Assembly: GCF_015690345.1 (NCBI RefSeq)
Contig: NZ_JADPUN010000342.1
Coordinates: 1-51,652, forward strand
Reading direction: 5' to 3'
Length of the DNA stretch: 51,652 bases
Origin: Plantactinospora alkalitolerans
GTDB lineage: Bacteria > Actinomycetota > Actinomycetes > Mycobacteriales > Micromonosporaceae
Positions 1 to 51,652 of the stretch are shown piece by piece. The position numbers were made by a program, and so were the translations under genes. Within the stretch, counting starts at the first letter, position 1. Every line of letters begins with the position of its first letter. The notes under the pieces are model-generated. The model saw nothing but the letters and a program-made list of their open reading frames with translations, ran no database searches and was not told the origin of the DNA.

Positions 1-39
1 ATCCCGACCACGTCGGCCACCGGCTCCGGCCCCCGCTGA
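1..39 (+). CDS. 3' tail of an upstream gene (partial)
   Basis: Frame 1 reads twelve sense codons and then TGA at 37-39, three bases before the ATG of the next gene. The tail (IPTTSATGSGPR) is too short to identify. The tight spacing suggests that the acyltransferase downstream is translated from the same transcript. This is inferred only from position and codon use. Confidence 0.3.
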   Translation: MPTTSATGSGPR

Positions 40-41
40 CC

Positions 42-941
42 ATGACGCGGCACGATCCGGGCGGAAGCATGGCGGAGGCCGTCGGCGCGATGGCCGACAG
101 CGCGGCCGGTGCGGCCGCGCGGGCGGCCGGCGTCACCGTCCGCCACCTCGCCGACCTCGCCGAACTCCGCGCGGTGCACCGGCTGTACGAGGGGATCTGG
201 CGACCCGATCCGACGAACCCGCCGGTGACCATGGAACTGTTGCGTGCGCTGGCGAAGGCGGGCAACTACGTCGCCGGGGCGTACGACGGTGGGCTGCTGG
301 TGGGCGCCTGCGTGGGGTTCTTCGGCCCGCCCCGGGAGCGGTCGATGCACAGTCACATCGCCGGAGTGTCCGGGGCGGCCCTGGGGCGCAACGTCGGCTT
401 CGCCCTGAAGCTGCACCAGCGTGCCTGGGCACTGCGCCGTGGGGTGGCCACGATCGCCTGGACGTTCGACCCGTTGGTCTGCCGCAACGCGTACTTCAAC
501 CTGTCCAAGCTGGCGGCGGTGCCGGCGCAGTACCTGCCGAATTTCTACGGCGCGATGAACGACGGCATCAACGGCAACGACGACACCGACCGGTTGCTGG
601 TGAGCTGGGAACTCGCCGCCGCCACCGTCGTGGCGGCGTGTGCCCGCTCGCTGGCGCCCCGCGATGTCGAGGTGGAGCGGGCGGCTGGCGCCGTGGTCGC
701 GCTGGGACGGTCCGCCCGGAACCGCCCGGCGACCGGCCGGACCGACGGGAACGTCCTGCTGGTGGCGGTGCCCGCGGACATCGCGACGGTGCGCCGGACG
801 GATCCGGGTGCCGCGAGGGAGTGGCGCGTCGCGGTGCGCGGCGTGCTGGCGCCGCTGATGGCCGAGGGCGCCCGGGTGGTCGGCTTCGACCGCTCCGGAT
901 GGTATGTGGTGACGCGGGAAACGAGGGAGGACAGCCGATGA
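42..941 (+). CDS. GNAT-superfamily acyltransferase (COG3375-like)
   Basis: A 299-residue predicted acyl-CoA-dependent N-acyltransferase. After a low-complexity Ala-rich stretch (about residues 9-30) the GNAT fold begins at VTVRHLADLAELRAVHRLY. The acetyl-CoA-binding region falls around GAALGRNVGFALKLHQRAWA, and the conserved block TFDPLVCRNAYFNLSKL is typical of the COG3375 subgroup. The stop overlaps the next start as ATGA, so the gene is translationally coupled to an enolase-superfamily enzyme. In known pathways such a GNAT N-succinylates an amino acid and the partner racemises the product. That role is inferred here. An internal ATG at 69 is an alternative start; neither has a convincing ribosome site, and coupling to the gene ending at 39 favours 42. 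Confidence 0.8.
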   Translation: MTRHDPGGSMAEAVGAMADSAAGAAARAAGVTVRHLADLAELRAVHRLYEGIWRPDPTNPPVTMELLRALAKAGNYVAGAYDGGLLVGACVGFFGPPRERSMHSHIAGVSGAALGRNVGFALKLHQRAWALRRGVATIAWTFDPLVCRNAYFNLSKLAAVPAQYLPNFYGAMNDGINGNDDTDRLLVSWELAAATVVAACARSLAPRDVEVERAAGAVVALGRSARNRPATGRTDGNVLLVAVPADIATVRRTDPGAAREWRVAVRGVLAPLMAEGARVVGFDRSGWYVVTRETREDSR

Positions 942-2044
942 AGCTCACCGGAGTGGAACTGCGCCGGATCCGCATGCCGCTGGTGGCACCGTTCCGGACC
1001 TCCTTCGGCACGGAGACGTCCCGGGACGTCCTGTTGCTCCGGGTGGTCACGGCGGAGGCCGAGGGCTGGGGCGAGTGCGTGGCGATGTCGGAACCGTCCT
1101 ACTCCTCGGAGTACGTGGCGGCGGCCGCGGAGGTGCTGCGCCGATTCCTGATCCCGGCGCTCGCGGCGCAGCCGGGCCTGGACGCCAACCGGGTGGCTCC
1201 GGCACTGGCCCCGGTCAAGGGGCACCGGATGGCGAAGGCGGCGCTGGAGACCGCCGTGCTCGACGCCGAACTGCGCGCCGCGAACCGGTCGCTCGCCCGG
1301 GAACTGGGGGCGGTACGCGAGCGCGTCCCGTGTGGAGTCTCGGTGGGCATCATGGACTCGGTCGGCGAACTGCTGGACGCGGTGGGCGGCTACCTGGCGG
1401 CCGGCTACGTCCGGATCAAACTGAAGATCGAGCCGGGGTGGGACGTCGAGCCGGTGCGTGCCGTACGGGAGCGCTTCGGTGACGACGTCCTGTTGCAGGT
1501 GGACGCGAACACCGCGTACACCCGGGCGGACGCCCGGCATCTGGCCCGGCTGGACCCGTTCGACCTGCTGCTGATCGAACAGCCGCTGGACGAGGAGGAC
1601 CTGCTCGGGCACGCGGACCTGGCCCGGGTCATCCGCACGCCGGTCTGCCTGGACGAGTCGATCACCTCGGCGCGGGCCGCCGCCGACGCCATCCGGTTGG
1701 GGGCGTGCGCGATCGTGAACGTCAAGCCGGGCCGGGTCGGCGGCTACCTGGAGGCACGCCGGGTCCACGACGTGTGCGTGGCGCACGGCGTGCCGGTCTG
1801 GTGCGGCGGCATGCTGGAGAGCGGGATCGGCCGGGCCGCGAACGTGGCGCTGGCGGCACTGCCCGGGTTCACGCTGCCCGGCGACACCTCCGCCTCGGAC
1901 CGCTACTACCGGACGGACGTCACGGCTCCGTTCGTGCTCGCGGACGGCCATCTCGCCGTGCCGACCGGTCCGGGAATCGGCGTCGAGCCGGTGCCCGACG
2001 CCCTGGCGGCGGTCACCACCGGCACCGAGTGGCTTCCGCTGTGA
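938..2044 (+). CDS. menC: o-succinylbenzoate synthase / N-acylamino acid racemase (enolase superfamily)
   Basis: A 368-residue muconate-lactonizing-enzyme-type enolase-superfamily protein. The N-terminal capping domain holds the SFGTET loop (about 22-27). The barrel carries the expected acid/base and metal ligands: K161 and K163 in RIKLKIEPG, D189 in LLQVDAN, E214 in LLIEQPL, D239 in CLDES, and K263 in NVKPGRVGG. These residues fit OSBS (menaquinone synthesis) and N-succinylamino acid racemase, which cannot be separated by motif alone. Coupling to a GNAT by a 4-bp overlap, with no other men genes in view, favours the racemase role or a promiscuous enzyme. The start at 938 is set by the overlap and by MKLTGVELRRIRMPL, typical of the family. 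Its last 32 bases overlap the convergent TIG-protein gene. Confidence 0.85.
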   Translation: MKLTGVELRRIRMPLVAPFRTSFGTETSRDVLLLRVVTAEAEGWGECVAMSEPSYSSEYVAAAAEVLRRFLIPALAAQPGLDANRVAPALAPVKGHRMAKAALETAVLDAELRAANRSLARELGAVRERVPCGVSVGIMDSVGELLDAVGGYLAAGYVRIKLKIEPGWDVEPVRAVRERFGDDVLLQVDANTAYTRADARHLARLDPFDLLLIEQPLDEEDLLGHADLARVIRTPVCLDESITSARAAADAIRLGACAIVNVKPGRVGGYLEARRVHDVCVAHGVPVWCGGMLESGIGRAANVALAALPGFTLPGDTSASDRYYRTDVTAPFVLADGHLAVPTGPGIGVEPVPDALAAVTTGTEWLPL

Positions 2045-4199
2045 CCTGACCATCGGACGGTCGGACGAACCGGCGGAGGTGGTCTCCGCGACGGCGGCCG
2101 AGAAGCAGCAGTACAACTCCGATGACGACCGCGCCGGAGCTGTACCCGACCAGTGCGATGGTGGAGCTACCGGTGACCGGGAGGTTCTGGCCGACGTACC
2201 GGAAGAAGACCGCGTTGGAGACGCCGTTCAGCGTGCTGACGCTGACCGTGGTGTCGCCGGCCGGGCATGGCGGGGTGCGGAAGGACAGCGACGTACCCTC
2301 CTGGTTCACCGAGGTCCGGCTGGCCGGGATGGTCTGTCCGCAGATCGTGACCGTCGTCTGGCCGGGTACGAACCCGCCGCCGCCGATCGTCACGGTCGTG
2401 CCGCCCGTGCTGGCCCCCCGGGGCGGGTCGACCGACTCGACGATTGGTGCCACAGGCAGGTACGTGAAGCCGTCCGGTGCGACCGCGTCAGCGCCGGGGA
2501 CCCGCACCCGCACTTCCGCCGGTCCGGCCAGTCCGGGTGGGGTGACCACGGTGAGCGAGGTGCCGCTCGGGTCGACCACCAGGTTGCTGCCGGGGTTGCC
2601 GTCGAAGGTCACTCCGGTCGCCCCGGTGAGGCCGGTGCCGGTGATGGTGACGGTGGTGCCGCCGACGGTGGGTCCGGAGGTCGGAGTCAGCCCGGTGACG
2701 ACCGCGCCGCTGCCGTCGGCCAGGTAGGTGAAGCCGCCCGGGGCGACCGCGTCGGCTCCGGGGATCAGCACGGTCACGTCGACCGGTCCGGGTGTGCCGG
2801 CCGGGGTGAGCACGGTGAGTGAGGTGCCGCTCGGGTCGACCACCAGGTTGGTGCCGGCGGCGTCACCGAAAGTGACTCCGGTCGCACCGGTGAATCCGGT
2901 ACCGGTGATCGTCACGCTGGTGCCACCGGTGCTCGGACCCTGGTTCGGGACGATCGAGGTGATCGTCGGCGCGATGTAGGTGAACGGCGGTGCCGTCACC
3001 CGGCCGGCGGGGAGGACGACTTCCACCAGCGCCGGGCCGCTGGGGTTCGGCGGGGTCACCACGGTGATGGTGGTACCCGCCGGGTTGATGGTGAAGTCGG
3101 TGGAGGGCAGCCCGTTGAAGTCGACGGCGACCGCTCCGGTCAGGCCGGTGCCGGTGATGGTGACGGTGGTGCCGCCGCCGGTGGGGCCGGAGGGCGGGGT
3201 CAGGCCGGTGATGGTGGCGCCGCTGCCATCGGCCAGGTAGGTGTAGTCCAGTGGTGCCGCGGAGCCGCCGGGCGTGGTGACGACGACGGCCGCTGGTCCG
3301 ATGGGATTCGCGGGGGTGACGGCGGTCAGCGAGGATCCGCCGGTCGCGATGGTGACGCCGGTCGCGGGTACGCCGTCGAACGTCACCGTGGTTTCGCCGG
3401 GGACGAAGCCCGTGCCGGTGATGGTGACGGTCTGGCCGCCGGACTCTGGACCGGAGTCCGGCGTGATCGTCGCCGTCGTCGGCGGGACCGGGGCCGGCGG
3501 ACGTTCACAGCTCGCCCGCGCCACGATCACGGTACCGACCGGGATCGTTACCGAATCCCCGGCGATGGTGCCGGTGAGGGTGAGCGTGGCCAGTACGGCG
3601 GTGGCGGTTGCTCCCGTGGCGGTGGTGGTCTCGGTGCGGGTCAGTGCGGCGTTGAGGGTGGCGCCGAGCAGTCCTGGCACGGTGACGCCCGCGCTGCCGG
3701 TGACGCTCGGGCCGTTCGCGACCGGCGTGACGGTCGTGCCGAACAGCGACAGATCGGTGATCGTGGTGTCGGCGGTCTGCGCTCCGACGAGTGGGCAGGT
3801 GGCGGTGGCGGTGACCTCGGCCGCGTCGATCACGTCGATGCCGAGCACCGTCAGGTTGAGCCCGTTGACGTTGGAGAACGCGGACGAGGCGGTCGCGCCC
3901 CGGGTGGCGGTGACCTCTTCGACAGTGCCGCTCGCGGTTACCCCGACGGCACCGGGGAGGGAGATGGGCGCCACGGTGGAGGTGTCCGTGCCGCCGCCGG
4001 CCGGTGCTGTCGCACTGCCGACGGTGGCGTCCGCGCTGATCACGGCGACGTCGAGGACCTCGGCGGACAGGTCGACCACCAGGCCGCGGGCGTCGGCACT
4101 GCCCGGTTGTGCCATGGCCGGCGTTGGCGAACCGACCACGATGCCGCCCGCGACCAGCACCGTCGCAAGTGTGGACAAGCTCGTCCGGATGGAACCCAC
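2013..4199 (-). CDS. secreted LPxTG-anchored protein with five IPT/TIG domains
   Basis: A 728-residue cell-wall surface protein with GTG start. Residues 1-31 form a signal peptide ending at AMAQP. Residues about 35-240 form a beta-rich domain of the choice-of-anchor type. Five immunoglobulin-like IPT/TIG domains follow at roughly 245-325, 330-410, 412-495, 500-582 and 586-670, each opening with a P.SGP..GG..VTI.G.GF-like motif. The sorting signal is LPVTG at 673-677, then a hydrophobic helix and GRRRG. The tail after the helix is longer than usual and its coding overlaps the convergent menC end. The TIG units are very similar at DNA level. Likely roles are adhesion or carbohydrate/protein binding on the hyphal surface. 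The exact ligand is unknown. Confidence 0.85.
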   Translation of the reverse strand: MGSIRTSLSTLATVLVAGGIVVGSPTPAMAQPGSADARGLVVDLSAEVLDVAVISADATVGSATAPAGGGTDTSTVAPISLPGAVGVTASGTVEEVTATRGATASSAFSNVNGLNLTVLGIDVIDAAEVTATATCPLVGAQTADTTITDLSLFGTTVTPVANGPSVTGSAGVTVPGLLGATLNAALTRTETTTATGATATAVLATLTLTGTIAGDSVTIPVGTVIVARASCERPPAPVPPTTATITPDSGPESGGQTVTITGTGFVPGETTVTFDGVPATGVTIATGGSSLTAVTPANPIGPAAVVVTTPGGSAAPLDYTYLADGSGATITGLTPPSGPTGGGTTVTITGTGLTGAVAVDFNGLPSTDFTINPAGTTITVVTPPNPSGPALVEVVLPAGRVTAPPFTYIAPTITSIVPNQGPSTGGTSVTITGTGFTGATGVTFGDAAGTNLVVDPSGTSLTVLTPAGTPGPVDVTVLIPGADAVAPGGFTYLADGSGAVVTGLTPTSGPTVGGTTVTITGTGLTGATGVTFDGNPGSNLVVDPSGTSLTVVTPPGLAGPAEVRVRVPGADAVAPDGFTYLPVAPIVESVDPPRGASTGGTTVTIGGGGFVPGQTTVTICGQTIPASRTSVNQEGTSLSFRTPPCPAGDTTVSVSTLNGVSNAVFFRYVGQNLPVTGSSTIALVGYSSGAVVIGVVLLLLGRRRGDHLRRFVRPSDGQVTAEATRCRW

Positions 4200-4463
4200 G
4201 TCTCCCCCGTCTCCGCACAGATGATCGGACGGATCGGAAGTTGGCCTCCAGCCCTGTCCTCCGACTGAACGATGGAATATCCGGACAAGTTACGCGAACT
4301 GCAACAAAAAGTACTTATCTGGTTACTCGGGGTGATGGCGGGCGCGGTGGTGGTGCCGACGACGCAAGGCCCGATGGTCCGGCGGAGCCGAACCGGTGGG
4401 CCAGCCGGCCGTCCGCCATCGCCATCCCGGTGAATCGCCGCCACCATCCCCTTCCGGCTATGG

Positions 4464-4475
4464 TTGACGCGTCAA
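4464..4475. promoter_or_regulatory. palindromic operator candidate TTGACGCGTCAA
   Basis: A perfect 12-bp palindrome lies 16 bases upstream of the GTG that opens the broken MarR gene, and just ahead of a GAGGGGGA ribosome site. MarR-family dimers usually bind such palindromes and autoregulate, so this looks like the operator of the now damaged regulator. Confidence 0.5.
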
Positions 4476-4491
4476 TGAGGGGGAGCGGGCC

Positions 4492-4783
4492 GTGGACGAC
4501 GACGGAGCCGCCTCTCCCACCACCTCGCCCGGATGGAGCGTCGCGGCCCGGTCCGCCGGGACGAGTGCGCCACCGACAGCCGGGGGCCGAGGTCTCGCTC
4601 ACCGACGACGGAGCGCGACTGTTCCGGCGGGCGACCGCACCCCACCCGAGGGCGGTCAGGGCACACCTTGTCGACGTCCTGACGCCCGAGCAGCTCGAGG
4701 CCCTCGCCGACATCCTGTACGCGCCGCGGAGCCACCGCCAACCGGCGCCGAGCGCCACCGACCCGGAAGGTGAACGGTCATGA
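4492..4783 (+). pseudogene. MarR-family regulator, internally deleted and frameshifted
   Basis: The gene keeps its promoter region, a GAGGGGGA ribosome site and a GTG start (VDDD...), but the part encoding the first helices of the winged-helix domain is missing. The reading frame from 4503 gives SRLSHHLARMERRGPVRRDE, the recognition helix and wing of the MarR fold. About base 4595, in a G-run, the frame must shift to continue as AEVSLTDDGARLFRRA and then VLTPEQLEALADIL, the classic MarR C-terminal dimerisation helices. Two lesions are therefore needed: loss of roughly 60-70 codons and a 1-base shift. The stop overlaps the next ATG (ATGA), so the original operon arrangement with the oxidoreductase is preserved. 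Confidence 0.7.
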
Positions 4784-5451
4784 CCGGAACGTCCTCGTTG
4801 CCACGGATCGCCGTACTCGGTGCCGGACACGTCGGCCCGGTGGTCGCCCGGGTCGCGATCGCCGCCGGCTACCGGGTGACGGTCGCGGCCTCCGGGGACC
4901 CCGAGCGGATCGCGCTCATCACCCAGGTGCTGGCACCGGGCGCCGAGCCGCGCTGGGCGGCCGACGCCGTCGCCGACGCCGACATCGTGATGCTCGCGGT
5001 CCCACTGCACCGGTTCACCTCCGTCGACCCGGGTCTGGTCGCCGACCGGCTCGTCGTGGACATGATGAACTACTGGCCGCCGACCGACGGCGTCCAGGAG
5101 ATGTTCGAGGACCGCCGGTACGGCAGCAGCGAGATCGTCGCGCGTCGGCTGCCCCGGTCGACGGTCGTCAAGACGCTCAACCACACGGGCTACCACGAAC
5201 TCGAAGAGGAACGCCGGCCGGCGGGCTCCGCCCAGCGGCGGGCGCTCGGTGTCGCCAGCGACGACGAGGGCGCGCGGGACCTCGTGGCCGACGTCGTCGA
5301 GCGGATCGGTTACGACGCCGTACGTCTGGACAGCCTGGCCGCCGGCCGCCTCCTGGAACCCGGCGGCCCCGTCTTCGGAGCGTCGCTGCGTCGAGCCGAG
5401 TTCGAGCAGGCCGTACGTGCCGATTCCGCATCCGGGCCGACACGGCGGTAG
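4780..5451 (+). CDS. NAD(P)-binding F420 reductase-like oxidoreductase
   Basis: A 223-residue cytosolic protein with an N-terminal Rossmann fold: IAVLGAGHVGPVVARVAIAA gives the GxGxxG-type dinucleotide loop at residues about 10-30. The DADIVMLAVPLHRF strand, the VVDMMNYW segment and the late VKTLNHTGYHEL block resemble NADPH:F420 oxidoreductase and pyrroline-5-carboxylate reductase-like NADP coenzyme F420-dependent proteins. Substrate cannot be assigned. It is translationally coupled to the broken MarR gene that probably once controlled it. The C-terminal ADSASGPTRR tail is poorly conserved in appearance. A C/G-rich palindrome (CCCCCCGGGGGG, about 5465-5477) lies just after the stop and could act in termination. 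Confidence 0.8.
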   Translation: MTGTSSLPRIAVLGAGHVGPVVARVAIAAGYRVTVAASGDPERIALITQVLAPGAEPRWAADAVADADIVMLAVPLHRFTSVDPGLVADRLVVDMMNYWPPTDGVQEMFEDRRYGSSEIVARRLPRSTVVKTLNHTGYHELEEERRPAGSAQRRALGVASDDEGARDLVADVVERIGYDAVRLDSLAAGRLLEPGGPVFGASLRRAEFEQAVRADSASGPTRR

Positions 5452-5566
5452 CTGCCGCCCGGGTCCCCCCGGGGGGGTACGGCATGGGAGGACTGCCCCA
5501 CGACGCACTCCTGACCGCTGGCCTGACCACCCCGGCGGCCGGCCCGGTCGGCCGCCAGGGTGATCG

Positions 5567-5920
5567 TCAGGAGTTGCTGATGATGAGTGCGTTCGGGGAG
5601 GGCGAACCCCAGCCGATGGTGCACTGACCGACCGGAACCGGGCCGTAGACCACGCGCCAGCCGGCGGGGATCGACGACCACGCACAGACGGTGAGGCTGT
5701 TGCCGGCCGGCATGCCTTCGGCCTGTTGGATGAACTGGTAGCTCGCCCGGGGCGTCGCGGACGTGGCGCAGGTGCCCCCGTAGGCGAGGACCACCCAACC
5801 CGACGGGACGGCGCCGCACGACCACATCTGGTCGCCGGGTGCGGCGTGGGCGGGCGATGCGGCCGCGACGATGCCGGCCGCCATGGTGAGCGCGGCCAGG
5901 GTGGCGGAGATCCGACGCAT
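5567..5920 (-). CDS. small secreted protein with a two-fold internal repeat
   Basis: A 117-residue exported protein. The signal peptide (MRRISATLAALTMAAGIVAA, ending at AHAAP) occupies about 1-27 and the ribosome site is GGAGCA. The mature part holds two similar units: C.AVPSGWVVLAYGG.C and C.SIPAGWRVVYGP...C, each with two cysteines, suggesting paired disulfides or one beta-hairpin repeated. No catalytic motif is visible and I do not recognise a characterised family. Upstream in-frame codons as far as 6346 give low-complexity translation and were not used. It is divergent from the beta-lactamase-fold gene with a 184-bp shared promoter region. Confidence 0.75.
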   Translation of the reverse strand: MRRISATLAALTMAAGIVAAASPAHAAPGDQMWSCGAVPSGWVVLAYGGTCATSATPRASYQFIQQAEGMPAGNSLTVCAWSSIPAGWRVVYGPVPVGQCTIGWGSPSPNALIISNS

Positions 5921-6104
5921 GTGTGCTCCGATCGGTGACGGTGCCGGTGACGACATCTCGACGGAAGCCTGACCCACCCCGCTGGATGTGGACTGAACGA
6001 CGACTGGAACGGACCCCACGCCCCGACCGCTGTCCGGCTTGTTGCTGGAAGTCCCGATCGCTACTCTTCCTCGAGAGCTGTCGATGGTCACCGGGGGAGG
6101 AACC

Positions 6105-7133
6105 ATGGCGGAGCCCGTCACTCGTCGGGTCGCGATCGGGATGGGGGCGGCGGCGGCGACGCTGGTGGCCACCGGTCGGGCCGCGGTCGCCGCGCCGAGC
6201 GGACCGGTCGAGCCGGCCGTGCAGGCAAGCGTCGCCGCGAACCGGAACAAGATCCGGCGTAGGTACGACGAGCAGAAGACCCGGGCGGGCGGGGTGTGGC
6301 ACTCGCACATCGCGATGGTCAATCCGGCCGGTGCGCTGGAGTCCATCGTGGAGGATGACGCCGACCACGTGACCCACGGCTACAGCGTGCAGAAGCTCGC
6401 GGTCGCGGTGGCGGTGATGGACAAGATCGATCGTGGCGAGTTGCAGCTGGACCAGCGGCTCGACCTCAGCGCGGACATCATCCTCGGCGGCACCGGCATC
6501 TACTTCCTGCAGACCGTCTGGGGCGACCAGGTCACGGTGGCCAACTTCCTCACCGCGATGCTGCTCGTCTCGGACAACACGGCGGTCCGGATGTGCGGCC
6601 GGGTGGTCCCGGCACTGGAGATCAACGAAATCCTCGCCGCCAAGGGCTTCACGCACACCCGGGTGGAACCGGTCGCCAACCCGAACCGGTTCTTCCTCGG
6701 CGTCACCACGCCGCGCGAGACCCACGACCTGCTGTGGCGGCTGGCCACCAAGACGCTGCTCTCCACGAGGTCGGCGGACTTCCTGCTCGGCATCCTGCGC
6801 TGGATCAACGGTTACCACGACGGGATCCGGCGCAACATGTCCTCGGCCGAGCGCAGCCGGATCGCCACCAAGTACGGCGCGGACTTCGACGACCTGGGCG
6901 CGGCGCGGCACGAGGCCGGCATCATGTTCGACGCGAACGGTGCCCCGACGCTGACGTACGCGCTGTTCGCCGACTCCCTCGGCGACCTCGACAACTACGG
7001 GGCGACGCATCCGGCGGTGCAGGCGCACGCCGTGCTCGGCCGGGTCATGTTCAACGCGATCGCGACGACCACCAACCGGACGGCGAAGGCACGGCACCGG
7101 GTGGATCCCTTCCGGCCGGTCGACGGCGGCTGA
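6105..7133 (+). CDS. secreted class A beta-lactamase-fold serine hydrolase
   Basis: A 342-residue exported serine hydrolase. The N-terminus has a twin-arginine-like signal (VTRRVAIGMGAAAATL) ending near AVAAP (about residue 31). The catalytic SxxK is SVQK at 94-97 and the second motif SDN is at 156-158 (LLVSDNTAVRM), both spaced as in class A enzymes. The usual KTG triad is not obvious; the region near ATKYGADFDDL may replace it. An omega-loop glutamate is also not clear. It may therefore be a D-Ala-D-Ala peptidase-like or other hydrolase rather than a true penicillinase. Start chosen for GGGGGAGG a few bases upstream. Confidence 0.8.
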   Translation: MAEPVTRRVAIGMGAAAATLVATGRAAVAAPSGPVEPAVQASVAANRNKIRRRYDEQKTRAGGVWHSHIAMVNPAGALESIVEDDADHVTHGYSVQKLAVAVAVMDKIDRGELQLDQRLDLSADIILGGTGIYFLQTVWGDQVTVANFLTAMLLVSDNTAVRMCGRVVPALEINEILAAKGFTHTRVEPVANPNRFFLGVTTPRETHDLLWRLATKTLLSTRSADFLLGILRWINGYHDGIRRNMSSAERSRIATKYGADFDDLGAARHEAGIMFDANGAPTLTYALFADSLGDLDNYGATHPAVQAHAVLGRVMFNAIATTTNRTAKARHRVDPFRPVDGG

Positions 7134-7172
7134 CCCGCGCCTCCCACCCCCCGGAACCGCTGCCCAGACCGA

Positions 7173-7685
7173 ATGGAACCGATGTACCAGCCCATGCCCA
7201 CCGGCGGGCCGGACCGCGTCCGCGTGCCCGACGCCAGGAGAATGCGGCAGGGTGCCTGGCGGGTGGCCCGCGCGGCCGTCATCGTCATCGTCCTCCTGAT
7301 GTTCTTCAGCGCTGGCGGCATCGCCATGCTGGTCGCCGGCGAGGCGCCGGCGCTACCGTTCGCGGTCGGCGGTGTCGTGGCGCAACTGTCGGTCGTCGCG
7401 CTCGTGGTGGGGGTACTGCGGGTCCGGGTGACGCTCGTCGGCGACACCGTGGCCCGGACGGCCCTGGTCGCCGCCCGCCGGCTGTTCGCCACCGTCCGCG
7501 TCGTCCTGCTCGTGACCGTCGCCCTGCTCGTCGGGTACGCCGTCGTGCGGCTGGTCACGGGCGATCCCTGGACGCTGCTCACCACCGGAATCGTCGGCTC
7601 CGTCCTGTGGCTGCTGGCCTTGGGACTGGGACGGCTCCGCGACGGCCTGGTCGACAGCGGCACGGTTCCGCCCGCCTCGCACTGA
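7173..7685 (+). CDS. membrane protein of unknown function
   Basis: A 170-residue integral membrane protein. After a basic cytosolic N-terminus (about 1-32) four hydrophobic segments are visible: AAVIVIVLLMFFSAGGIAML, FAVGGVVAQLSVVALVVGVL, VVLLVTVALLVGYAVV and TTGIVGSVLWLLALGLG. The layout resembles DUF2975-like proteins, but the match is not decisive. It follows the hydrolase gene by 39 bp and may be co-transcribed. Confidence 0.65.
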   Translation: MEPMYQPMPTGGPDRVRVPDARRMRQGAWRVARAAVIVIVLLMFFSAGGIAMLVAGEAPALPFAVGGVVAQLSVVALVVGVLRVRVTLVGDTVARTALVAARRLFATVRVVLLVTVALLVGYAVVRLVTGDPWTLLTTGIVGSVLWLLALGLGRLRDGLVDSGTVPPASH

Positions 7686-7696
7686 TCGGGCCTTCG

Positions 7697-7790
7697 TCAA
7701 GGTTCCTCCGGCGCGAACGCGCAGAACTCGCTGCCCTCGGGATCCAGGCACAGGTCTTTGAAGTGGGCGATGGTCACCGGCCGATGGTGC
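7697..7790 (-). pseudogene. VOC/glyoxalase-family C-terminal remnant
   Basis: On the minus strand the frame ending at TCA 7697-7699 reads TIAHFKDLCLDPEGSEFCAF, closely matching the last strand of VOC-family proteins (DPEGNEFC motif). Upstream the frame is lost and no complete domain can be assembled before the iron box at 7898. It is a decayed gene end abutting the siderophore operon. Confidence 0.55.
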
Positions 7791-7897
7791 CGGATCCGTC
7801 CGGCCGACGGTTGCCACGGGCGCGTCGCCGCTGGTGAACGCCCGGGTCGACTCGGTGAGATCCGTCATCCCGGGTAGGCCCGTCGACCTGCGGATCG

Positions 7898-7916
7898 TAA
7901 GGTTAGCCGAACCTAA
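7898..7916. promoter_or_regulatory. iron box (IdeR/DmdR-type operator)
   Basis: The 19-bp site TAAGGTTAGCCGAACCTAA matches the actinobacterial IdeR/DmdR iron-box consensus TTAGGTTAGGCTAACCTAA at 16 of 19 positions and is nearly palindromic. It sits 24 bp upstream of the first permease start, so iron-replete cells should repress the uptake operon. Confidence 0.88.
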
Positions 7917-7939
7917 TACGAGGGGTGCGAGGAAATATC

Positions 7940-8986
7940 GTGACGACCGTTGCGACCCGATCGACCAGGCCGGGGGAGGGCCGGCGGCGCCGTGCCACCC
8001 GGCGCGTCGCGGTCACCACCGGGGCGGCGGTACTGCTGGTGCTGGTGGTGCTGGCGAGTCTTGCGCTGGGTAGCAAGCCCCTCGCCCCCGGTCAGGTCTG
8101 GCACGCTCTGGTCGCGCCGGACGGCGGCGAGGCCAGCACCATCGTCCGAGAGCTGCGGGTCCCGCGTACCCTGCTCGGCCTCACCGTCGGACCGGCCCTG
8201 GCCCTCGCCGGGGTGCTGCTACAGGCGCTGACCCGCAACCCTCTGGCCGAGCCACGGATTCTCGGCGTCAGCGCCGGTGCGTCCCTGGGGGTGGTCGTCG
8301 CGATCGCGGTCTTCGGCATCGGCAGCCTCGCCGGGTACGTCTGGTTCGGCGTCGTCGGCGCACTTCTCGCCGGGCTGCTGGTCTTCGGCATCGCCAACCG
8401 GGCCCGGGAGGGCGCCAGCCCGGTGACCCTGGCCCTGGTCGGCGTTGCCCTCGACGCGAGCCTCGGCGCGATGGTCATCGCCCTGCTGACCGTCGACGCA
8501 CGCACCTTCGAGGAGTACCGGTTCTGGGTGGTCGGCGGGCTCACCGGCCGGGACGTCGGAGTCACCGCCCAGGTCGCGCCCTTCGTCCTGGCCGGCGTCC
8601 TGCTCGCCGGCTTCGCCGCCCGGGGCCTGGACGCGCTGGCCCTCGGCGACGACGTGGCCCGGGGGCTCGGCCACCACGTCGGGCTGGTCCGGCTGGCCGG
8701 CGGTGCCGCAGCCGTACTGCTCATCGGGGCGGCCGTGGCCGGGGCCGGGCCGATCGCGTTCATCGGACTGGCCGTGCCGCACCTGGCCCGCGCCCTGGTC
8801 GGCACCGACCACCGCTGGACCCTGGTGCTGGCCGCGCTGCTCGGCCCGGCGCTACTGCTCACCGCCGACGTCGTCGGCCGGCTGGTCGCGCCCCCGGGAG
8901 AGGTGCCGGCCGGCATCGTCACCGCGCTGCTCGGCGCGCCGCTGCTGGTCGTGCTGATCCGCCGGGCCCGGGTGGTGACCGCATGA
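7940..8986 (+). CDS. FecCD-family iron-siderophore ABC permease 1
   Basis: A 348-residue inner-membrane permease. The FecCD signature segments are present: LTVGPALALAGVLLQALTRN, PLAEPRILGVSAGASLGVV, and the coupling region ARGLGHHVGLVRLAGG followed by GPIAFIGLAVPHLAR. About ten hydrophobic helices are expected and visible. GTG 7940 was chosen because GAGGAA lies eight bases upstream; a GTG at 7925 is in frame but lacks a ribosome site. It opens a four-gene operon controlled by the iron box upstream and pairs with the next permease as a heterodimer that imports ferric siderophores. Confidence 0.92.
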   Translation: MTTVATRSTRPGEGRRRRATRRVAVTTGAAVLLVLVVLASLALGSKPLAPGQVWHALVAPDGGEASTIVRELRVPRTLLGLTVGPALALAGVLLQALTRNPLAEPRILGVSAGASLGVVVAIAVFGIGSLAGYVWFGVVGALLAGLLVFGIANRAREGASPVTLALVGVALDASLGAMVIALLTVDARTFEEYRFWVVGGLTGRDVGVTAQVAPFVLAGVLLAGFAARGLDALALGDDVARGLGHHVGLVRLAGGAAAVLLIGAAVAGAGPIAFIGLAVPHLARALVGTDHRWTLVLAALLGPALLLTADVVGRLVAPPGEVPAGIVTALLGAPLLVVLIRRARVVTA

Positions 8987-9008
8987 CGAGGCGGAGCGAG
9001 GAGCGGCC

Positions 9009-10046
9009 ATGACCGCACTGCCCGTGGGCCGGACACTGGTCCGGCTCGGCCCCGCCCGTCTGGTCGTACGGCACCGACCGCTGCTGGTCGGCGGCGTCCT
9101 GGTCGTCCTGCTCGCCGCCGCCGTCGTACTGAGTCTGTCGCTCGGCACCCCGTACGTCGCCCCGGTCGACGTGCTCCGATCGGTCTCCGGCGCCGGTACC
9201 CGGTACGACCTGGTCGTGCTCGACCTGCGGCTGCCCCGGGTCGTACTGGCCGCGCTGGTCGGTGCCGTGTTCGGCATCGCCGGCACCCTGATCCAGAGCG
9301 TCGCCCGGAACCCGTTGGCGAGCCCCGACGTCGTCGGCGTCACCCAGGGCGCCGGGCTCGCCGCCACGGTGGCGTTGACCAGTGGTGCCGCCGCGCCGCT
9401 CATCGCGCCGGCAGCGCTCGCCGGCGGGCTCGCCGCCACGGTCGTGGTGCTGCTGCTCGGACTCCGGCACGGGTTGGCCGCGCAACGGTTCGTGCTGGCC
9501 GGGGTCGCCGTCGCGGTGGCACTGCGGGCGCTGACCGAGGTCGTGATGCTCTCCGCGGACCCGATCGACGGGCTGCGTGCACAACTCTGGCTGGTCGGCA
9601 CGCTGGCCGGCAAGGGTTGGCGCGAGGCCGCGTACCTCGGGATGACCCTGCTGGTGCTGCTGCCGGTGCTGCTCTGGGCCGGCTGGGCGTTGAACGGCAG
9701 TGCGCTCGACGACGACACCGCACGCGGGGTCGGACTCCGCCCGGTGGCCCGCCGGGTGGGCCTGGCCACCACCGGCGTCCTCGCCGCCGCGATGGTCACC
9801 GCGCAGGTCGGCGCGGTGGACTTCGTGGCCCTGGTCGCCCCGCAGGTGGCCCGGCGGCTGGTCCGCGCCGAGCGACCGCCGCTGGTCTGCGCCGCGCTGG
9901 TGGGCGCGCTCCTGGTCGTCCTCGCCGACCTGGCCGGACGCCGGCTGTTCGCCCCCACCCAACTGCCCGCCGGCGTGCTGACCGCCGCCCTCGGCGGGCC
10001 GTACCTGATCTACCTGCTGCTCCGCGGTCGACGGAAGGTCTCCTAG
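9009..10046 (+). CDS. FecCD-family iron-siderophore ABC permease 2
   Basis: A 345-residue FecCD permease, the heterodimer partner of the preceding gene. It carries LVGAVFGIAGTLIQSVARNP, LASPDVVGVTQGAGLAATV, the cytoplasmic coupling helix ARGVGLRPVARRVGLATTGV and VDFVALVAPQVARRL. A GAGGAG ribosome site precedes ATG 9009, 22 bp after the first permease. The stop TAG is followed immediately by the ATG of the ATPase gene, which implies coupled translation. Confidence 0.92.
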   Translation: MTALPVGRTLVRLGPARLVVRHRPLLVGGVLVVLLAAAVVLSLSLGTPYVAPVDVLRSVSGAGTRYDLVVLDLRLPRVVLAALVGAVFGIAGTLIQSVARNPLASPDVVGVTQGAGLAATVALTSGAAAPLIAPAALAGGLAATVVVLLLGLRHGLAAQRFVLAGVAVAVALRALTEVVMLSADPIDGLRAQLWLVGTLAGKGWREAAYLGMTLLVLLPVLLWAGWALNGSALDDDTARGVGLRPVARRVGLATTGVLAAAMVTAQVGAVDFVALVAPQVARRLVRAERPPLVCAALVGALLVVLADLAGRRLFAPTQLPAGVLTAALGGPYLIYLLLRGRRKVS

Positions 10047-10898
10047 ATGCTCTCCACTCGCGATCTCTCGGTCGGGTACGACGACCGGACCGTTCTCGAC
10101 GGGCTCGACCTCGACCTGCCCGCCGACGCGTTCACCGTCATCGTCGGGCCGAACGCCTGCGGCAAGTCGACGCTGCTGCGCACCATGGCCCGGTTGCTCA
10201 CGCCGCGCCGGGGCACCGTGTTGCTGGACGGGACGGCGATCCGGGACCTGCCGACCCGCGCGGTGGCCCGCCGGCTGGGAGTGCTCCCGCAGAGTCCGCT
10301 GGTGCCCGAGGGGGTCACCGTCGCAGACCTGGTCGGCCGGGGGCGGCAGCCGTACCAGCGGTGGTGGCGGCAGTGGTCGCCGTCCGACGAGGTCGCGGTC
10401 GCCGAGGCGATGGAGTTGGCCGACGTCCAGGAGTTGGCCGAGCGGCCCGTCGACACCCTCTCCGGCGGGCAGCGGCAGCGGGTCTGGATCGCCATGACAC
10501 TGGCCCAGGACACCGAGGCGCTGCTGCTCGACGAGCCGACCACCTTCCTCGACCTCGCCCACCAGGTGGAGGTCCTCGACCTGCTGCACCGGCTGCGTAC
10601 CGAGCGCGGCCGGACCGTCGTCGCCGTCCTGCACGACCTCAACCAGGCCGCCCGGTACGCCGATCACCTGGTCGCGATGCGGGCGGGTGCGGTCGTCGCG
10701 GCCGGGCCACCCCGGCAGATCCTCACCGTGGACCTGGTCCGCGAGGTCTTCGGGCTCGACTGCGTTGTCGTGCCCTGTCCGGTGACCGGGGCGCCACTGG
10801 TCGTCCCGACGCTTCGCACATCGTCCGTTACGAAAGGTTCGTCATGCGCCGCAGAGTTCTCGCCCTCCTCGCCGTCGCCGCCATCGGTGCCGGCCTGA
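10047..10898 (+). CDS. siderophore ABC transporter ATP-binding protein (FecE-like)
   Basis: A 283-residue cytosolic ATPase energising the two FecCD permeases. Walker A is GPNACGKST (about residues 36-44), the ABC signature is LSGGQRQRVWIA, Walker B is ALLLDEPTTFLD, and the switch histidine is in VVAVLHDLNQAARYAD. The alanine-cysteine in the P-loop (GPNACGKST) is common in FecE-type proteins. The last 55 bases overlap the start of the binding-protein gene in another frame, so the C-terminal 18 residues or so (ending PSPPSVPA) are probably unconserved. Confidence 0.92.
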   Translation: MLSTRDLSVGYDDRTVLDGLDLDLPADAFTVIVGPNACGKSTLLRTMARLLTPRRGTVLLDGTAIRDLPTRAVARRLGVLPQSPLVPEGVTVADLVGRGRQPYQRWWRQWSPSDEVAVAEAMELADVQELAERPVDTLSGGQRQRVWIAMTLAQDTEALLLDEPTTFLDLAHQVEVLDLLHRLRTERGRTVVAVLHDLNQAARYADHLVAMRAGAVVAAGPPRQILTVDLVREVFGLDCVVVPCPVTGAPLVVPTLRTSSVTKGSSCAAEFSPSSPSPPSVPA

Positions 10899-11794
10899 CC
10901 GGATGCGCCAGCAGCGATCCGGTGGTCGGAGAGGAGGCCGCCGGCCAGACCCGGACCATCACCCACGCGATGGGCAGCACGAAGGTGCCGGCGCATCCGC
11001 AGCGGGTGGTGGTGCTGGACTCCGACAAGATCGACACGGCGCTGTCCCTCGGCGTGACCCCGATCGGCGCGGCACAGGCAGGTGAGGTCGCCGGCTGGCC
11101 GACGTACTTCGGTGCCGAGGCCGTCGCCGGGATCAAGCAGGTCGGCCTGCTCACCGAGCCCGACCTGGAGGCGATCAGCGCCCTGCAACCGGACCTGATC
11201 CTGGGCAGCAAGTTCCGCCAGGAGAAGTTCTACGACGAGCTGTCCGCGATCGCGCCCACCGTCTTCACCGAGCGGGTCGGCATCACCTGGAAGGAGAACT
11301 TCCTCCTCGACGGGCAGGCGCTCGGCAAGGAGCAGGAGGCCAAGGACCTGCTCGCCGCGTACGAGAAGCGGGCCAAGGATGTCGGCGCCAGGATCGGTAA
11401 CCCGGGGGAGCGGAAGATCTCGATCGTCCGGTTCCGTCCCACCGAGATCCGGGTGTACGGGCCGGCGTCGTTCTCCGGCCTGGTGCTCGGCGACGTCGGA
11501 CTGGGGCGTCCCGAGCGGCAGCTTCTGACCGACAAGGAGGACAAGCGGTTCGACAAGGTGAGCCTCGAACGGATCGCCGAACTCGACGGGGACATCATCT
11601 TCGTGACCGCCTTCGGCGAGAAGGCCGCGGCCGAGCAGGCCAAGGTGACCGGCGGCAGCCTGTGGCGGAACCTCGGGGCGGTCAAGGCGGGCCGGACCCA
11701 CGTGGTCGCCGACGAGACGTGGATGACCGGAATCGGGGTCACCGCCGCCGGAAAGATCCTCGACGACCTGGAGAAGTACGTGCCGGCGGCCTGA
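10844..11794 (+). CDS. iron-siderophore-binding lipoprotein (FecB/FepB-like)
   Basis: A 316-residue lipoprotein that captures ferric siderophore outside the membrane. The signal peptide ends in lipobox LTGC with Cys21. The periplasmic-binding-protein fold of the TroA/FhuD class follows: HPQRVVVLDSDKIDTALSLG, then PDLEAISALQPDLILGSKF, and late ISIVRFRPTEIRVYG. The start at ATG 10844 is preceded by GAAAGG and lies inside the ATPase gene, suggesting coupling. No siderophore biosynthetic gene is in view, so the ligand may be a xenosiderophore or be made elsewhere. Confidence 0.92.
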   Translation: MRRRVLALLAVAAIGAGLTGCASSDPVVGEEAAGQTRTITHAMGSTKVPAHPQRVVVLDSDKIDTALSLGVTPIGAAQAGEVAGWPTYFGAEAVAGIKQVGLLTEPDLEAISALQPDLILGSKFRQEKFYDELSAIAPTVFTERVGITWKENFLLDGQALGKEQEAKDLLAAYEKRAKDVGARIGNPGERKISIVRFRPTEIRVYGPASFSGLVLGDVGLGRPERQLLTDKEDKRFDKVSLERIAELDGDIIFVTAFGEKAAAEQAKVTGGSLWRNLGAVKAGRTHVVADETWMTGIGVTAAGKILDDLEKYVPAA

Positions 11795-11806
11795 CCGCCG
11801 CCACCG

Positions 11807-11839
11807 CCCGGGACCGCCCGCCTCGGCGGTGGTCCCGGG
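11807..11839. terminator. bidirectional hairpin between convergent genes
   Basis: CCCGGGACC (11807-11815) pairs perfectly with GGTCCCGGG (11831-11839); the loop can add GCC/GGC pairs. It lies between the stops of the convergent binding-protein and GH43 genes. No T-run follows, as is usual in actinobacteria. Confidence 0.5.
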
Positions 11840-11875
11840 CCGGGTCACCGGCGGGTCGGCCCGCCGACGTGCGGC

Positions 11876-13417
11876 TCACGACTGGGTACGGGACCACTGC
11901 TGGTTGTTCTGACTGCCGCAGGTGTACTGCTGGATGTCTCCGCCGTCGGCGGTGGAGGAGTTGACCACGTCGAGGCACTTGCCGCTGTGCCTGGCCCGGA
12001 GCTGGAAGTAGCTGCCGGTGGCGGCCCACTGCCATTGCTGGTTGGTGCCGGTGCCGCAGGCGTACTGGATGACGTTGGCGCCGTCGGCGGTCGAGCCGCT
12101 GGCGACGTCGAGGCAGCGCCCGCTGTTCTGGTTGACGATCTGGTAGTAGCCGCCGCCGGTGTCCTGGAAGGCCCATTTCTGGTTCGTGCCGCCGTTCCAG
12201 CCCCACTGCTTCACCTCGGCGTTGTTGGCCGTCGAGGAGTCCATCACGTCCATCACCCGGCCGCTGTGCCGGGCGGTGAGCCGGTAGTAGGTGCCCGGCG
12301 GGGGACCGCCGCTGCCGGAGACGGTGCCGGCGGCGGTGTCGACGGTGACCTGTGGATACCAGCTCAGGCTCAGGCTGGTGTCGGAGGGGAAGGCGATCGG
12401 CAACCAGACGTACTGGGAGTCGTTCGCCGGCCCGCCCCAGGCGCCGGCCCAACGGTCGCCCATGTACAGGTAGCTGGTCGTCGTCGAGCCCTGGATCGGC
12501 AGCACGTACGTCGGCTGGGAGTCGAAGGTCGTCGAGTTGCCGGCGTTCGTCCAGCCGGTCCACGGGCCGGAGATGCTCGACGCGGTCGCGTACTTCGCCT
12601 GGTTCGGGCTCCAGCCCGTCGCCCCCGAGGTCAGCAGGAAGTAGACGCTGCCCCGTTTGAACATCGCGGGTGCCTCGCGGTGGGCGCCGTCCCAGAAGTT
12701 GCCGACCAGTGTGCCGATGCTCAGGTAGTCCGAGGTGAGCCGGTAGATGTGCAGGTCGTAGTTCTCGTCGGCCGCCGAGATCATGTACGCCGTGCCGTTG
12801 TCGTTGTAGAGCGTGATGTCCCGGGACATGTGCCCCAGTGGCCGGAAGCTGCCGTGGTACGTGTAGGCGCCGTCGACCGTGGTCGAGGAGGCGACGGCGG
12901 CCCGCGCCTCGCCGTAGTCGGATCCGTTCTCCTTGTGCATCCACATCACGTACCGGCCGGTGGCGCTGTTGTAGATGACCTTGGGGCGCTCGATGTTGGC
13001 GACGTTCAGTTCGGAGTGCGACGACTGGGTCAGGACGTTGTTGCGGAATTCCCAGGTCTTGAGGTCGGTGGACCGGTAGACGGAGACGGCCCGGAAGGTG
13101 TTGTTCGAGTTCCGGTTCTCGCCGAACCAGTAGTAGTAGTCCCCGACCTTCAGTACGCCGCCGCCGTGCGCGTGCAGGACGTTGCCGGCGGTGTCGCGGA
13201 ACTGGGTGCCGTTGGTGATCGTGGCCGGTGCGGCCTGGGCGGCCGGCGCACCGTAGCCCACCACGACGCTGGTGAGCAGGAGCGTCAACACGAGCGCCGC
13301 CCGGCGCGCCGTCCGGAGCGCGGAACCTGCGGAGGCGGCGGTCCGGTCCATTGCGGTTGCCTGCGGGGCGGACGGGCGTCGACGAGCGATCATGATCATC
13401 CCCGGGACGGAAGACAT
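11876..13417 (-). CDS. secreted GH43-family glycosidase with C-terminal ricin-type lectin domain
   Basis: A 513-residue exported enzyme. The signal peptide hydrophobic core is ALVLTLLLTSVVVGYGAP, cleaved near AQAAP (about residue 57). The five-bladed beta-propeller of GH43 (subfamily 34-like) spans about 60-355, with HAHGGGVLKVGDYYYWFGEN at the first blade, IERPKVIYN and MSRDITLYNDNG. A Gly/Pro linker leads to a CBM13 ricin-type beta-trefoil with three QxW motifs (NQKWAF, NQQWQW, NQQWSR). It probably trims arabino/galacto side chains, with the lectin binding xylan or galactan. The start is uncertain: ATGs at 13417, 13399 and 13393 lie ahead of the signal core, and none has a strong ribosome site. 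Confidence 0.85.
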   Translation of the reverse strand: MSSVPGMIMIARRRPSAPQATAMDRTAASAGSALRTARRAALVLTLLLTSVVVGYGAPAAQAAPATITNGTQFRDTAGNVLHAHGGGVLKVGDYYYWFGENRNSNNTFRAVSVYRSTDLKTWEFRNNVLTQSSHSELNVANIERPKVIYNSATGRYVMWMHKENGSDYGEARAAVASSTTVDGAYTYHGSFRPLGHMSRDITLYNDNGTAYMISAADENYDLHIYRLTSDYLSIGTLVGNFWDGAHREAPAMFKRGSVYFLLTSGATGWSPNQAKYATASSISGPWTGWTNAGNSTTFDSQPTYVLPIQGSTTTSYLYMGDRWAGAWGGPANDSQYVWLPIAFPSDTSLSLSWYPQVTVDTAAGTVSGSGGPPPGTYYRLTARHSGRVMDVMDSSTANNAEVKQWGWNGGTNQKWAFQDTGGGYYQIVNQNSGRCLDVASGSTADGANVIQYACGTGTNQQWQWAATGSYFQLRARHSGKCLDVVNSSTADGGDIQQYTCGSQNNQQWSRTQS

Positions 13418-13611
13418 GGAAGTTCATCACTGTACCGGACCGCCGACCGTGGCGCGACCAGCGGGATCCATCGGGGCGGCTCCCGTCCGGCGTGTACTAA
13501 AGTCGATCATCGCTGTGCGGGTACCGCCCATCGGACCGCCCTTGCGGGCGAGCCGGGCGGCCGCCCACCCCCCATCGCCGCGACGACCGGCACGCATCTC
13601 CGGGAGCCTCC

Positions 13612-15762
13612 GTGACCAGTCCTCATCCGCCCGGCGTTCATCCGGCCTGGTTGCCACCGGAGGCGTTTCGCGCCCTCGGCTCGGGCCGGACCCTGGTGCA
13701 CGGCGCCGGACGGCTCGTCGACACCGTGCTGCGCGAGGTGGCGCAGGCCGCCACCTGGCACGGCGGCCAACTGCGGCACCAGGAGTTCCGGCCCGCCGAC
13801 GAGCGCCAGGTGGCGGGGGAGGCCGACACCGGAGCCGGGGCGTACGACCTGGTGCTCGCGCTCCGTGGCACGGCACCGCTGCCGGACCAGGCGTTGGCGG
13901 TCGAGACCGAGTTCCGGCGGAGGTACGGCGACCACGCGGACCCGCTCGGCGACGAGGGTTTCGTGCTGGCCCGGCACGGCCACGGCACGGTGGTGCTGGC
14001 AGACGCCCCGGCCGGACTGCTCTACGGGCTGTTCCACGTGGTCCGGCTCGGCGAGTCCGCGTTCGGCGCCGACCGTCCGGTGGAGCGCCACCGCCCGGCG
14101 ATGCGACTGCGGATGCTCGACCACTGGGACAACGTCGACGTGCATCACCAGACGGGCCAGGTCGAGCGCGGCTACGCGGGTGGGTCGATCTTCTGGCGGA
14201 ACGGCCGGCCGCACCACGACCCGGCACGGTTGCGGGCGTACGGACGGCTGTTGGCGGCCTCTGGCGTGAACGCGGTGGCGGTGAACAACGTCAACGTGCA
14301 CGCCACCGAGGCGCGGCTGCTGACGGACCGGCTCGGTGACGTCGCCGCGATCGCGGAACTGCTGCGTCCGTACGGGATCCGGGTGTACCTGTCGGTCAGC
14401 TTCGCCGCGCCGATCCTTCTCGGCGGACTGTCGTCGGCCGATCCGCTGGACGAGAAGGTCCGGGCGTGGTGGGCCGGCACCACGGCCCAGGTGTACGACA
14501 CGATCCCCGACTTCGGGGGCTACGTGGTCAAGGCCGACTCCGAGGGGCAGCCGGGCCCGTTCGCGTACGGACGCAGCCACGCCGACGGCGCCAACGTACT
14601 CGCCGAGGCGCTGGCCCCGTTCGGCGGAGACGTGCACTGGCGTGCCTTCGTCTACAACCACCGCCAGGACTGGCGCGACCGGTCGACCGACCGGGCCCGC
14701 GCGGCCTTCGACCACTTCGCCGCGCTCGACGGTCAGTTCCGGGAGAACGTGGTCCTCCAGGTGAAGCACGGTCCGATGGACTTCCAGGTGCGGGAGCCGG
14801 TCTCGCCGGTCATCGCGGCGATGCCCGGCACCCGCCTGGCGGTGGAATTCCAGGTGACGCAGGAGTACACGGGCCAGCAGCGGCACGTCTGCTATCTGGC
14901 CCCGTGGTGGCGCGAGGTGCTGGAGTTCGGACCGTGGGGTGCCGGCGGGCCGACCGTCGCCACCGTGGCCGCCGGCCCGGCGACGGACGACGACGGCTCG
15001 GCGCCGACGGCCGGCGGCGGGCTGGTCGCGGTCTCCAACGTCGGCGACGATCCCTTCTGGACCGGGCATCCGCTCGCCCAGGCCAACCTGTACGCCTTCG
15101 GCCGGCTCGCGTGGGCGCCGCGACTGGATCCGTCGGCCATCCTCGACGAGTGGATCGATCTCACCTTCGTGCCGTCGGCGACCGCCGACCCCGAGCTGCT
15201 CCGGCGGACGCTGCACGAGATCATGGACGACTCCTGGCGCACCTACGAGCGGTACACGACGCCGCTGGGGGTGGGCTTCATGGTCCGTCCCGGCCACCAC
15301 TACGGCCCCGACGTGGACGGCTACGAGTACACGGCGTGGGGCACCTACCACTTCGCGGATCGGGACGGCATCGGCGTGGACCGGACGCGGAGGTCGGGGA
15401 CGGGGTTCACCGGCCAGTACCCGCAGCCATGGTCGGACGTGTACGAGTCGCTGGAGCAGTGTCCCGACGAGTTGCTGCTCTTCTTCCACCACGTCCCGTA
15501 CGGGCACCGCCTGCACAGCGGTTCGACGGTAATCCAGCACATCTACGACACCCACTTCGCCGGGGTCGAGCAGGTGGCCGAGACGCGGCGGCGCTGGGAA
15601 CGGCTCTCGGCCGCCGGTCTGGTCGACCAGGGGTTGGACGCCCGGGTGCGGGAACGCCTCGACGAGCAGTTGCGCTCCGCGCAGGAGTGGCGGGACCAGG
15701 TCAACGCCTATTTTCTCCGCAAGTCCGGGGTGCCGGACGCGCAGGGACGCCGTATCCACTGA
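13612..15762 (+). CDS. alpha-glucuronidase (GH67)
   Basis: A 716-residue enzyme that removes 4-O-methyl-glucuronic acid from xylo-oligosaccharides. The N-terminal GH67 domain ends with the RHRPAMRLRMLDHWDNVDV block. The central barrel includes INVNNV-like AVAVNNVNVHATEARLL, VYLSVSFAAPILLGGL, and the catalytic-region motif VVKADSEGQPGPF, then LQVKHGPMDFQVREP and VEFQVTQEYTGQQ, which carry the conserved acidic residues of the family. The C-terminal domain follows. No signal peptide is seen, fitting an intracellular enzyme acting on imported oligosaccharides. GTG 13612 follows GGGAG. It is divergent from the GH43-lectin gene, so the two probably share control by xylan-derived sugars. Confidence 0.93.
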   Translation: MTSPHPPGVHPAWLPPEAFRALGSGRTLVHGAGRLVDTVLREVAQAATWHGGQLRHQEFRPADERQVAGEADTGAGAYDLVLALRGTAPLPDQALAVETEFRRRYGDHADPLGDEGFVLARHGHGTVVLADAPAGLLYGLFHVVRLGESAFGADRPVERHRPAMRLRMLDHWDNVDVHHQTGQVERGYAGGSIFWRNGRPHHDPARLRAYGRLLAASGVNAVAVNNVNVHATEARLLTDRLGDVAAIAELLRPYGIRVYLSVSFAAPILLGGLSSADPLDEKVRAWWAGTTAQVYDTIPDFGGYVVKADSEGQPGPFAYGRSHADGANVLAEALAPFGGDVHWRAFVYNHRQDWRDRSTDRARAAFDHFAALDGQFRENVVLQVKHGPMDFQVREPVSPVIAAMPGTRLAVEFQVTQEYTGQQRHVCYLAPWWREVLEFGPWGAGGPTVATVAAGPATDDDGSAPTAGGGLVAVSNVGDDPFWTGHPLAQANLYAFGRLAWAPRLDPSAILDEWIDLTFVPSATADPELLRRTLHEIMDDSWRTYERYTTPLGVGFMVRPGHHYGPDVDGYEYTAWGTYHFADRDGIGVDRTRRSGTGFTGQYPQPWSDVYESLEQCPDELLLFFHHVPYGHRLHSGSTVIQHIYDTHFAGVEQVAETRRRWERLSAAGLVDQGLDARVRERLDEQLRSAQEWRDQVNAYFLRKSGVPDAQGRRIH

Positions 15763-15769
15763 CACCGGA

Positions 15770-15787
15770 ACCCGCCGCCGGGCGGGT
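15770..15787. terminator. hairpin between convergent GH67 and GNAT genes
   Basis: ACCCGCC (15770-15776) pairs with GGCGGGT (15781-15787) across a 4-base GCCG loop. It lies in the 46-bp gap between two convergent stops, so it can end transcription from both sides. Confidence 0.55.
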
Positions 15788-15808
15788 CACGTTCTCCGGG
15801 GCCACCGG

Positions 15809-16333
15809 TCAGGCCGTCGGATCCGGTGGCAGGGAGCGTTGCAGCAGCACGGTGTCCAGCCAGCGGCCGTGTTTGTGGCCGACCCGGCGCAACCGGCCGG
15901 CCTCGGCGAATCCGAGCCGGCGGTGCAGCCTCATCGAGGCCGGTTCGCCGGTGTCGACGATCACCGCGATCAGCTCCCGGACACCGGCGACCGTGCTGAC
16001 CCGCAGCAACTCGGCGAGCAGTGCCGTGCCCAGTCCCCGGCCGACGGCCCGGGGTGCCAGGTAGATCGAGTTCTCGGCGGTGTGCCGGTACGCCTGCCGC
16101 GACCTCCAGCGGGCGCAGTACGCGTATCCCGCGATCCGTCCGTCCATCTCGGTCACCAGGAACGGCAGTCCGGTCTCGGCGATCGTCCAGTACCGGGCGG
16201 ACCAGTCGCGCCGTTCCGGCACGCGTAGTTCGAAGGTTGTCGCCGTGTTCGCGACGTAGTGCGCGTAGATCTCGCCGATCGCGTCGAGGTCGGCCGGCGA
16301 GGCGGGTCGGATCGTCGCGAGGTCCTCGTCCAT
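15809..16333 (-). CDS. GNAT N-acetyltransferase (phosphinothricin acetyltransferase-like)
   Basis: A 174-residue single-domain GNAT. ATIRPASPADLDAIGEIYAH opens the fold, the VTEMDGRIAGYAYC strands follow, and acetyl-CoA binding is by the APRAVGRGLGTALLAEL loop (Q/RxxGxG/A form: VGRGLG). SIYLAPRAVGRGLG and LHRRLGFAEAGRLRRVGHKH are typical of the Pat/Bar subgroup, which acetylates phosphinothricin or methionine sulfone/sulfoximine. Substrate is not provable from sequence. Start at 16333 gives the family-length N-terminus. It is divergent from an XRE-cupin regulator across a 49-bp gap holding inverted repeats, so the regulator likely controls it. Confidence 0.85.
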   Translation of the reverse strand: MDEDLATIRPASPADLDAIGEIYAHYVANTATTFELRVPERRDWSARYWTIAETGLPFLVTEMDGRIAGYAYCARWRSRQAYRHTAENSIYLAPRAVGRGLGTALLAELLRVSTVAGVRELIAVIVDTGEPASMRLHRRLGFAEAGRLRRVGHKHGRWLDTVLLQRSLPPDPTA

Positions 16334-16348
16334 CGGGCATCCCGTTTT

Positions 16349-16379
16349 CGCTATAGAGAAATTAGCTGCTACTATAGCG
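16349..16379. promoter_or_regulatory. inverted-repeat operator and leaderless promoter in the GNAT/XRE gap
   Basis: CGCTATAG (16349-16356) is repeated inverted as CTATAGCG (16372-16379), with 15 bp between. TACTAT at 16370-16375 is a good -10 box placed seven bases before the XRE ATG at 16383, implying a leaderless mRNA. A second, nested palindrome TTTC...GAAA spans 16346-16361. The arrangement fits autorepression plus control of the divergent GNAT gene by the HTH-cupin protein. Confidence 0.6.
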
Positions 16380-16382
16380 TAC

Positions 16383-16967
16383 ATGGATCTGGAACTTCTC
16401 GGCCAGCGGGTCCGCCAGCTACGCCTCGACGGCGACCTGACCCTGCAGGGGCTGGCCGACCGGTGCGGGGTCAGCGTGAGCATGCTGTCCTCGATCGAGC
16501 ACGGCGACAAGGCGGCCACCGTCGTGCTGCTGGACAGGATCGCCACCGGGCTGGGTGTCCGGCTGGTCGACCTGCTGACGGACGAGACGGACCGCCGGTT
16601 CACCGTGCGCCGGGCGGCCGAGCAGGACGTCGCCGACGAGCCCGGCGGCTGGCGGCGCACGATCCTCACCCCGGTCGTGCCCGGGGTGAACTTCGAACTG
16701 GTCCGCACCTCGCTGCCGCCGGGGTGCGACGCCGGTGAGTTTCCGGCCTACGCGCCCGGCTCGCACGAATTCGTCGTCGTCGACTCCGGAACGTTGCGGC
16801 TGACCGTCGGCGACCGGACCGCCGACCTGACCTCCGGGGACTCGGTCTACTTCGCGGCCGACCAACCGCACCGCTACCTGAACCCGGGGCGTACCGTCTG
16901 CGGCTACTACGTGGCCGCCATCATCATGCGTCCCCGAGGCCCGGCGGCCCGGCTCCTCCGGCCGTAG
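16383..16967 (+). CDS. XRE-family regulator with cupin sensor domain
   Basis: A 194-residue HTH-cupin protein. The helix-turn-helix spans about 5-60 (LGQRVRQLRLDGDLTLQGLA and CGVSVSMLSSIEHGDKAAT). A single cupin_2 barrel follows at about 110-185, with PGSHEFVVVDSGTLRLTVGD and SGDSVYFAADQPHRYLNPG, which carry the two cupin motifs. Such proteins sense small metabolites and repress a nearby enzyme gene. The divergent GNAT gene is the likely target. ATG 16383 is seven bases after the -10 box, hence no ribosome site. Confidence 0.88.
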   Translation: MDLELLGQRVRQLRLDGDLTLQGLADRCGVSVSMLSSIEHGDKAATVVLLDRIATGLGVRLVDLLTDETDRRFTVRRAAEQDVADEPGGWRRTILTPVVPGVNFELVRTSLPPGCDAGEFPAYAPGSHEFVVVDSGTLRLTVGDRTADLTSGDSVYFAADQPHRYLNPGRTVCGYYVAAIIMRPRGPAARLLRP

Positions 16968-17005
16968 GTCGGTAAGGTCACCCGTGGGCGGAGCGATCAT
17001 CGAGA

Positions 17006-19798
17006 GTGGAGCGGCACGGGTTCATGGATCCAGGAGACGGGCGTCCACGACCCATCCTGTGGCTGAAGATCGCCGATCCCGCCGTGCCGCTGCCGGAGAT
17101 CCCACCCGGCGCCGACATCCGGGTGCTGCTCCCCGCCGACGACCGCTGTACGGCACTCGCCGAGGCGCTGGAGGCCGGTGGCGCGCAGGTCCGCCGGGTT
17201 CCCTTCCTGCTGGAAACGGAATTCGTCCACGATCCGGGTCCGGGTACGCCGACACCACTGGTCGCGCAGAGCGAACCATGCGCACTCGTCCGCGGCGGCC
17301 GGCGCGGCATGGTGCGCAGCTCCGGAGCAGCCGCCCGAGCCGCCCGGGACGCCTTCGCGCTGCTGTGGCACACCCACGCCCCCGGCATCGAGCCCCGGCC
17401 GCCGACTCCCGTCGCGGACATCCTTCCGACGGACTGGGCGCGGTTCGTCGCGCATCCGACCCTGAACCCCGCCCAGGCCGAGGTGATTCCCGCGGTCCTG
17501 GGCAGCGACCGGAACCTCGTCGTCGTCGCGCCGACCGGCGCCGGCAAGACCATCATCGGCATGGCCGCCACCCTGAAGGCGATGCTCCACCAGGGACGCC
17601 GTGCGGTGTGGCTCGTGCCGCAGCGCTCACTCACCGACGAACTCGACCGGGAACTCGACGCCTGGCGCCGCCAGGGCGTTCCCGTGGAGCGGCTGTCGGG
17701 CGAACACGCCATCGACGTGGAACGACTGCGGCACGCACGGCTCTGGGTGGCCACGACCGAGAAGTTCGAAGCGGTGTCCAGGACCTCGAGCCTGCGCGAC
17801 GCGATCGACGCGGTCGGCTGCGTCGTCGTCGACGAGATCCACCTCCTCGGCGACGACGCCCGCGGCTCGACCCTCGAAGCCCTGCTCGCCCGCATCCGGG
17901 ACATCGGATCGAGCGTCCGCGTAGTCGGACTCTCCGCGACGGTGAGCAACGCGGACGAGATCGCGGACTGGCTGCGTGCCGCGCTGATCCAGGTGTCGTG
18001 GCGGGCCAGCCAACTCAGCTGGCAACTCCCCATGATCACGGGGCACGCCGACTGGAACGTCACCGACGCCACCCGGACCAGACTCGCCGCGGCCATCACC
18101 CACCAGGTCGCCGGGACCGGCGGCAGTGTCCTGGTCTTCTGCGGCAGCAAACGCAACGTCCGGCGGACCGCGTTGGTGATCGCCGCCGGGCGGGGAGCCA
18201 GCGTCACCGGTGTGCACCCCGACGACGTCCAGCGGGTCCACGACACCTGCGCCGCCGCCGGGATCGGACTGCACTACAAGGGCTGGGACCACCGGCACGA
18301 CGCCGAACGCGCCTTCCGGGAACGGCGCTTCGACGTACTCGTCGCCACCCCGACCGTGGCCGCCGGGGTCAACCTTCCGGCGCGTGCGGTCGTGGTCCGC
18401 GACACCCAGGTGGGGCTGGGTACGTTCGACGTCGCGATCGTTCAGCAGATGTTCGGCCGCGCGGGCCGGGTCGGCACCGGCGAACGCGAGGGCGCCGCGT
18501 TTCTGATCACGGACCAGGACGAGCGTGCGCAGTGGCAGGCCCGCCTCGTCGCCGGAAACCGGGTACGGTCGCAGATCCACGCGAGCCTGCCGGACCATCT
18601 GCTCGGCGAGATGGTCCGGGGCACCGTCCGCACGATCGGCGAGGCCGAACAGTGGTGGGTCCAGACCCTCGCGTTCCACCAGGGCAACCGGAGTCTCGAC
18701 GCACTCCACGCGGCCGTCCGGTTCCTCGACGACGCCGGTCTGGTCGAGCGGGAACCGCAGAACGACGACGACAAGGGCGCCCTCACCGCGACGGATCTCG
18801 GCTCGCTCACGGCCCGGCTCATGGTCCCCAGCACCATCGGCCACGCGCTGAGGGTCGCCGTCGGGGCGCTGGCCACACCCACCGACGCCGACCACGCCGA
18901 GGAGATCCTGATCGACATCCTCGCCATCCACGTTCCCAAGCTCGCGCAGGCGTCGGTCGGGGACGACGGGAAGGCCGCCGTGACGAACCTCGTCGCGGCG
19001 CGCGGAAGGGTGCTGCACGGCGATGGCGGCCGCCACGACGACGGCTCGGCCGCGCCGGAGCAGGCGGCCGATCCACAGCGGGGCGACCTGGCGCGGGCGG
19101 CACTCCTCACGGCCGCCAACAGCCCCGAGATGTTCGGGCGCAGCACCCGGGACATCGCCGGGGTACCCGCCGCCGCGATCTACCCGGTGCTCGAGGAGGC
19201 CCCGCGTTACCTGCACTGGCTCGCCAGCCAGGGGCTACTGGGCACCGTGCATCCGTGGATCGCGATCGTCGCCGCCGATCTCGGCCGCCGCATCCGCTGG
19301 CGCCGCTGCCAGCCACGGCGCGGTGCCGGCCGGCTCCTGTGGATGTGTGAGCAGATGGCGACGGCCTCCCACCTGCCGGAGTTGGTGCCCCGGATGTGGG
19401 AGGCCGCGACCGCGCGCGGCTACCCGGCACCCGACTGGCGCCCAGGGCCGCGACCGGCCCTGTGCGAACTCGACGACGCCGGATATCAGGAGCTCCTCCG
19501 GGAACGGGCCTGCAACGTCTCCATCACCACCGACGACGCACGCGTGGTGGCCGAGGGCCCGGCGTCGTCCGTACTCGTCGTCTGGAACGGGAACGAGACC
19601 GGGTACCACCTGAGGCCGCTGCGCCGGGGCACCGCGCAGGTACCGGCCGCGTTGACGGCGGGTGGTGGTACGGCGGTGTTCACCTGGCGCGGCGACCACA
19701 AGGCGACGGGCTGGCTGGCCCGGTACGCGGGCGTCTCCGGCCGGAGACCCGGCGCCGGCCTTGTCGACCGTGTCTCGGGGCCGGACCGTGGCCAGTAG
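17006..19798 (+). CDS. Ski2-like DEAD/DEAH-box superfamily 2 helicase
   Basis: A 930-residue SF2 helicase. An N-terminal domain (about 1-150) of unknown role precedes a Q-motif-like LNPAQAEVIPAVLGSDRN, Walker A APTGAGKT at 175-182, motif Ia VWLVPQRSL, motif II DEIH at 276-279 and motif III SAT at 310-312. The second RecA domain has VLVFCGSKRNVRR, motif V VATPTVAAGVNLPARAVVV and motif VI QMFGRAGRVG, as in Ski2/Hel308/Lhr-related proteins. The last 350 residues or so include helical and ratchet-like regions and a possible beta-rich end. Singletons of this kind occur in actinobacterial accessory DNA; a DNA-repair or phage-defence role is possible but not shown. GTG 17006 and ATG 17024 are both possible starts. 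Confidence 0.85.
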   Translation: MERHGFMDPGDGRPRPILWLKIADPAVPLPEIPPGADIRVLLPADDRCTALAEALEAGGAQVRRVPFLLETEFVHDPGPGTPTPLVAQSEPCALVRGGRRGMVRSSGAAARAARDAFALLWHTHAPGIEPRPPTPVADILPTDWARFVAHPTLNPAQAEVIPAVLGSDRNLVVVAPTGAGKTIIGMAATLKAMLHQGRRAVWLVPQRSLTDELDRELDAWRRQGVPVERLSGEHAIDVERLRHARLWVATTEKFEAVSRTSSLRDAIDAVGCVVVDEIHLLGDDARGSTLEALLARIRDIGSSVRVVGLSATVSNADEIADWLRAALIQVSWRASQLSWQLPMITGHADWNVTDATRTRLAAAITHQVAGTGGSVLVFCGSKRNVRRTALVIAAGRGASVTGVHPDDVQRVHDTCAAAGIGLHYKGWDHRHDAERAFRERRFDVLVATPTVAAGVNLPARAVVVRDTQVGLGTFDVAIVQQMFGRAGRVGTGEREGAAFLITDQDERAQWQARLVAGNRVRSQIHASLPDHLLGEMVRGTVRTIGEAEQWWVQTLAFHQGNRSLDALHAAVRFLDDAGLVEREPQNDDDKGALTATDLGSLTARLMVPSTIGHALRVAVGALATPTDADHAEEILIDILAIHVPKLAQASVGDDGKAAVTNLVAARGRVLHGDGGRHDDGSAAPEQAADPQRGDLARAALLTAANSPEMFGRSTRDIAGVPAAAIYPVLEEAPRYLHWLASQGLLGTVHPWIAIVAADLGRRIRWRRCQPRRGAGRLLWMCEQMATASHLPELVPRMWEAATARGYPAPDWRPGPRPALCELDDAGYQELLRERACNVSITTDDARVVAEGPASSVLVVWNGNETGYHLRPLRRGTAQVPAALTAGGGTAVFTWRGDHKATGWLARYAGVSGRRPGAGLVDRVSGPDRGQ

Positions 19799-19911
19799 TG
19801 CTCTGGTCCGGGCGGCGGACAGGATGAATGTCCCGGCGGCCCGGTTCAGGTGCCGCTGCCGCCGCGATGCGCTGAGGTTTCGCGTAGAAGTGCGTCGCCA
19901 GTCCGATAGCA

Positions 19912-20033
19912 TCCATGTCGTCGGCAACGAGGCGTCCGCGCGGGTGACGGTCAAGTTGGGCATGTCGCTGGAGCGCGAGACGGTGCAGCCGGACACCGGC
20001 CGCCAGGTCCGGGTCTACGCGATGGACCTGTAG
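19912..20033 (+). pseudogene. GNAT acetyltransferase C-terminal remnant
   Basis: The frame ending at TAG 20031-20033 reads NEASARVTVKLGMSLERETV then QPDTGRQVRVYAMDL. This is the hallmark C-terminal GNAT block (N.AS.RV.EKLGM...). Upstream the frame has no GNAT core and merges with the tail of the helicase region, so only the last 40 codons or so survive. Confidence 0.6.
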
Positions 20034-20154
20034 GACAGCATCGAGCCCTCGCCCGCCGACGCCGCCGAACTCCAGCGTCCGCGCTGGCCGAACTGACCCG
20101 CCACACAACAACGGCGGGAACATCGTCGTCGACCGCGCGGGTACGGTTCCGGGG

Positions 20155-20673
20155 GTGCAAGCCGACGCCACGCAACCGCTGATCTTTGTCGACATCGACG
20201 GCGTGCTGATCCCGTTCCGGGCACGGAAGGCCCGGACACGCGGCTCGAACGGCGGAGTGCCGGATGCCGCCGACGGGCTCGGCAATCCGCTGCTGGATCG
20301 GCTCGATCCGGCCGATGGCGAGCGCCTGCTCGCCCTGCGCGGGGAACTGGTCTGGGCGAGCACGTGGGCGGCGGAGGCGAACGAAGTCGTCGCGCCCCGG
20401 CTCGGCCTTCCCGCACTGCGCGTCGTCGACTGGCCGGAGGAGGAGGAACCGCGGCACGGCGTGCATTGGAAGACCGCGCCAGTTACGCGCTGGGCGGTCG
20501 GACGTCCGTTCGTCTGGCTGGACGATGAGACCACGGACGCCGATCGGCGTTGGGTCGCCGCGAACCACCCGCAGCCGGCGCTGCTGCGCCGTGTCGACCC
20601 GTACCAAGGGTTGACCGACGCCGACCTTGCCGCAGTCCGCCATTGGCTCGAACAGCGCGAGCGGGCCGGTTGA
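20155..20673 (+). CDS. HAD-domain protein (Swiss-Army-knife RNA-repair-like HAD)
   Basis: A 172-residue protein with the HAD nucleophile motif in PLIFVDIDGVLIPF (D12 and D14 region), GELVWASTWAAEAN as the motif II strand, and FVWLDDETTDADRRW as motif IV. The short single-domain architecture with the WASTW and WLDDE blocks is that of the HAD domain found in Swiss-Army-knife RNA-repair proteins and their stand-alone relatives. A phosphatase or nucleotidase activity is likely; its substrate is unknown. GTG 20155 is used for lack of a better start. The two flanking stretches hold gene remnants. Confidence 0.78.
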   Translation: MQADATQPLIFVDIDGVLIPFRARKARTRGSNGGVPDAADGLGNPLLDRLDPADGERLLALRGELVWASTWAAEANEVVAPRLGLPALRVVDWPEEEEPRHGVHWKTAPVTRWAVGRPFVWLDDETTDADRRWVAANHPQPALLRRVDPYQGLTDADLAAVRHWLEQRERAG

Positions 20674-20691
20674 TCAGCTACTCGGATCTGC

Positions 20692-20922
20692 TTGATATCC
20701 AGGTATGCGTACGACCTGAAGGTCTTCTTCGCGCTGGTCGGTAAGCCGCCTGCCGGGGTCGTCGCGTCGGACGTGCCGGCCTTCCTGACCGCACACAGCA
20801 CACGGGCCGACCAGCGGTCGATTGCAGGGGGTCGGCGACGGGCTGGTGGGGGTTTCGGTACGGACGGTGCGTCGCCGGCATCACGAGGCGCCACCGAACT
20901 GGATCAGGCGGGCCGAGGCTGA
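20692..20922 (+). pseudogene. tyrosine integrase/recombinase remnant, copy 1
   Basis: AYDLKVFFALVGKPPAGVVA and then SDVPAFLTAH match the SAM-like core-binding domain of XerC/D-type tyrosine recombinases. About 20826 the frame shifts; the next phase reads VGDGLVGVSVRTVRRR. The catalytic domain is missing. The bases before it (TGCTTGATATCCAGGTA) match those upstream of the second remnant (TGCTTGATATGCAGGTA, from 34799), but here about 190 bp present in copy 2 are absent, including the start codon. Confidence 0.65.
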
Positions 20923-20986
20923 TGCAGGGTGAGCGTCACGACCGGCCTCGCGATTCCTTTCGAGCACGTCCGGGGTCAGTATTGGC

Positions 20987-21814
20987 ATGGACGCGATCAG
21001 GAAGATGTACGCCCGTTGGGCGGTTGGGGACATGGGCGAGGACGACCAGTGGGGCGACGTGACGGCCGAGCCGCGCGGCGTGGACTACGCGGAGGTGTCG
21101 GCGGATGGTGTGCCGGCGATGTGGCTCGTCCCACACGGCGCCGACCTCGACCGGGCGATCGTCGCGCTGCACGGTGGGGGTTTCGTGGGCGGGTCGCTGT
21201 ATACCCACCGCAAGATGTACGGGCACCTCGCGAAGGCGGCCGGCGTACGGGTGCTGCTCGCCACCTACCGGCGGGCTCCCGAGTTCCGCTACCCGGCGCA
21301 GATCGAGGACGCGGTCACGGCGTTCCGGTGGGCAGGGGCGCGCACCGCGGCACTGGCGCTGGCCGGTGACTCCTCCGGCGGCGGCCTGGCCGTGCAGGTC
21401 GCCCTCCGCGACCCTGGCGCGGCCGCGTTGTTGTTGCTGTCTCCGTGGATCGACATGGACCCGGCGCAGACCGCGACCTCGTACGAGGAGAACGCCGGCA
21501 CCGACCTGTTCTTCACCCGGCCGATGGTGCAGGGTCTCGTTCAGCAGTATCTGCCCGAGGGGACAAGCGGCCTGGCGCCGGATGTCAACGCTTTTCACGC
21601 CGACCTGTCAGCTCTGCCGCCGGTGTACGTGCAGTGCGGCAGCGACGAGAGCGGTCGCGGTGACAGCGAGCGCCTGGCGAAGCTGACCGACGCCCGACTC
21701 GAAGTCTTCGATGGCCAACTGCACACGTTCCAGATGGCCGCCGGGCGCTCACCGGTTGCCGACGAGGCGATCGGGAGGTTGGCCGCATGGGTGCGCCCGA
21801 AGCTGGGATTCTGA
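20987..21814 (+). CDS. HSL-family alpha/beta hydrolase (esterase/lipase)
   Basis: A 275-residue carboxylesterase of the hormone-sensitive lipase group. The oxyanion-hole motif HGGGF is at 62-66 and the nucleophile elbow GDSSGG at 127-132, with Ser129. Catalytic Asp is probably in YVQCGSDES and His in FDGQLHTFQ. It cleaves short-chain esters; the natural substrate is unknown. The gene overlaps the following ECF sigma gene by 28 bp, so the two are co-translated. Upstream sequence has no clear ribosome site. Confidence 0.88.
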   Translation: MDAIRKMYARWAVGDMGEDDQWGDVTAEPRGVDYAEVSADGVPAMWLVPHGADLDRAIVALHGGGFVGGSLYTHRKMYGHLAKAAGVRVLLATYRRAPEFRYPAQIEDAVTAFRWAGARTAALALAGDSSGGGLAVQVALRDPGAAALLLLSPWIDMDPAQTATSYEENAGTDLFFTRPMVQGLVQQYLPEGTSGLAPDVNAFHADLSALPPVYVQCGSDESGRGDSERLAKLTDARLEVFDGQLHTFQMAAGRSPVADEAIGRLAAWVRPKLGF

Positions 21815-22680
21815 CCGAGGCGTTCGAGGCGGAACGTCGAGGGTTGCTCGCCCACGCGTACCGGATGCTCGGCGCCTATCACGAAGCCGAGGACGTCGTG
21901 CAGGACACATACGTGCGGGCTCTGCGCGGGTGGGAGACCTTCGAGTGGCGTTCGTCGCTGCGCACCTGGCTCTACCGGATCGCCACGAATGTCTGCCTCA
22001 CCCTGATCGCGGGCCACGGGCGGCGCGCGCTCTCGTCCGGTCTCGGACCGGACGACCTCGGTGTGGAGCTCGAGCCGTTCCCGACGGACCCAGCCGACCT
22101 GGTGATCGCGCGGGAGAGCGTGCGGCTCGCCTTCGTGGCCGGGTTGCAACATCTCACTGCGCAGCAGCGTGCCGTGCTGCTGTTGCGAGAGGTGCTGACG
22201 TTCTCCGCCGCCGAGACCGGTGAGGCGCTGGGCATGTCGGTACCGGCCGTGAAGAGCACCCTCCAGCGGGCCAGGGCCCGGCTCGCCGAGGCGGCTCCGG
22301 CCCGCGACGACGTGCTGGACGCCGCCTCGCCCCGGGCCAGGGCGTTGCTCGCCGGATACATGGCCGCCTGGGAGGCGTCCGACGCCGAAGCCTTCCGCGA
22401 AGTGCTGCGCGCGGACGCGGCCATCGTGCCGGTCGGTTCCCCGAGCTCGTACGTCGGTCGTGAGGCGTGCCTGGCCTTCGCGACACCGGCGATGGGCGCT
22501 CCGGGGGAATGGCGGATGGTCGCGACCGAAGCGAACGGTCAGCCGGCCGCGGTGGCGTGGTTCCGCGACGAGCCCTTCGGTGTGGCAGTGCTGACTGTCG
22601 CCGAGGAAGGGATCGTCGTGATCACGCTTTTCGGGGACCCGAAGCTGGCGGAAACCTTCACATCCAAAGCCTTGAGTTAG
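21787..22680 (+). CDS. ECF sigma factor with C-terminal SnoaL-like domain (SigX5/SigG-type)
   Basis: A 297-residue extracytoplasmic-function sigma factor. Region 2 is at about 10-75 (LLAHAYRMLGAYHEAEDVVQ, then LRTWLYRIATNVCL) and region 4 at about 120-170 (LTAQQRAVLLLREVLTFSAA, then MSVPAVKSTLQRARARL). A fused SnoaL/NTF2-like domain (about 185-290; YMAAWEASDAEAFREVL, VAWFRDEPFGVAVLTV) takes the place of a separate anti-sigma factor, as in the TIGR02960 group. It is co-translated with the esterase gene, which is a likely functional partner. No anti-sigma gene is adjacent. Confidence 0.9.
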   Translation: MGAPEAGILTEAFEAERRGLLAHAYRMLGAYHEAEDVVQDTYVRALRGWETFEWRSSLRTWLYRIATNVCLTLIAGHGRRALSSGLGPDDLGVELEPFPTDPADLVIARESVRLAFVAGLQHLTAQQRAVLLLREVLTFSAAETGEALGMSVPAVKSTLQRARARLAEAAPARDDVLDAASPRARALLAGYMAAWEASDAEAFREVLRADAAIVPVGSPSSYVGREACLAFATPAMGAPGEWRMVATEANGQPAAVAWFRDEPFGVAVLTVAEEGIVVITLFGDPKLAETFTSKALS

Positions 22681-22849
22681 GAGCCAACTGCGCGAATGAA
22701 CGGACTCCGGCAAGGCACAGCGCAATCGGCTGCTGACGCGTGGCGGATAGGCCGACAGCCGACATCCGATCATGTCGAGAAGAGCGCTTGTCGTGGAAGG
22801 CCAGAAAACGCAGATGCATGACATTCAGTAGTCGCGTTAAGATCACCGA

Positions 22850-23060
22850 ATGAGTGATCTCCCCGGCGCTACGAAACAGTCGTTCGCGGGCCTCGACTTG
22901 CGGCACCGGAGCTTTGACCAGCACTTCTTCAAGCTCTGCGACTTCCGAGGAGCCAACCTCCGAGGCGCTTCCATGAGGGGAGCACGGTTTGCCGGATGCG
23001 ATCTGCGGAACGCTGATCTGCGCGACACGGACCTGTGCGTTCTTCCGCGCCTAGGCCGGG
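22850..23060 (+). pseudogene. pentapeptide-repeat protein, 3'-truncated
   Basis: From ATG 22850 the product begins MSDLPGATKQSFAG and shows pentapeptide repeats (A/N)(D/N)LR-like: CDFRGANLRGASMRGARF and CDLRNADLRDTDL. The right-handed beta-helix is cut after about 64 residues. Beyond about 23045 the DNA matches, on the opposite strand, a VOC-family gene, so the frame to 23173 is an artefact of fusion. A TAAGAT -10-like box about six bases before the ATG suggests leaderless expression. Confidence 0.6.
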
Positions 23061-23214
23061 TCATCCGCGGCGTTCCGGACACCAGTCCCTTGCCGTACGT
23101 GGCGCGCATGCCGGCTGCGAATGCCCGGTGTAGTCCCTCGATGTCCGCGGTGAGTACGAGACAGGAGCCATAGGACTCGCACGGCAGCAGGGGAACGGTC
23201 ACCTCGTTGGTCAT
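23048..23214 (-). pseudogene. VOC/bleomycin-resistance-like gene with internal deletion
   Basis: A strong GGAAGGAGG site precedes ATG at 23212-23214. The product starts MTNEVTVPLLPC, the usual opening of a VOC subgroup, then jumps directly to ESYGSCLVLTADIEGL, RAFAAGMRATYGKG and SGTPRMTRPRR, which normally lie about 50 residues later. The end, including the last metal-ligand strand, is lost where it meets the pentapeptide-repeat gene. Expression signals and frame are intact across the deletion, but the fold cannot be. Confidence 0.65.
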
Positions 23215-23357
23215 GCCTCCTTCCTAAGTGTCGCAGGGTGTCCGTCGCACATGGAAATAGACGACCATCGCCTTCAGTCATCCGATCGGCTGATGACCCA
23301 GAACGCAACGCCGCCGAGCCGAGCCATCGGCGGCGCCTTCCTGCCTGCCATACGGCT

Positions 23358-23465
23358 CGCCAAGATCAGGCGCCCGGATCTGCCGCCACCCGTGCGCGCC
23401 ATCCAGCCTGCGCGGTCATGCTCCGTGGCCCGGCCTCCGGGTCGGTCGACGTCCGGAACTGCCGA
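23358..23465. repeat. dispersed repeat R1, copy a
   Basis: It contains CCAAGATCAGGCGCCCGG, pivot ATCTGCCGC (23378-23386), then an imperfect hairpin (about 23409-23440) and the conserved block ending GGTCGGTCGACGTCCGGAA. It is shared with copies at 25153-25277 and 27729-27835. It lies in the 395-bp gap between the VOC remnant and the NmrA-type gene; no gene was found in the rest of that gap. Confidence 0.8.
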
Positions 23466-23609
23466 AGAGCGCGCACTCGATCATGCGGGTTGGTCGGGTG
23501 TTGGGGTACCGACGGGGACGTTGCTGTCGGCAAGCCTTTACGTCAGGCTCTTCTATATTGGTGGTCGGACTGTGGACCGGCGCGGGTGGTCGGATCGGGC
23601 GGATGCCGG

Positions 23610-24473
23610 TCAGTCCTGCGGTTGGGTGAGCCATTGGTCGAGTGTCAGGAGTCCGGGATGGATCCGGCGGAGTGCGGGGATGTCGGCTGCATAGCCGGTT
23701 TCACCGAACCAGAACAGCATTTTAGCCTCGGGGCCTGCCAGCTTCAGTAAGGGCTTCGGCAGGCGGGTGTAGCGGATGCGGCGACCCGCGCCGCGCAGGG
23801 TCTGGGCGATCTGCGCGATGGTGAGTTCGTCGCCGGCGAGTTCGAGGGCTTGTCCGGCGAACTGCTCGGGTCGTTCGAAGGCGAGTCGGGCGAAGACACC
23901 GATGTCGGGTACCGCGATCGTCTGGAGGGTTTTGGTCGGGCCGAGGGCAGCGGCCATCATGCTCAGGCCGACGCTGGCGCCGCGCAGGGTGAAGACGCTG
24001 GTGAACGTGGTGGGCCGCAGAATCGTCCAGGTGAGGCCGGTCGTGCGGAGGTGTTGTTCGATTTCCCATTTGGTGTCGAAGTGGGGGATGCCGCGCACGC
24101 GTTCGGCGCCGCCCACCGAGGTGTAGACGAGATGCCGGCTGCCGGCTGCCTCTGCGGCGTCGATGACGTTCCTGCCCTGGCGGACTTCACCGGAACGGCC
24201 GGCGGTGCGGCTGTTCTGCACGCTGAACACGCCGTACGCGCCGGAGATCGCCCCCTTCAGTGATCCCGCGTCGTCCATGTCGCCGGCTGCGATCGTGACC
24301 CCCCGTTTGGCCAGGGCGCGGGCCGCGCGGCCGGCGGGGTCGCGGGTGAGGGCGCGAACGGTCCAGGCGCCGGTGCGCAGCAGTGCGTCGACGACCGCGC
24401 CGCCTTGGTTACCCGTCGCGCCGATGACCAGAATCACAGGCGCGGGCCGGTTCGGCGTTGGCTCGGTTGACAT
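23610..24473 (-). CDS. NmrA-family NAD(P)-binding oxidoreductase/sensor
   Basis: A 287-residue atypical short-chain dehydrogenase. The Rossmann loop is VILVIGATGNQGGAVVDALL (about 12-31). VRALTRDP with GDMDDAGSLKGAI, the HLVYTSVGGAERV strand and TWTILRPTTFTSVF are typical of NmrA/HSCARG and quinone-reductase-like members. The YxxxK pair of classical SDRs is not present. ATG at 24473 follows AAGGAG. It is divergent from a MarR gene across a perfect 27-bp inverted repeat, an arrangement seen with redox or quinone-responsive MarR regulators. Confidence 0.88.
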   Translation of the reverse strand: MSTEPTPNRPAPVILVIGATGNQGGAVVDALLRTGAWTVRALTRDPAGRAARALAKRGVTIAAGDMDDAGSLKGAISGAYGVFSVQNSRTAGRSGEVRQGRNVIDAAEAAGSRHLVYTSVGGAERVRGIPHFDTKWEIEQHLRTTGLTWTILRPTTFTSVFTLRGASVGLSMMAAALGPTKTLQTIAVPDIGVFARLAFERPEQFAGQALELAGDELTIAQIAQTLRGAGRRIRYTRLPKPLLKLAGPEAKMLFWFGETGYAADIPALRRIHPGLLTLDQWLTQPQD

Positions 24474-24513
24474 GGCACTCCTTCGTGTCGACGGTGAGCC
24501 GGTATGCTGTTGA

Positions 24514-24540
24514 TGAACTAGGTAAAACTTACCTAGTTCA
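24514..24540. promoter_or_regulatory. perfect inverted-repeat MarR operator
   Basis: TGAACTAGGTAA (24514-24525) is repeated inverted as TTACCTAGTTCA (24529-24540) around a 3-bp AAC centre. It lies in the 103-bp gap between the divergent NmrA-like and MarR genes, where it can repress both. Confidence 0.85.
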
Positions 24541-24576
24541 CTATTCTCATGCAGAGTATTCCGATGGAGGTGTCGA

Positions 24577-25041
24577 GTGTCAAGCCGCCCGCAGACTGGA
24601 GACAGCGACGCGGTTCGTCTCGGCGAACTGCTTGGCCGGTCCTGGCGAACCTTCTCCAGACTGGGGCAGGCCCGCTTTGCTGAGTCCGGGCTGTCCGCAG
24701 CGAGTGTGCGCCTGCTGCTGGCGCTGGCCGCTGAGCCGGACAGTCGGATGGGGGACCTGGCCAAGCGGCTTGGTGTGACAGCCCGCGCTCTCACGCCGAT
24801 CACCGACAGCCTGGCCAACGACGGTCTAGTCTCGCGGGTGGTCGACCCGACCGACCGGCGCGCCTTCAAGCTGGTCCTCACCGGACTCGGCGCCAGCCGA
24901 GCCGAGAACCTCAGCATCCTGCAGGCAGAGATCAGCGACGAGATCTTCGGCGCCCTGACCTCCGAGCAGCGGCGCGAACTGGAGCGACTGCTCCGCACAT
25001 TCGTCGAGGCGACGGGTGACGAGACAACCGACGAGTGCTGA
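24577..25041 (+). CDS. MarR-family transcriptional regulator
   Basis: A 154-residue winged-helix dimer. The fold runs from LGRSWRTFSRLGQARF through SAASVRLLLALAAEPDSRMG and the recognition helix in AKRLGVTARALTPITDSLA to the wing SRVVDPTDRRAFKLVLT. The C-terminal dimer helices are ISDEIFGALTSEQRREL and LERLLRTFVEA. GTG 24577 follows GGAGG. The perfect palindrome between it and the NmrA-like gene is its probable binding site. No redox cysteine lies in the sensing region (the only Cys is the last residue), so a ligand-binding mode is more likely. Confidence 0.9.
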   Translation: MSSRPQTGDSDAVRLGELLGRSWRTFSRLGQARFAESGLSAASVRLLLALAAEPDSRMGDLAKRLGVTARALTPITDSLANDGLVSRVVDPTDRRAFKLVLTGLGASRAENLSILQAEISDEIFGALTSEQRRELERLLRTFVEATGDETTDEC

Positions 25042-25152
25042 CCGCGAATACCGGCCCGTCACCCGCCGCCATAAACAAGCCACCATCAACCGACACCTGG
25101 GCACAGGAATCGATCGCGCTATGGAGAAGTGACGTCGAAGTACCGACGAGGT

Positions 25153-25277
25153 GCAAGCCGGTTCGGCACGGGTGGGACCTCCGGCGCACTCATCTGCCGC
25201 TACCGGTGCGCCATCCGGCCGGAGCGGTCACGCTCCGTGGCCCGGCCTCCGGGTCGGTCGACGTCCGGAAGTGTCGA
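25153..25277. repeat. dispersed repeat R1, copy b, with left module shared with 32404-32450
   Basis: The left part GTTCGGCACGGGTGGGACC...GCGCACTC is shared almost exactly with 32404-32440. After the pivot ATCTGCCGC (25192-25200) the right part matches copies a and c, including a perfect hairpin GGAGCG-GTCA-CGCTCC. It sits between convergent MarR and SDR genes and could serve as terminator. Confidence 0.8.
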
Positions 25278-25300
25278 ATAGCGGATGCCCCACATGCGGT

Positions 25301-26035
25301 CTACGGAGTGTGTACGACCTGCCGACTGCCTCCCCACATTTCCACCACGGTTCCACCGATCCCCTCTCGGATGAGATCCATGACGACGGAGACAACCTCG
25401 GCCGGAGGAATCAGGGGGCCAGATGCCGCGCGTTCGTCGGTACTCATGCGCTCCCACTGGTCCTGGGCTCGGCGTAGCCCGATCCAGCCTGGCGCTACGC
25501 ACATCATCCGGACGCGGTGGCTGTCCTCCAGGTTTGCGAGACTGGCGGTGAAGCGAATCAGACCAGCCTTGGCGGCCCCGTACTCCGGCGAGCCGTAGGG
25601 CCTGAAGCCGATGCCACCGCTGGATGCGATGTTGATGATCGCGCCACCACCGTGTTCCCGCATCGGGCTCAGAACGAGTTGGCTGAGCAGCATCGGGGCG
25701 GTGAGGTTCAGACTGATCGTCGCGGCCCACTCCGCAGCGGTCGCCTGTGGATACTGTTGCCGCGGGGTCCAGCCGCCGGCGTTGTTGACGAGCACGTGAG
25801 GACCGCCGAGATGCTGCGCCGCCGCCACGATACGGACCAGGCCTTCGTGCTCTCGTACGTCGGCGCCTACCGCTTGTGCCGGCATTCCGCGTGCCTCGAT
25901 CAGGCCGCCACAGACCTGCGCGGCTCGCTCGTCGAGATCGACTACGACGATGCCGTAACCCGCGTGGGCAAGGCCAAGCGCGATCTCGCGTCCCAATCCA
26001 TCGCCGGCGCCGGTGACGATCGCGGTACGAACCAT
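25301..26035 (-). CDS. short-chain dehydrogenase/reductase (SDR)
   Basis: A 244-residue classical SDR. TAIVTGAGDGLGREIALGLA holds the TGxxxGxG cofactor loop (about 8-16), VVVDLDE suggests an acidic residue selecting NAD, VLVNNAGG is the NNAG motif, and the catalytic set is Ser in INIASSGG with YGAAKAG (Y and K). A C-terminal VEMWGGSRQVVHTP replaces the usual end. ATG at 26035 follows GGGAGGG. The next gene upstream is an epoxide hydrolase in the same direction but 375 bp away, with a repeat between. Substrate is not predictable. Confidence 0.9.
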   Translation of the reverse strand: MVRTAIVTGAGDGLGREIALGLAHAGYGIVVVDLDERAAQVCGGLIEARGMPAQAVGADVREHEGLVRIVAAAQHLGGPHVLVNNAGGWTPRQQYPQATAAEWAATISLNLTAPMLLSQLVLSPMREHGGGAIINIASSGGIGFRPYGSPEYGAAKAGLIRFTASLANLEDSHRVRMMCVAPGWIGLRRAQDQWERMSTDERAASGPLIPPAEVVSVVMDLIREGIGGTVVEMWGGSRQVVHTP

Positions 26036-26127
26036 GATGACGCCCTCCCCTGAAGTCGCCCCTTGTGCTCCTCCTACCCCCGGTCCCTCCATCTGATACG
26101 CGTCAGCAGCCCGGCACGCTCGCTCAT

Positions 26128-26226
26128 AGCCGCCGGGCGGCGCGCTGGACCCGGCGCCCCATTACTCTCCGTAGGTCATCGTCCAGCTGTCGAACGTACG
26201 CTCGTGCCGATGACCGTGCATCAGCG
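26128..26226. repeat. dispersed repeat R2, copy a
   Basis: GCGCGCTGGACCCGGCGCCCC, ACTCTCCGTA and ACGCTCGTGCCGATGA recur in the same order at 28378-28457. It occupies the 375-bp gap between the SDR and epoxide hydrolase genes; no coding function is seen in the rest of that gap. Confidence 0.6.
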
Positions 26227-26410
26227 CCAGAGCCCGTTCGCCGATCCAGTCAGCAACTCACGTGCTGATCGGGTGGCCTGCAGGTACAGCCGCCGGTTAC
26301 TTCGTTCCTGCGGTTCCGGCTGACGGCGGTCGGCCAGCGCCGCCGCCGGCGCGTTGGAGCCTCATGAAATCAAGGGTCGAGGCATATCGCTGGTAGCGAT
26401 TCTGGGGCCG

Positions 26411-27619
26411 TCAGACGGGTGCGATCTCGGTCTCGCGAAGCGTCCGGAAGAACCGTTGTATGTCGTTGACGAGGAGTCCCGGTTGCTCCATCGCTGCGAA
26501 GTGTCCGCCGCGATCGTGCTCCGTCCATTGCACGATGTTGTTCGTACGGTCCGCGATGTGCCGCAGCGGAATGAAGTTGTCCTGCGGGAAGACGGCCAGC
26601 GCGGTCGGTGCCGTCGACGGTTCGGGGGGCTTGCCCCAGTAGTCGGCGTGCGCGCGTTCGTAGTAGATGCGGGCGGACGAGCCGGCCGTTCCGGTCAGCC
26701 AGTAGAGCATCACGTTGGTGAGCATCTGGTCGCGGTCGACGGCGTCCTCTGGGCAGTCCTTCGAGTCGGTCCACTCCTTGAACTTTTCGACGATCCAGGC
26801 CAGTTGGCCCACTGGCGAGTCGGTCAAGCTGTATGCCAGCGTCTGGGGCCGTGTGGCCTGGATGTCGGCGTATCCCTGACGCTCGCGGCTCCAGGCCTTG
26901 ATGCGTTCCCAGGAGGCCAGCGTGCGCTCGCGCTCGTTCGGGCTCAGCGCCGCCAGCTCGTGCGGGTCGGGTTCCTGGGGCTGGAACGAGTTGGGCAGCA
27001 GGTTGAGATGCACGCCGATGACCCGGTCGGGTCGGGTGCGGCCGAGCTCTCGGGAGATGATTGATCCCCAGTCACCGCCCTGCACCCCGTATCGCTCGTA
27101 TCCGATACGTTCCATGAGCAGGGCGAACGCGGCGGCCACCCGCTTGAACTCCCAGCCGGTCTGCGTCGTCGGCCCCGACAGGCCAAATCCCGGGATGCTC
27201 GGGAGCACCAGATCGAACGCGTCGGCGGGGTCGCCGCCGTGCGCACCGGGGTCAGTGAGCGGGCCGACGACCCCGGCGAATTCGACGATCGATCCTGGCC
27301 AGCCGTGCGTCATGAGCAGTGGAGTCGCGTCCGGTTCGGGCGACCGGAGGTGAGCGAAATGAATATTCGCACCGTCAATTGTGGTGATGAACTGCGGCCA
27401 TTGGTTCAGTTCGGCCTCCGCAGACCGCCAGTCGTAGTCGTGCCGCCAGTAGCGCGCGAGTTCCCTGAGGTAGTCGCGCGGGACCCCGTATACCCAGCCC
27501 ACACCGGGCAGTTCGTCCGGCCAGCGGGTGCGGTCGAGACGCTCATGGAGATCGTTCAGATCGCGTTGTGAAATGGCGATGCGAAACGGATGGATCGAAT
27601 CGTCGGCTGCGGTTGTCAT
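26411..27619 (-). CDS. epoxide hydrolase (EHN domain plus alpha/beta hydrolase)
   Basis: A 402-residue microsomal-type epoxide hydrolase. The N-terminal EHN domain covers about 8-115 (FRIAISQRDLNDLHERLDRT and the WRSAEAELNQWPQF segment). The alpha/beta hydrolase core has oxyanion motif HGWPGS at 105-110 and nucleophile Asp183 in GVQGGDWGSIISREL. The cap tyrosines and the charge-relay His in EHDRGGHFAAME near residue 377 are present. It opens epoxides to diols; the substrate is unknown. ATG at 27619 gives the usual start; an ATG three codons earlier is possible. Confidence 0.93.
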   Translation of the reverse strand: MTTAADDSIHPFRIAISQRDLNDLHERLDRTRWPDELPGVGWVYGVPRDYLRELARYWRHDYDWRSAEAELNQWPQFITTIDGANIHFAHLRSPEPDATPLLMTHGWPGSIVEFAGVVGPLTDPGAHGGDPADAFDLVLPSIPGFGLSGPTTQTGWEFKRVAAAFALLMERIGYERYGVQGGDWGSIISRELGRTRPDRVIGVHLNLLPNSFQPQEPDPHELAALSPNERERTLASWERIKAWSRERQGYADIQATRPQTLAYSLTDSPVGQLAWIVEKFKEWTDSKDCPEDAVDRDQMLTNVMLYWLTGTAGSSARIYYERAHADYWGKPPEPSTAPTALAVFPQDNFIPLRHIADRTNNIVQWTEHDRGGHFAAMEQPGLLVNDIQRFFRTLRETEIAPV

Positions 27620-27728
27620 GCCGTGCATGGTAGGTCGGCCATGGCCCCAGCCGGCCATGTCCCCGCCGGCGCAGGACATCCTCGCCCCAGACCGGCCGTT
27701 GACCGGCACTCGCGGCACGCCGGCCGTT

Positions 27729-27835
27729 CAACCAAGATCAGACGCACGGATCTGCCGCTACCGGTGCGCCATCCGGCCGGAGCGGTCACGCTCCGTGGCC
27801 CGGCCTCCGGGTCGGTCGACGTCCGGAACTGCCGA
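27729..27835. repeat. dispersed repeat R1, copy c
   Basis: ACCAAGATCAGACGCACGG, pivot ATCTGCCGC (27750-27758), and the full right part ending GTCCGGAACTGCCGA. It is nearly identical to copy b on the right and to copy a on the left. It sits between the divergent epoxide hydrolase and VOC genes and includes a hairpin with GGAGCG/CGCTCC stem at 27779-27794. Confidence 0.8.
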
Positions 27836-27876
27836 GATGAGTGCGCCACAGTGGGAGCGGGCTGCACATCGTCGCT

Positions 27877-28251
27877 ATGGTCGGTGTCGTGGAGACACTG
27901 GGCCGACTTGCCGGAGTCACGGTCGACTGCCGGGATCCGCAGCGACTGGCTGACTTCTGGTCCGTGGTACTTGGAGGACGCGTGACGGAGTCTCTTCCCG
28001 GCTGGCGGCGCGTCACTGTCGCCGCGGGCGGCCCGGTGCTGACATTCCAGCCGGTCCCGGAGCCCAAGGCTGGCAAGACGCGACTACACCTCGACATCGC
28101 CGTTACCGACGTTGACGAAGCGGTCGATCGGATCGGGATGTTGGGCGGGCGGTGGACAGGTGAACGGCATGACTACCAGGAGGGCGCAGTCCTCGTCATG
28201 ACCGACCCGGAGGACAACGAGTTCTGCGTCGTGCAGTACTACCGGGTGTGA
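27877..28251 (+). CDS. VOC-family (glyoxalase-like) protein
   Basis: A 124-residue protein with two beta-alpha-beta-beta-beta units: LAGVTVDCRDPQRLADFWSV and the second from LHLDIAVTDVDEAVDRIG to VMTDPEDNEFCVVQYY. The DPExNEFC end is conserved, as in many actinobacterial stand-alone members annotated as glyoxalase or bleomycin-resistance-like. No activity can be assigned. ATG 27877 is chosen; GTG 27889 is also possible. Its 5' side abuts repeat R1 copy c. Confidence 0.85.
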   Translation: MVGVVETLGRLAGVTVDCRDPQRLADFWSVVLGGRVTESLPGWRRVTVAAGGPVLTFQPVPEPKAGKTRLHLDIAVTDVDEAVDRIGMLGGRWTGERHDYQEGAVLVMTDPEDNEFCVVQYYRV

Positions 28252-28369
28252 TCTGGTTAGGCTTTCGACCGAGCATCCGAGACCTGCTGATGGCGTCGTA
28301 CGCACCGTCGTCGTTGCACGCTGATCACAAGCGGCCGCGAGAGTGTGGAGCCGTCGACACACTGTTCTG

Positions 28370-28462
28370 CCGCCGAGCGGGCGCGCTGGACACCGGCGCC
28401 CCGTCACTCTCCGTACGCCATCTTTGAGTTTGTCAGACGCACGCTCGTGCCGATGAGCGGAT
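28370..28462. repeat. dispersed repeat R2, copy b
   Basis: GCGCGCTGGACACCGGCGCCCC, ACTCTCCGTA and CACGCTCGTGCCGATGAGCGG parallel copy a at 26128-26226. The last part, CCGATGAGCGGATG, also occurs at 33171-33184. It ends at the 3' end of the membrane-protein gene, whose charged tail may be read out of repeat-derived DNA. Confidence 0.6.
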
Positions 28463-28464
28463 GT

Positions 28465-29292
28465 CTATGCCTGCGCGCTCTCCGGCGGTTCGACGCGCTG
28501 CTGTGCTGGATGGCGACGCTGGCCGTCGGGTAGATCGGCCTGCCGATGGTCTGATCGAAATGACTCAACGGGACCGGTGCGTCGGTTATTCGGTATCGCC
28601 TGGATGGGAACGGATGTCGGGCGGATCAGGGTGATGCCGTAGGCGACGATCCACACGACCCAGATTAGCCAGCCGACAAGGCCGAGGAGACCGACCGTAC
28701 CGGGGTCGTCGATGGCCAGAGGGCTCAGCACGGCCGAGCCGAACTGGAGTGCGGCGGCAAGCAAACCGATCCCGCTGTGCCAGCGGCGGATCAGGCCGGC
28801 GCGTCGGCCGCTGATGGACAGGCCGGTCATGGCCAGTGCCAGGAAGGTGCCGTTGAAGATGAACAGCGCGTTGTGTAGTGCCCAGAGTCCGGCGATTGTG
28901 CTGCTGTCCTGCGGGGTCGTTGACGCGAGCGCGAGCCGGGTGGCCATCACGCCGGTGAAGGTGATGTTCTGCATGATCACCCCGGCGAACCCGACCAGGG
29001 ACCAGGCTGTGCCTTGCTCGAGGTCGGAACGCCACAGCACGGAGACCGCGCCGGCGCCGAACAGGGTGGCCAGCACCCAGGCGATCGGGGCGAGTGCTGA
29101 CGCGAGGCCGACGGTGTTCTGTTGGGTGGTGAAAAACTGGACAACGTCGTTGGTCTCAGCGCCGGTGTGGGGCAGGCCGGCTGGCACCAGGAAGGCGTTG
29201 GTGGAGGCGATCAGGATGGCGAAGCCGAGTCCGGCGAGTCCGGCGATCCGCGAGAACGTCCAGGTGCTTCCGACGTCGAGTTTACGCAACAT
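28465..29292 (-). CDS. integral membrane protein controlled by the divergent TetR gene
   Basis: A 275-residue protein with about six or seven membrane helices (for example IAGLAGLGFAILIASTNAFL, LAPIAWVLATLFGAGAVSVL, LVGLVGWLIWVVWIVAYGI-like segments) and a polar C-terminal tail of about 40 residues. It resembles DUF4386-type actinobacterial proteins, but function is unknown. The ATG at 29292 lies inside a TATATT-C-AATATA palindrome, so a repressor bound there would block its expression. No good ribosome site is visible, suggesting a short or absent leader. It is divergent from a TetR gene 40 bp away. Confidence 0.75.
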   Translation of the reverse strand: MLRKLDVGSTWTFSRIAGLAGLGFAILIASTNAFLVPAGLPHTGAETNDVVQFFTTQQNTVGLASALAPIAWVLATLFGAGAVSVLWRSDLEQGTAWSLVGFAGVIMQNITFTGVMATRLALASTTPQDSSTIAGLWALHNALFIFNGTFLALAMTGLSISGRRAGLIRRWHSGIGLLAAALQFGSAVLSPLAIDDPGTVGLLGLVGWLIWVVWIVAYGITLIRPTSVPIQAIPNNRRTGPVESFRSDHRQADLPDGQRRHPAQQRVEPPESAQA

Positions 29293-29304
29293 ATATTCAA
29301 TATA
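29292..29304. promoter_or_regulatory. TetR operator candidate TATATTCAATATA
   Basis: A perfect 6-bp inverted repeat with 1-bp centre, strikingly AT-rich for this genome, overlaps the start codon of the membrane-protein gene and lies 29 bp ahead of the TTG of the TetR gene. It probably serves both promoters. Confidence 0.6.
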
Positions 29305-29332
29305 ACGCCCGAAAACTGAAGGAGGCAAGCCA

Positions 29333-29959
29333 TTGACCGCCGAGACAGGTAGGCGCAGGTACGAGTCGCTGCGCCGGGCGGCGCAAGCGGCAGAGACCAG
29401 GGGTGAGATCGCCAGCGCCGCTCGTCGGCTGTTCCTCTCCCGGGGCTGGGCGGCGACCACGGTACGTGACGTGGCGCGGGAGGCCGGGGTCTCGGTGCCG
29501 ACCGTCTACGCGGTGTACGGGAACAAGACCGGGCTGATCCAGGCCCTGGCCGACGCGGCAGACATCGCCGCGAATCCATCGCAGTCGCTCGCCGAACTGG
29601 AAGAGGCCGGGAACGATCCGGTGCGGCAGCTCGCGGCGATGGCCGGCTACGACCGGCGTCTCTTCGAGCGCGCCGGTGACGTCATCACGCTCGTGCGCGA
29701 GGCGGGCCGCACCGAGCCCGAGCTGGCGAGCGTCTACCACGCCGGCCGTCAGCGGGGGGACGAGACCAGGATCCAGGTGTTCTCGTCGTGGCCGGGCGGC
29801 GTTCTCCGGCAAGGATTGGACATACGGTCGGCCGTCGATATCTATGCGGCGATCTGCAACATCGACGTCTACACCACACTGACCGGCGAACGCGGCTGGC
29901 AACCCGATCAAGTCGAGCGCTGGTGGACCGAGGCCCTGGCCCGCGAACTCCTGACCTGA
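29333..29959 (+). CDS. TetR-family regulator
   Basis: A 208-residue repressor. The N-terminal HTH is IASAARRLFLSRGWAATTV and RDVAREAGVSVPTVYAVYGN (about 28-72), followed by an all-helical ligand/dimer domain. TTG 29333 is supported by AAGGAGG eight bases upstream. It is divergent from the membrane-protein gene and likely represses it until a ligand binds. Confidence 0.9.
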   Translation: MTAETGRRRYESLRRAAQAAETRGEIASAARRLFLSRGWAATTVRDVAREAGVSVPTVYAVYGNKTGLIQALADAADIAANPSQSLAELEEAGNDPVRQLAAMAGYDRRLFERAGDVITLVREAGRTEPELASVYHAGRQRGDETRIQVFSSWPGGVLRQGLDIRSAVDIYAAICNIDVYTTLTGERGWQPDQVERWWTEALARELLT

Positions 29960-30201
29960 AGTGTCATGAGGCGCCTCATGACGGGCCGTCCTGGTACGGA
30001 AGATTACGAGGTAGACGACGACCACGAAGACCACGCCACCTCGTCCCACGGGCACCGCATCCCAAGCCAGGCGGGTACTGACCGCGACTGACCGTCGGCA
30101 AGCCGGTCGCATTTTGATCCGGTATCCGCTTCTGTAATCCCCTACACCACAACGGATCCGTCAACTCACTTCACGTGGTCAACGGGTAACCCAACACTCT
30201 C

Positions 30202-30657
30202 TCAGCCGACCGTGGCGACCGAGAGAGCGACGAGCAGGAAGGCCGCGAGATAGGCCCACGAACGGTATCCCTGAAACCACTCCCAGCGGTTACGGCGCTC
30301 TTGCCAGCGCTCCGGAGGGAAATCCTTGTCCCAGCGCAGTGTGGACAGGTTGATCGGCACGTTCACGAGCACGGTCGTGACGATGCCCGTGGCCCAGGTC
30401 GCGGCCGCAACCCAACGCAACACCTCGGGCAACCCCGCCCCATCAGGGCGGGCCGCGTAGCTGATAGCCAGCACGAGCGAAGCCGTCATCAGTACCGGCA
30501 TCACAATCCCGAAGGTACGCAGCAGACCCTGTTCGACCTGGATGTGGTCACGCGGCGCCAGACGCTTGACCACCGGATGCACAAAAGCATAGGAGCCGAA
30601 CTCGGCGCACGCCGTGAACCCCAGCACCGCGACGGTGGCGAACATCAGCACGTCCAT
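30202..30657 (-). CDS. DUF1772 (anthrone oxygenase-like) membrane protein
   Basis: A 151-residue protein with four membrane helices and the DUF1772 pattern: FVHPVVKRLAPRDHIQVEQG, then GIVTTVLVNVPINLSTLRWD and WEWFQGYRSWAYLAAFLLVA. The NVPxN and W...R/Y...R...A signatures are conserved in this family, some members of which act in anthrone oxidation or polyketide tailoring. Here the role is unknown. ATG at 30657 follows AGAGGA. It is divergent from the TetR gene at 30843, its likely regulator. Confidence 0.85.
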   Translation of the reverse strand: MDVLMFATVAVLGFTACAEFGSYAFVHPVVKRLAPRDHIQVEQGLLRTFGIVMPVLMTASLVLAISYAARPDGAGLPEVLRWVAAATWATGIVTTVLVNVPINLSTLRWDKDFPPERWQERRNRWEWFQGYRSWAYLAAFLLVALSVATVG

Positions 30658-30822
30658 ACCCGGTCCTCTCATCGTGCCGGACTGCACAGTGTCACGCCCC
30701 ATCGGCGAGCTGTGCCGCAGCATCCGCGACGTGACACCGCACATGAAAAGCACGGCTGGAGCCGATCGCCGCGATCGGCGGTGCTCCCGCCGAGGTGGCC
30801 GGATCGGCAGCGCAGCGCAAAG

Positions 30823-30842
30823 GTTATTGATTGATTGATAAC
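30823..30842. promoter_or_regulatory. TetR operator candidate with TTGA direct repeats
   Basis: GTTATTGATTGATTGATAAC has GTTAT/ATAAC inverted ends and three TGAT steps inside, and touches the ATG at 30843. It is the most AT-rich stretch in the 185-bp divergent gap. Autoregulation by the adjacent TetR protein is inferred. Confidence 0.5.
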
Positions 30843-31472
30843 ATGTCAACCATGGGTCAGAAACGAAACTCCTCGTCCCAGCGACGCGCCTCCGTGCTCG
30901 CTGCGGCGATCCGGATCTTCGGCAGCAAGGGCTTCGCCGCAACCACCACGGCAGACATCGCCCGCGAGGCCGCCGTGAGCCAGCCCTACGTGGTGTCCCT
31001 GTTCGGCAGCAAAGACGCGCTCATCCGAGCCGCGATCGAGCACGCGCTCGACAGAGTGGTCGAGGTGTTCGAGCAGACGATCGACGACGACGCAGCTGGC
31101 GACCTCGCACCGCGTATCGGCGTCGCCTACCTTCAACTGTTCAAGGAGCAGGGATTGCAACTCTGCCTCGCGCACGCCTTCACCGCCGGCACCGATCCGG
31201 AGATCGGGCCACTCGCCAGAGACGGCTTCCTCCGCGTCTACCGAGTGCTCGTCAACCGCGGCGATCTCACACCCGAACAAGCCAGTCAGACCCTCGCCGC
31301 CGGCATGATGGCCAACGTCATCCTCGGCTTACGTCTGGCCGACGACTACGACCGTGAACCCGTAATACGCGAACTCCTCTCGGCGACCTACCCGAGCAAT
31401 GTCGAGCTCCTCAGGACCGTCACCAGTGCCTACGATGGCGTCGCCCCTCCACAAGGTGGGGCCGGCGTTTGA
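30843..31472 (+). CDS. TetR-family regulator
   Basis: A 209-residue repressor with HTH at about 14-58: ASVLAAAIRIFGSKGFAATT and ADIAREAAVSQPYVVSLFGS. The C-terminal part (LAPRIGVAYLQLFKEQGLQL and the AAGMMANVILGLRL helix) is of the TetR_C type. ATG 30843 directly follows the palindromic GTTAT...ATAAC site and has no ribosome site, so the message may be leaderless; ATG 30852 is the alternative. The divergent DUF1772 gene is its probable target. Confidence 0.9.
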   Translation: MSTMGQKRNSSSQRRASVLAAAIRIFGSKGFAATTTADIAREAAVSQPYVVSLFGSKDALIRAAIEHALDRVVEVFEQTIDDDAAGDLAPRIGVAYLQLFKEQGLQLCLAHAFTAGTDPEIGPLARDGFLRVYRVLVNRGDLTPEQASQTLAAGMMANVILGLRLADDYDREPVIRELLSATYPSNVELLRTVTSAYDGVAPPQGGAGV

Positions 31473-31942
31473 TCCGCCGGTGGGTCAGGTCAACGACGGG
31501 ACGGTCGGATCGTTGGGCTGCAACTGCAGCGCCCGATGGGGCGCCGACCGTTGTAGTGACGCGAATGTTCATTGAGCGTCCTCACCCGGCCTGCCAAACC
31601 ACGCATCCTCTTCACCGAACGGGTGCTTCCCGACAACAGACGATCCGAGTCTCGACAACCCCAATCATCCCTGCCGGCAAGCCAACCGTTCCTCTCGTCA
31701 GGCGATGTAGCTTTCTCTACCTGCGGATCCGGGCCTGACCCGCCGTGCGGGGGAGCAGCGCATCCGGCCATCCCGGCGTCCGGCGCTCACGCTGATCGAG
31801 TATCCGGATCTGCCGCCGACCGGTGCGTTGGCCGGCTGCACGGCGGTCACCGTCCGTAATCCGAGCCTCGTTCTCGGCCGCGCCCCACGTGCACGCTCGT
31901 GTCGAATTGAGTGCATTCGGTCTTGATGTACCGCTCGTGAAA
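31473..31942. other. non-coding/decayed stretch
   Basis: These 470 bp lie between convergent TetR and VOC genes. No frame gives a recognisable protein. The segment 31810-31900 holds a TCCGGATCTGCCGC pivot followed by CGACCGGTGCGTTGGCCGG and a distant CACGCTCGTG, resembling pieces of repeats R1 and R2. It looks like decayed repeat DNA. Confidence 0.5.
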
Positions 31943-32299
31943 TCATTCCCGTTCGATGCAGAACTCATTGCCCTCGGGGTCATGCAGGGTCACCCAGCCA
32001 CGATCCTCTGGACCCCGATGGTCCTCGTAGATCGTCGCGCCGAGGCTGACGGCTCGCTCGACCTCCTCGTCGCGGGACCGCCCGTCGGGCTTCCAGTCGA
32101 GGTGGACCCGGTTCTTGGCTGAGCGCGGCTCGGGGACCCGAACGAACAGCAGACCCGGCACCGGGTCCGGCGCTTCGACGAGCACCTCCTCGTCGCCAGG
32201 CTGATCGATCTTGGAAATCGGCCAGCCGGTCAACCGGCTCCAGAACGTGGCTATCTCGTAGGGGTCCGTGCAATCGATGGTTACGTGGCGCAGTCTCAT
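31943..32299 (-). CDS. VOC-family (glyoxalase-like) protein
   Basis: A 118-residue two-module VOC protein: MRLRHVTIDCTDPYEIATFW opens module 1, LVEAPDPVPGLLFVRVPEPR follows, and module 2 runs from NRVHLDWKPDGRSRDEEVER to GWVTLHDPEGNEFCIERE. The HLDW and DPEGNEFC blocks are well conserved in actinobacterial members. ATG at 32299 gives the family-length start. Substrate is unknown. It is the third VOC gene or remnant in this accessory region. Confidence 0.88.
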   Translation of the reverse strand: MRLRHVTIDCTDPYEIATFWSRLTGWPISKIDQPGDEEVLVEAPDPVPGLLFVRVPEPRSAKNRVHLDWKPDGRSRDEEVERAVSLGATIYEDHRGPEDRGWVTLHDPEGNEFCIERE

Positions 32300-32403
32300 C
32301 CGCAGCACCGTAGGTCGTGACGAGGCTCGCATCAAACGCAATTAGCGCTACCAGCCACGCCGCCTCGGTGAACCCCACTCACGCTCGCCGGAACCGCCCG
32401 GCG

Positions 32404-32450
32404 AGCCGGTTCGGCACGGGTGGGACCTCCGGCGCACTCATCTGCCGCAG
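32404..32450. repeat. left module of repeat R1 (second copy) joined to a different right module
   Basis: AGCCGGTTCGGCACGGGTGG and ACCTCCGGCGCACTC match 25155-25190 almost base for base. After the pivot ATCTGCCGC the sequence becomes AGACGGCGCG, unlike copy b, but similar to AGACACGCGCGG after the same pivot at 34709. The NADAR gene ends 30 bp further on. Confidence 0.75.
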
Positions 32451-32480
32451 ACGGCGCGTTCGCGATGGATGCGCTCAGTG

Positions 32481-32963
32481 CTATCGCCGCTGTCGGCGGC
32501 CCTGGGTGTTGGCGTTCTGGGTGAGGTCGGCGCGTAGCTGGGTGCGGGTGCGCATCAAGATCCGTCCGAGCATGTTCTTGCCGGTGCCACTTCGGCCGCG
32601 TCCCCAGTAGTGGTCAGTGCTGGTGTCCTCGACGATCTCCTCGTCGCCGGTGTCCAACAGGATGGCACGGATGTCGGCGTGGGCGGTGAACTTGGCCGTC
32701 ACGGCCCGGCGCATCACGTCGTCTTTGACCCGTTCCCAGTCGCGGCGCAGCGGCCAGGACCGGTCGCGGCCCAGCTCGGCGGCCCGCAACGGGGTCGCCG
32801 TCCGCCGGATGAGTTCGGCGTGACGGGTACCGGGGAACTTCTGGGCCTGGAAATAGTGCTCGGAGGTCGTCCACCAGTGGCCGTCGAGGTCGAAGCCGTG
32901 GCCGGAGAAGTTGGAGAAGCAGCCGAACGGAACCTCGTCGGCACCGTAGAAGTAGATCGTCAT
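32481..32963 (-). CDS. NADAR-family ADP-ribose N-glycosidase-like protein
   Basis: A 160-residue NADAR (YbiA/DUF1768-like) protein. The family signature is clear: PFGCFSNFSGHGF, WWTTSEHYFQAQKFPG (W..SEHYFQA.K), WERVKDDVMRRAVTAKFTAH and the end motif DHYWGRGRSGTGKNMLGRIL. Known members hydrolyse N-glycosidic bonds in riboflavin intermediates, or remove ADP-ribose from DNA guanine and act in toxin or phage-defence networks. ATG at 32963 follows GAGG. A tandem duplication lies 84 bp upstream of the start. No DarT-like toxin is visible next to it. Confidence 0.92.
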   Translation of the reverse strand: MTIYFYGADEVPFGCFSNFSGHGFDLDGHWWTTSEHYFQAQKFPGTRHAELIRRTATPLRAAELGRDRSWPLRRDWERVKDDVMRRAVTAKFTAHADIRAILLDTGDEEIVEDTSTDHYWGRGRSGTGKNMLGRILMRTRTQLRADLTQNANTQGRRQRR

Positions 32964-33047
32964 CTGGGCCTCGGAGCGGAGGTCGGGGATCTGCACCGTG
33001 TCACAGGCATCGACAGATCGGCAACCGAGTTCGCTGGCCACCATCCG

Positions 33048-33123
33048 GATCTGCCGCGGGGCGTGCGCACGACCCTGACGGGAGCGATCTGCCGCGGGGC
33101 GTGCGCACGACCCTGACGGGAGC
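33048..33123. repeat. perfect 38-bp tandem duplication
   Basis: GATCTGCCGCGGGGCGTGCG...ACGGGAGC (38 bp) is present twice head to tail, at 33048-33085 and 33086-33123, with no mismatch. Each unit begins with the pivot GATCTGCCGC found in the R1 repeats. It lies upstream of the NADAR gene. Confidence 0.95.
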
Positions 33124-33471
33124 TGTCACGTCTGGTAGCCGGCCTCTCGTACCGGTCGAGGCCCGGAGCCGCCGATGAGCGGATGCATAGTCGTTGCTGT
33201 GCTGGGGCCGTCGTTCTGTTCATCTTCGGGTTGGTGCGGTTGGCGGGATGGGTGTGATCGAGGTCGACATCGGCGTGGACCGGGTGGACAGCGGTGGCGT
33301 CCACGACGACCTGCTGTTGCGGTTGGGTTGCTGCTGGCACATCGTCGACTCGTGCTACCTGGCAATCGATGGCTCATCCGGTGTGGGCAGCCGCTCGGGC
33401 TGTTCTTTTGAGTGTGGACTCGCCGCACGCATCGACGGCGGTAGCGAGTTCGGTAGCGAAGTTCCGGGAGG
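33124..33471. other. gap without a recognised gene
   Basis: The 348 bp between the tandem duplication and the GNAT gene hold a piece of the R2 end (CCGATGAGCGGATG at 33171-33184). Open frames exist on both strands, but their translations are low-complexity, start without a ribosome site and resemble no family I know. Confidence 0.4.
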
Positions 33472-34176
33472 TCAGGCCTGGTCTGGTATCCGAACCAGGC
33501 GGAAGGTCGTGGTGCGTCGCGGCGTGAAGCCGATGGCCTCGTAGAGGCGGATCGCGGCGGTGTTGCTTGCCGCCGCGTGCAGATAGACGGTCTCGCCGCG
33601 CGCGTGGATACCGGCGGCGACCGCGCGGATCAGCCGGGTGGCCAGTCCCTGGCCGCGGTGGTCGGCGTCCGTGCAGACGGCACTGATCTCGGTCCAGCCG
33701 GGTGGCCGCACGCGCTCGCCGGCCATGGCGACGAGCCGGCCGTCGTGGCGGATGCCGAGGTGCGTGCCGAGTTCGATGGCCCGGGCGCCGAATAGGCCGA
33801 TCCCGGTGCGGGCGGCCAGGTGGAGCATCTCGGGGACGTCGGCGGGGCTGAGTCGCACCGCCTCGGGGTCGGACGAAGCGCGCAGGGAGGTGCCGGTGAG
33901 TTGCACGCCCGGGACCGTGTCGACGATCTCCCAGTGCGGCGGCGGAGTGGCGGTGACGCCCGCCAGCCCGACCACGTCACCCGACGCGGCGATGGCGGTC
34001 AGATCAGCCCACGCGCGCTCGTCCGGGTCGCAGCGGAGAGCCGCGAGTGGCGTGACGTCCGGGTGGTAGCGGGCCGCCTGGCCGGTTACCTCGACGAGGT
34101 GGCTGTGGGCGCCGGTCGCCGCCGCCCACACTGGGTTGTCCAGGACGTGCGCCTGTTCGGTCATCCACGTCGTCAT
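33472..34176 (-). CDS. GNAT N-acetyltransferase
   Basis: A 234-residue protein: a degenerate N-terminal GNAT-like half (about 1-110) and a standard C-terminal GNAT domain. The latter has LGIRHDGRLVAMAGERVRPP, WTEISAVCTDADHRGQGLAT with the acetyl-CoA loop RGQGLA, and AAASNTAAIRLYEAIGFTPR. This matches FR47-type or mycothiol-synthase-like two-domain actinobacterial GNATs. Substrate is unknown. ATG at 34176 or 34164; no clear ribosome site. Confidence 0.85.
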   Translation of the reverse strand: MTTWMTEQAHVLDNPVWAAATGAHSHLVEVTGQAARYHPDVTPLAALRCDPDERAWADLTAIAASGDVVGLAGVTATPPPHWEIVDTVPGVQLTGTSLRASSDPEAVRLSPADVPEMLHLAARTGIGLFGARAIELGTHLGIRHDGRLVAMAGERVRPPGWTEISAVCTDADHRGQGLATRLIRAVAAGIHARGETVYLHAAASNTAAIRLYEAIGFTPRRTTTFRLVRIPDQA

Positions 34177-34277
34177 ACTGCGCGACGCCGGGATGGTCCA
34201 GCGTTTTCCCACGGGCGGGGCACAAAGCCAGGTGCACGCTTCTGCCGCGATTCGCGCAGCGCCCGGCGGTACGGCTG

Positions 34278-34604
34278 TCAGCGCCCGTGCGACAGGTCGG
34301 GCAGCAGCAACTCGAAGGCCGGCCCCCGGCGGGACGGCTGCCAACCGGCGGCCAGGGCCTGGCGAACGCCTACCGCCACCGTCCCCGGCAACACCGGCTG
34401 GCTCGGTATTCCGAGCCAGTTGCTGGGATGAGCGCAAGGCAGCGATGCCACCATCAGCGCGCCTGGCTGCTCCGCACGCTCGACAACGAAGGTCAGCGGT
34501 GACCAGCCGAGCGCTTGACAGTAGGTCGGTCTACGCCGAACCGACCAGCGGTAGATCACGCCGTCCACCGTGATCTTCCGAGAACCCTTGAGCGCCAGCG
34601 TCAT
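34278..34604 (-). CDS. conserved hypothetical protein
   Basis: A 108-residue protein starting MTLALKGSRKITVDGVIYRW, with GWSPLTFVVERAEQPGALMV in the middle and LPGTVAVGVRQALAAGWQP followed by GPAFELLLPD near the end. The pattern (a beta-rich body with C-terminal ALAAGWxPxxxGPxF) occurs in many actinobacterial and myxobacterial small proteins of unknown function. ATG at 34604 follows AGAGGTG. It lies 101 bp upstream of the GNAT gene in the same direction. Confidence 0.75.
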   Translation of the reverse strand: MTLALKGSRKITVDGVIYRWSVRRRPTYCQALGWSPLTFVVERAEQPGALMVASLPCAHPSNWLGIPSQPVLPGTVAVGVRQALAAGWQPSRRGPAFELLLPDLSHGR

Positions 34605-34868
34605 TCGCACCTCTGCTCGCCTCGGCCGTTCCGTGGCGAGCACAGTAGCGAGATCCAGATAGCGCCGCTATCGATATGGCGTCGCTCGGTGCTCAAACAT
34701 CCGGATCTGCCGCAGACACGCGCGGCGGCTCGTGACCGTCCGTAACCATCTGTAGGCCCGACCCAGTCGTCTGCCGGGCCGCTCGGAGCGCCATCATGCT
34801 TGATATGCAGGTAATCGTCGTTGACTCATTGCCGGTGTTGGTGGTGGGTTCGATGGAGAGGTTCCTGC

Positions 34869-35450
34869 ATGTCCGTCTGGGTCGATCTTGTGCTGCGGCG
34901 GTCGGGGACTGCTGCTGGTGATCTTGTTGTCCGGTTCGGTGTGCCGTTGCTGGACGCCTGTCTGGAGTTCCTGTCGGTGCGGTCGCGGCCGAACACTGTG
35001 GTCGCGGTCGCGTATGACCTGAAGGTGTTCTTCGCCGTGGTCGGTGAGGCGCCGGGCCCTGATCGGTGACTACCGCAACGCCCACGTCCACGCCGACAAC
35101 CCGCTACTGCTGCCCCGCGAGAACGGCCGCCCGCTCGACCGGCACACCGTCACCCGGCTGATCAACAAAGCCGGCAAGGAGGACCTCTACCCGCCGACAC
35201 CATCGGACCCCGCATGGCCCGACTCCGCCGCGAACACCACCGCCTACTCGGCAACGGCTACTGCACCCGCCCACTCGAACTCGACTGCGCCTTCGAGGCC
35301 ATCTGCGAGACCTGCACCTTCTTCCAGACCAGCATCGAGTTCCGGCCCACCCCGCAACGCCAGCACGACCACGCCGCCGCCAACAACCAGACCCACCGTG
35401 TCGACCTGCTCACCCGGCTCCTCGACGACCTCGACCAACAAGCATCATGA
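34869..35450 (+). pseudogene. tyrosine integrase/recombinase remnant, copy 2, internally deleted
   Basis: From ATG 34869 the product starts MSVWVDLVLRRSGTAAGDLV and runs through the core-binding domain end AYDLKVFFAVVGEAP. At about 35055 it jumps, in a different frame, to ALIGDYRNAHVHADNPLLLP and LDRHTVTRLINKAG, part of the C-terminal half. A second frame change leads to MARLRREHHRLLGNGYCTRP and CETCTFFQTSIEFRPTPQRQ, the cysteine-containing tail typical of this integrase group, ending at 35450. The whole central region with the catalytic Arg is gone. Confidence 0.7.
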
Positions 35451-35556
35451 TCAACTTGACAAGGATTACCTGCATAATGCCGAGAAGAGTGCGTGCAGAT
35501 CTCGGTGCTCACCGTCACATCGCGGCCGGGTACTCGGCTCCCATACGGTCGGGGTT

Positions 35557-36618
35557 GTGTGTGACATCAGAGCCGTGGCAGATGCGTTCCGCACGGCACG
35601 CGGTTTCGGTAGCTCACCTCTGTATGGCCAGCTACTTGCGGTCGTCGCGAACAACGAGGCGTTGCTTGAACTGGCGACACAGACTCGGCACGGTCAGCAG
35701 CCAACGTTCGCGCTCTTCGGCGCTGTTCACTACCTGCTGTTGCGCGGTACGTCCGATCCACTGGGCGAGTACTACGCATCGGTCGTCGGCGACTCCGCAC
35801 GCCCGTTCGATGCGGATGCCGGGGTCGCCTTCACTCGGTTCTGCGAGGCGCACTCCGCGCAGATTGCCTCGATACTCGGCACCCGCCTGGTGCAGACCAA
35901 CCACGTGCAGCGCGCTCTGGTGCTACGACTCGGTCTTGCGCTGACGCGTCGCGCGACGGCTGCACCCGTACGCATCGTCGAGGTGGGATGCAGCGCGGGC
36001 CTGAACCTGCGTGCGGATCGATACGCGTTCACTCTGGGCACGGCGACCTTCGGTGACCGCACCTCGCCGGTCCACATCCGCGCCGAGGTTTCGTCCGCCG
36101 AGCTTCTGCCCGACATGGACCAGCTGCCGCGCATCGCGGATGTAGTCGGCATCGACCTCGACCCTCCCGATCTCACCAGCGACGATGACCGGGCATGGCT
36201 ACGCGCGCTCGTATGGCCGGAGAACTCGTACCAGGCCACGCAGTTGCAGGCGGCGATGGATGTTGTCGCGGCTGACCCGCCACGCGTGTTGCGCGGCAAT
36301 TCCATCGAGGTCGGCCCGAAACTCGCGGCAACGCTCCCGCCAGGACTACCGCGACTCGTGGTACACACCGCGACACGGATCCACGTGCCGGCCGAGGAAC
36401 GCCCGGCCTTCGACGCTGCCGTCGCCGCCTTCGGAGTGGACGGTCCGATGCTGCACCTCGCGCTGGAAGACGACCAGCGCATCGCCCCCTCGGGCCGGCC
36501 CGGCATCGGGCTGACCGCGACCGACGCAGATGGAAGCCGGACCATCGCGGTTGCCGACGGCCACCTAGCCTGGCTGGAACCACTTCCCGCGATGCGCGAC
36601 GTACAGATCAGCTGGTAG
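35557..36618 (+). CDS. DUF2332 family protein
   Basis: A 353-residue protein of the DUF2332 family. It begins with FRTARGFGSSPLYGQLLAVV, continues LFGAVHYLLLRGTSDPLGEY and has a methyltransferase-like glycine motif in IVEVGCSAGLNLRADRYAF, then GIDLDPPDLTSDDDRAWLRA and WPENSYQATQLQAAMDVVAA. Family members occur widely in actinobacteria and their function is not established. GTG 35557 is the best start from family length; GGGG just before it is a poor ribosome site. The 5' side abuts the integrase remnant. Confidence 0.85.
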   Translation: MCDIRAVADAFRTARGFGSSPLYGQLLAVVANNEALLELATQTRHGQQPTFALFGAVHYLLLRGTSDPLGEYYASVVGDSARPFDADAGVAFTRFCEAHSAQIASILGTRLVQTNHVQRALVLRLGLALTRRATAAPVRIVEVGCSAGLNLRADRYAFTLGTATFGDRTSPVHIRAEVSSAELLPDMDQLPRIADVVGIDLDPPDLTSDDDRAWLRALVWPENSYQATQLQAAMDVVAADPPRVLRGNSIEVGPKLAATLPPGLPRLVVHTATRIHVPAEERPAFDAAVAAFGVDGPMLHLALEDDQRIAPSGRPGIGLTATDADGSRTIAVADGHLAWLEPLPAMRDVQISW

Positions 36619-37164
36619 CAGCCGTCGACGCAGCATCGCCTAGCCCACCGACGTCAGGCCGCCCGTCGGCCCATGCCGCCGGTGGGGCGTACTGGGCAGG
36701 CGAACCTCGTCGCCCTCCCTGGGATGCCCTCCCGGCGCCGACTCGCCGCAAAGGGGACGGTCATACCGAGGACGCGGGCGCGAGGTCATTCGGCGTCAGC
36801 GGCCCAGTACGTTTGCTTGTGACCACGCGGGTACACCACCTCAGCGAGCGCTTCAGACTCCGCACGTGACTTTCGCCGCGCGACCTCAAACCGGTTCCCT
36901 CATCGTCCCGGCGCTAGACGACCCACGGGACCCGTGGGAGTACCTGGCTATCGTCCCGGCTCTGGTCACGGTGTTCGATTGACCACATCCTGATGGCCGG
37001 TATCCTCATCTGCCGTTACTTAGGGCGTGGCGGCGGCTGTGTTGCCGGCACTCTCGGTAGCCGTCGACCGTGACGAGCGCTTGTGCCAAGCCCTACGGTG
37101 GAGTGCATGCCCGACGCGACGGCACCGCCAACTGCCAACCAGAGGCAGGGCCAAGGGAGGTCGG
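36619..37164. other. gap without a recognised gene
   Basis: These 546 bp between the DUF2332 gene and the small hypothetical gene show no convincing frame. CTCATCTGCCGTTACTTAGG at 37007-37026 resembles the R1 pivot. The rest has mixed composition and no RNA gene or strong palindrome that I can see. Confidence 0.4.
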
Positions 37165-37437
37165 ATGCTCTACCAGAGCCCTGCTGATTTTTGCGCCAGC
37201 TATGTCAGAGCGCACAGCAACGCCAAAGCCGGTAAACTCGGCGAAGAGTCCACGTTGGACACGGTGACCGTCGTCAGCGAGACCCCGGACACGGCGCGGG
37301 TCGAGGCGCTCTGGTACACGTATGGCCACGACTCGGATTCCGGGTACTACGATGTTTTTGAGCGCACCGCCTTCGTCCTGGTCAAGCGGCACGACGGGTG
37401 GTGCCTGCACTCCGAAGAAAATCTCGGCTACGAGTGA
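37165..37437 (+). CDS. small hypothetical protein
   Basis: A 90-residue protein with AAGGGAGG just upstream of ATG 37165. Its alternating strands (LDTVTVVSETPDTARVEALW, then YDVFERTAFVLVKRHDGWCL) look like a small alpha-beta barrel of the NTF2/SnoaL or immunity-protein type, but no family is certain. It stands alone between two gaps. Confidence 0.6.
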   Translation: MLYQSPADFCASYVRAHSNAKAGKLGEESTLDTVTVVSETPDTARVEALWYTYGHDSDSGYYDVFERTAFVLVKRHDGWCLHSEENLGYE

Positions 37438-37737
37438 CAACCCTCGAAGTAGTGCCACGGTACCGGTAGGCCGCTGGCGAGGTGCCTGCTCAGGTCCTTT
37501 CCAGCGGCCAGCGCCGTGATCATGGAGGGAAAGGACCGGGAAGGGGCGGCGAGCCCACCATGCCGGGCAACGGTTCGTCGGCCGGCTACGGGGGTGGGGG
37601 CGGCCGGTCCGGGATACCCACCGACGGCATCGGCGCGAAGTCCGATGGGTCATAAGGAGTCATCGGCGAGGACAACCGCCCGGGGACCGTGGCGAGACCG
37701 CGTAGCGCCGCCACCCGGTAACCAGTTTCGTTCCGCA

Positions 37738-37766
37738 TTGATCAAACCCGTCACCCTGGCTATCTT
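37738..37766 (+). promoter_or_regulatory. sigma70-like promoter of the TetR gene
   Basis: TTGATC (37738-37743) and TATCTT (37761-37766) are separated by 17 bp, 40 bp ahead of the TetR ATG. Both hexamers fit the housekeeping consensus at four of six positions or better. Confidence 0.5.
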
Positions 37767-37805
37767 GCGGATATCGGCCACGGACGGCCGGGTCGGAGGC
37801 GGGGG

Positions 37806-38417
37806 ATGCACACCGATCGACGGATCACACGTACCCGGCGGGCGCTGTACCGCGCGCTGGTGGACCTGACCACGGCGGGCGGTTTCGAGGCCGTGACGGT
37901 CGCGGACCTCACCGGGCGGGCCGGTGTCAACCGGACCACGTTCTATCGGCACTACCAGGACAAGTACGTCTTCGTCACCACCATCGTCGAGCAGGGCCTC
38001 GACCGACCGGTACGCGCGTTGCGCACCGCCTACCGGGCCCGGTCGCGGGTGGCCCAGGTGTACGCGCTGGAGGCGGTCTTCGGCCACGTCGAGCAGCACC
38101 GGCAGTTGTATCTCGCCCTGCTCGGCCGGCGCCAGAGCCCGTGGTTCGCCGACTGGCTGCACGGCTACTGGCGGGAGACGACGACCAGTCTGCTCTGCGA
38201 GGATCCGGCGCACGACGTACGGGATCCGCGCACCGGAGTGGCCGCGGTGCTGGCCGCACACGCACTCATCGGCGCGGTGAGCTGGTGGCTCGAACCGGAC
38301 CTGCCGGCACCGGCGAGCGACATGGCCGAGTGGTACGCCGACTTCCTGCGCGGCGGGCTCTCCGGACTGCTGGCCGCCGACGAGGCGCCGCCGGAGGTGA
38401 CCGTCGGGATCAACTAG
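37806..38417 (+). CDS. TetR-family regulator beside the RiPP cluster
   Basis: A 203-residue TetR protein. HTH at about 6-52: RRITRTRRALYRALVDLTTA, then VADLTGRAGVNRTTFYRHYQ. The C-terminal domain (VYALEAVFGHVEQHRQLYLA, then HALIGAVSWWLEPDLPAPAS) is the TetR_C_7/8 type common in firmicutes and actinobacteria. GGAGG precedes ATG 37806. Its stop overlaps the tfuA stop by 8 bp on the opposite strand, so the two genes have been packed together; whether it regulates the cluster is not shown. Confidence 0.9.
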   Translation: MHTDRRITRTRRALYRALVDLTTAGGFEAVTVADLTGRAGVNRTTFYRHYQDKYVFVTTIVEQGLDRPVRALRTAYRARSRVAQVYALEAVFGHVEQHRQLYLALLGRRQSPWFADWLHGYWRETTTSLLCEDPAHDVRDPRTGVAAVLAAHALIGAVSWWLEPDLPAPASDMAEWYADFLRGGLSGLLAADEAPPEVTVGIN

Positions 38418-39111
38418 GGCGGCCGGAATCGCGGGTCCGGCCGGCGCCGGAGGCACTGGGTTCGGGTCCGCCGCTCCGGCGGATGCGCCGCAGCAGCGCC
38501 AGCGCGTCCGTGCGTTTGGCGTCGGCGGCGGGATCGGCCAGGTATGCCGCCAGCCCGGCGCACTCCGGCTTACCGAACTCCGCCGCCAACAGGCGGAGCA
38601 CCCCGGCACGGGTGCGCTGCGGGAAGTAGGTCGCCTTGCCCAGCGCCAGGAACCGCTGCACCAGTGGTTCCGGCACGGCGCCGGCGGCGACCCCGGCGGC
38701 GAGCGCGATCCGCCAGTTGACCAGCGGCTCGGACATCGCCCGACCGGTCTCCTCGTCATAGGCGATCGCCACCTCGTCGTCCGCGTCGACCCGGCCGGAG
38801 GCGTACTCCTCGTACACCCTGCCGACCCCGACCATGCCGTACGGCGCGCACTCGACCGCCCGCAGCGCGCCCATGCTCGACGAGCCGTAGACGCTGATGC
38901 CGGCGTCGATCGCCCGCAGCACCTCCTTCGGAGAGATCGCCATGCTGTGCAGGAAACGTCCGTCGACGATTCCGATCGTGTCCGGGCGCCGTGACCGGGT
39001 CAGCAGGGCGTCGATATCTCCCCGGCGCACCGGAGGGAGATACTCGGCGTCGAGCTCCCGCTCCGCGTCCGCCCGATCGAGGCTCGGGCCCAGGAAAACC
39101 ACCACGCTCAT
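38410..39111 (-). CDS. tfuA: TfuA-like protein, partner of YcaO
   Basis: A 233-residue TfuA-domain protein. The family blocks are clear: VVVFLGPSL at the N-terminus, RRGDIDALLTRSRRPDTIGI, VDGRFLHSMAISPKEVLRAI, GISVYGSSSMGALRAVECAP, and YGMVGVGRVYEEYASGRVDA followed by DDEVAIAY. In known systems TfuA helps YcaO make thioamides, probably by delivering sulfide hydrolysed from a ThiS-like or other sulfur donor. Its ATG overlaps the ycaO stop (4 bp), so the pair is translated together. A C-terminal extension (RRSGGPEPSASGAGRTRDSG) is disordered. It lies convergent to the TetR gene. Confidence 0.93.
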   Translation of the reverse strand: MSVVVFLGPSLDRADAERELDAEYLPPVRRGDIDALLTRSRRPDTIGIVDGRFLHSMAISPKEVLRAIDAGISVYGSSSMGALRAVECAPYGMVGVGRVYEEYASGRVDADDEVAIAYDEETGRAMSEPLVNWRIALAAGVAAGAVPEPLVQRFLALGKATYFPQRTRAGVLRLLAAEFGKPECAGLAAYLADPAADAKRTDALALLRRIRRSGGPEPSASGAGRTRDSGRPS

Positions 39112-40433
39112 CCGGCCACCACCGGCTCTCGTCGCACCTCCCGCAGCGCCGCGTTCCAGGCTGCGGTCGCTCGGGCGCCGATCTTCGACCGGTCGATCGC
39201 CCAGGACTCCAGGCCAGGCACGATCATCCGGACCACCTTGACGGGTATTCCCGGCGGCGAGAGATCCACGGCGATCGCCCGGCTGATACCGGCGGCGCTC
39301 AGCCGGTCCAGGATGAACCGGAGGTCGGCCAGCACGTCGTCGCTGCGCAACGACTCGTCGGTACCGCCGTCGGTCTGATCGCCGTGGTCCTGCCAGATCC
39401 AGGCGTGCCGGTTGAGCATGACCGAACGCTCGTGCGGCCTACCGAATCTTCCGGGATCGGTCGGCATGATCAGGTCCTCGCGCATGGCCTGGATGTCCAC
39501 CGCCCGGCCCTGCGCGCACTCGGTGATCGCCCGCATCATCGCGACCTCGGCGTTCGGATGCGTGCCGATGCCGCTGAAGGTCGTGGACATGGTCGGTCCG
39601 AAGTCCTCGGTGTTGGTCGCGAAGTACGTGGGCACGCCGAGGTCGGATGTCAGCCGGATCAGCCGGACCTCGAGCCCGGCCTGGTGGAACCGGTCGGCGA
39701 CGGACTGTACCCCGGGCGGGGTTCCGGAGAGGTCCACCCGGGGATGCCGCATCGCCAACGGCATGACGTCCACCGTCGTGCCCCTGGCCTCGGCCGTCCG
39801 CAGCAGCGACTGGCTGAGCCGGTGGCTGATCAGTTCGGCCAGCGTCATCGCGTCGCGCTCGACCAGCTCACACAGCGCGTGGCAGATCGCTTCCTCGAGG
39901 CTGTTGCCGGCGGCCAGGCCGTTGGTGGTGGTCAACGGATACGGCGTCCGCTCGTGCGGTCGTCGCTGGTAGACCGCCGCGTCGTGCGGCACCAGGACAC
40001 CGCACTCGTTGAGCAGGTCCCAGCCTTCGACCCAGGAGATCGGCCCGTCGTCGCGGTAACCGGGCACGACCGCGAAGCTGTGCTCGCGCGGATCCAGCAC
40101 CGGCCGGCCGTCCGCGCTCAGTTCCGAGTACGACGCCACCGCGTCCGGACGTACCGGCAGCCAGGCGGAGAACCGCTCCAGCGCCTCCATCGCGGCCGAC
40201 GTCCGGGCCGCGAGCGGAGTGACGCCCTTGCCGTTGTAGACCGAGATGATGTCGTTGGAGCGTGGGGAGATCGCGCTGTACACCGGGATGCCGAGCCGGT
40301 CGAGGCCGGTGAGGTCGGCCATCCGGGTCACACCGATCCGGCGGAGATGACCGCTGATCCGCTCCCAGGTCACCTCGGCCGGGAACTCGTGGGTGGCACC
40401 GCCGCCCTTGACGACCCGATCGCGCAGTCTCAA
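39108..40433 (-). CDS. ycaO: YcaO-domain ATP-dependent peptide backbone-modifying enzyme
   Basis: A 441-residue YcaO protein. ATP/Mg motifs are intact: SAAMEALER at 79-87, EAICHALCELVERDA at 181-195, and RAITECAQGR at 301-310. These are the three conserved helices whose acidic residues bind nucleotide and magnesium. The enzyme activates backbone amides; with TfuA, known YcaOs make thioamides. The C-terminus (REVRREPVVAG) lacks the PxPxP end of azoline-forming cyclodehydratases, and no E1-like or ocin-ThiF partner is nearby. It starts at TTG 40433 after GGGG and lies 98 bp downstream of the candidate precursor gene. The product is probably a thioamidated peptide. Confidence 0.93.
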   Translation of the reverse strand: MRLRDRVVKGGGATHEFPAEVTWERISGHLRRIGVTRMADLTGLDRLGIPVYSAISPRSNDIISVYNGKGVTPLAARTSAAMEALERFSAWLPVRPDAVASYSELSADGRPVLDPREHSFAVVPGYRDDGPISWVEGWDLLNECGVLVPHDAAVYQRRPHERTPYPLTTTNGLAAGNSLEEAICHALCELVERDAMTLAELISHRLSQSLLRTAEARGTTVDVMPLAMRHPRVDLSGTPPGVQSVADRFHQAGLEVRLIRLTSDLGVPTYFATNTEDFGPTMSTTFSGIGTHPNAEVAMMRAITECAQGRAVDIQAMREDLIMPTDPGRFGRPHERSVMLNRHAWIWQDHGDQTDGGTDESLRSDDVLADLRFILDRLSAAGISRAIAVDLSPPGIPVKVVRMIVPGLESWAIDRSKIGARATAAWNAALREVRREPVVAG

Positions 40434-40531
40434 CCCGCACCCCTGTCATGGCCGCGACCGCCGGGTGGCCCGCCGACGCGTCCGGCCGCAGCGGTGACGC
40501 CGGGCCGGGCGGGCCGCCGGGCCACCGGCGA

Positions 40532-40711
40532 TCAGTTCCGGATCTCGGCGGGCAGCAGCGCGAAGGGCTGGCTCAAGCCCTGCAGGCCGTCGGCGACCGA
40601 GGAGCCGAAGCCCGCCTCGAGGAACTCCTGGAGCCCTTCCGGCGTGAACTCCTCGGTGGTCCATTCCGCTGTGTCGAGGCCGCGTACCTCTTCCAGAGTC
40701 GTCTGCGCCAT
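40532..40711 (-). CDS. candidate RiPP precursor peptide
   Basis: A 59-residue peptide with a strong AAGGAG ribosome site seven bases ahead of ATG 40711. The first 35 residues or so are acidic and helical in appearance (TTLEEVRGLDTAEW, then TEEFTPEGLQEFLEAG), as expected for a leader recognised by a modifying enzyme. The C-terminal part (GLSQPFALLPAEIRN, residues 45-59) is the likely core. There is no cysteine and few Ser/Thr, so azole formation is unlikely; thioamidation of backbone positions by the downstream YcaO-TfuA pair fits. No known precursor family is recognised. Cleavage site and core borders are unknown. Confidence 0.75.
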   Translation of the reverse strand: MAQTTLEEVRGLDTAEWTTEEFTPEGLQEFLEAGFGSSVADGLQGLSQPFALLPAEIRN

Positions 40712-40806
40712 CGTCAGTCTCCTTCGCTGGACTTGCCCGAGCCTCCGGGCCGGCCCGGCGGGCACCGAACCGTGCGATCAGCGTGCGTCAACGCTTGCCG
40801 TGGAAC

Positions 40807-40834
40807 AAGCAACACCTGGCGTCAGGTGTTGCTT
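40807..40834. promoter_or_regulatory. perfect 12-bp-arm inverted repeat upstream of the precursor gene
   Basis: AAGCAACACCTG (40807-40818) and CAGGTGTTGCTT (40823-40834) flank a GCGT loop. On the minus strand it lies 78 bp after the methyltransferase stop and 95 bp before the precursor start, just upstream of a TTGACG -35-like hexamer (40786-40791). It may be an operator of the cluster or a terminator for the methyltransferase; no T-run follows. Confidence 0.6.
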
Positions 40835-40912
40835 AGCCAACATCAATGACCATCTGTGCCGGATCGATTAACATGCCGCGAACACGACGCGGCGGTCGCC
40901 GCGCGGGCCGGG

Positions 40913-41650
40913 TCAGGCCCGTTCGTAGACCGAGACGTGGCTGCCGCTGCTGGAGTCGAAGGGGCGCCGGTCCCAGTCGCTGTAGCGTGCGCGCAGCCGG
41001 AGGCCGGCCAGCCGCGCCATCAGGTCCAGTTCGCTGGGCCAGCAGTACCTCAGCGTGACCGGATGCAGCTGCATCCCCTCCGCGCTCAGCCGGACGTGCT
41101 GGTACGTCACCCGTTGCCGGCTCGAGTCGTGCCGGGCGAACGACACGTCCACCAGGTGCTCCGAAACGGCTCTCGTATGCACGAGTTGGCCCCGGTCGAA
41201 CGGCAGGTGGTCCGGCATGAAGCACTCGATCACGAAGAACCCGCCGGGATCGAGTACCCGTGCGACGTTGCGGAAGCAGTCGACCTGCCGCTCCTGGCTG
41301 GTGAGGTTGAACAGCGTGTTGTAGATCAGGTACACCAGTCCGTACGGCCCGGTCACCGGAACGTCGGCCATGTCACCGATCGCGACCGGTATCGAATTCC
41401 CGCCCGGTTTCTCGCGCAGCCGGTCGACCATCGCCTGGGACGCCTCGACGCCCTCGACCTCGATTCCCCTGGCGGTGAGCGGCAGCGCGACCCGGCCGGT
41501 CCCGATCGCCAGTTCCAGGGCGCGGCCGTGGCCGCTGCCGGTCTGCCAGACGAGGAACTCCACGGCCGCGGCCGGGTCGATCTCGGTCCGCTCGTCGTAG
41601 ACGGCCGCCCACCGGTCGCCGAAGAACGCGGGATCTTCAAAGCCAGACAT
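40913..41650 (-). CDS. class I SAM-dependent methyltransferase
   Basis: A 245-residue Rossmann methyltransferase. Motif I is ALELAIGTGRVALPLTARGI (about 39-58), motif post-I is VEGVEASQAMVDRLRE, motif II is GLVYLIYNTLFNLTSQ with the usual ARVLDPGGFFVIECFMPDH motif III. The C-terminal half is beta-rich (VTYQHVRLSAEGMQLHPVTL, RYSDWDRRPFDSSSGSHVSV). The best-supported start is ATG 41650 (MSGFEDPAFFGDRWA). It is 201 bp upstream of the precursor gene on the same strand, so it could methylate the peptide, but it could also be an independent small-molecule enzyme. Confidence 0.85.
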   Translation of the reverse strand: MSGFEDPAFFGDRWAAVYDERTEIDPAAAVEFLVWQTGSGHGRALELAIGTGRVALPLTARGIEVEGVEASQAMVDRLREKPGGNSIPVAIGDMADVPVTGPYGLVYLIYNTLFNLTSQERQVDCFRNVARVLDPGGFFVIECFMPDHLPFDRGQLVHTRAVSEHLVDVSFARHDSSRQRVTYQHVRLSAEGMQLHPVTLRYCWPSELDLMARLAGLRLRARYSDWDRRPFDSSSGSHVSVYERA

Positions 41651-41824
41651 GCGGACACCCAACCAGACCGACCGGGGCGGCGCCACCGTCCTCATCGGTC
41701 GAGACAACGCACCCCGCACCGGTCCGCGACAACGCCTCTCTCATCCGTCGACGTCAACGCATCGCGGACGTGGTGCGGCTCGGCGGGCCAGGGCCGACCG
41801 TGCGCGGCCCTGGCCCGGCCGAAC

Positions 41825-43234
41825 TCAGCCGACCGACTTGTTGTAGCTGTCGATCTCCGGCTGGATGCTCGCGGCGGCGTCCTTCATCGCCTGCTCGGCC
41901 GGCTTGGCGCCGACGATGGCCGCCTCCAGGCCGTCCTCGGACGCCTTACGGGCCTGCGGCATCGTTCCCAGCAGGCACCCGGCGGACGCGACCGACGGCG
42001 GCAGCGCGTGCAGCTGGTCGACGGCGGTACGGAACTGCGGGTACTGGGCGACCCAGTCCTTGTCGATCTGCTCCTCCAGCGCCTTCGGGTTGATCGGCAC
42101 GTAGCCGGTGCCGGTGTGCCACTGCGCCTGCTGGGCCGCACCGGAGGCGAACTTCACGAACTCCCAGGCGGCCCGCTTCTCGGCGGCGCTGTGCCCCACC
42201 CCGTTGATCCAGAGCGACGCACCGCCGATGATCGGTCCACCGGCGGAGGCGTCATTGATCTTCGGGTACGGCGCGGTCAGCACCGTGAACTTGCCCTTGG
42301 CGGCGTCGACGTACCCGCGTAGCACACTTGTCGACTCGAGGTGCATCGCGACCGTACCGGCCTTGAACGCCGCCTGGGCGTCGTCGGTCTTCCGGCCGGT
42401 GTTCGTCGCGTAGCCGCCCCGGACCAGGTCGGCCCACCACTGCGCCACCTGCACCCCGGCCGCCTGGTCGAACTGGACCTTCGTCGCCAGCTTGTCACGC
42501 CCGTTGCCGTTGTCGCAGTACTCCTTGCCGTCGGTCGCGAGCAACTGCTCCAGCAGCCATCCGTAGATGGCCGCGCCGAAGCCGTACTGGGTGGTCTTGC
42601 CGCCGCCGTCCTTCACGGTCAGCCGCTTGGCCAGGTCGCCGATCTCGGCGAGGGTCTTCGGCGGTTTGGTCGGGTCGGCGCCGACCCGCTCGAACGCCTC
42701 CTTGTTGAGATAGAGCAGCGGGGTCGACGAGTTGAACGGCATCGACCAGAGCTTGCCCTCGACCGAGTAGTAGCTGGCGATGTTCGGCTCGATGTCGGCG
42801 GTGTTGAAGCCGTCCTTCTCGATGAACTTGTGCATCGGGACGACCTGCTTGGAGTCCACCATGAACCGGCTGCCGATGTCATAGACCTGGACCAGCGCCG
42901 GGGTGCTCTTCTGCTGCACCGACGCCTTGTACTTGGCGATCGTCTCGTCGTAGCTGCCCTGGAAGACCGGCTTGACCTCGACCTTGCCGCCGCTGCTGGC
43001 GTTGAAGTCGGCGACCAGCTTGTCGACGGCGGCGGCGTTCGCACCCTTCATGGCGTGCCAGAACTCGACGGTCGTCTTGCCGCCGGCGGAGTCGAGTGCC
43101 TCGGCGCCGGGCGCGTCGAGAGCGTCGGCGGAGTCGCCGTCGTCGCCACCCGAGCCGCAGCCGGCGACGAGCGTGCTGGCGACGAGCACGGCGAGGGCCA
43201 GCCGGCCCGTCCGGCGTAACCGCGAAGATGCCAT
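41825..43234 (-). CDS. carbohydrate ABC transporter substrate-binding lipoprotein (UgpB-like)
   Basis: A 469-residue solute-binding lipoprotein. Signal peptide with lipobox LVAGC, Cys26, is followed by an Asp/Ala-rich linker and the cluster B (family 1) binding fold: TVEFWHAMKGANAAAVDKLV, then FNSSTPLLYLNKEAFERVG, GFGAAIYGWLLEQLLATDGK, IGGASLWINGVGHSAAEKRA and WEFVKFASGAAQQAQWHTGT. The WHAM...N and GGASLWI blocks resemble UgpB-like glycerol-3-phosphate/sugar binders. AAAGGAG precedes ATG at 43234. It is the last gene of the operon, 40 bp after the binding-protein start is the stop of the permease upstream. Confidence 0.92.
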   Translation of the reverse strand: MASSRLRRTGRLALAVLVASTLVAGCGSGGDDGDSADALDAPGAEALDSAGGKTTVEFWHAMKGANAAAVDKLVADFNASSGGKVEVKPVFQGSYDETIAKYKASVQQKSTPALVQVYDIGSRFMVDSKQVVPMHKFIEKDGFNTADIEPNIASYYSVEGKLWSMPFNSSTPLLYLNKEAFERVGADPTKPPKTLAEIGDLAKRLTVKDGGGKTTQYGFGAAIYGWLLEQLLATDGKEYCDNGNGRDKLATKVQFDQAAGVQVAQWWADLVRGGYATNTGRKTDDAQAAFKAGTVAMHLESTSVLRGYVDAAKGKFTVLTAPYPKINDASAGGPIIGGASLWINGVGHSAAEKRAAWEFVKFASGAAQQAQWHTGTGYVPINPKALEEQIDKDWVAQYPQFRTAVDQLHALPPSVASAGCLLGTMPQARKASEDGLEAAIVGAKPAEQAMKDAAASIQPEIDSYNKSVG

Positions 43235-43274
43235 TGCTACTCCTTTTGAGAGATTCGACGGTCCCTGGCAGGGC

Positions 43275-44105
43275 TCACCGGAGTGCGCCCGCCGTGAGCC
43301 CGCGGACGATGTACCGCTGGCCGAAGATCACGACGGCGAGCGTGGGAAGCAGCGAGAGCGCGACGCCAGCCAGGATGAGCCCCGGTTGGGCCGCCTCGGC
43401 GTCGTTGAGCTGCGAGATACCGATCTGCAGGGTCTGGTAGTCGGCGTCCCGGATCAGGATCAGCGGCCAGAAGTACTGGTTCCAGGCGGAGAGGAAGACG
43501 TAGACCCCGACGGCGGCGATCGACGGCTTGGACAGCGGCACGATCACCCGCCACAGCAGTCGCCAGTGGCCGCAGCCGTCGATCACCGCCGCGTCCCGCA
43601 ACTCGCCCGGAAACTGGAGGAACGCCTGGCGCAACAGGAAGGTACCGAACGCCGAGGCGAGGAACGGCAGGACCAGGCCGAGATAGGTCAGCCCGCCCCG
43701 GGCCAGCCCCCAGTCGGAGATGGCCAGGTAGTTGGGGATGATGATCGCTTCCCACGGCACCATCAGGGTGGCCAGGAAGAGACCGAAGGTCGCCGCCTTC
43801 GCCGGCATCCGGAGGAATGCGAAGGCGTACGCGGCGAGGATGCTGGTCACCACCTGGGCGAGGGTGATCACGCCGGCCTGGACGGCGGAGTTCAGGTAGA
43901 ACCGGCCCAGCGGCACGGACGCGAACACGTCGCCGAAGTTCTCCCAGCGCAGCGCGCTCGGCACCAGTGACGGCGGATAGGTGGCCAGGTCACCGGGGCC
44001 CATCACCGCACCGGCGAAGGCGTAGTAGACCGGGAACAGCACCGGGATCAGGGCCAGCCCGAGTACGACGTAGACGACGATCCGTCCCGCCTGTGGTCGT
44101 CTCAT
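43275..44105 (-). CDS. carbohydrate ABC permease (UgpE/MalG-like)
   Basis: A 276-residue binding-protein-dependent permease with six helices. The EAA loop is clear: LRDAAVIDGCGHWRLLWRVI followed by VPLSKPSIAAVGVYVF, where it contacts the ATPase. LIPVLFPVYYAFAGAVMGPG is the first helix. It pairs with the preceding UgpA-like protein. Its ATG overlaps the upstream permease stop by 4 bp. No ATPase gene is in the operon; a shared MsiK-type ATPase encoded elsewhere is usual in actinobacteria. Confidence 0.93.
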   Translation of the reverse strand: MRRPQAGRIVVYVVLGLALIPVLFPVYYAFAGAVMGPGDLATYPPSLVPSALRWENFGDVFASVPLGRFYLNSAVQAGVITLAQVVTSILAAYAFAFLRMPAKAATFGLFLATLMVPWEAIIIPNYLAISDWGLARGGLTYLGLVLPFLASAFGTFLLRQAFLQFPGELRDAAVIDGCGHWRLLWRVIVPLSKPSIAAVGVYVFLSAWNQYFWPLILIRDADYQTLQIGISQLNDAEAAQPGLILAGVALSLLPTLAVVIFGQRYIVRGLTAGALR

Positions 44106-45049
44106 CGGTAGTGCACCCGCCGTTCCAGGACGCCGAACTGCACCGCCGTGCAGATCAGCATGATCACCAGTAGCACCACCGCCTGAGCGCTCGCGCCGCC
44201 GAAGTCCGACGAGCCGAACGCGAACGCCTTCTCGTAGATCGAGTAGACCAGGGTGGTGGTCGCGTCGTCCGGGCCTCCCTTGGTCAGGATGTGGATCTGA
44301 CCGAAGCTCTGCAAGGCGTGGATCGTGGAGACCACGACAAGAAAGAACAACTGCGGCGAGAGCAGCGGGATCGTGATGCCGGTGGCCAGTCGCCACCCCG
44401 TGGCACCGTCGAGCCGGGCCGCCTCCACCACCTCGGGTGGGATGGCCGCCACCCCGGCGGAGAGCACCAGGACGTTGTAGCCGAGGTTCATCCAGACCGT
44501 GGCCAGACCGACGGCGGGCAGCGCGATCGAGGGGTCGGTGAGCCAGTTGACCCGGTCGACACCGATCGCGCCGAGCAGCCCGTTCGCGATCCCGATTGCC
44601 GGGTTGTAGATGACGGCGAAGACCACCGACGCGGTGGCCACCGAGAACGCGAACGGCAGGGCGAAGGCGGTCCGCAGCAGCCGTACGCCCCGCAGCCGCG
44701 CCTCCAGCAGCAACACCACGACGAGCGCGCCGAGCACGGCGGGCAGCACGCTGATCAGCGTGAACAGCGCGGTGGTGCCGAGCACCTTGCCGAACTCGCC
44801 GGTCAACATCTCGGTGTAGTGGTCGACGCCGACGTAGGTGCTCGGCGCCCCGAAGATGTCGTTGCCGTGGGTGGACAGATAGAAGGTCCGGGCCAGCGGC
44901 CAGAAGATGAACAGGGCGAAGACCACGACCGAGGGCAGCAGCAGCAACCAGGAGAGCCCGCCTTCACGCCGTGGCCTGCCACGCGTCGGTGGTGGGCGAC
45001 CGGCGGCCGCTCCGGTCCGAGAGCGCTCTACAGCCAGAGGGGGAGACAC
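44102..45049 (-). CDS. carbohydrate ABC permease (UgpA/MalF-like)
   Basis: A 315-residue permease. A basic, proline-rich cytosolic N-terminus (about 1-31) precedes six helices, starting LSWLLLLPSVVVFALFIFW. The EAA loop is PPEVVEAARLDGATGWRLAT followed by GITIPLLSPQLFFLVVV. GTG 45049 is the only start before the first helix, but no ribosome site is seen, so a leaderless message is possible. A palindrome AGAGCGCTCT, like LacI-family operators, lies inside codons 7-10. Confidence 0.92.
   Translation of the reverse strand: MSPPLAVERSRTGAAAGRPPPTRGRPRREGGLSWLLLLPSVVVFALFIFWPLARTFYLSTHGNDIFGAPSTYVGVDHYTEMLTGEFGKVLGTTALFTLISVLPAVLGALVVVLLLEARLRGVRLLRTAFALPFAFSVATASVVFAVIYNPAIGIANGLLGAIGVDRVNWLTDPSIALPAVGLATVWMNLGYNVLVLSAGVAAIPPEVVEAARLDGATGWRLATGITIPLLSPQLFFLVVVSTIHALQSFGQIHILTKGGPDDATTTLVYSIYEKAFAFGSSDFGGASAQAVVLLVIMLICTAVQFGVLERRVHYR
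45020..45029. promoter_or_regulatory. LacI-family operator-like palindrome AGAGCGCTCT
   Basis: A perfect 10-bp palindrome of the GAGCGCTC type used by LacI-family sugar regulators lies 20-29 bases inside the first permease gene of the sugar-uptake operon. Binding there would block early elongation or a leaderless promoter. A weaker palindrome (TGTTA...TAACA, 45102-45119) lies farther upstream. No LacI gene is in view. Confidence 0.45.
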
Positions 45050-45241
45050 CGCCGCACACTACCAACGGACTCGGTCGGTCGACATCGTGCCGACTCGATC
45101 TTGTTATCCGGTGGTAACAGTCCTGCTGCCCCCGGCCGAGAGTCGAAGGTGGTCATGATCAGCGAGATCTGCGGACCGTTCTCAGCATTGGAGGTCGCCG
45201 ATCGGGTCCACCAGATCTCGGCCGGAGGTGCGGTACGAAGG

Positions 45242-45760
45242 TCAGGAGTGCGTCCAGCCGGCCGCGTGCAGGGAATTGTGGAACCAGCTGCCGGGGGTCG
45301 CGTATGCGACGGTGCGCGGTTGCCACCAGGCGGCCCGGATGTGCGGGCGCTCCTGGTGCGGGAAGGCGGCGAGCGTCTGCGCCAGGTTCTGTGTTTCGGG
45401 TCGGGGCAGCGTCGCGATGGCCTCGTCCGGGGTCAGGCCGAACGGCTCGGTCAACTCGGGGTGCGCCCGGAGGTGGTTCTCGGCGTGGTGGACCACTGCG
45501 GTCAGTCTCCGCTGGAGCAGCCTGGGGTCGGGCTCCCCGGCCGCTTCCCGCAGCTCGGTCAGCTTCCCGGTCGGGCCGAACACCGGCAGCAGCCGCCGGC
45601 CATTGACGTCGAAGAATTCAAGGTCGTTCCGGTGGTCGCTGTCGGGAGCCATGATCGAGTCTTCGCGCAGGGCCCGCAGATCCGGGTAGGCGTGCGCGAA
45701 CGTGTCGTCACTGGCTACGGCGACGATGCCGTCCCGGGCTACTTCTCGTTGTTCTTCCAC
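45242..45760 (-). CDS. unrecognised 172-residue protein, tandem copy 1
   Basis: The third gene of the array in transcription order. The product (VEEQREVARDGIVAVASDDT...) contains DLEFFDVNGRRLLPVFGPTG, a DPRLLQRRLTAVVHHAENHL helix, PFGLTPDEAIATLPRPE and a conserved end HIRAAWWQPRTVAYA...WFHNSLHAAGW. No signal peptide or membrane helix is seen, and no family is recognised. GTG 45760 is chosen because GGAGGA lies eight bases upstream in all three copies; an in-frame ATG 18 bases earlier exists only in this copy. A TAAAAT -10-like box is at 45809-45814. It is the most diverged of the three. Confidence 0.75.
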   Translation of the reverse strand: MEEQREVARDGIVAVASDDTFAHAYPDLRALREDSIMAPDSDHRNDLEFFDVNGRRLLPVFGPTGKLTELREAAGEPDPRLLQRRLTAVVHHAENHLRAHPELTEPFGLTPDEAIATLPRPETQNLAQTLAAFPHQERPHIRAAWWQPRTVAYATPGSWFHNSLHAAGWTHS

Positions 45761-45985
45761 AGCCGTGTCCTCCGTCATCGTTGCTACGCGGCCTGACGAT
45801 GATTTTCGATTTTATTCACGGAACAGGAATTCGACCGTCCTCTATCTGCGACTACGTCTGCCAGCACGCGTGGGAAGCGACACCCGCTGGTACTGGTGCA
45901 CGGGCGTACCCGAAGGGTTGGCGACGACAGGGCGGAACCGTCCCGTCGAGCCGTGCTCGTCGGCGTCGCGCTCCTGGTCTGAAGG

Positions 45986-46504
45986 TCAGGGGTGCGCCCA
46001 GCCGGCCGCGTGCATGGCGTTGTGGAACCAGTTGCCGTTGGTCGCGTATACGACGGTACGCGGTTGCCACCAGGCGGCCCGGATGTGCGGGCGCTCCTGG
46101 TGCGGGAAGGCGGCGAGCGTCTCGGCCAGGCTCTGCGTCTCGGGTCGGGGCAGCATCGCGATGGCCGCCTCCGGGGTCAGGCCGAACGGCTCGGTCAACT
46201 CGGGGTGCGCCCGGAGGTGGTCTTCGGCGTGCCGGACCACCGCGGCCAGTCTCCGCTGGAGCAGCCCCGGGTCGGGCTCCCCGGCCGCTTCCCGCAGCTC
46301 GGTCAGCTTCCCGGTCGGGCCGAACACCGGCAGCCGCCGCCGGCCATTGACGTCGAAGAATTCCAGATCGTTCCGGTGATCGCTGTCGGGAGCCATGATC
46401 GAGTCTTCGCGCAGGGCCCGCAGATCCGGGTAGGCGTGCGCGAACGTGTCGTCAGTGGCTACTGCGACGACGCCGCCCCGGGCTACTTCTCGTTGTCTTT
46501 CCAC
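45986..46504 (-). CDS. unrecognised 172-residue protein, tandem copy 2
   Basis: The same length and architecture as its two neighbours, beginning VERQREVARGGVVAVATDDT. Conserved blocks are HAYPDLRALREDSIMAPDSD, HRNDLEFFDVNGRRRLPVFG, PFGLTPEAAIAMLPRPETQS and IRAAWWQPRTVVYATNGNWF. In this copy the ATG seen upstream in copy 1 is ATC, which confirms the GTG at 46504 as the true start (GGAGGA spacing eight). A TACAAT -10 box is at 46554-46559 on the minus strand, and the preceding 60 bp match those upstream of copy 3. Confidence 0.75.
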   Translation of the reverse strand: MERQREVARGGVVAVATDDTFAHAYPDLRALREDSIMAPDSDHRNDLEFFDVNGRRRLPVFGPTGKLTELREAAGEPDPGLLQRRLAAVVRHAEDHLRAHPELTEPFGLTPEAAIAMLPRPETQSLAETLAAFPHQERPHIRAAWWQPRTVVYATNGNWFHNAMHAAGWAHP

Positions 46505-46696
46505 AGCCGTGTCCTCCGTGATCGATGCGCTACGCGGCCTGACCTGATCGTTGATTGTATTTCCGGCAGCGGGCATCCGAAGGTCCCCACTCGACACTCG
46601 ATTTGCCGGAACCCGTGGGAAGGGACAAGCCGGGATCTTGCCGTAGGGCGTACCGATCGGCTCCTGTTGACCTCGGCCGGAGGCGCGGTCCGAAGG

Positions 46697-47215
46697 TCAG
46701 GGGTGTGCCCAGCCGGCCGCGTGCATGGCGTTGTGGAACCAGCCGTCCGAGTGTGCGTGGACGAGGGTGCGTGGCTGCCACCAGGCGGCCCGGATGTGCG
46801 GCTGGTCCCGGTGGGGGAAGGCGGCGAGCGTCTCGGCCAGGCTCTGCGTCTCGGGTCGGGGCAGCATCGCGATGGCCGCCTCCGGGGTCAGGCCGAACGG
46901 CTCGGTCAGCTCGGGACGCGCCCGGAGGTGGCTTTCTGTGTGGCTGATTACGGCGGCCAGTCTCCGCTGGAGCAGTCCCGGCTCGGGCTCCGCGGCCGCT
47001 TCCCGCAGGCCCGTCAGTTTTCGGGTCGGGCCGAACACCGGCAGCAACCGCCGGCCATCGGTGTCGAAGAATTCCAGGTCGTTCCGGTGGTCGCTGTCGG
47101 GAGCCATGATCGAGTCTTCGCGCAGGGCCCGCAGATCCGGATAGGTGTGCGCGAACGTGTCGTCACTGGCTACGGCGACGACGCCGCCCCGGGCTACTTC
47201 TCGTTGTCCTTCCAC
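46697..47215 (-). CDS. unrecognised 172-residue protein, tandem copy 3
   Basis: The first gene of the array in transcription order, beginning VEGQREVARGGVVAVASDDT. It differs from copy 2 mainly in the middle (DTDGRRLLPVFGPTRKLTGL, GLLQRRLAAVISHTESHL) and near the end (HIRAAWWQPRTLVHAHSDGW). GTG 47215 follows GGAGGG. The -10 box TACAAT is at 47266-47271. The body is acidic, with Arg- and His-rich helices and a Trp-rich C-terminus, suggesting a compact soluble protein. Function is unknown; its retention in three intact copies suggests that it is used. Confidence 0.75.
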   Translation of the reverse strand: MEGQREVARGGVVAVASDDTFAHTYPDLRALREDSIMAPDSDHRNDLEFFDTDGRRLLPVFGPTRKLTGLREAAAEPEPGLLQRRLAAVISHTESHLRARPELTEPFGLTPEAAIAMLPRPETQSLAETLAAFPHRDQPHIRAAWWQPRTLVHAHSDGWFHNAMHAAGWAHP

Positions 47216-47432
47216 AGCCGTGTCCCTCCGTGATCGTTGCGCTACGCGGCCTGATCTGATCATCGATTGTATTTCGGCACCGTGCATCCGACGGTCCCCA
47301 CTCGACACTCGATTTGCCGAAACCCGTGGGAAGGGACATGCCGGGATCTTGCCGTAGGGCGTACCGATCGGTTCGCGTCGGATGGAACCCGGCACCGAGC
47401 GGGCGGCTCGTCCCGGGTGGAGGTGGTCAACG

Positions 47433-48158
47433 ATGCGTACCCCGCGCATGCTCGCCGCCGTGGCCGCGACGATGGTCGGGCTGATCGGCGTACCGGTCCT
47501 GGCCCCGGCACCCGCCTACGCGGGCAACTGGGCGGTCACCGTGCTGGACCCACTGCCGGATCGCCTGGAATCGGGTAAGGGCTACACGATCGGGCTGTGG
47601 GTGCTCCAGCACGGCTTCCACCCGTACGAGGGCGACCTCGGCACCGTCGCGCTGCGGCTGGTCGACGAGCAGGGCGCCTCGGTGTCGTTCCCGGCGGTGG
47701 TACTGCCCGAGCCGGCCCACTACGCGGCCGCCGTCGCGGTGCCGCGTCCGGGTGCCTGGACGGTGATCGGCGTCCAGGGCCGGTTCGCCGACTACCGGAT
47801 CGGCACCCTCACCGTGCCCGGCACCCTGTCGGTGTTCGGCGTGCCGGCACCGCTGCAGTCGGCGCAGACCGAGAAGTACTGGCCCGGCGCGATCCGTCCA
47901 CCAGCCGTTCCAGTCGACACCGACCGGGACCCGTTCGCCACGGTCGTCGATCCGGTACCGCTCGACAACGGGCCGGCTCCGGCCGTCGAGCCCGCCGCCC
48001 GGTCCTCGGCCGCGCCGCCCGCGCCGACGTCCCGCCGGGCCGTGCTCGTCGGCGTCGTTCTCCTGGCCGTGGCCGTCGTGGCCCTCGGGTCCGTCACCGG
48101 TTATCGCCGGCTGCGGACGCGAGGTGCCGGTGGCGCCGGGGGTGCCGCTACCGGATAG
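47433..48158 (+). CDS. secreted, membrane-anchored beta-sandwich protein
   Basis: A 241-residue protein. Signal peptide MRTPRMLAAVAATMVGLIGV... ends at AYAGN (about residue 29). A beta-sandwich domain (about 30-130; NWAVTVLDPLPDRLESGKGY, GLWVLQHGFHPYEGDLGTVA, PRPGAWTVIGVQGRFADYRI) resembles FixH/YtkA/CopC-like modules that bind or chaperone metals. A Pro/Ala-rich linker leads to a C-terminal helix RAVLVGVVLLAVAVVALGSV with basic end. ATG 47433 follows GGAGG. The metal-ligand pattern of CopC is not evident, so the role is open. Confidence 0.75.
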   Translation: MRTPRMLAAVAATMVGLIGVPVLAPAPAYAGNWAVTVLDPLPDRLESGKGYTIGLWVLQHGFHPYEGDLGTVALRLVDEQGASVSFPAVVLPEPAHYAAAVAVPRPGAWTVIGVQGRFADYRIGTLTVPGTLSVFGVPAPLQSAQTEKYWPGAIRPPAVPVDTDRDPFATVVDPVPLDNGPAPAVEPAARSSAAPPAPTSRRAVLVGVVLLAVAVVALGSVTGYRRLRTRGAGGAGGAATG

Positions 48159-48170
48159 GCCCGGACCGCC

Positions 48171-49403
48171 TCAGTGCCCGGGACGGTAGTGCCCGGTCAG
48201 CCGACCCAGCTTCAGCGCCAGGTGCAGGCAGAGCCGTTCGTTCCCGTCCTTGAGGTCGGTCTCCGCGAGCTGCTCCACCCGGTGCAGCCGGTAGTAGAGC
48301 GTGGTGCGGTGCAGCCGGAGCTGTTCGGCGGTGGCGTGGGCGTTCCCCGCCAGGTCCAGGTACGTCTCCAGCGTCTCCAGCAGCACCTGGTTGGCGTCCT
48401 CGCGGAGCAGTCGGTCCAGCCCTGGATGGACGCCGGCCAGGTCGAGGTGCCGCTCGTCCATCCGGGACAGCATCCGGTAGATCCCGAGGTTCGCCCACGA
48501 GATGATCGGGCCCAGTGCGGGAAGCTGCACGCCCACCCGGGCGGACTGGAGCGCCTCGTCGTAGGAGTGCACGGCGTCCGCGAGCCGGGGACGGGGCTCG
48601 CCGACGCCGACCACCACCCGGGCCACCGAGGTCAGGTTCCGGGTCGCGTGGTGCAGTGCCTCACCCAGACGCCTGGCGGCGGCCTCGGTGGACGGTCGAC
48701 CGGCGACCTGACCGCCGCAGATCAGCAGCACACCCTGGTCGTGGCGGATCAGATGCAGGGCCTCGCGTACGCCGATCCAGCGGCGCGTCGCGACCAGCAC
48801 CTGCTCCATCGCGATCCGGGCGACCTCGTCCAGCACCTGACCCCGGGTCGGGACGAGCTGGGCGACGAGCGCGGTGGCCGGCCGGTCGTTCGCCACCACA
48901 CCGTCGGCGAGCAGCGACCGGACCACCTCGTTGCGGGTCTGGACGCTGTCGACCAGCAGGGTCCGGGCCGCCTCGGCCTCGCGTTGGGAGGCCAGCTCCC
49001 CGAGCAGGTTCTCCCGGTAGAGCGCGAGCGACAGCTCTCCGGTCGCCCGGGTGACGACCTCGATGTCGGCGTCCGTCATGCCGCCGTCGGCGTCGATGAA
49101 CCAGACGAAGCCGAGCAGCAGGTCGTGGTGGCAGATCGGCACACAGAGCCGGGGCAGCAGATCCAGCTCCGCGCAGGCCGGCGTGCGGATCGGGTCGCGG
49201 GCCTTCATGATGCCCGCGTCACGGAACCACGAGATGACCTCCGGCGTCGTGTGCCGGCGCAGGATCGAGGTTCGGCGTACCTCGTCCATCAGCCCGGTGT
49301 GCTCGCTGTACACGACCACCCGCTGCCGGCGGTCCTCGATCAGCGCCGGCCGGCCGACCCGGCTGGCGACCGCGTCGACGATGCGTTGCAGCTCCGCGTG
49401 CAT
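48171..49403 (-). CDS. PucR-family transcriptional regulator
   Basis: A 410-residue regulator. An N-terminal GAF/PAS-like sensory region (about 1-135; LPRLCVPICHHDLLLGFVWF) is followed by a GGDEF-like/CdaR middle domain and a C-terminal PucR HTH_30 domain: LETYLDLAGNAHATAEQLRL, HRTTLYYRLHRVEQLAETDL, and LCLHLALKLGRL. PucR proteins commonly activate purine, amino-acid or nitrogen-compound catabolism genes next to them. It is divergent from the FAD-dehydrogenase operon, its likely target. Only 12 bp separate its stop from that of the convergent secreted protein gene. Confidence 0.9.
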   Translation of the reverse strand: MHAELQRIVDAVASRVGRPALIEDRRQRVVVYSEHTGLMDEVRRTSILRRHTTPEVISWFRDAGIMKARDPIRTPACAELDLLPRLCVPICHHDLLLGFVWFIDADGGMTDADIEVVTRATGELSLALYRENLLGELASQREAEAARTLLVDSVQTRNEVVRSLLADGVVANDRPATALVAQLVPTRGQVLDEVARIAMEQVLVATRRWIGVREALHLIRHDQGVLLICGGQVAGRPSTEAAARRLGEALHHATRNLTSVARVVVGVGEPRPRLADAVHSYDEALQSARVGVQLPALGPIISWANLGIYRMLSRMDERHLDLAGVHPGLDRLLREDANQVLLETLETYLDLAGNAHATAEQLRLHRTTLYYRLHRVEQLAETDLKDGNERLCLHLALKLGRLTGHYRPGH

Positions 49404-49708
49404 GCCGTCCCCTGACCGTCATGGCCCGTCGGCGGCATCGAGCCCCGCCGGGATGTCGAATCACGCCGACCGCCGGTCCTTACCCTCTGACGGGCCGGGC
49501 CACCCGCGCAAGGGCCCCGCGCAACGTGCGGGGCAGGTCCCGACAGGAGTGCTGATCCGGCGGCCCGGCTTTCTGCACTTGTTCGAAGACTCCGGCCCGC
49601 CGCCGTCCGTACCGTGCTGCGGTATCCCCGGCTCCGACCGGCGGAGACGCGCCGGGCCGCCTCCGCGATCCGAGCGGACCGGGTGGTCCACAGCCGGGGG
49701 AGGACATC
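49404..49708. promoter_or_regulatory. divergent promoter region, pucR and dehydrogenase operon
   Basis: These 305 bp hold both promoters. GCCCCGC (49514-49520) and GCGGGGC (49528-49534) form a 7-bp inverted repeat around GCAACGT, a possible activator site or 5'-leader hairpin. No small gene was found in the gap. Confidence 0.4.
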
Positions 49709-50890
49709 ATGACAGCCAACTTCGACGTGGCGGTCGTCGGCGCCGGCATCATCGGGGCGGCCTGCGCGTACGCCTGCGCCCGGCTCGGGTTGACCGTGGT
49801 CGTGCTGGAGCGGGCCGGGCTGGTCGCCGGTGCCACCGGCTCCGGCGAGGGCAACCTGCTGGTGTCGGACAAGCCGCCCGGCCCGGAACTGGAGCTGGCG
49901 TTGCTGAGCAACGGGCTCTGGCGGCGCTGGGAAGCCGAACTCGCCGGCCGGTACGGCGACATCGAACTGGAACGCAAGGGCGGACTTATCGTCACCGAGA
50001 ACCCGGCCGGGCTGGCCGGCCTGCGCGCGACCGCCACCGCGCAGGCCGAGGCGGGAGTGGTGGTGGAGCCGCTGGACCCGGCCGGGGTGCGCGGCCACGA
50101 GCCGGCGATCACCCCGAACGTGGCCGGCGGGGTGTTCTATCCACAGGACATGCAGGTCATGCCGGCCCGCGCCGCCGCGGCGCTGCTGGCGGCGGCCCGG
50201 GACAACGGTGCCGAGATCCGGCTGCGCACCGAGGTCACCGCCCTGCTCCGGAGCGGCGGCGGCCGGGTGGTCGGAGTGGCGACCGGCGCCGGCCCGGTAG
50301 CCGCCGGACACGTGGTGAACGCCGCCGGTGCCTGGGCCGGCCGGCTCGGCAGATCGGCCGGAGCCGGCGTTCCGGTCGCCCCGCGCCGCGGCTTCATCCT
50401 GGTCACCGAACCGGTCCCGCCGCTGGTCCGGCACAAGGTCTACTCCGCCGACTACCTGGCGAACGTCGCCAGCGGGGATGCCGCGCTGCAAACCTCCACG
50501 GTGGTCGAGGGGACACCGGCCGGGACCATCCTGATCGGCGCCTCCCGGGAACTGGTCGACTTCGACCGGCGGCCCAACCCCGACGCCGTACGCCGACTGG
50601 CCCGTGGGGCGGTACGGCTCTTCCCGGCGCTGGCCAGGGTCCGCGTGATCCGGGTCTACCACGGCTTCCGGCCGTTCTCCCCGGACCATCTGCCGGTGAT
50701 CGGGCCTGATCCCCGCGCTCCCGGCCTGATCCACGCGCACGGCCACGAGGGTGCCGGAATCGGGCTGGCGCCGGCCACCGGTCGGTTGGTCGCCCAGCTC
50801 GTCGTGGGTGACGCGGCGGAGGTGGACCTGCGTCCCTTCGATCCACTCCGGTTTCCGGCTCCGACGGAGGACGCCCGTGCTGCCGCCTGA
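49709..50890 (+). CDS. FAD-dependent D-amino-acid/hydroxyproline dehydrogenase subunit (HcnC/DAO family)
   Basis: A 393-residue DAO-family flavoprotein. The FAD-binding loop is FDVAVVGAGIIGAACAYACA and the second strand VVVLERAGLVAGATGSGEGN (about 5-48). FYPQDMQVMPARAAAALLAA, VAGHVVNAAGAWAGRLG-like and HGHEGAGIGLAPATGRLVAQ complete the fold. With the next two genes (small 2Fe-2S protein and HcnB-like flavoprotein) it makes the three-subunit pattern of hydrogen cyanide synthase HcnABC and D-hydroxyproline/D-amino acid dehydrogenases. In an actinomycete a catabolic D-amino-acid or hydroxyproline role is more likely. GGGGGAGG precedes ATG 49709. Confidence 0.9.
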   Translation: MTANFDVAVVGAGIIGAACAYACARLGLTVVVLERAGLVAGATGSGEGNLLVSDKPPGPELELALLSNGLWRRWEAELAGRYGDIELERKGGLIVTENPAGLAGLRATATAQAEAGVVVEPLDPAGVRGHEPAITPNVAGGVFYPQDMQVMPARAAAALLAAARDNGAEIRLRTEVTALLRSGGGRVVGVATGAGPVAAGHVVNAAGAWAGRLGRSAGAGVPVAPRRGFILVTEPVPPLVRHKVYSADYLANVASGDAALQTSTVVEGTPAGTILIGASRELVDFDRRPNPDAVRRLARGAVRLFPALARVRVIRVYHGFRPFSPDHLPVIGPDPRAPGLIHAHGHEGAGIGLAPATGRLVAQLVVGDAAEVDLRPFDPLRFPAPTEDARAAA

Positions 50891-51173
50891 GGCCGGCACC
50901 GGCCCGGCCGAGTTCACCATCACGGTCGACGGCGAACCGGTACCGGTGCTCGCCGGTCAGACCGTGGCGGCGGCGTTGCTGGCCGCCGGTCGGCGTACGA
51001 CCCGGCGTACCCGGTTCGCCGATCGGCCCCGTGGCGTCTTCTGTGGCATCGGGATCTGCTTCGACTGTCTCGTGGTGTGCAACGGCGAACCCGGGGTACG
51101 GGCGTGCCTGCGGCCGGTGGCGCCCGGTGACACCGTCGAGACCCAGCGCGGAACCGGGGAGGTTCCGTCGTGA
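50877..51173 (+). CDS. small (2Fe-2S) ferredoxin-like subunit (HcnA-like)
   Basis: A 98-residue protein with a plant-type-like cluster motif: C56, C61, C64 and C77 (CGIGICFDC and later RAC). The N-terminal FTITVDGEPVPVLAGQTVAA is the beta-grasp strand pair. It links the two flavoproteins as electron carrier. GTG 50877 overlaps the preceding stop by 14 bp and its own stop overlaps the next GTG (GTGA), so the three subunits are translated together. Confidence 0.88.
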   Translation: MLPPEAGTGPAEFTITVDGEPVPVLAGQTVAAALLAAGRRTTRRTRFADRPRGVFCGIGICFDCLVVCNGEPGVRACLRPVAPGDTVETQRGTGEVPS

Positions 51174-51652
51174 GGAGCGCCGGAAACGCTCCGCTGACCG
51201 TGGGCGTGGCCGTGGTCGGTGCCGGTCCGGCCGGCCTCGCGGCGGCCGTCGCGGCGGCGGATGCCGGTGCCACGGTCGTCGTCGTCGATCTGGGCCAGCG
51301 TCCCGGGGGGCAGTATCTGCGCCAGCCGACCGTCGCGGGCGTACCGGCGGTCGCGCACTCTTCCCGGGCGGACGGGTTGCTGCGCGCGGCCCTGGCCAAC
51401 CCCCGGATCACCTTCCGCACTCGTTCCCAGGTCTGGGCGGGCTCGATTGCGGACAGACCGTCCGTCGGCGGGAGGGCGGCCGGCGACGATGGGCCGGACC
51501 GGGTGACGCTGCGGCTGATCGGCCCGGACGGCCCGGTCACCCTGACCACCCCGGTGCTGGTGCTGGCGCCCGGCGGGCACGACCGGGTGGTGCCGTTTCC
51601 CGGCTGGGACCTGCCGGGCGTAGTCACCGCCGGGGCCGCCCAGGCGCTGGTC
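51170..51652 (+). CDS. FAD/NAD(P)-binding oxidoreductase subunit (HcnB-like), partial
   Basis: GTG 51170 overlaps the ferredoxin stop. The 161 codons present show the first FAD loop VAVVGAGPAGLAAAVAAADA, the VVDLGQRPGGQYLRQPTV block (PGGQ..R is typical of HcnB) and TPVLVLAPGGHDRVVPFPGW, where substrate and second nucleotide domain begin. The gene continues past the window. It is the third subunit of the dehydrogenase operon. Confidence 0.88.
   Translation, partial: MRSAGNAPLTVGVAVVGAGPAGLAAAVAAADAGATVVVVDLGQRPGGQYLRQPTVAGVPAVAHSSRADGLLRAALANPRITFRTRSQVWAGSIADRPSVGGRAAGDDGPDRVTLRLIGPDGPVTLTTPVLVLAPGGHDRVVPFPGWDLPGVVTAGAAQALV

Follow-up and report, generated by a model that had tools for sequence, protein, structure and literature searches.

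Which product can be expected from a locus of three genes, a 59-codon peptide gene, ycaO and tfuA, that stand together in the 51,652-nucleotide stretch of DNA analysed here (the window)? We consider it likely that the locus encodes a thioamide-only RiPP related to the thioamitides, and our best reading of the product is a linear peptide that is related to the thiovarsolins as well.

Layout of the locus and the precursor gene

On the minus strand follow one another the methyltransferase gene, a 201-bp gap, the 59-codon ORF, ycaO and tfuA. The features are:

37806..38417, plus strand: TetR-family regulator gene, convergent with tfuA; at most a putative member of the locus
38410..39111, minus strand: TfuA, sulphur-delivering partner of YcaO (PF07812, E 5e-38)
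39108..40433, minus strand: YcaO, ATP-dependent backbone-activating enzyme (TTG start; PF02624, E 1.5e-76)
40464..40526, minus strand: strong hairpin between precursor gene and ycaO (z -3.4; equal folding in 1 of 200 shuffles)
40532..40711, minus strand: precursor peptide gene, 59 codons plus stop (ORF 40535-40711, stop 40532-40534; leader residues 1-45, predicted core 46-59)
40535..40576, minus strand: predicted core LSQPFALLPAEIRN, residues 46-59, following LQG (border from thioamitide precursors)
40616..40645, minus strand: conserved leader motif TPEGLQEFLE, residues 23-32, common to thioamitide, thiovarsolin-type and Asanoa precursors
40719..40724, minus strand: ribosome site AAGGAG of the precursor gene, 7 nt before the ATG, read directly in the sequence
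40807..40834, no strand: perfect 12-bp palindrome AAGCAACACCTG-N4-CAGGTGTTGCTT, upstream of the precursor
40913..41650, minus strand: class I methyltransferase (Methyltransf_25, 49 bits), membership doubtful

The good ribosome site of the 59-codon gene and the 4-bp overlap of ycaO and tfuA are as originally described. The range given before leaves out the TetR gene, which runs 8 bp into the end of tfuA. The absence of a nearby transporter had also been claimed, which is not strictly true because ABC importer genes (a solute-binding protein and two permeases, 41825-45049, same strand) adjoin the methyltransferase; nothing was found, however, that ties them to the peptide. No Rfam family matched within the window. 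The locus holds the only TfuA match of the whole genome. A second YcaO, as in thioamidated thiopeptides, does not lie nearby, and the genome's other YcaO is on a different contig; locus L072, unlike the window, has a second YcaO together with two Lant_dehydr_C proteins.

Chance does not explain the 59-mer ORF, because a profile of thioamitide precursors only ranks it first among the small ORFs of the window, although weakly (E 0.0056, best domain 0.022, 13.3 bits; next window ORF E 0.93), and because homologues stand upstream of ycaO in genome G048 (locus L023) and in three Asanoa species. In this search set of 1180 ORFs from six loci, the top six were the six candidate precursors; that of L023 scored weaker still (0.056). 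With the NCBIfam thioviridamide model NF033415, whose cut-off is 40, the window precursor reached 14.2 bits. A profile of five minimal precursors, the window's included, was run on 397 genomes and had one match at E 0.001 beyond its training rows, a thioamitide precursor in G217; it also recovers further thioamitide precursors and an AP(R/K)-repeat precursor of thiovarsolin type. Homologues of the 59-mer do therefore occur beside other YcaO-TfuA pairs, and the original prediction, for which their absence had been named as the refuting outcome, withstood this test. The Asanoa loci were found twice (L015, L017 and L020 are L122-L124) and are counted once. By contig place, L033 and L047 repeat L019, L034 and L048 repeat L022, L040 repeats L021, L050 repeats L016, L055 repeats L018, L108 repeats L046, and L049 is the place of L065. 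The precursor of L066 is unreadable because its contig starts just upstream of ycaO.

The intergenic hairpin, a possible attenuator or mRNA-processing element, is also present in G048 and the three Asanoa loci; a comparable one is absent in two of eight related loci (L127 and L121). The palindrome might be an operator. Its inner 20 bases recur nowhere else in the genome exactly, and only at four sites with two mismatches. A shared operator was rejected, as palindromes with arms of at least 9 are absent from the 200 bases upstream of the L023, L015, L017, L020 and L069 precursors.

Core residues and absent tailoring genes

The leader is of thioamitide type, judged by the weak but top-ranking profile match, and the thioamitide precursors suggest the border LQG|LSQPFALLPAEIRN. 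In all 16 thioamitide loci, which comprise only 11 different core sequences, the core carries Ser/Thr1, Ser/Thr8, His12 and Cys13, on which the enzymes for dehydration, histidine tailoring and decarboxylation act. Neither the predicted core of the window (L, L, I and R at these positions) nor that of L023 has any of the four. The window core has a single Ser (Ser47) and no Cys, Thr, Tyr or His, in agreement with the earlier statement that there is no Cys-rich core. The precursor contains neither APR nor GPR, and its unrepeated core is better matched in alignment by the thioamitide cores of 13 residues. Pro4 and Pro9 are common to the window and L023; for two matching prolines the chance is about 3 in 91 by our own arithmetic, and the core likeness is short.

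With the proteins of L016 as queries (one of its two kinases is under the Pfam cut-off), HopA1 and the kinases of the dehydratase, the flavoprotein decarboxylase, the PRMT-like methyltransferase, PhyH and the C1 peptidase gave no tblastn match at E 1e-3 in the entire window, in L023 or in the three Asanoa loci. Neither the genes nor the target residues for the macrocycle, pyruvyl and histidine steps of thioamitide biosynthesis are present. Neither an E1-like or RRE partner nor a peptidase was found among ten neighbour proteins scanned with Pfam, and the core is not rich in Cys, Ser or Thr; the locus is not that of a linear azole-containing peptide. Heme-oxygenase, ATP-grasp and amidinotransferase proteins were absent among the neighbours scanned, a part of the window's ORFs. 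What had been read from the sequence, namely that E1-like partner, protease and the thioamitide decarboxylase and kinases are lacking and that the layout matches neither a complete thioamitide cluster nor a complete thiovarsolin one, was borne out within these scopes.

The YcaO-TfuA pair and related systems

YcaO and TfuA are adjacent and both full length. Compared with 28 other pairs of the thioamidating group, YcaO keeps 77 of 81 invariant positions and TfuA 40 of 42, the six departures being YcaO 15, 28, 175 and 333 and TfuA 158 and 196. Ser79 and Lys199 of TfuA are invariant in 36 of 36 rows and are candidates for its catalytic Ser-Lys pair. Sequence comparison leads to 6pe3 (MJ1094) and 6xp8 (a TfuA-domain protein) as relatives of solved structure, and the top NCBIfam matches are McrA-glycine thioamidation families, both under the cut-off. 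In archaea, the sulphide source for TfuA is ThiS-thiocarboxylate; four ThiS-family matches lie elsewhere in the genome. Identity to eleven thioamitide loci is 49-56% for YcaO and 50-58% for TfuA, and the window enzymes fall among pairs from thioamitide and thiovarsolin-type loci. The branch of window and L023 has a support of 90/85 and 90/95, under the starred level. Constraining the minimal and varsolin-type loci together gave p-AU values of 0.197 and 0.288, and all seven minimal loci as one clade 0.57, values that neither reject these groupings nor demonstrate them; the outgroup had seven rows in one tree test and two of these in the other. The thioamitides as one clade were rejected (p-AU 7.4e-5), and therefore it cannot simply be stated that the window lies outside the thioamitides.

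With the thioamitides (thioviridamide, thiostreptamide S4 and kin), antitumour compounds of complex structure, the window shares leader motif, Q-G border and core register, but it differs by the tailoring genes and the four core residues described above. With the thiovarsolins it shares the trio of precursor, YcaO and TfuA in the varA-varY-varT arrangement, a related leader, a core proline and the side of the tree to which the enzymes belong; varAYT was sufficient for thiovarsolins B and D (PMC6511847). In contrast, thiovarsolin precursors have an APR or GPR core, repeated in most members, heme oxygenase, ATP-grasp and amidinotransferase are lacking among the window neighbours scanned, and the MFS gene of the Asanoa members has no tblastn relative in the window. 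RiPPER (2019) reported thioviridamide-like precursors in otherwise different clusters, and its thiovarsolin network (Network 22) includes a non-repeating member from Asanoa ishikariensis (PMC6511847). The "non-thioviridamide-like" clusters of Network 5, with four peptides, could be of the window type: they likewise have a thioviridamide-like precursor, and this precursor, YcaO and TfuA are all that they share with clusters for thioamitides (PMC6511847). The std cluster of Streptomyces thermodiastaticus is also a case of RiPP backbone thioamidation by YcaO-TfuA, there on Asn, but differs by an SNKEWQE core motif, which is absent from the window precursor, an MNIO and a carbamoyltransferase (PMC13174530). 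The original prediction of a minimal thioamide RiPP of a new class therefore stands as far as a YcaO-TfuA RiPP-type locus is concerned that most likely thioamidates the 59-mer. "New class" goes too far: the leader resembles those of thioamitides, as does the register of the core, both enzymes have their place among thioamitide and thiovarsolin-type pairs, and varA, varY and varT, which suffice by experiment, are a matching trio. Moreover, RiPPER had already described both the Asanoa member and the thioviridamide-like precursors in clusters of unrelated make-up.

Proposed pathway and alternative readings

We propose that the thioamitide-type leader presumably docks on YcaO, which would activate backbone amides of the core LSQPFALLPAEIRN at the expense of ATP, while TfuA would deliver sulphide, so that sulphur takes the place of backbone oxygen in one or a few positions. 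Deletion of tsaH or tsaI is described as leaving no detectable product (PMC8153245). Among the possible sites, core Pro4 (Pro49-Phe50) is the foremost candidate, because Pro is thioamidated in thiovarsolins and because thioamitide thioamides begin at core residues 2 and 3 and continue through the linear part of the core. As no dedicated protease was seen, host peptidases may set free the core, or a fragment of it shielded by the thioamide, as was proposed for thiovarsolins, and our guess is that the product is a small secreted metabolite.

A variant compatible with this best reading is that host peptidases leave a short, protease-proof thioamidated di- to tetrapeptide around Gln-Pro-Phe instead of the 14-mer, a possibility to which we give some weight, though well short of expecting it. 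Thiovarsolins are N-acetylated APR tripeptides with the thioamide at Pro-Arg, for which release by host peptidases and an acetyltransferase was proposed (PMC6511847); the lack of a peptidase among the ten neighbours scanned and the AP(R/K)-repeat locus L069, whose leader is related and whose enzymes branch on the window's side of the tree, agree with this. The unrepeated core of thioamitide-like register and the lack of a heme-oxygenase or ATP-grasp protein among the scanned neighbours speak against it. We regard it as unlikely that the methyltransferase belongs to the pathway and the peptide is methylated as well as thioamidated. The gene lies 201 bp upstream on the same strand, its nearest NCBIfam model is a daptide RiPP methyltransferase (71.9 bits; cut-off 175), and TsaMT of thiostreptamide S4, likewise of pfam13649, sets a precedent for an additional methyltransferase (PMC8153245). 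However, 35 of 60 relatives have a homologue of it at E 1e-20 or better, including five of six congeners, in which no TfuA was found, and in G048 the homologue is about 4 Mb away from the matching ycaO-tfuA. The enzyme is therefore probably a bystander, and its original counting as a cluster member was not upheld. Near other minimal loci there were only weak matches (L023, 28% over 134 residues; L017, 31% over 93), and the predicted core offers neither Tyr nor His. When 22 window proteins (the DUF2332 query was uninformative) were compared with the regions around the methyltransferase homologues of five congeners, a single further gene matched, in two regions (32% and 34% over 184 residues), so that there is no neighbourhood common to the genus.

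That the locus is the productless leftover of a decaying thioamitide cluster seems improbable to us. The missing genes, the altered core and the six departures at otherwise invariant positions would fit, as would the genus survey, in which only the window's genome among seven has TfuA and a congener locus (L121) has YcaO without TfuA. Yet both enzymes are full length and conserved, and similarly reduced loci with intact precursors persist in G1586 and, there accompanied by the hairpin, in G048 and the three Asanoa species. Hardly credible is an oxazoline at Ser47, the single Ser of the core, in place of a thioamide. YcaO proteins form azolines too (PMC8120280), but the ten neighbours include no E1-like or RRE partner, Cys and Thr are missing from the core, TfuA is present, and the nearest families are thioamidating ones.

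Returning to the thioamide-only reading, we tentatively suggest, with more reserve than confidence, a subtype of proline-containing linear RiPPs that was born when a thioamitide cluster shed the dehydration-macrocycle-histidine module together with its four target residues, although the thioamitides may instead have gained these enzymes. The YcaO-TfuA gatekeeper step would then be the whole pathway, and thioamitides, thiovarsolins and these loci would form one continuum on one leader. The joint absence of enzymes and targets suggests a testable route from one RiPP family to another. YcaO-TfuA thioamidation is rare and difficult to study within crowded thioamitide pathways; the three-gene locus, with its thioamitide-like leader and a core bare of other targets, would offer a clean substrate for studying how the amide to be modified is selected by leader, YcaO and TfuA. 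The computed monoisotopic masses are 6396.106 Da for the 59-mer and 1567.872 Da for the 14-residue core, which would become 1583.849 Da with one thioamide (+15.977 Da).

Minus-strand locus and its precursor family

The locus was originally predicted to be a YcaO-TfuA cluster with an upstream methyltransferase, and the four genes were recovered at the positions claimed, all on the minus strand:

40913-41650, minus strand: methyltransferase gene, Methyltransf_25 domain (Pfam)
40535-40711, minus strand: 59-codon peptide gene preceded by AAGGAG, 201 bp from the methyltransferase gene
39108-40433, minus strand: ycaO, YcaO domain (E 1.5e-76)
38410-39111, minus strand: tfuA, TfuA domain (E 5e-38), overlapping ycaO by 4 bp

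The window is one entire contig of a 9.2-Mb draft genome in which its tfuA is the only TfuA match. The second YcaO of this genome is remote (G000:C160:10744-11793, inside a 704-residue open frame), and its contig carries no TfuA-family match.

Relatives of TfuA or YcaO were taken from eight loci of one genome set and from further genomes. The prediction that homologues of the 59-mer occur beside other ycaO genes holds for genome G048 (L004, L023), where a 49-residue peptide upstream of ycaO shares 39% identity over 41 residues, and for three Asanoa species (L015, L017, L020), whose upstream peptides of 45-48 residues share a motif with that of the window. A profile of these five precursors matched 3 of 397 genomes of the host's order at E 0.001; two were sources of training rows, and the sole new place (G217) is a thioamitide cluster. 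Among 1784 small ORFs of the loci gathered up to that point, its top non-training matches are the thioamitide precursors of L026, L016, L022 and L019 (E 1e-7 to 2e-5), followed by those of L021 (E 0.03) and L018 (E 0.08), with the best other ORF at E 0.73. When 1697 ORFs from 14 additional loci were scanned, the profile recovered four thioamitide precursors (three at E 3e-9 to 3e-6, that of L074 at 0.06) and the L069 precursor with three AP(R/K) repeats (E 9e-6; best other ORF E 0.41). In a reverse search, independent of these and using a profile from ten thioamitide precursors alone, the first six places among 1180 ORFs went to the candidate precursors of the six test loci, that of the window coming third (E 0.0056; best other ORF E 0.93). 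Individually, the window and L023 precursors score weakly. The window peptide reaches only 14.2 bits with the NCBIfam thioviridamide model, whose cut-off is 40.

Such relationships have precedents: in the RiPPER study, four peptides network with thioviridamide precursors despite "extremely different" clusters, and the thiovarsolin network includes a non-repeating Asanoa ishikariensis precursor (PMC6511847). L015 very probably corresponds to this published locus, since A. ishikariensis has only one TfuA match in its genome. In the main texts of the literature, searched among other things for Asanoa TfuA and for thioamidated RiPPs of Micromonosporaceae, no description of the window peptide was found.

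Reduced loci and thioamitide clusters

Thioamitide genes of the Streptosporangium locus L016 (kinases, HopA1, flavoprotein, PRMT-like methyltransferase, PhyH and C1 peptidase; Pfam-identified, with one kinase below the cut-off) served as tblastn queries and marked 16 loci as thioamitide clusters. At E 1e-3 none of them matched in the window, L023 or the three Asanoa loci. In L069 an MFS transporter gene and an ATP-grasp gene adjoin the repeats, and the locus is therefore thiovarsolin-type; a scan of eight of its proteins revealed no heme oxygenase. The term thiopeptide-like is used here for loci with a second YcaO, an assignment checked with Pfam in L072 (also carrying two Lant_dehydr_C proteins) and assumed for the rest.

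YcaO at E 1e-80 or better occurs in 14 of 354 genomes of the host's family. Two of these loci are thioamitide clusters, three have a second YcaO, three are unassigned, and the other six are reduced: the window, the three Asanoa loci, L127 and L121. Two of the reduced loci are laid out as follows:

L127 (G1586), three-gene locus: precursor within 10828-11007; YcaO 9586-10797; TfuA 8894-9586
L121 (G004:C1:3350500-3370400), one-contig genome of the window's genus: precursor about 9207-9509; YcaO 9537-10829

The L127 precursor has 41 residues and an Asanoa-like, proline-free tail. In the genome of L121 no TfuA was found, so that a related precursor and YcaO stand there without it; the YcaO motif residues are seemingly intact by eye and the peptide ends with two cysteines. 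For L126, L131 and L132, YcaO-TfuA pairs of the host family, neither profile detected a precursor, and a second YcaO is absent from the stretch examined; L131 has a long branch and weak flavoprotein and kinase matches.

In a 36-row tree of joined YcaO and TfuA, the window and L023 pair (support 90/85). The enclosing group of 16 rows (99/100) has as its other members nine thioamitide loci, the three Asanoa loci and the two varsolin-type loci. A 40-row tree with a smaller outgroup retains the pair (90/95); the surrounding group is poorly resolved there, and seven thioamitide loci are placed with thiopeptide-like loci (95/100). The hypothesis that all thioamitide loci form one clade is rejected with these rows (p-AU 7.4e-5), and thioamitide-type pairs therefore stand on both sides of the window. 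The simpler reading is gene loss on the path to the window. A gain of thioamitide genes elsewhere may instead account for the difference, for which the tree root and module transfer leave room.

Core residues, enzymes and the upstream methyltransferase

In the precursor alignment, LQG of the window falls on a Q-G found before the core in 14 of 16 thioamitide loci, the Q being present in all 16. Within the core, all 16 loci (11 distinct cores) have Ser/Thr1, Ser/Thr8, His12 and Cys13; at these places Leu, Leu, Ile and Arg stand in the window and Gly, Gln, Ala and Arg in L023. According to the thiostreptamide S4 study, Ser/Thr1 gives the pyruvyl group, Ser/Thr8 gives Dhb8, His12 is the methylated and hydroxylated histidine and Cys13 the decarboxylated cysteine, roles that rest on gene deletions and one precursor mutation (PMC8153245). 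Since the thioamitide genes have no match and the four target residues are absent, genes and targets are missing together. The step predicted to remain in the window is one that requires no particular side chain. Thiovarsolins B and D were reportedly made from varA, varY and varT alone (PMC6511847). Pro4 and Pro9 are common to the window and L023, and Pro9 also occurs in five thioamitide loci; this overlap is small, the chance of two shared prolines in the pair being 3 in 91 by our own arithmetic.

Across 29 rows of the thioamidating group, 42 TfuA and 81 YcaO positions are invariant in the 28 others, of which the window retains 40 and 77, departing at YcaO 15, 28, 175 and 333 and at TfuA 158 and 196. 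The nearest solved structures by sequence are 6pe3 (MJ1094) for YcaO and 6xp8 for TfuA, both of which we take to be archaeal. Four ThiS-family matches elsewhere in the host genome are relevant because TfuA is reported to draw sulphur from ThiS-thiocarboxylate (PMC8153245, PMC13185837).

The upstream methyltransferase, counted as part of the cluster in the original prediction, may have been recruited into the window pathway, as TsaMT provides a precedent for such recruitment (PMC8153245). However, its homologues are widespread (E 1e-20 or better in 35 of 60 relatives, including five of six congeners, in which no TfuA was found), that of G048 lies ~4 Mb from ycaO-tfuA, and the regions around the homologues of five congeners have no shared neighbourhood.

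Intergenic elements and further features of the window

A strong hairpin lies between precursor and ycaO in six of the eight loci examined (window, L023, L015, L017, L020, L069). In the shuffle test of these six, no locus had more than 4 of 200 shuffled sequences that fold equally well. L127 and L121, where the gap is short, have no comparable hairpin. The hairpin is likely a read-through attenuator that would favour the precursor. Between methyltransferase and precursor lies a further element:

40807-40834: perfect 12-bp palindrome with a 4-base spacer

Its inner pattern has a single exact occurrence in the host genome, and no palindrome of like strength was found upstream of five other precursors.

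Elsewhere in the window, 45242-45778 and 45986-46597 (both minus strand) form a tandem gene pair with translations closely alike by eye, the former without a Pfam match. Rfam at gathering thresholds gave no match anywhere in the window; ARAGORN calls an unusual tRNA-like gene, its anticodon only two bases long, at 31141-31236 (minus strand).
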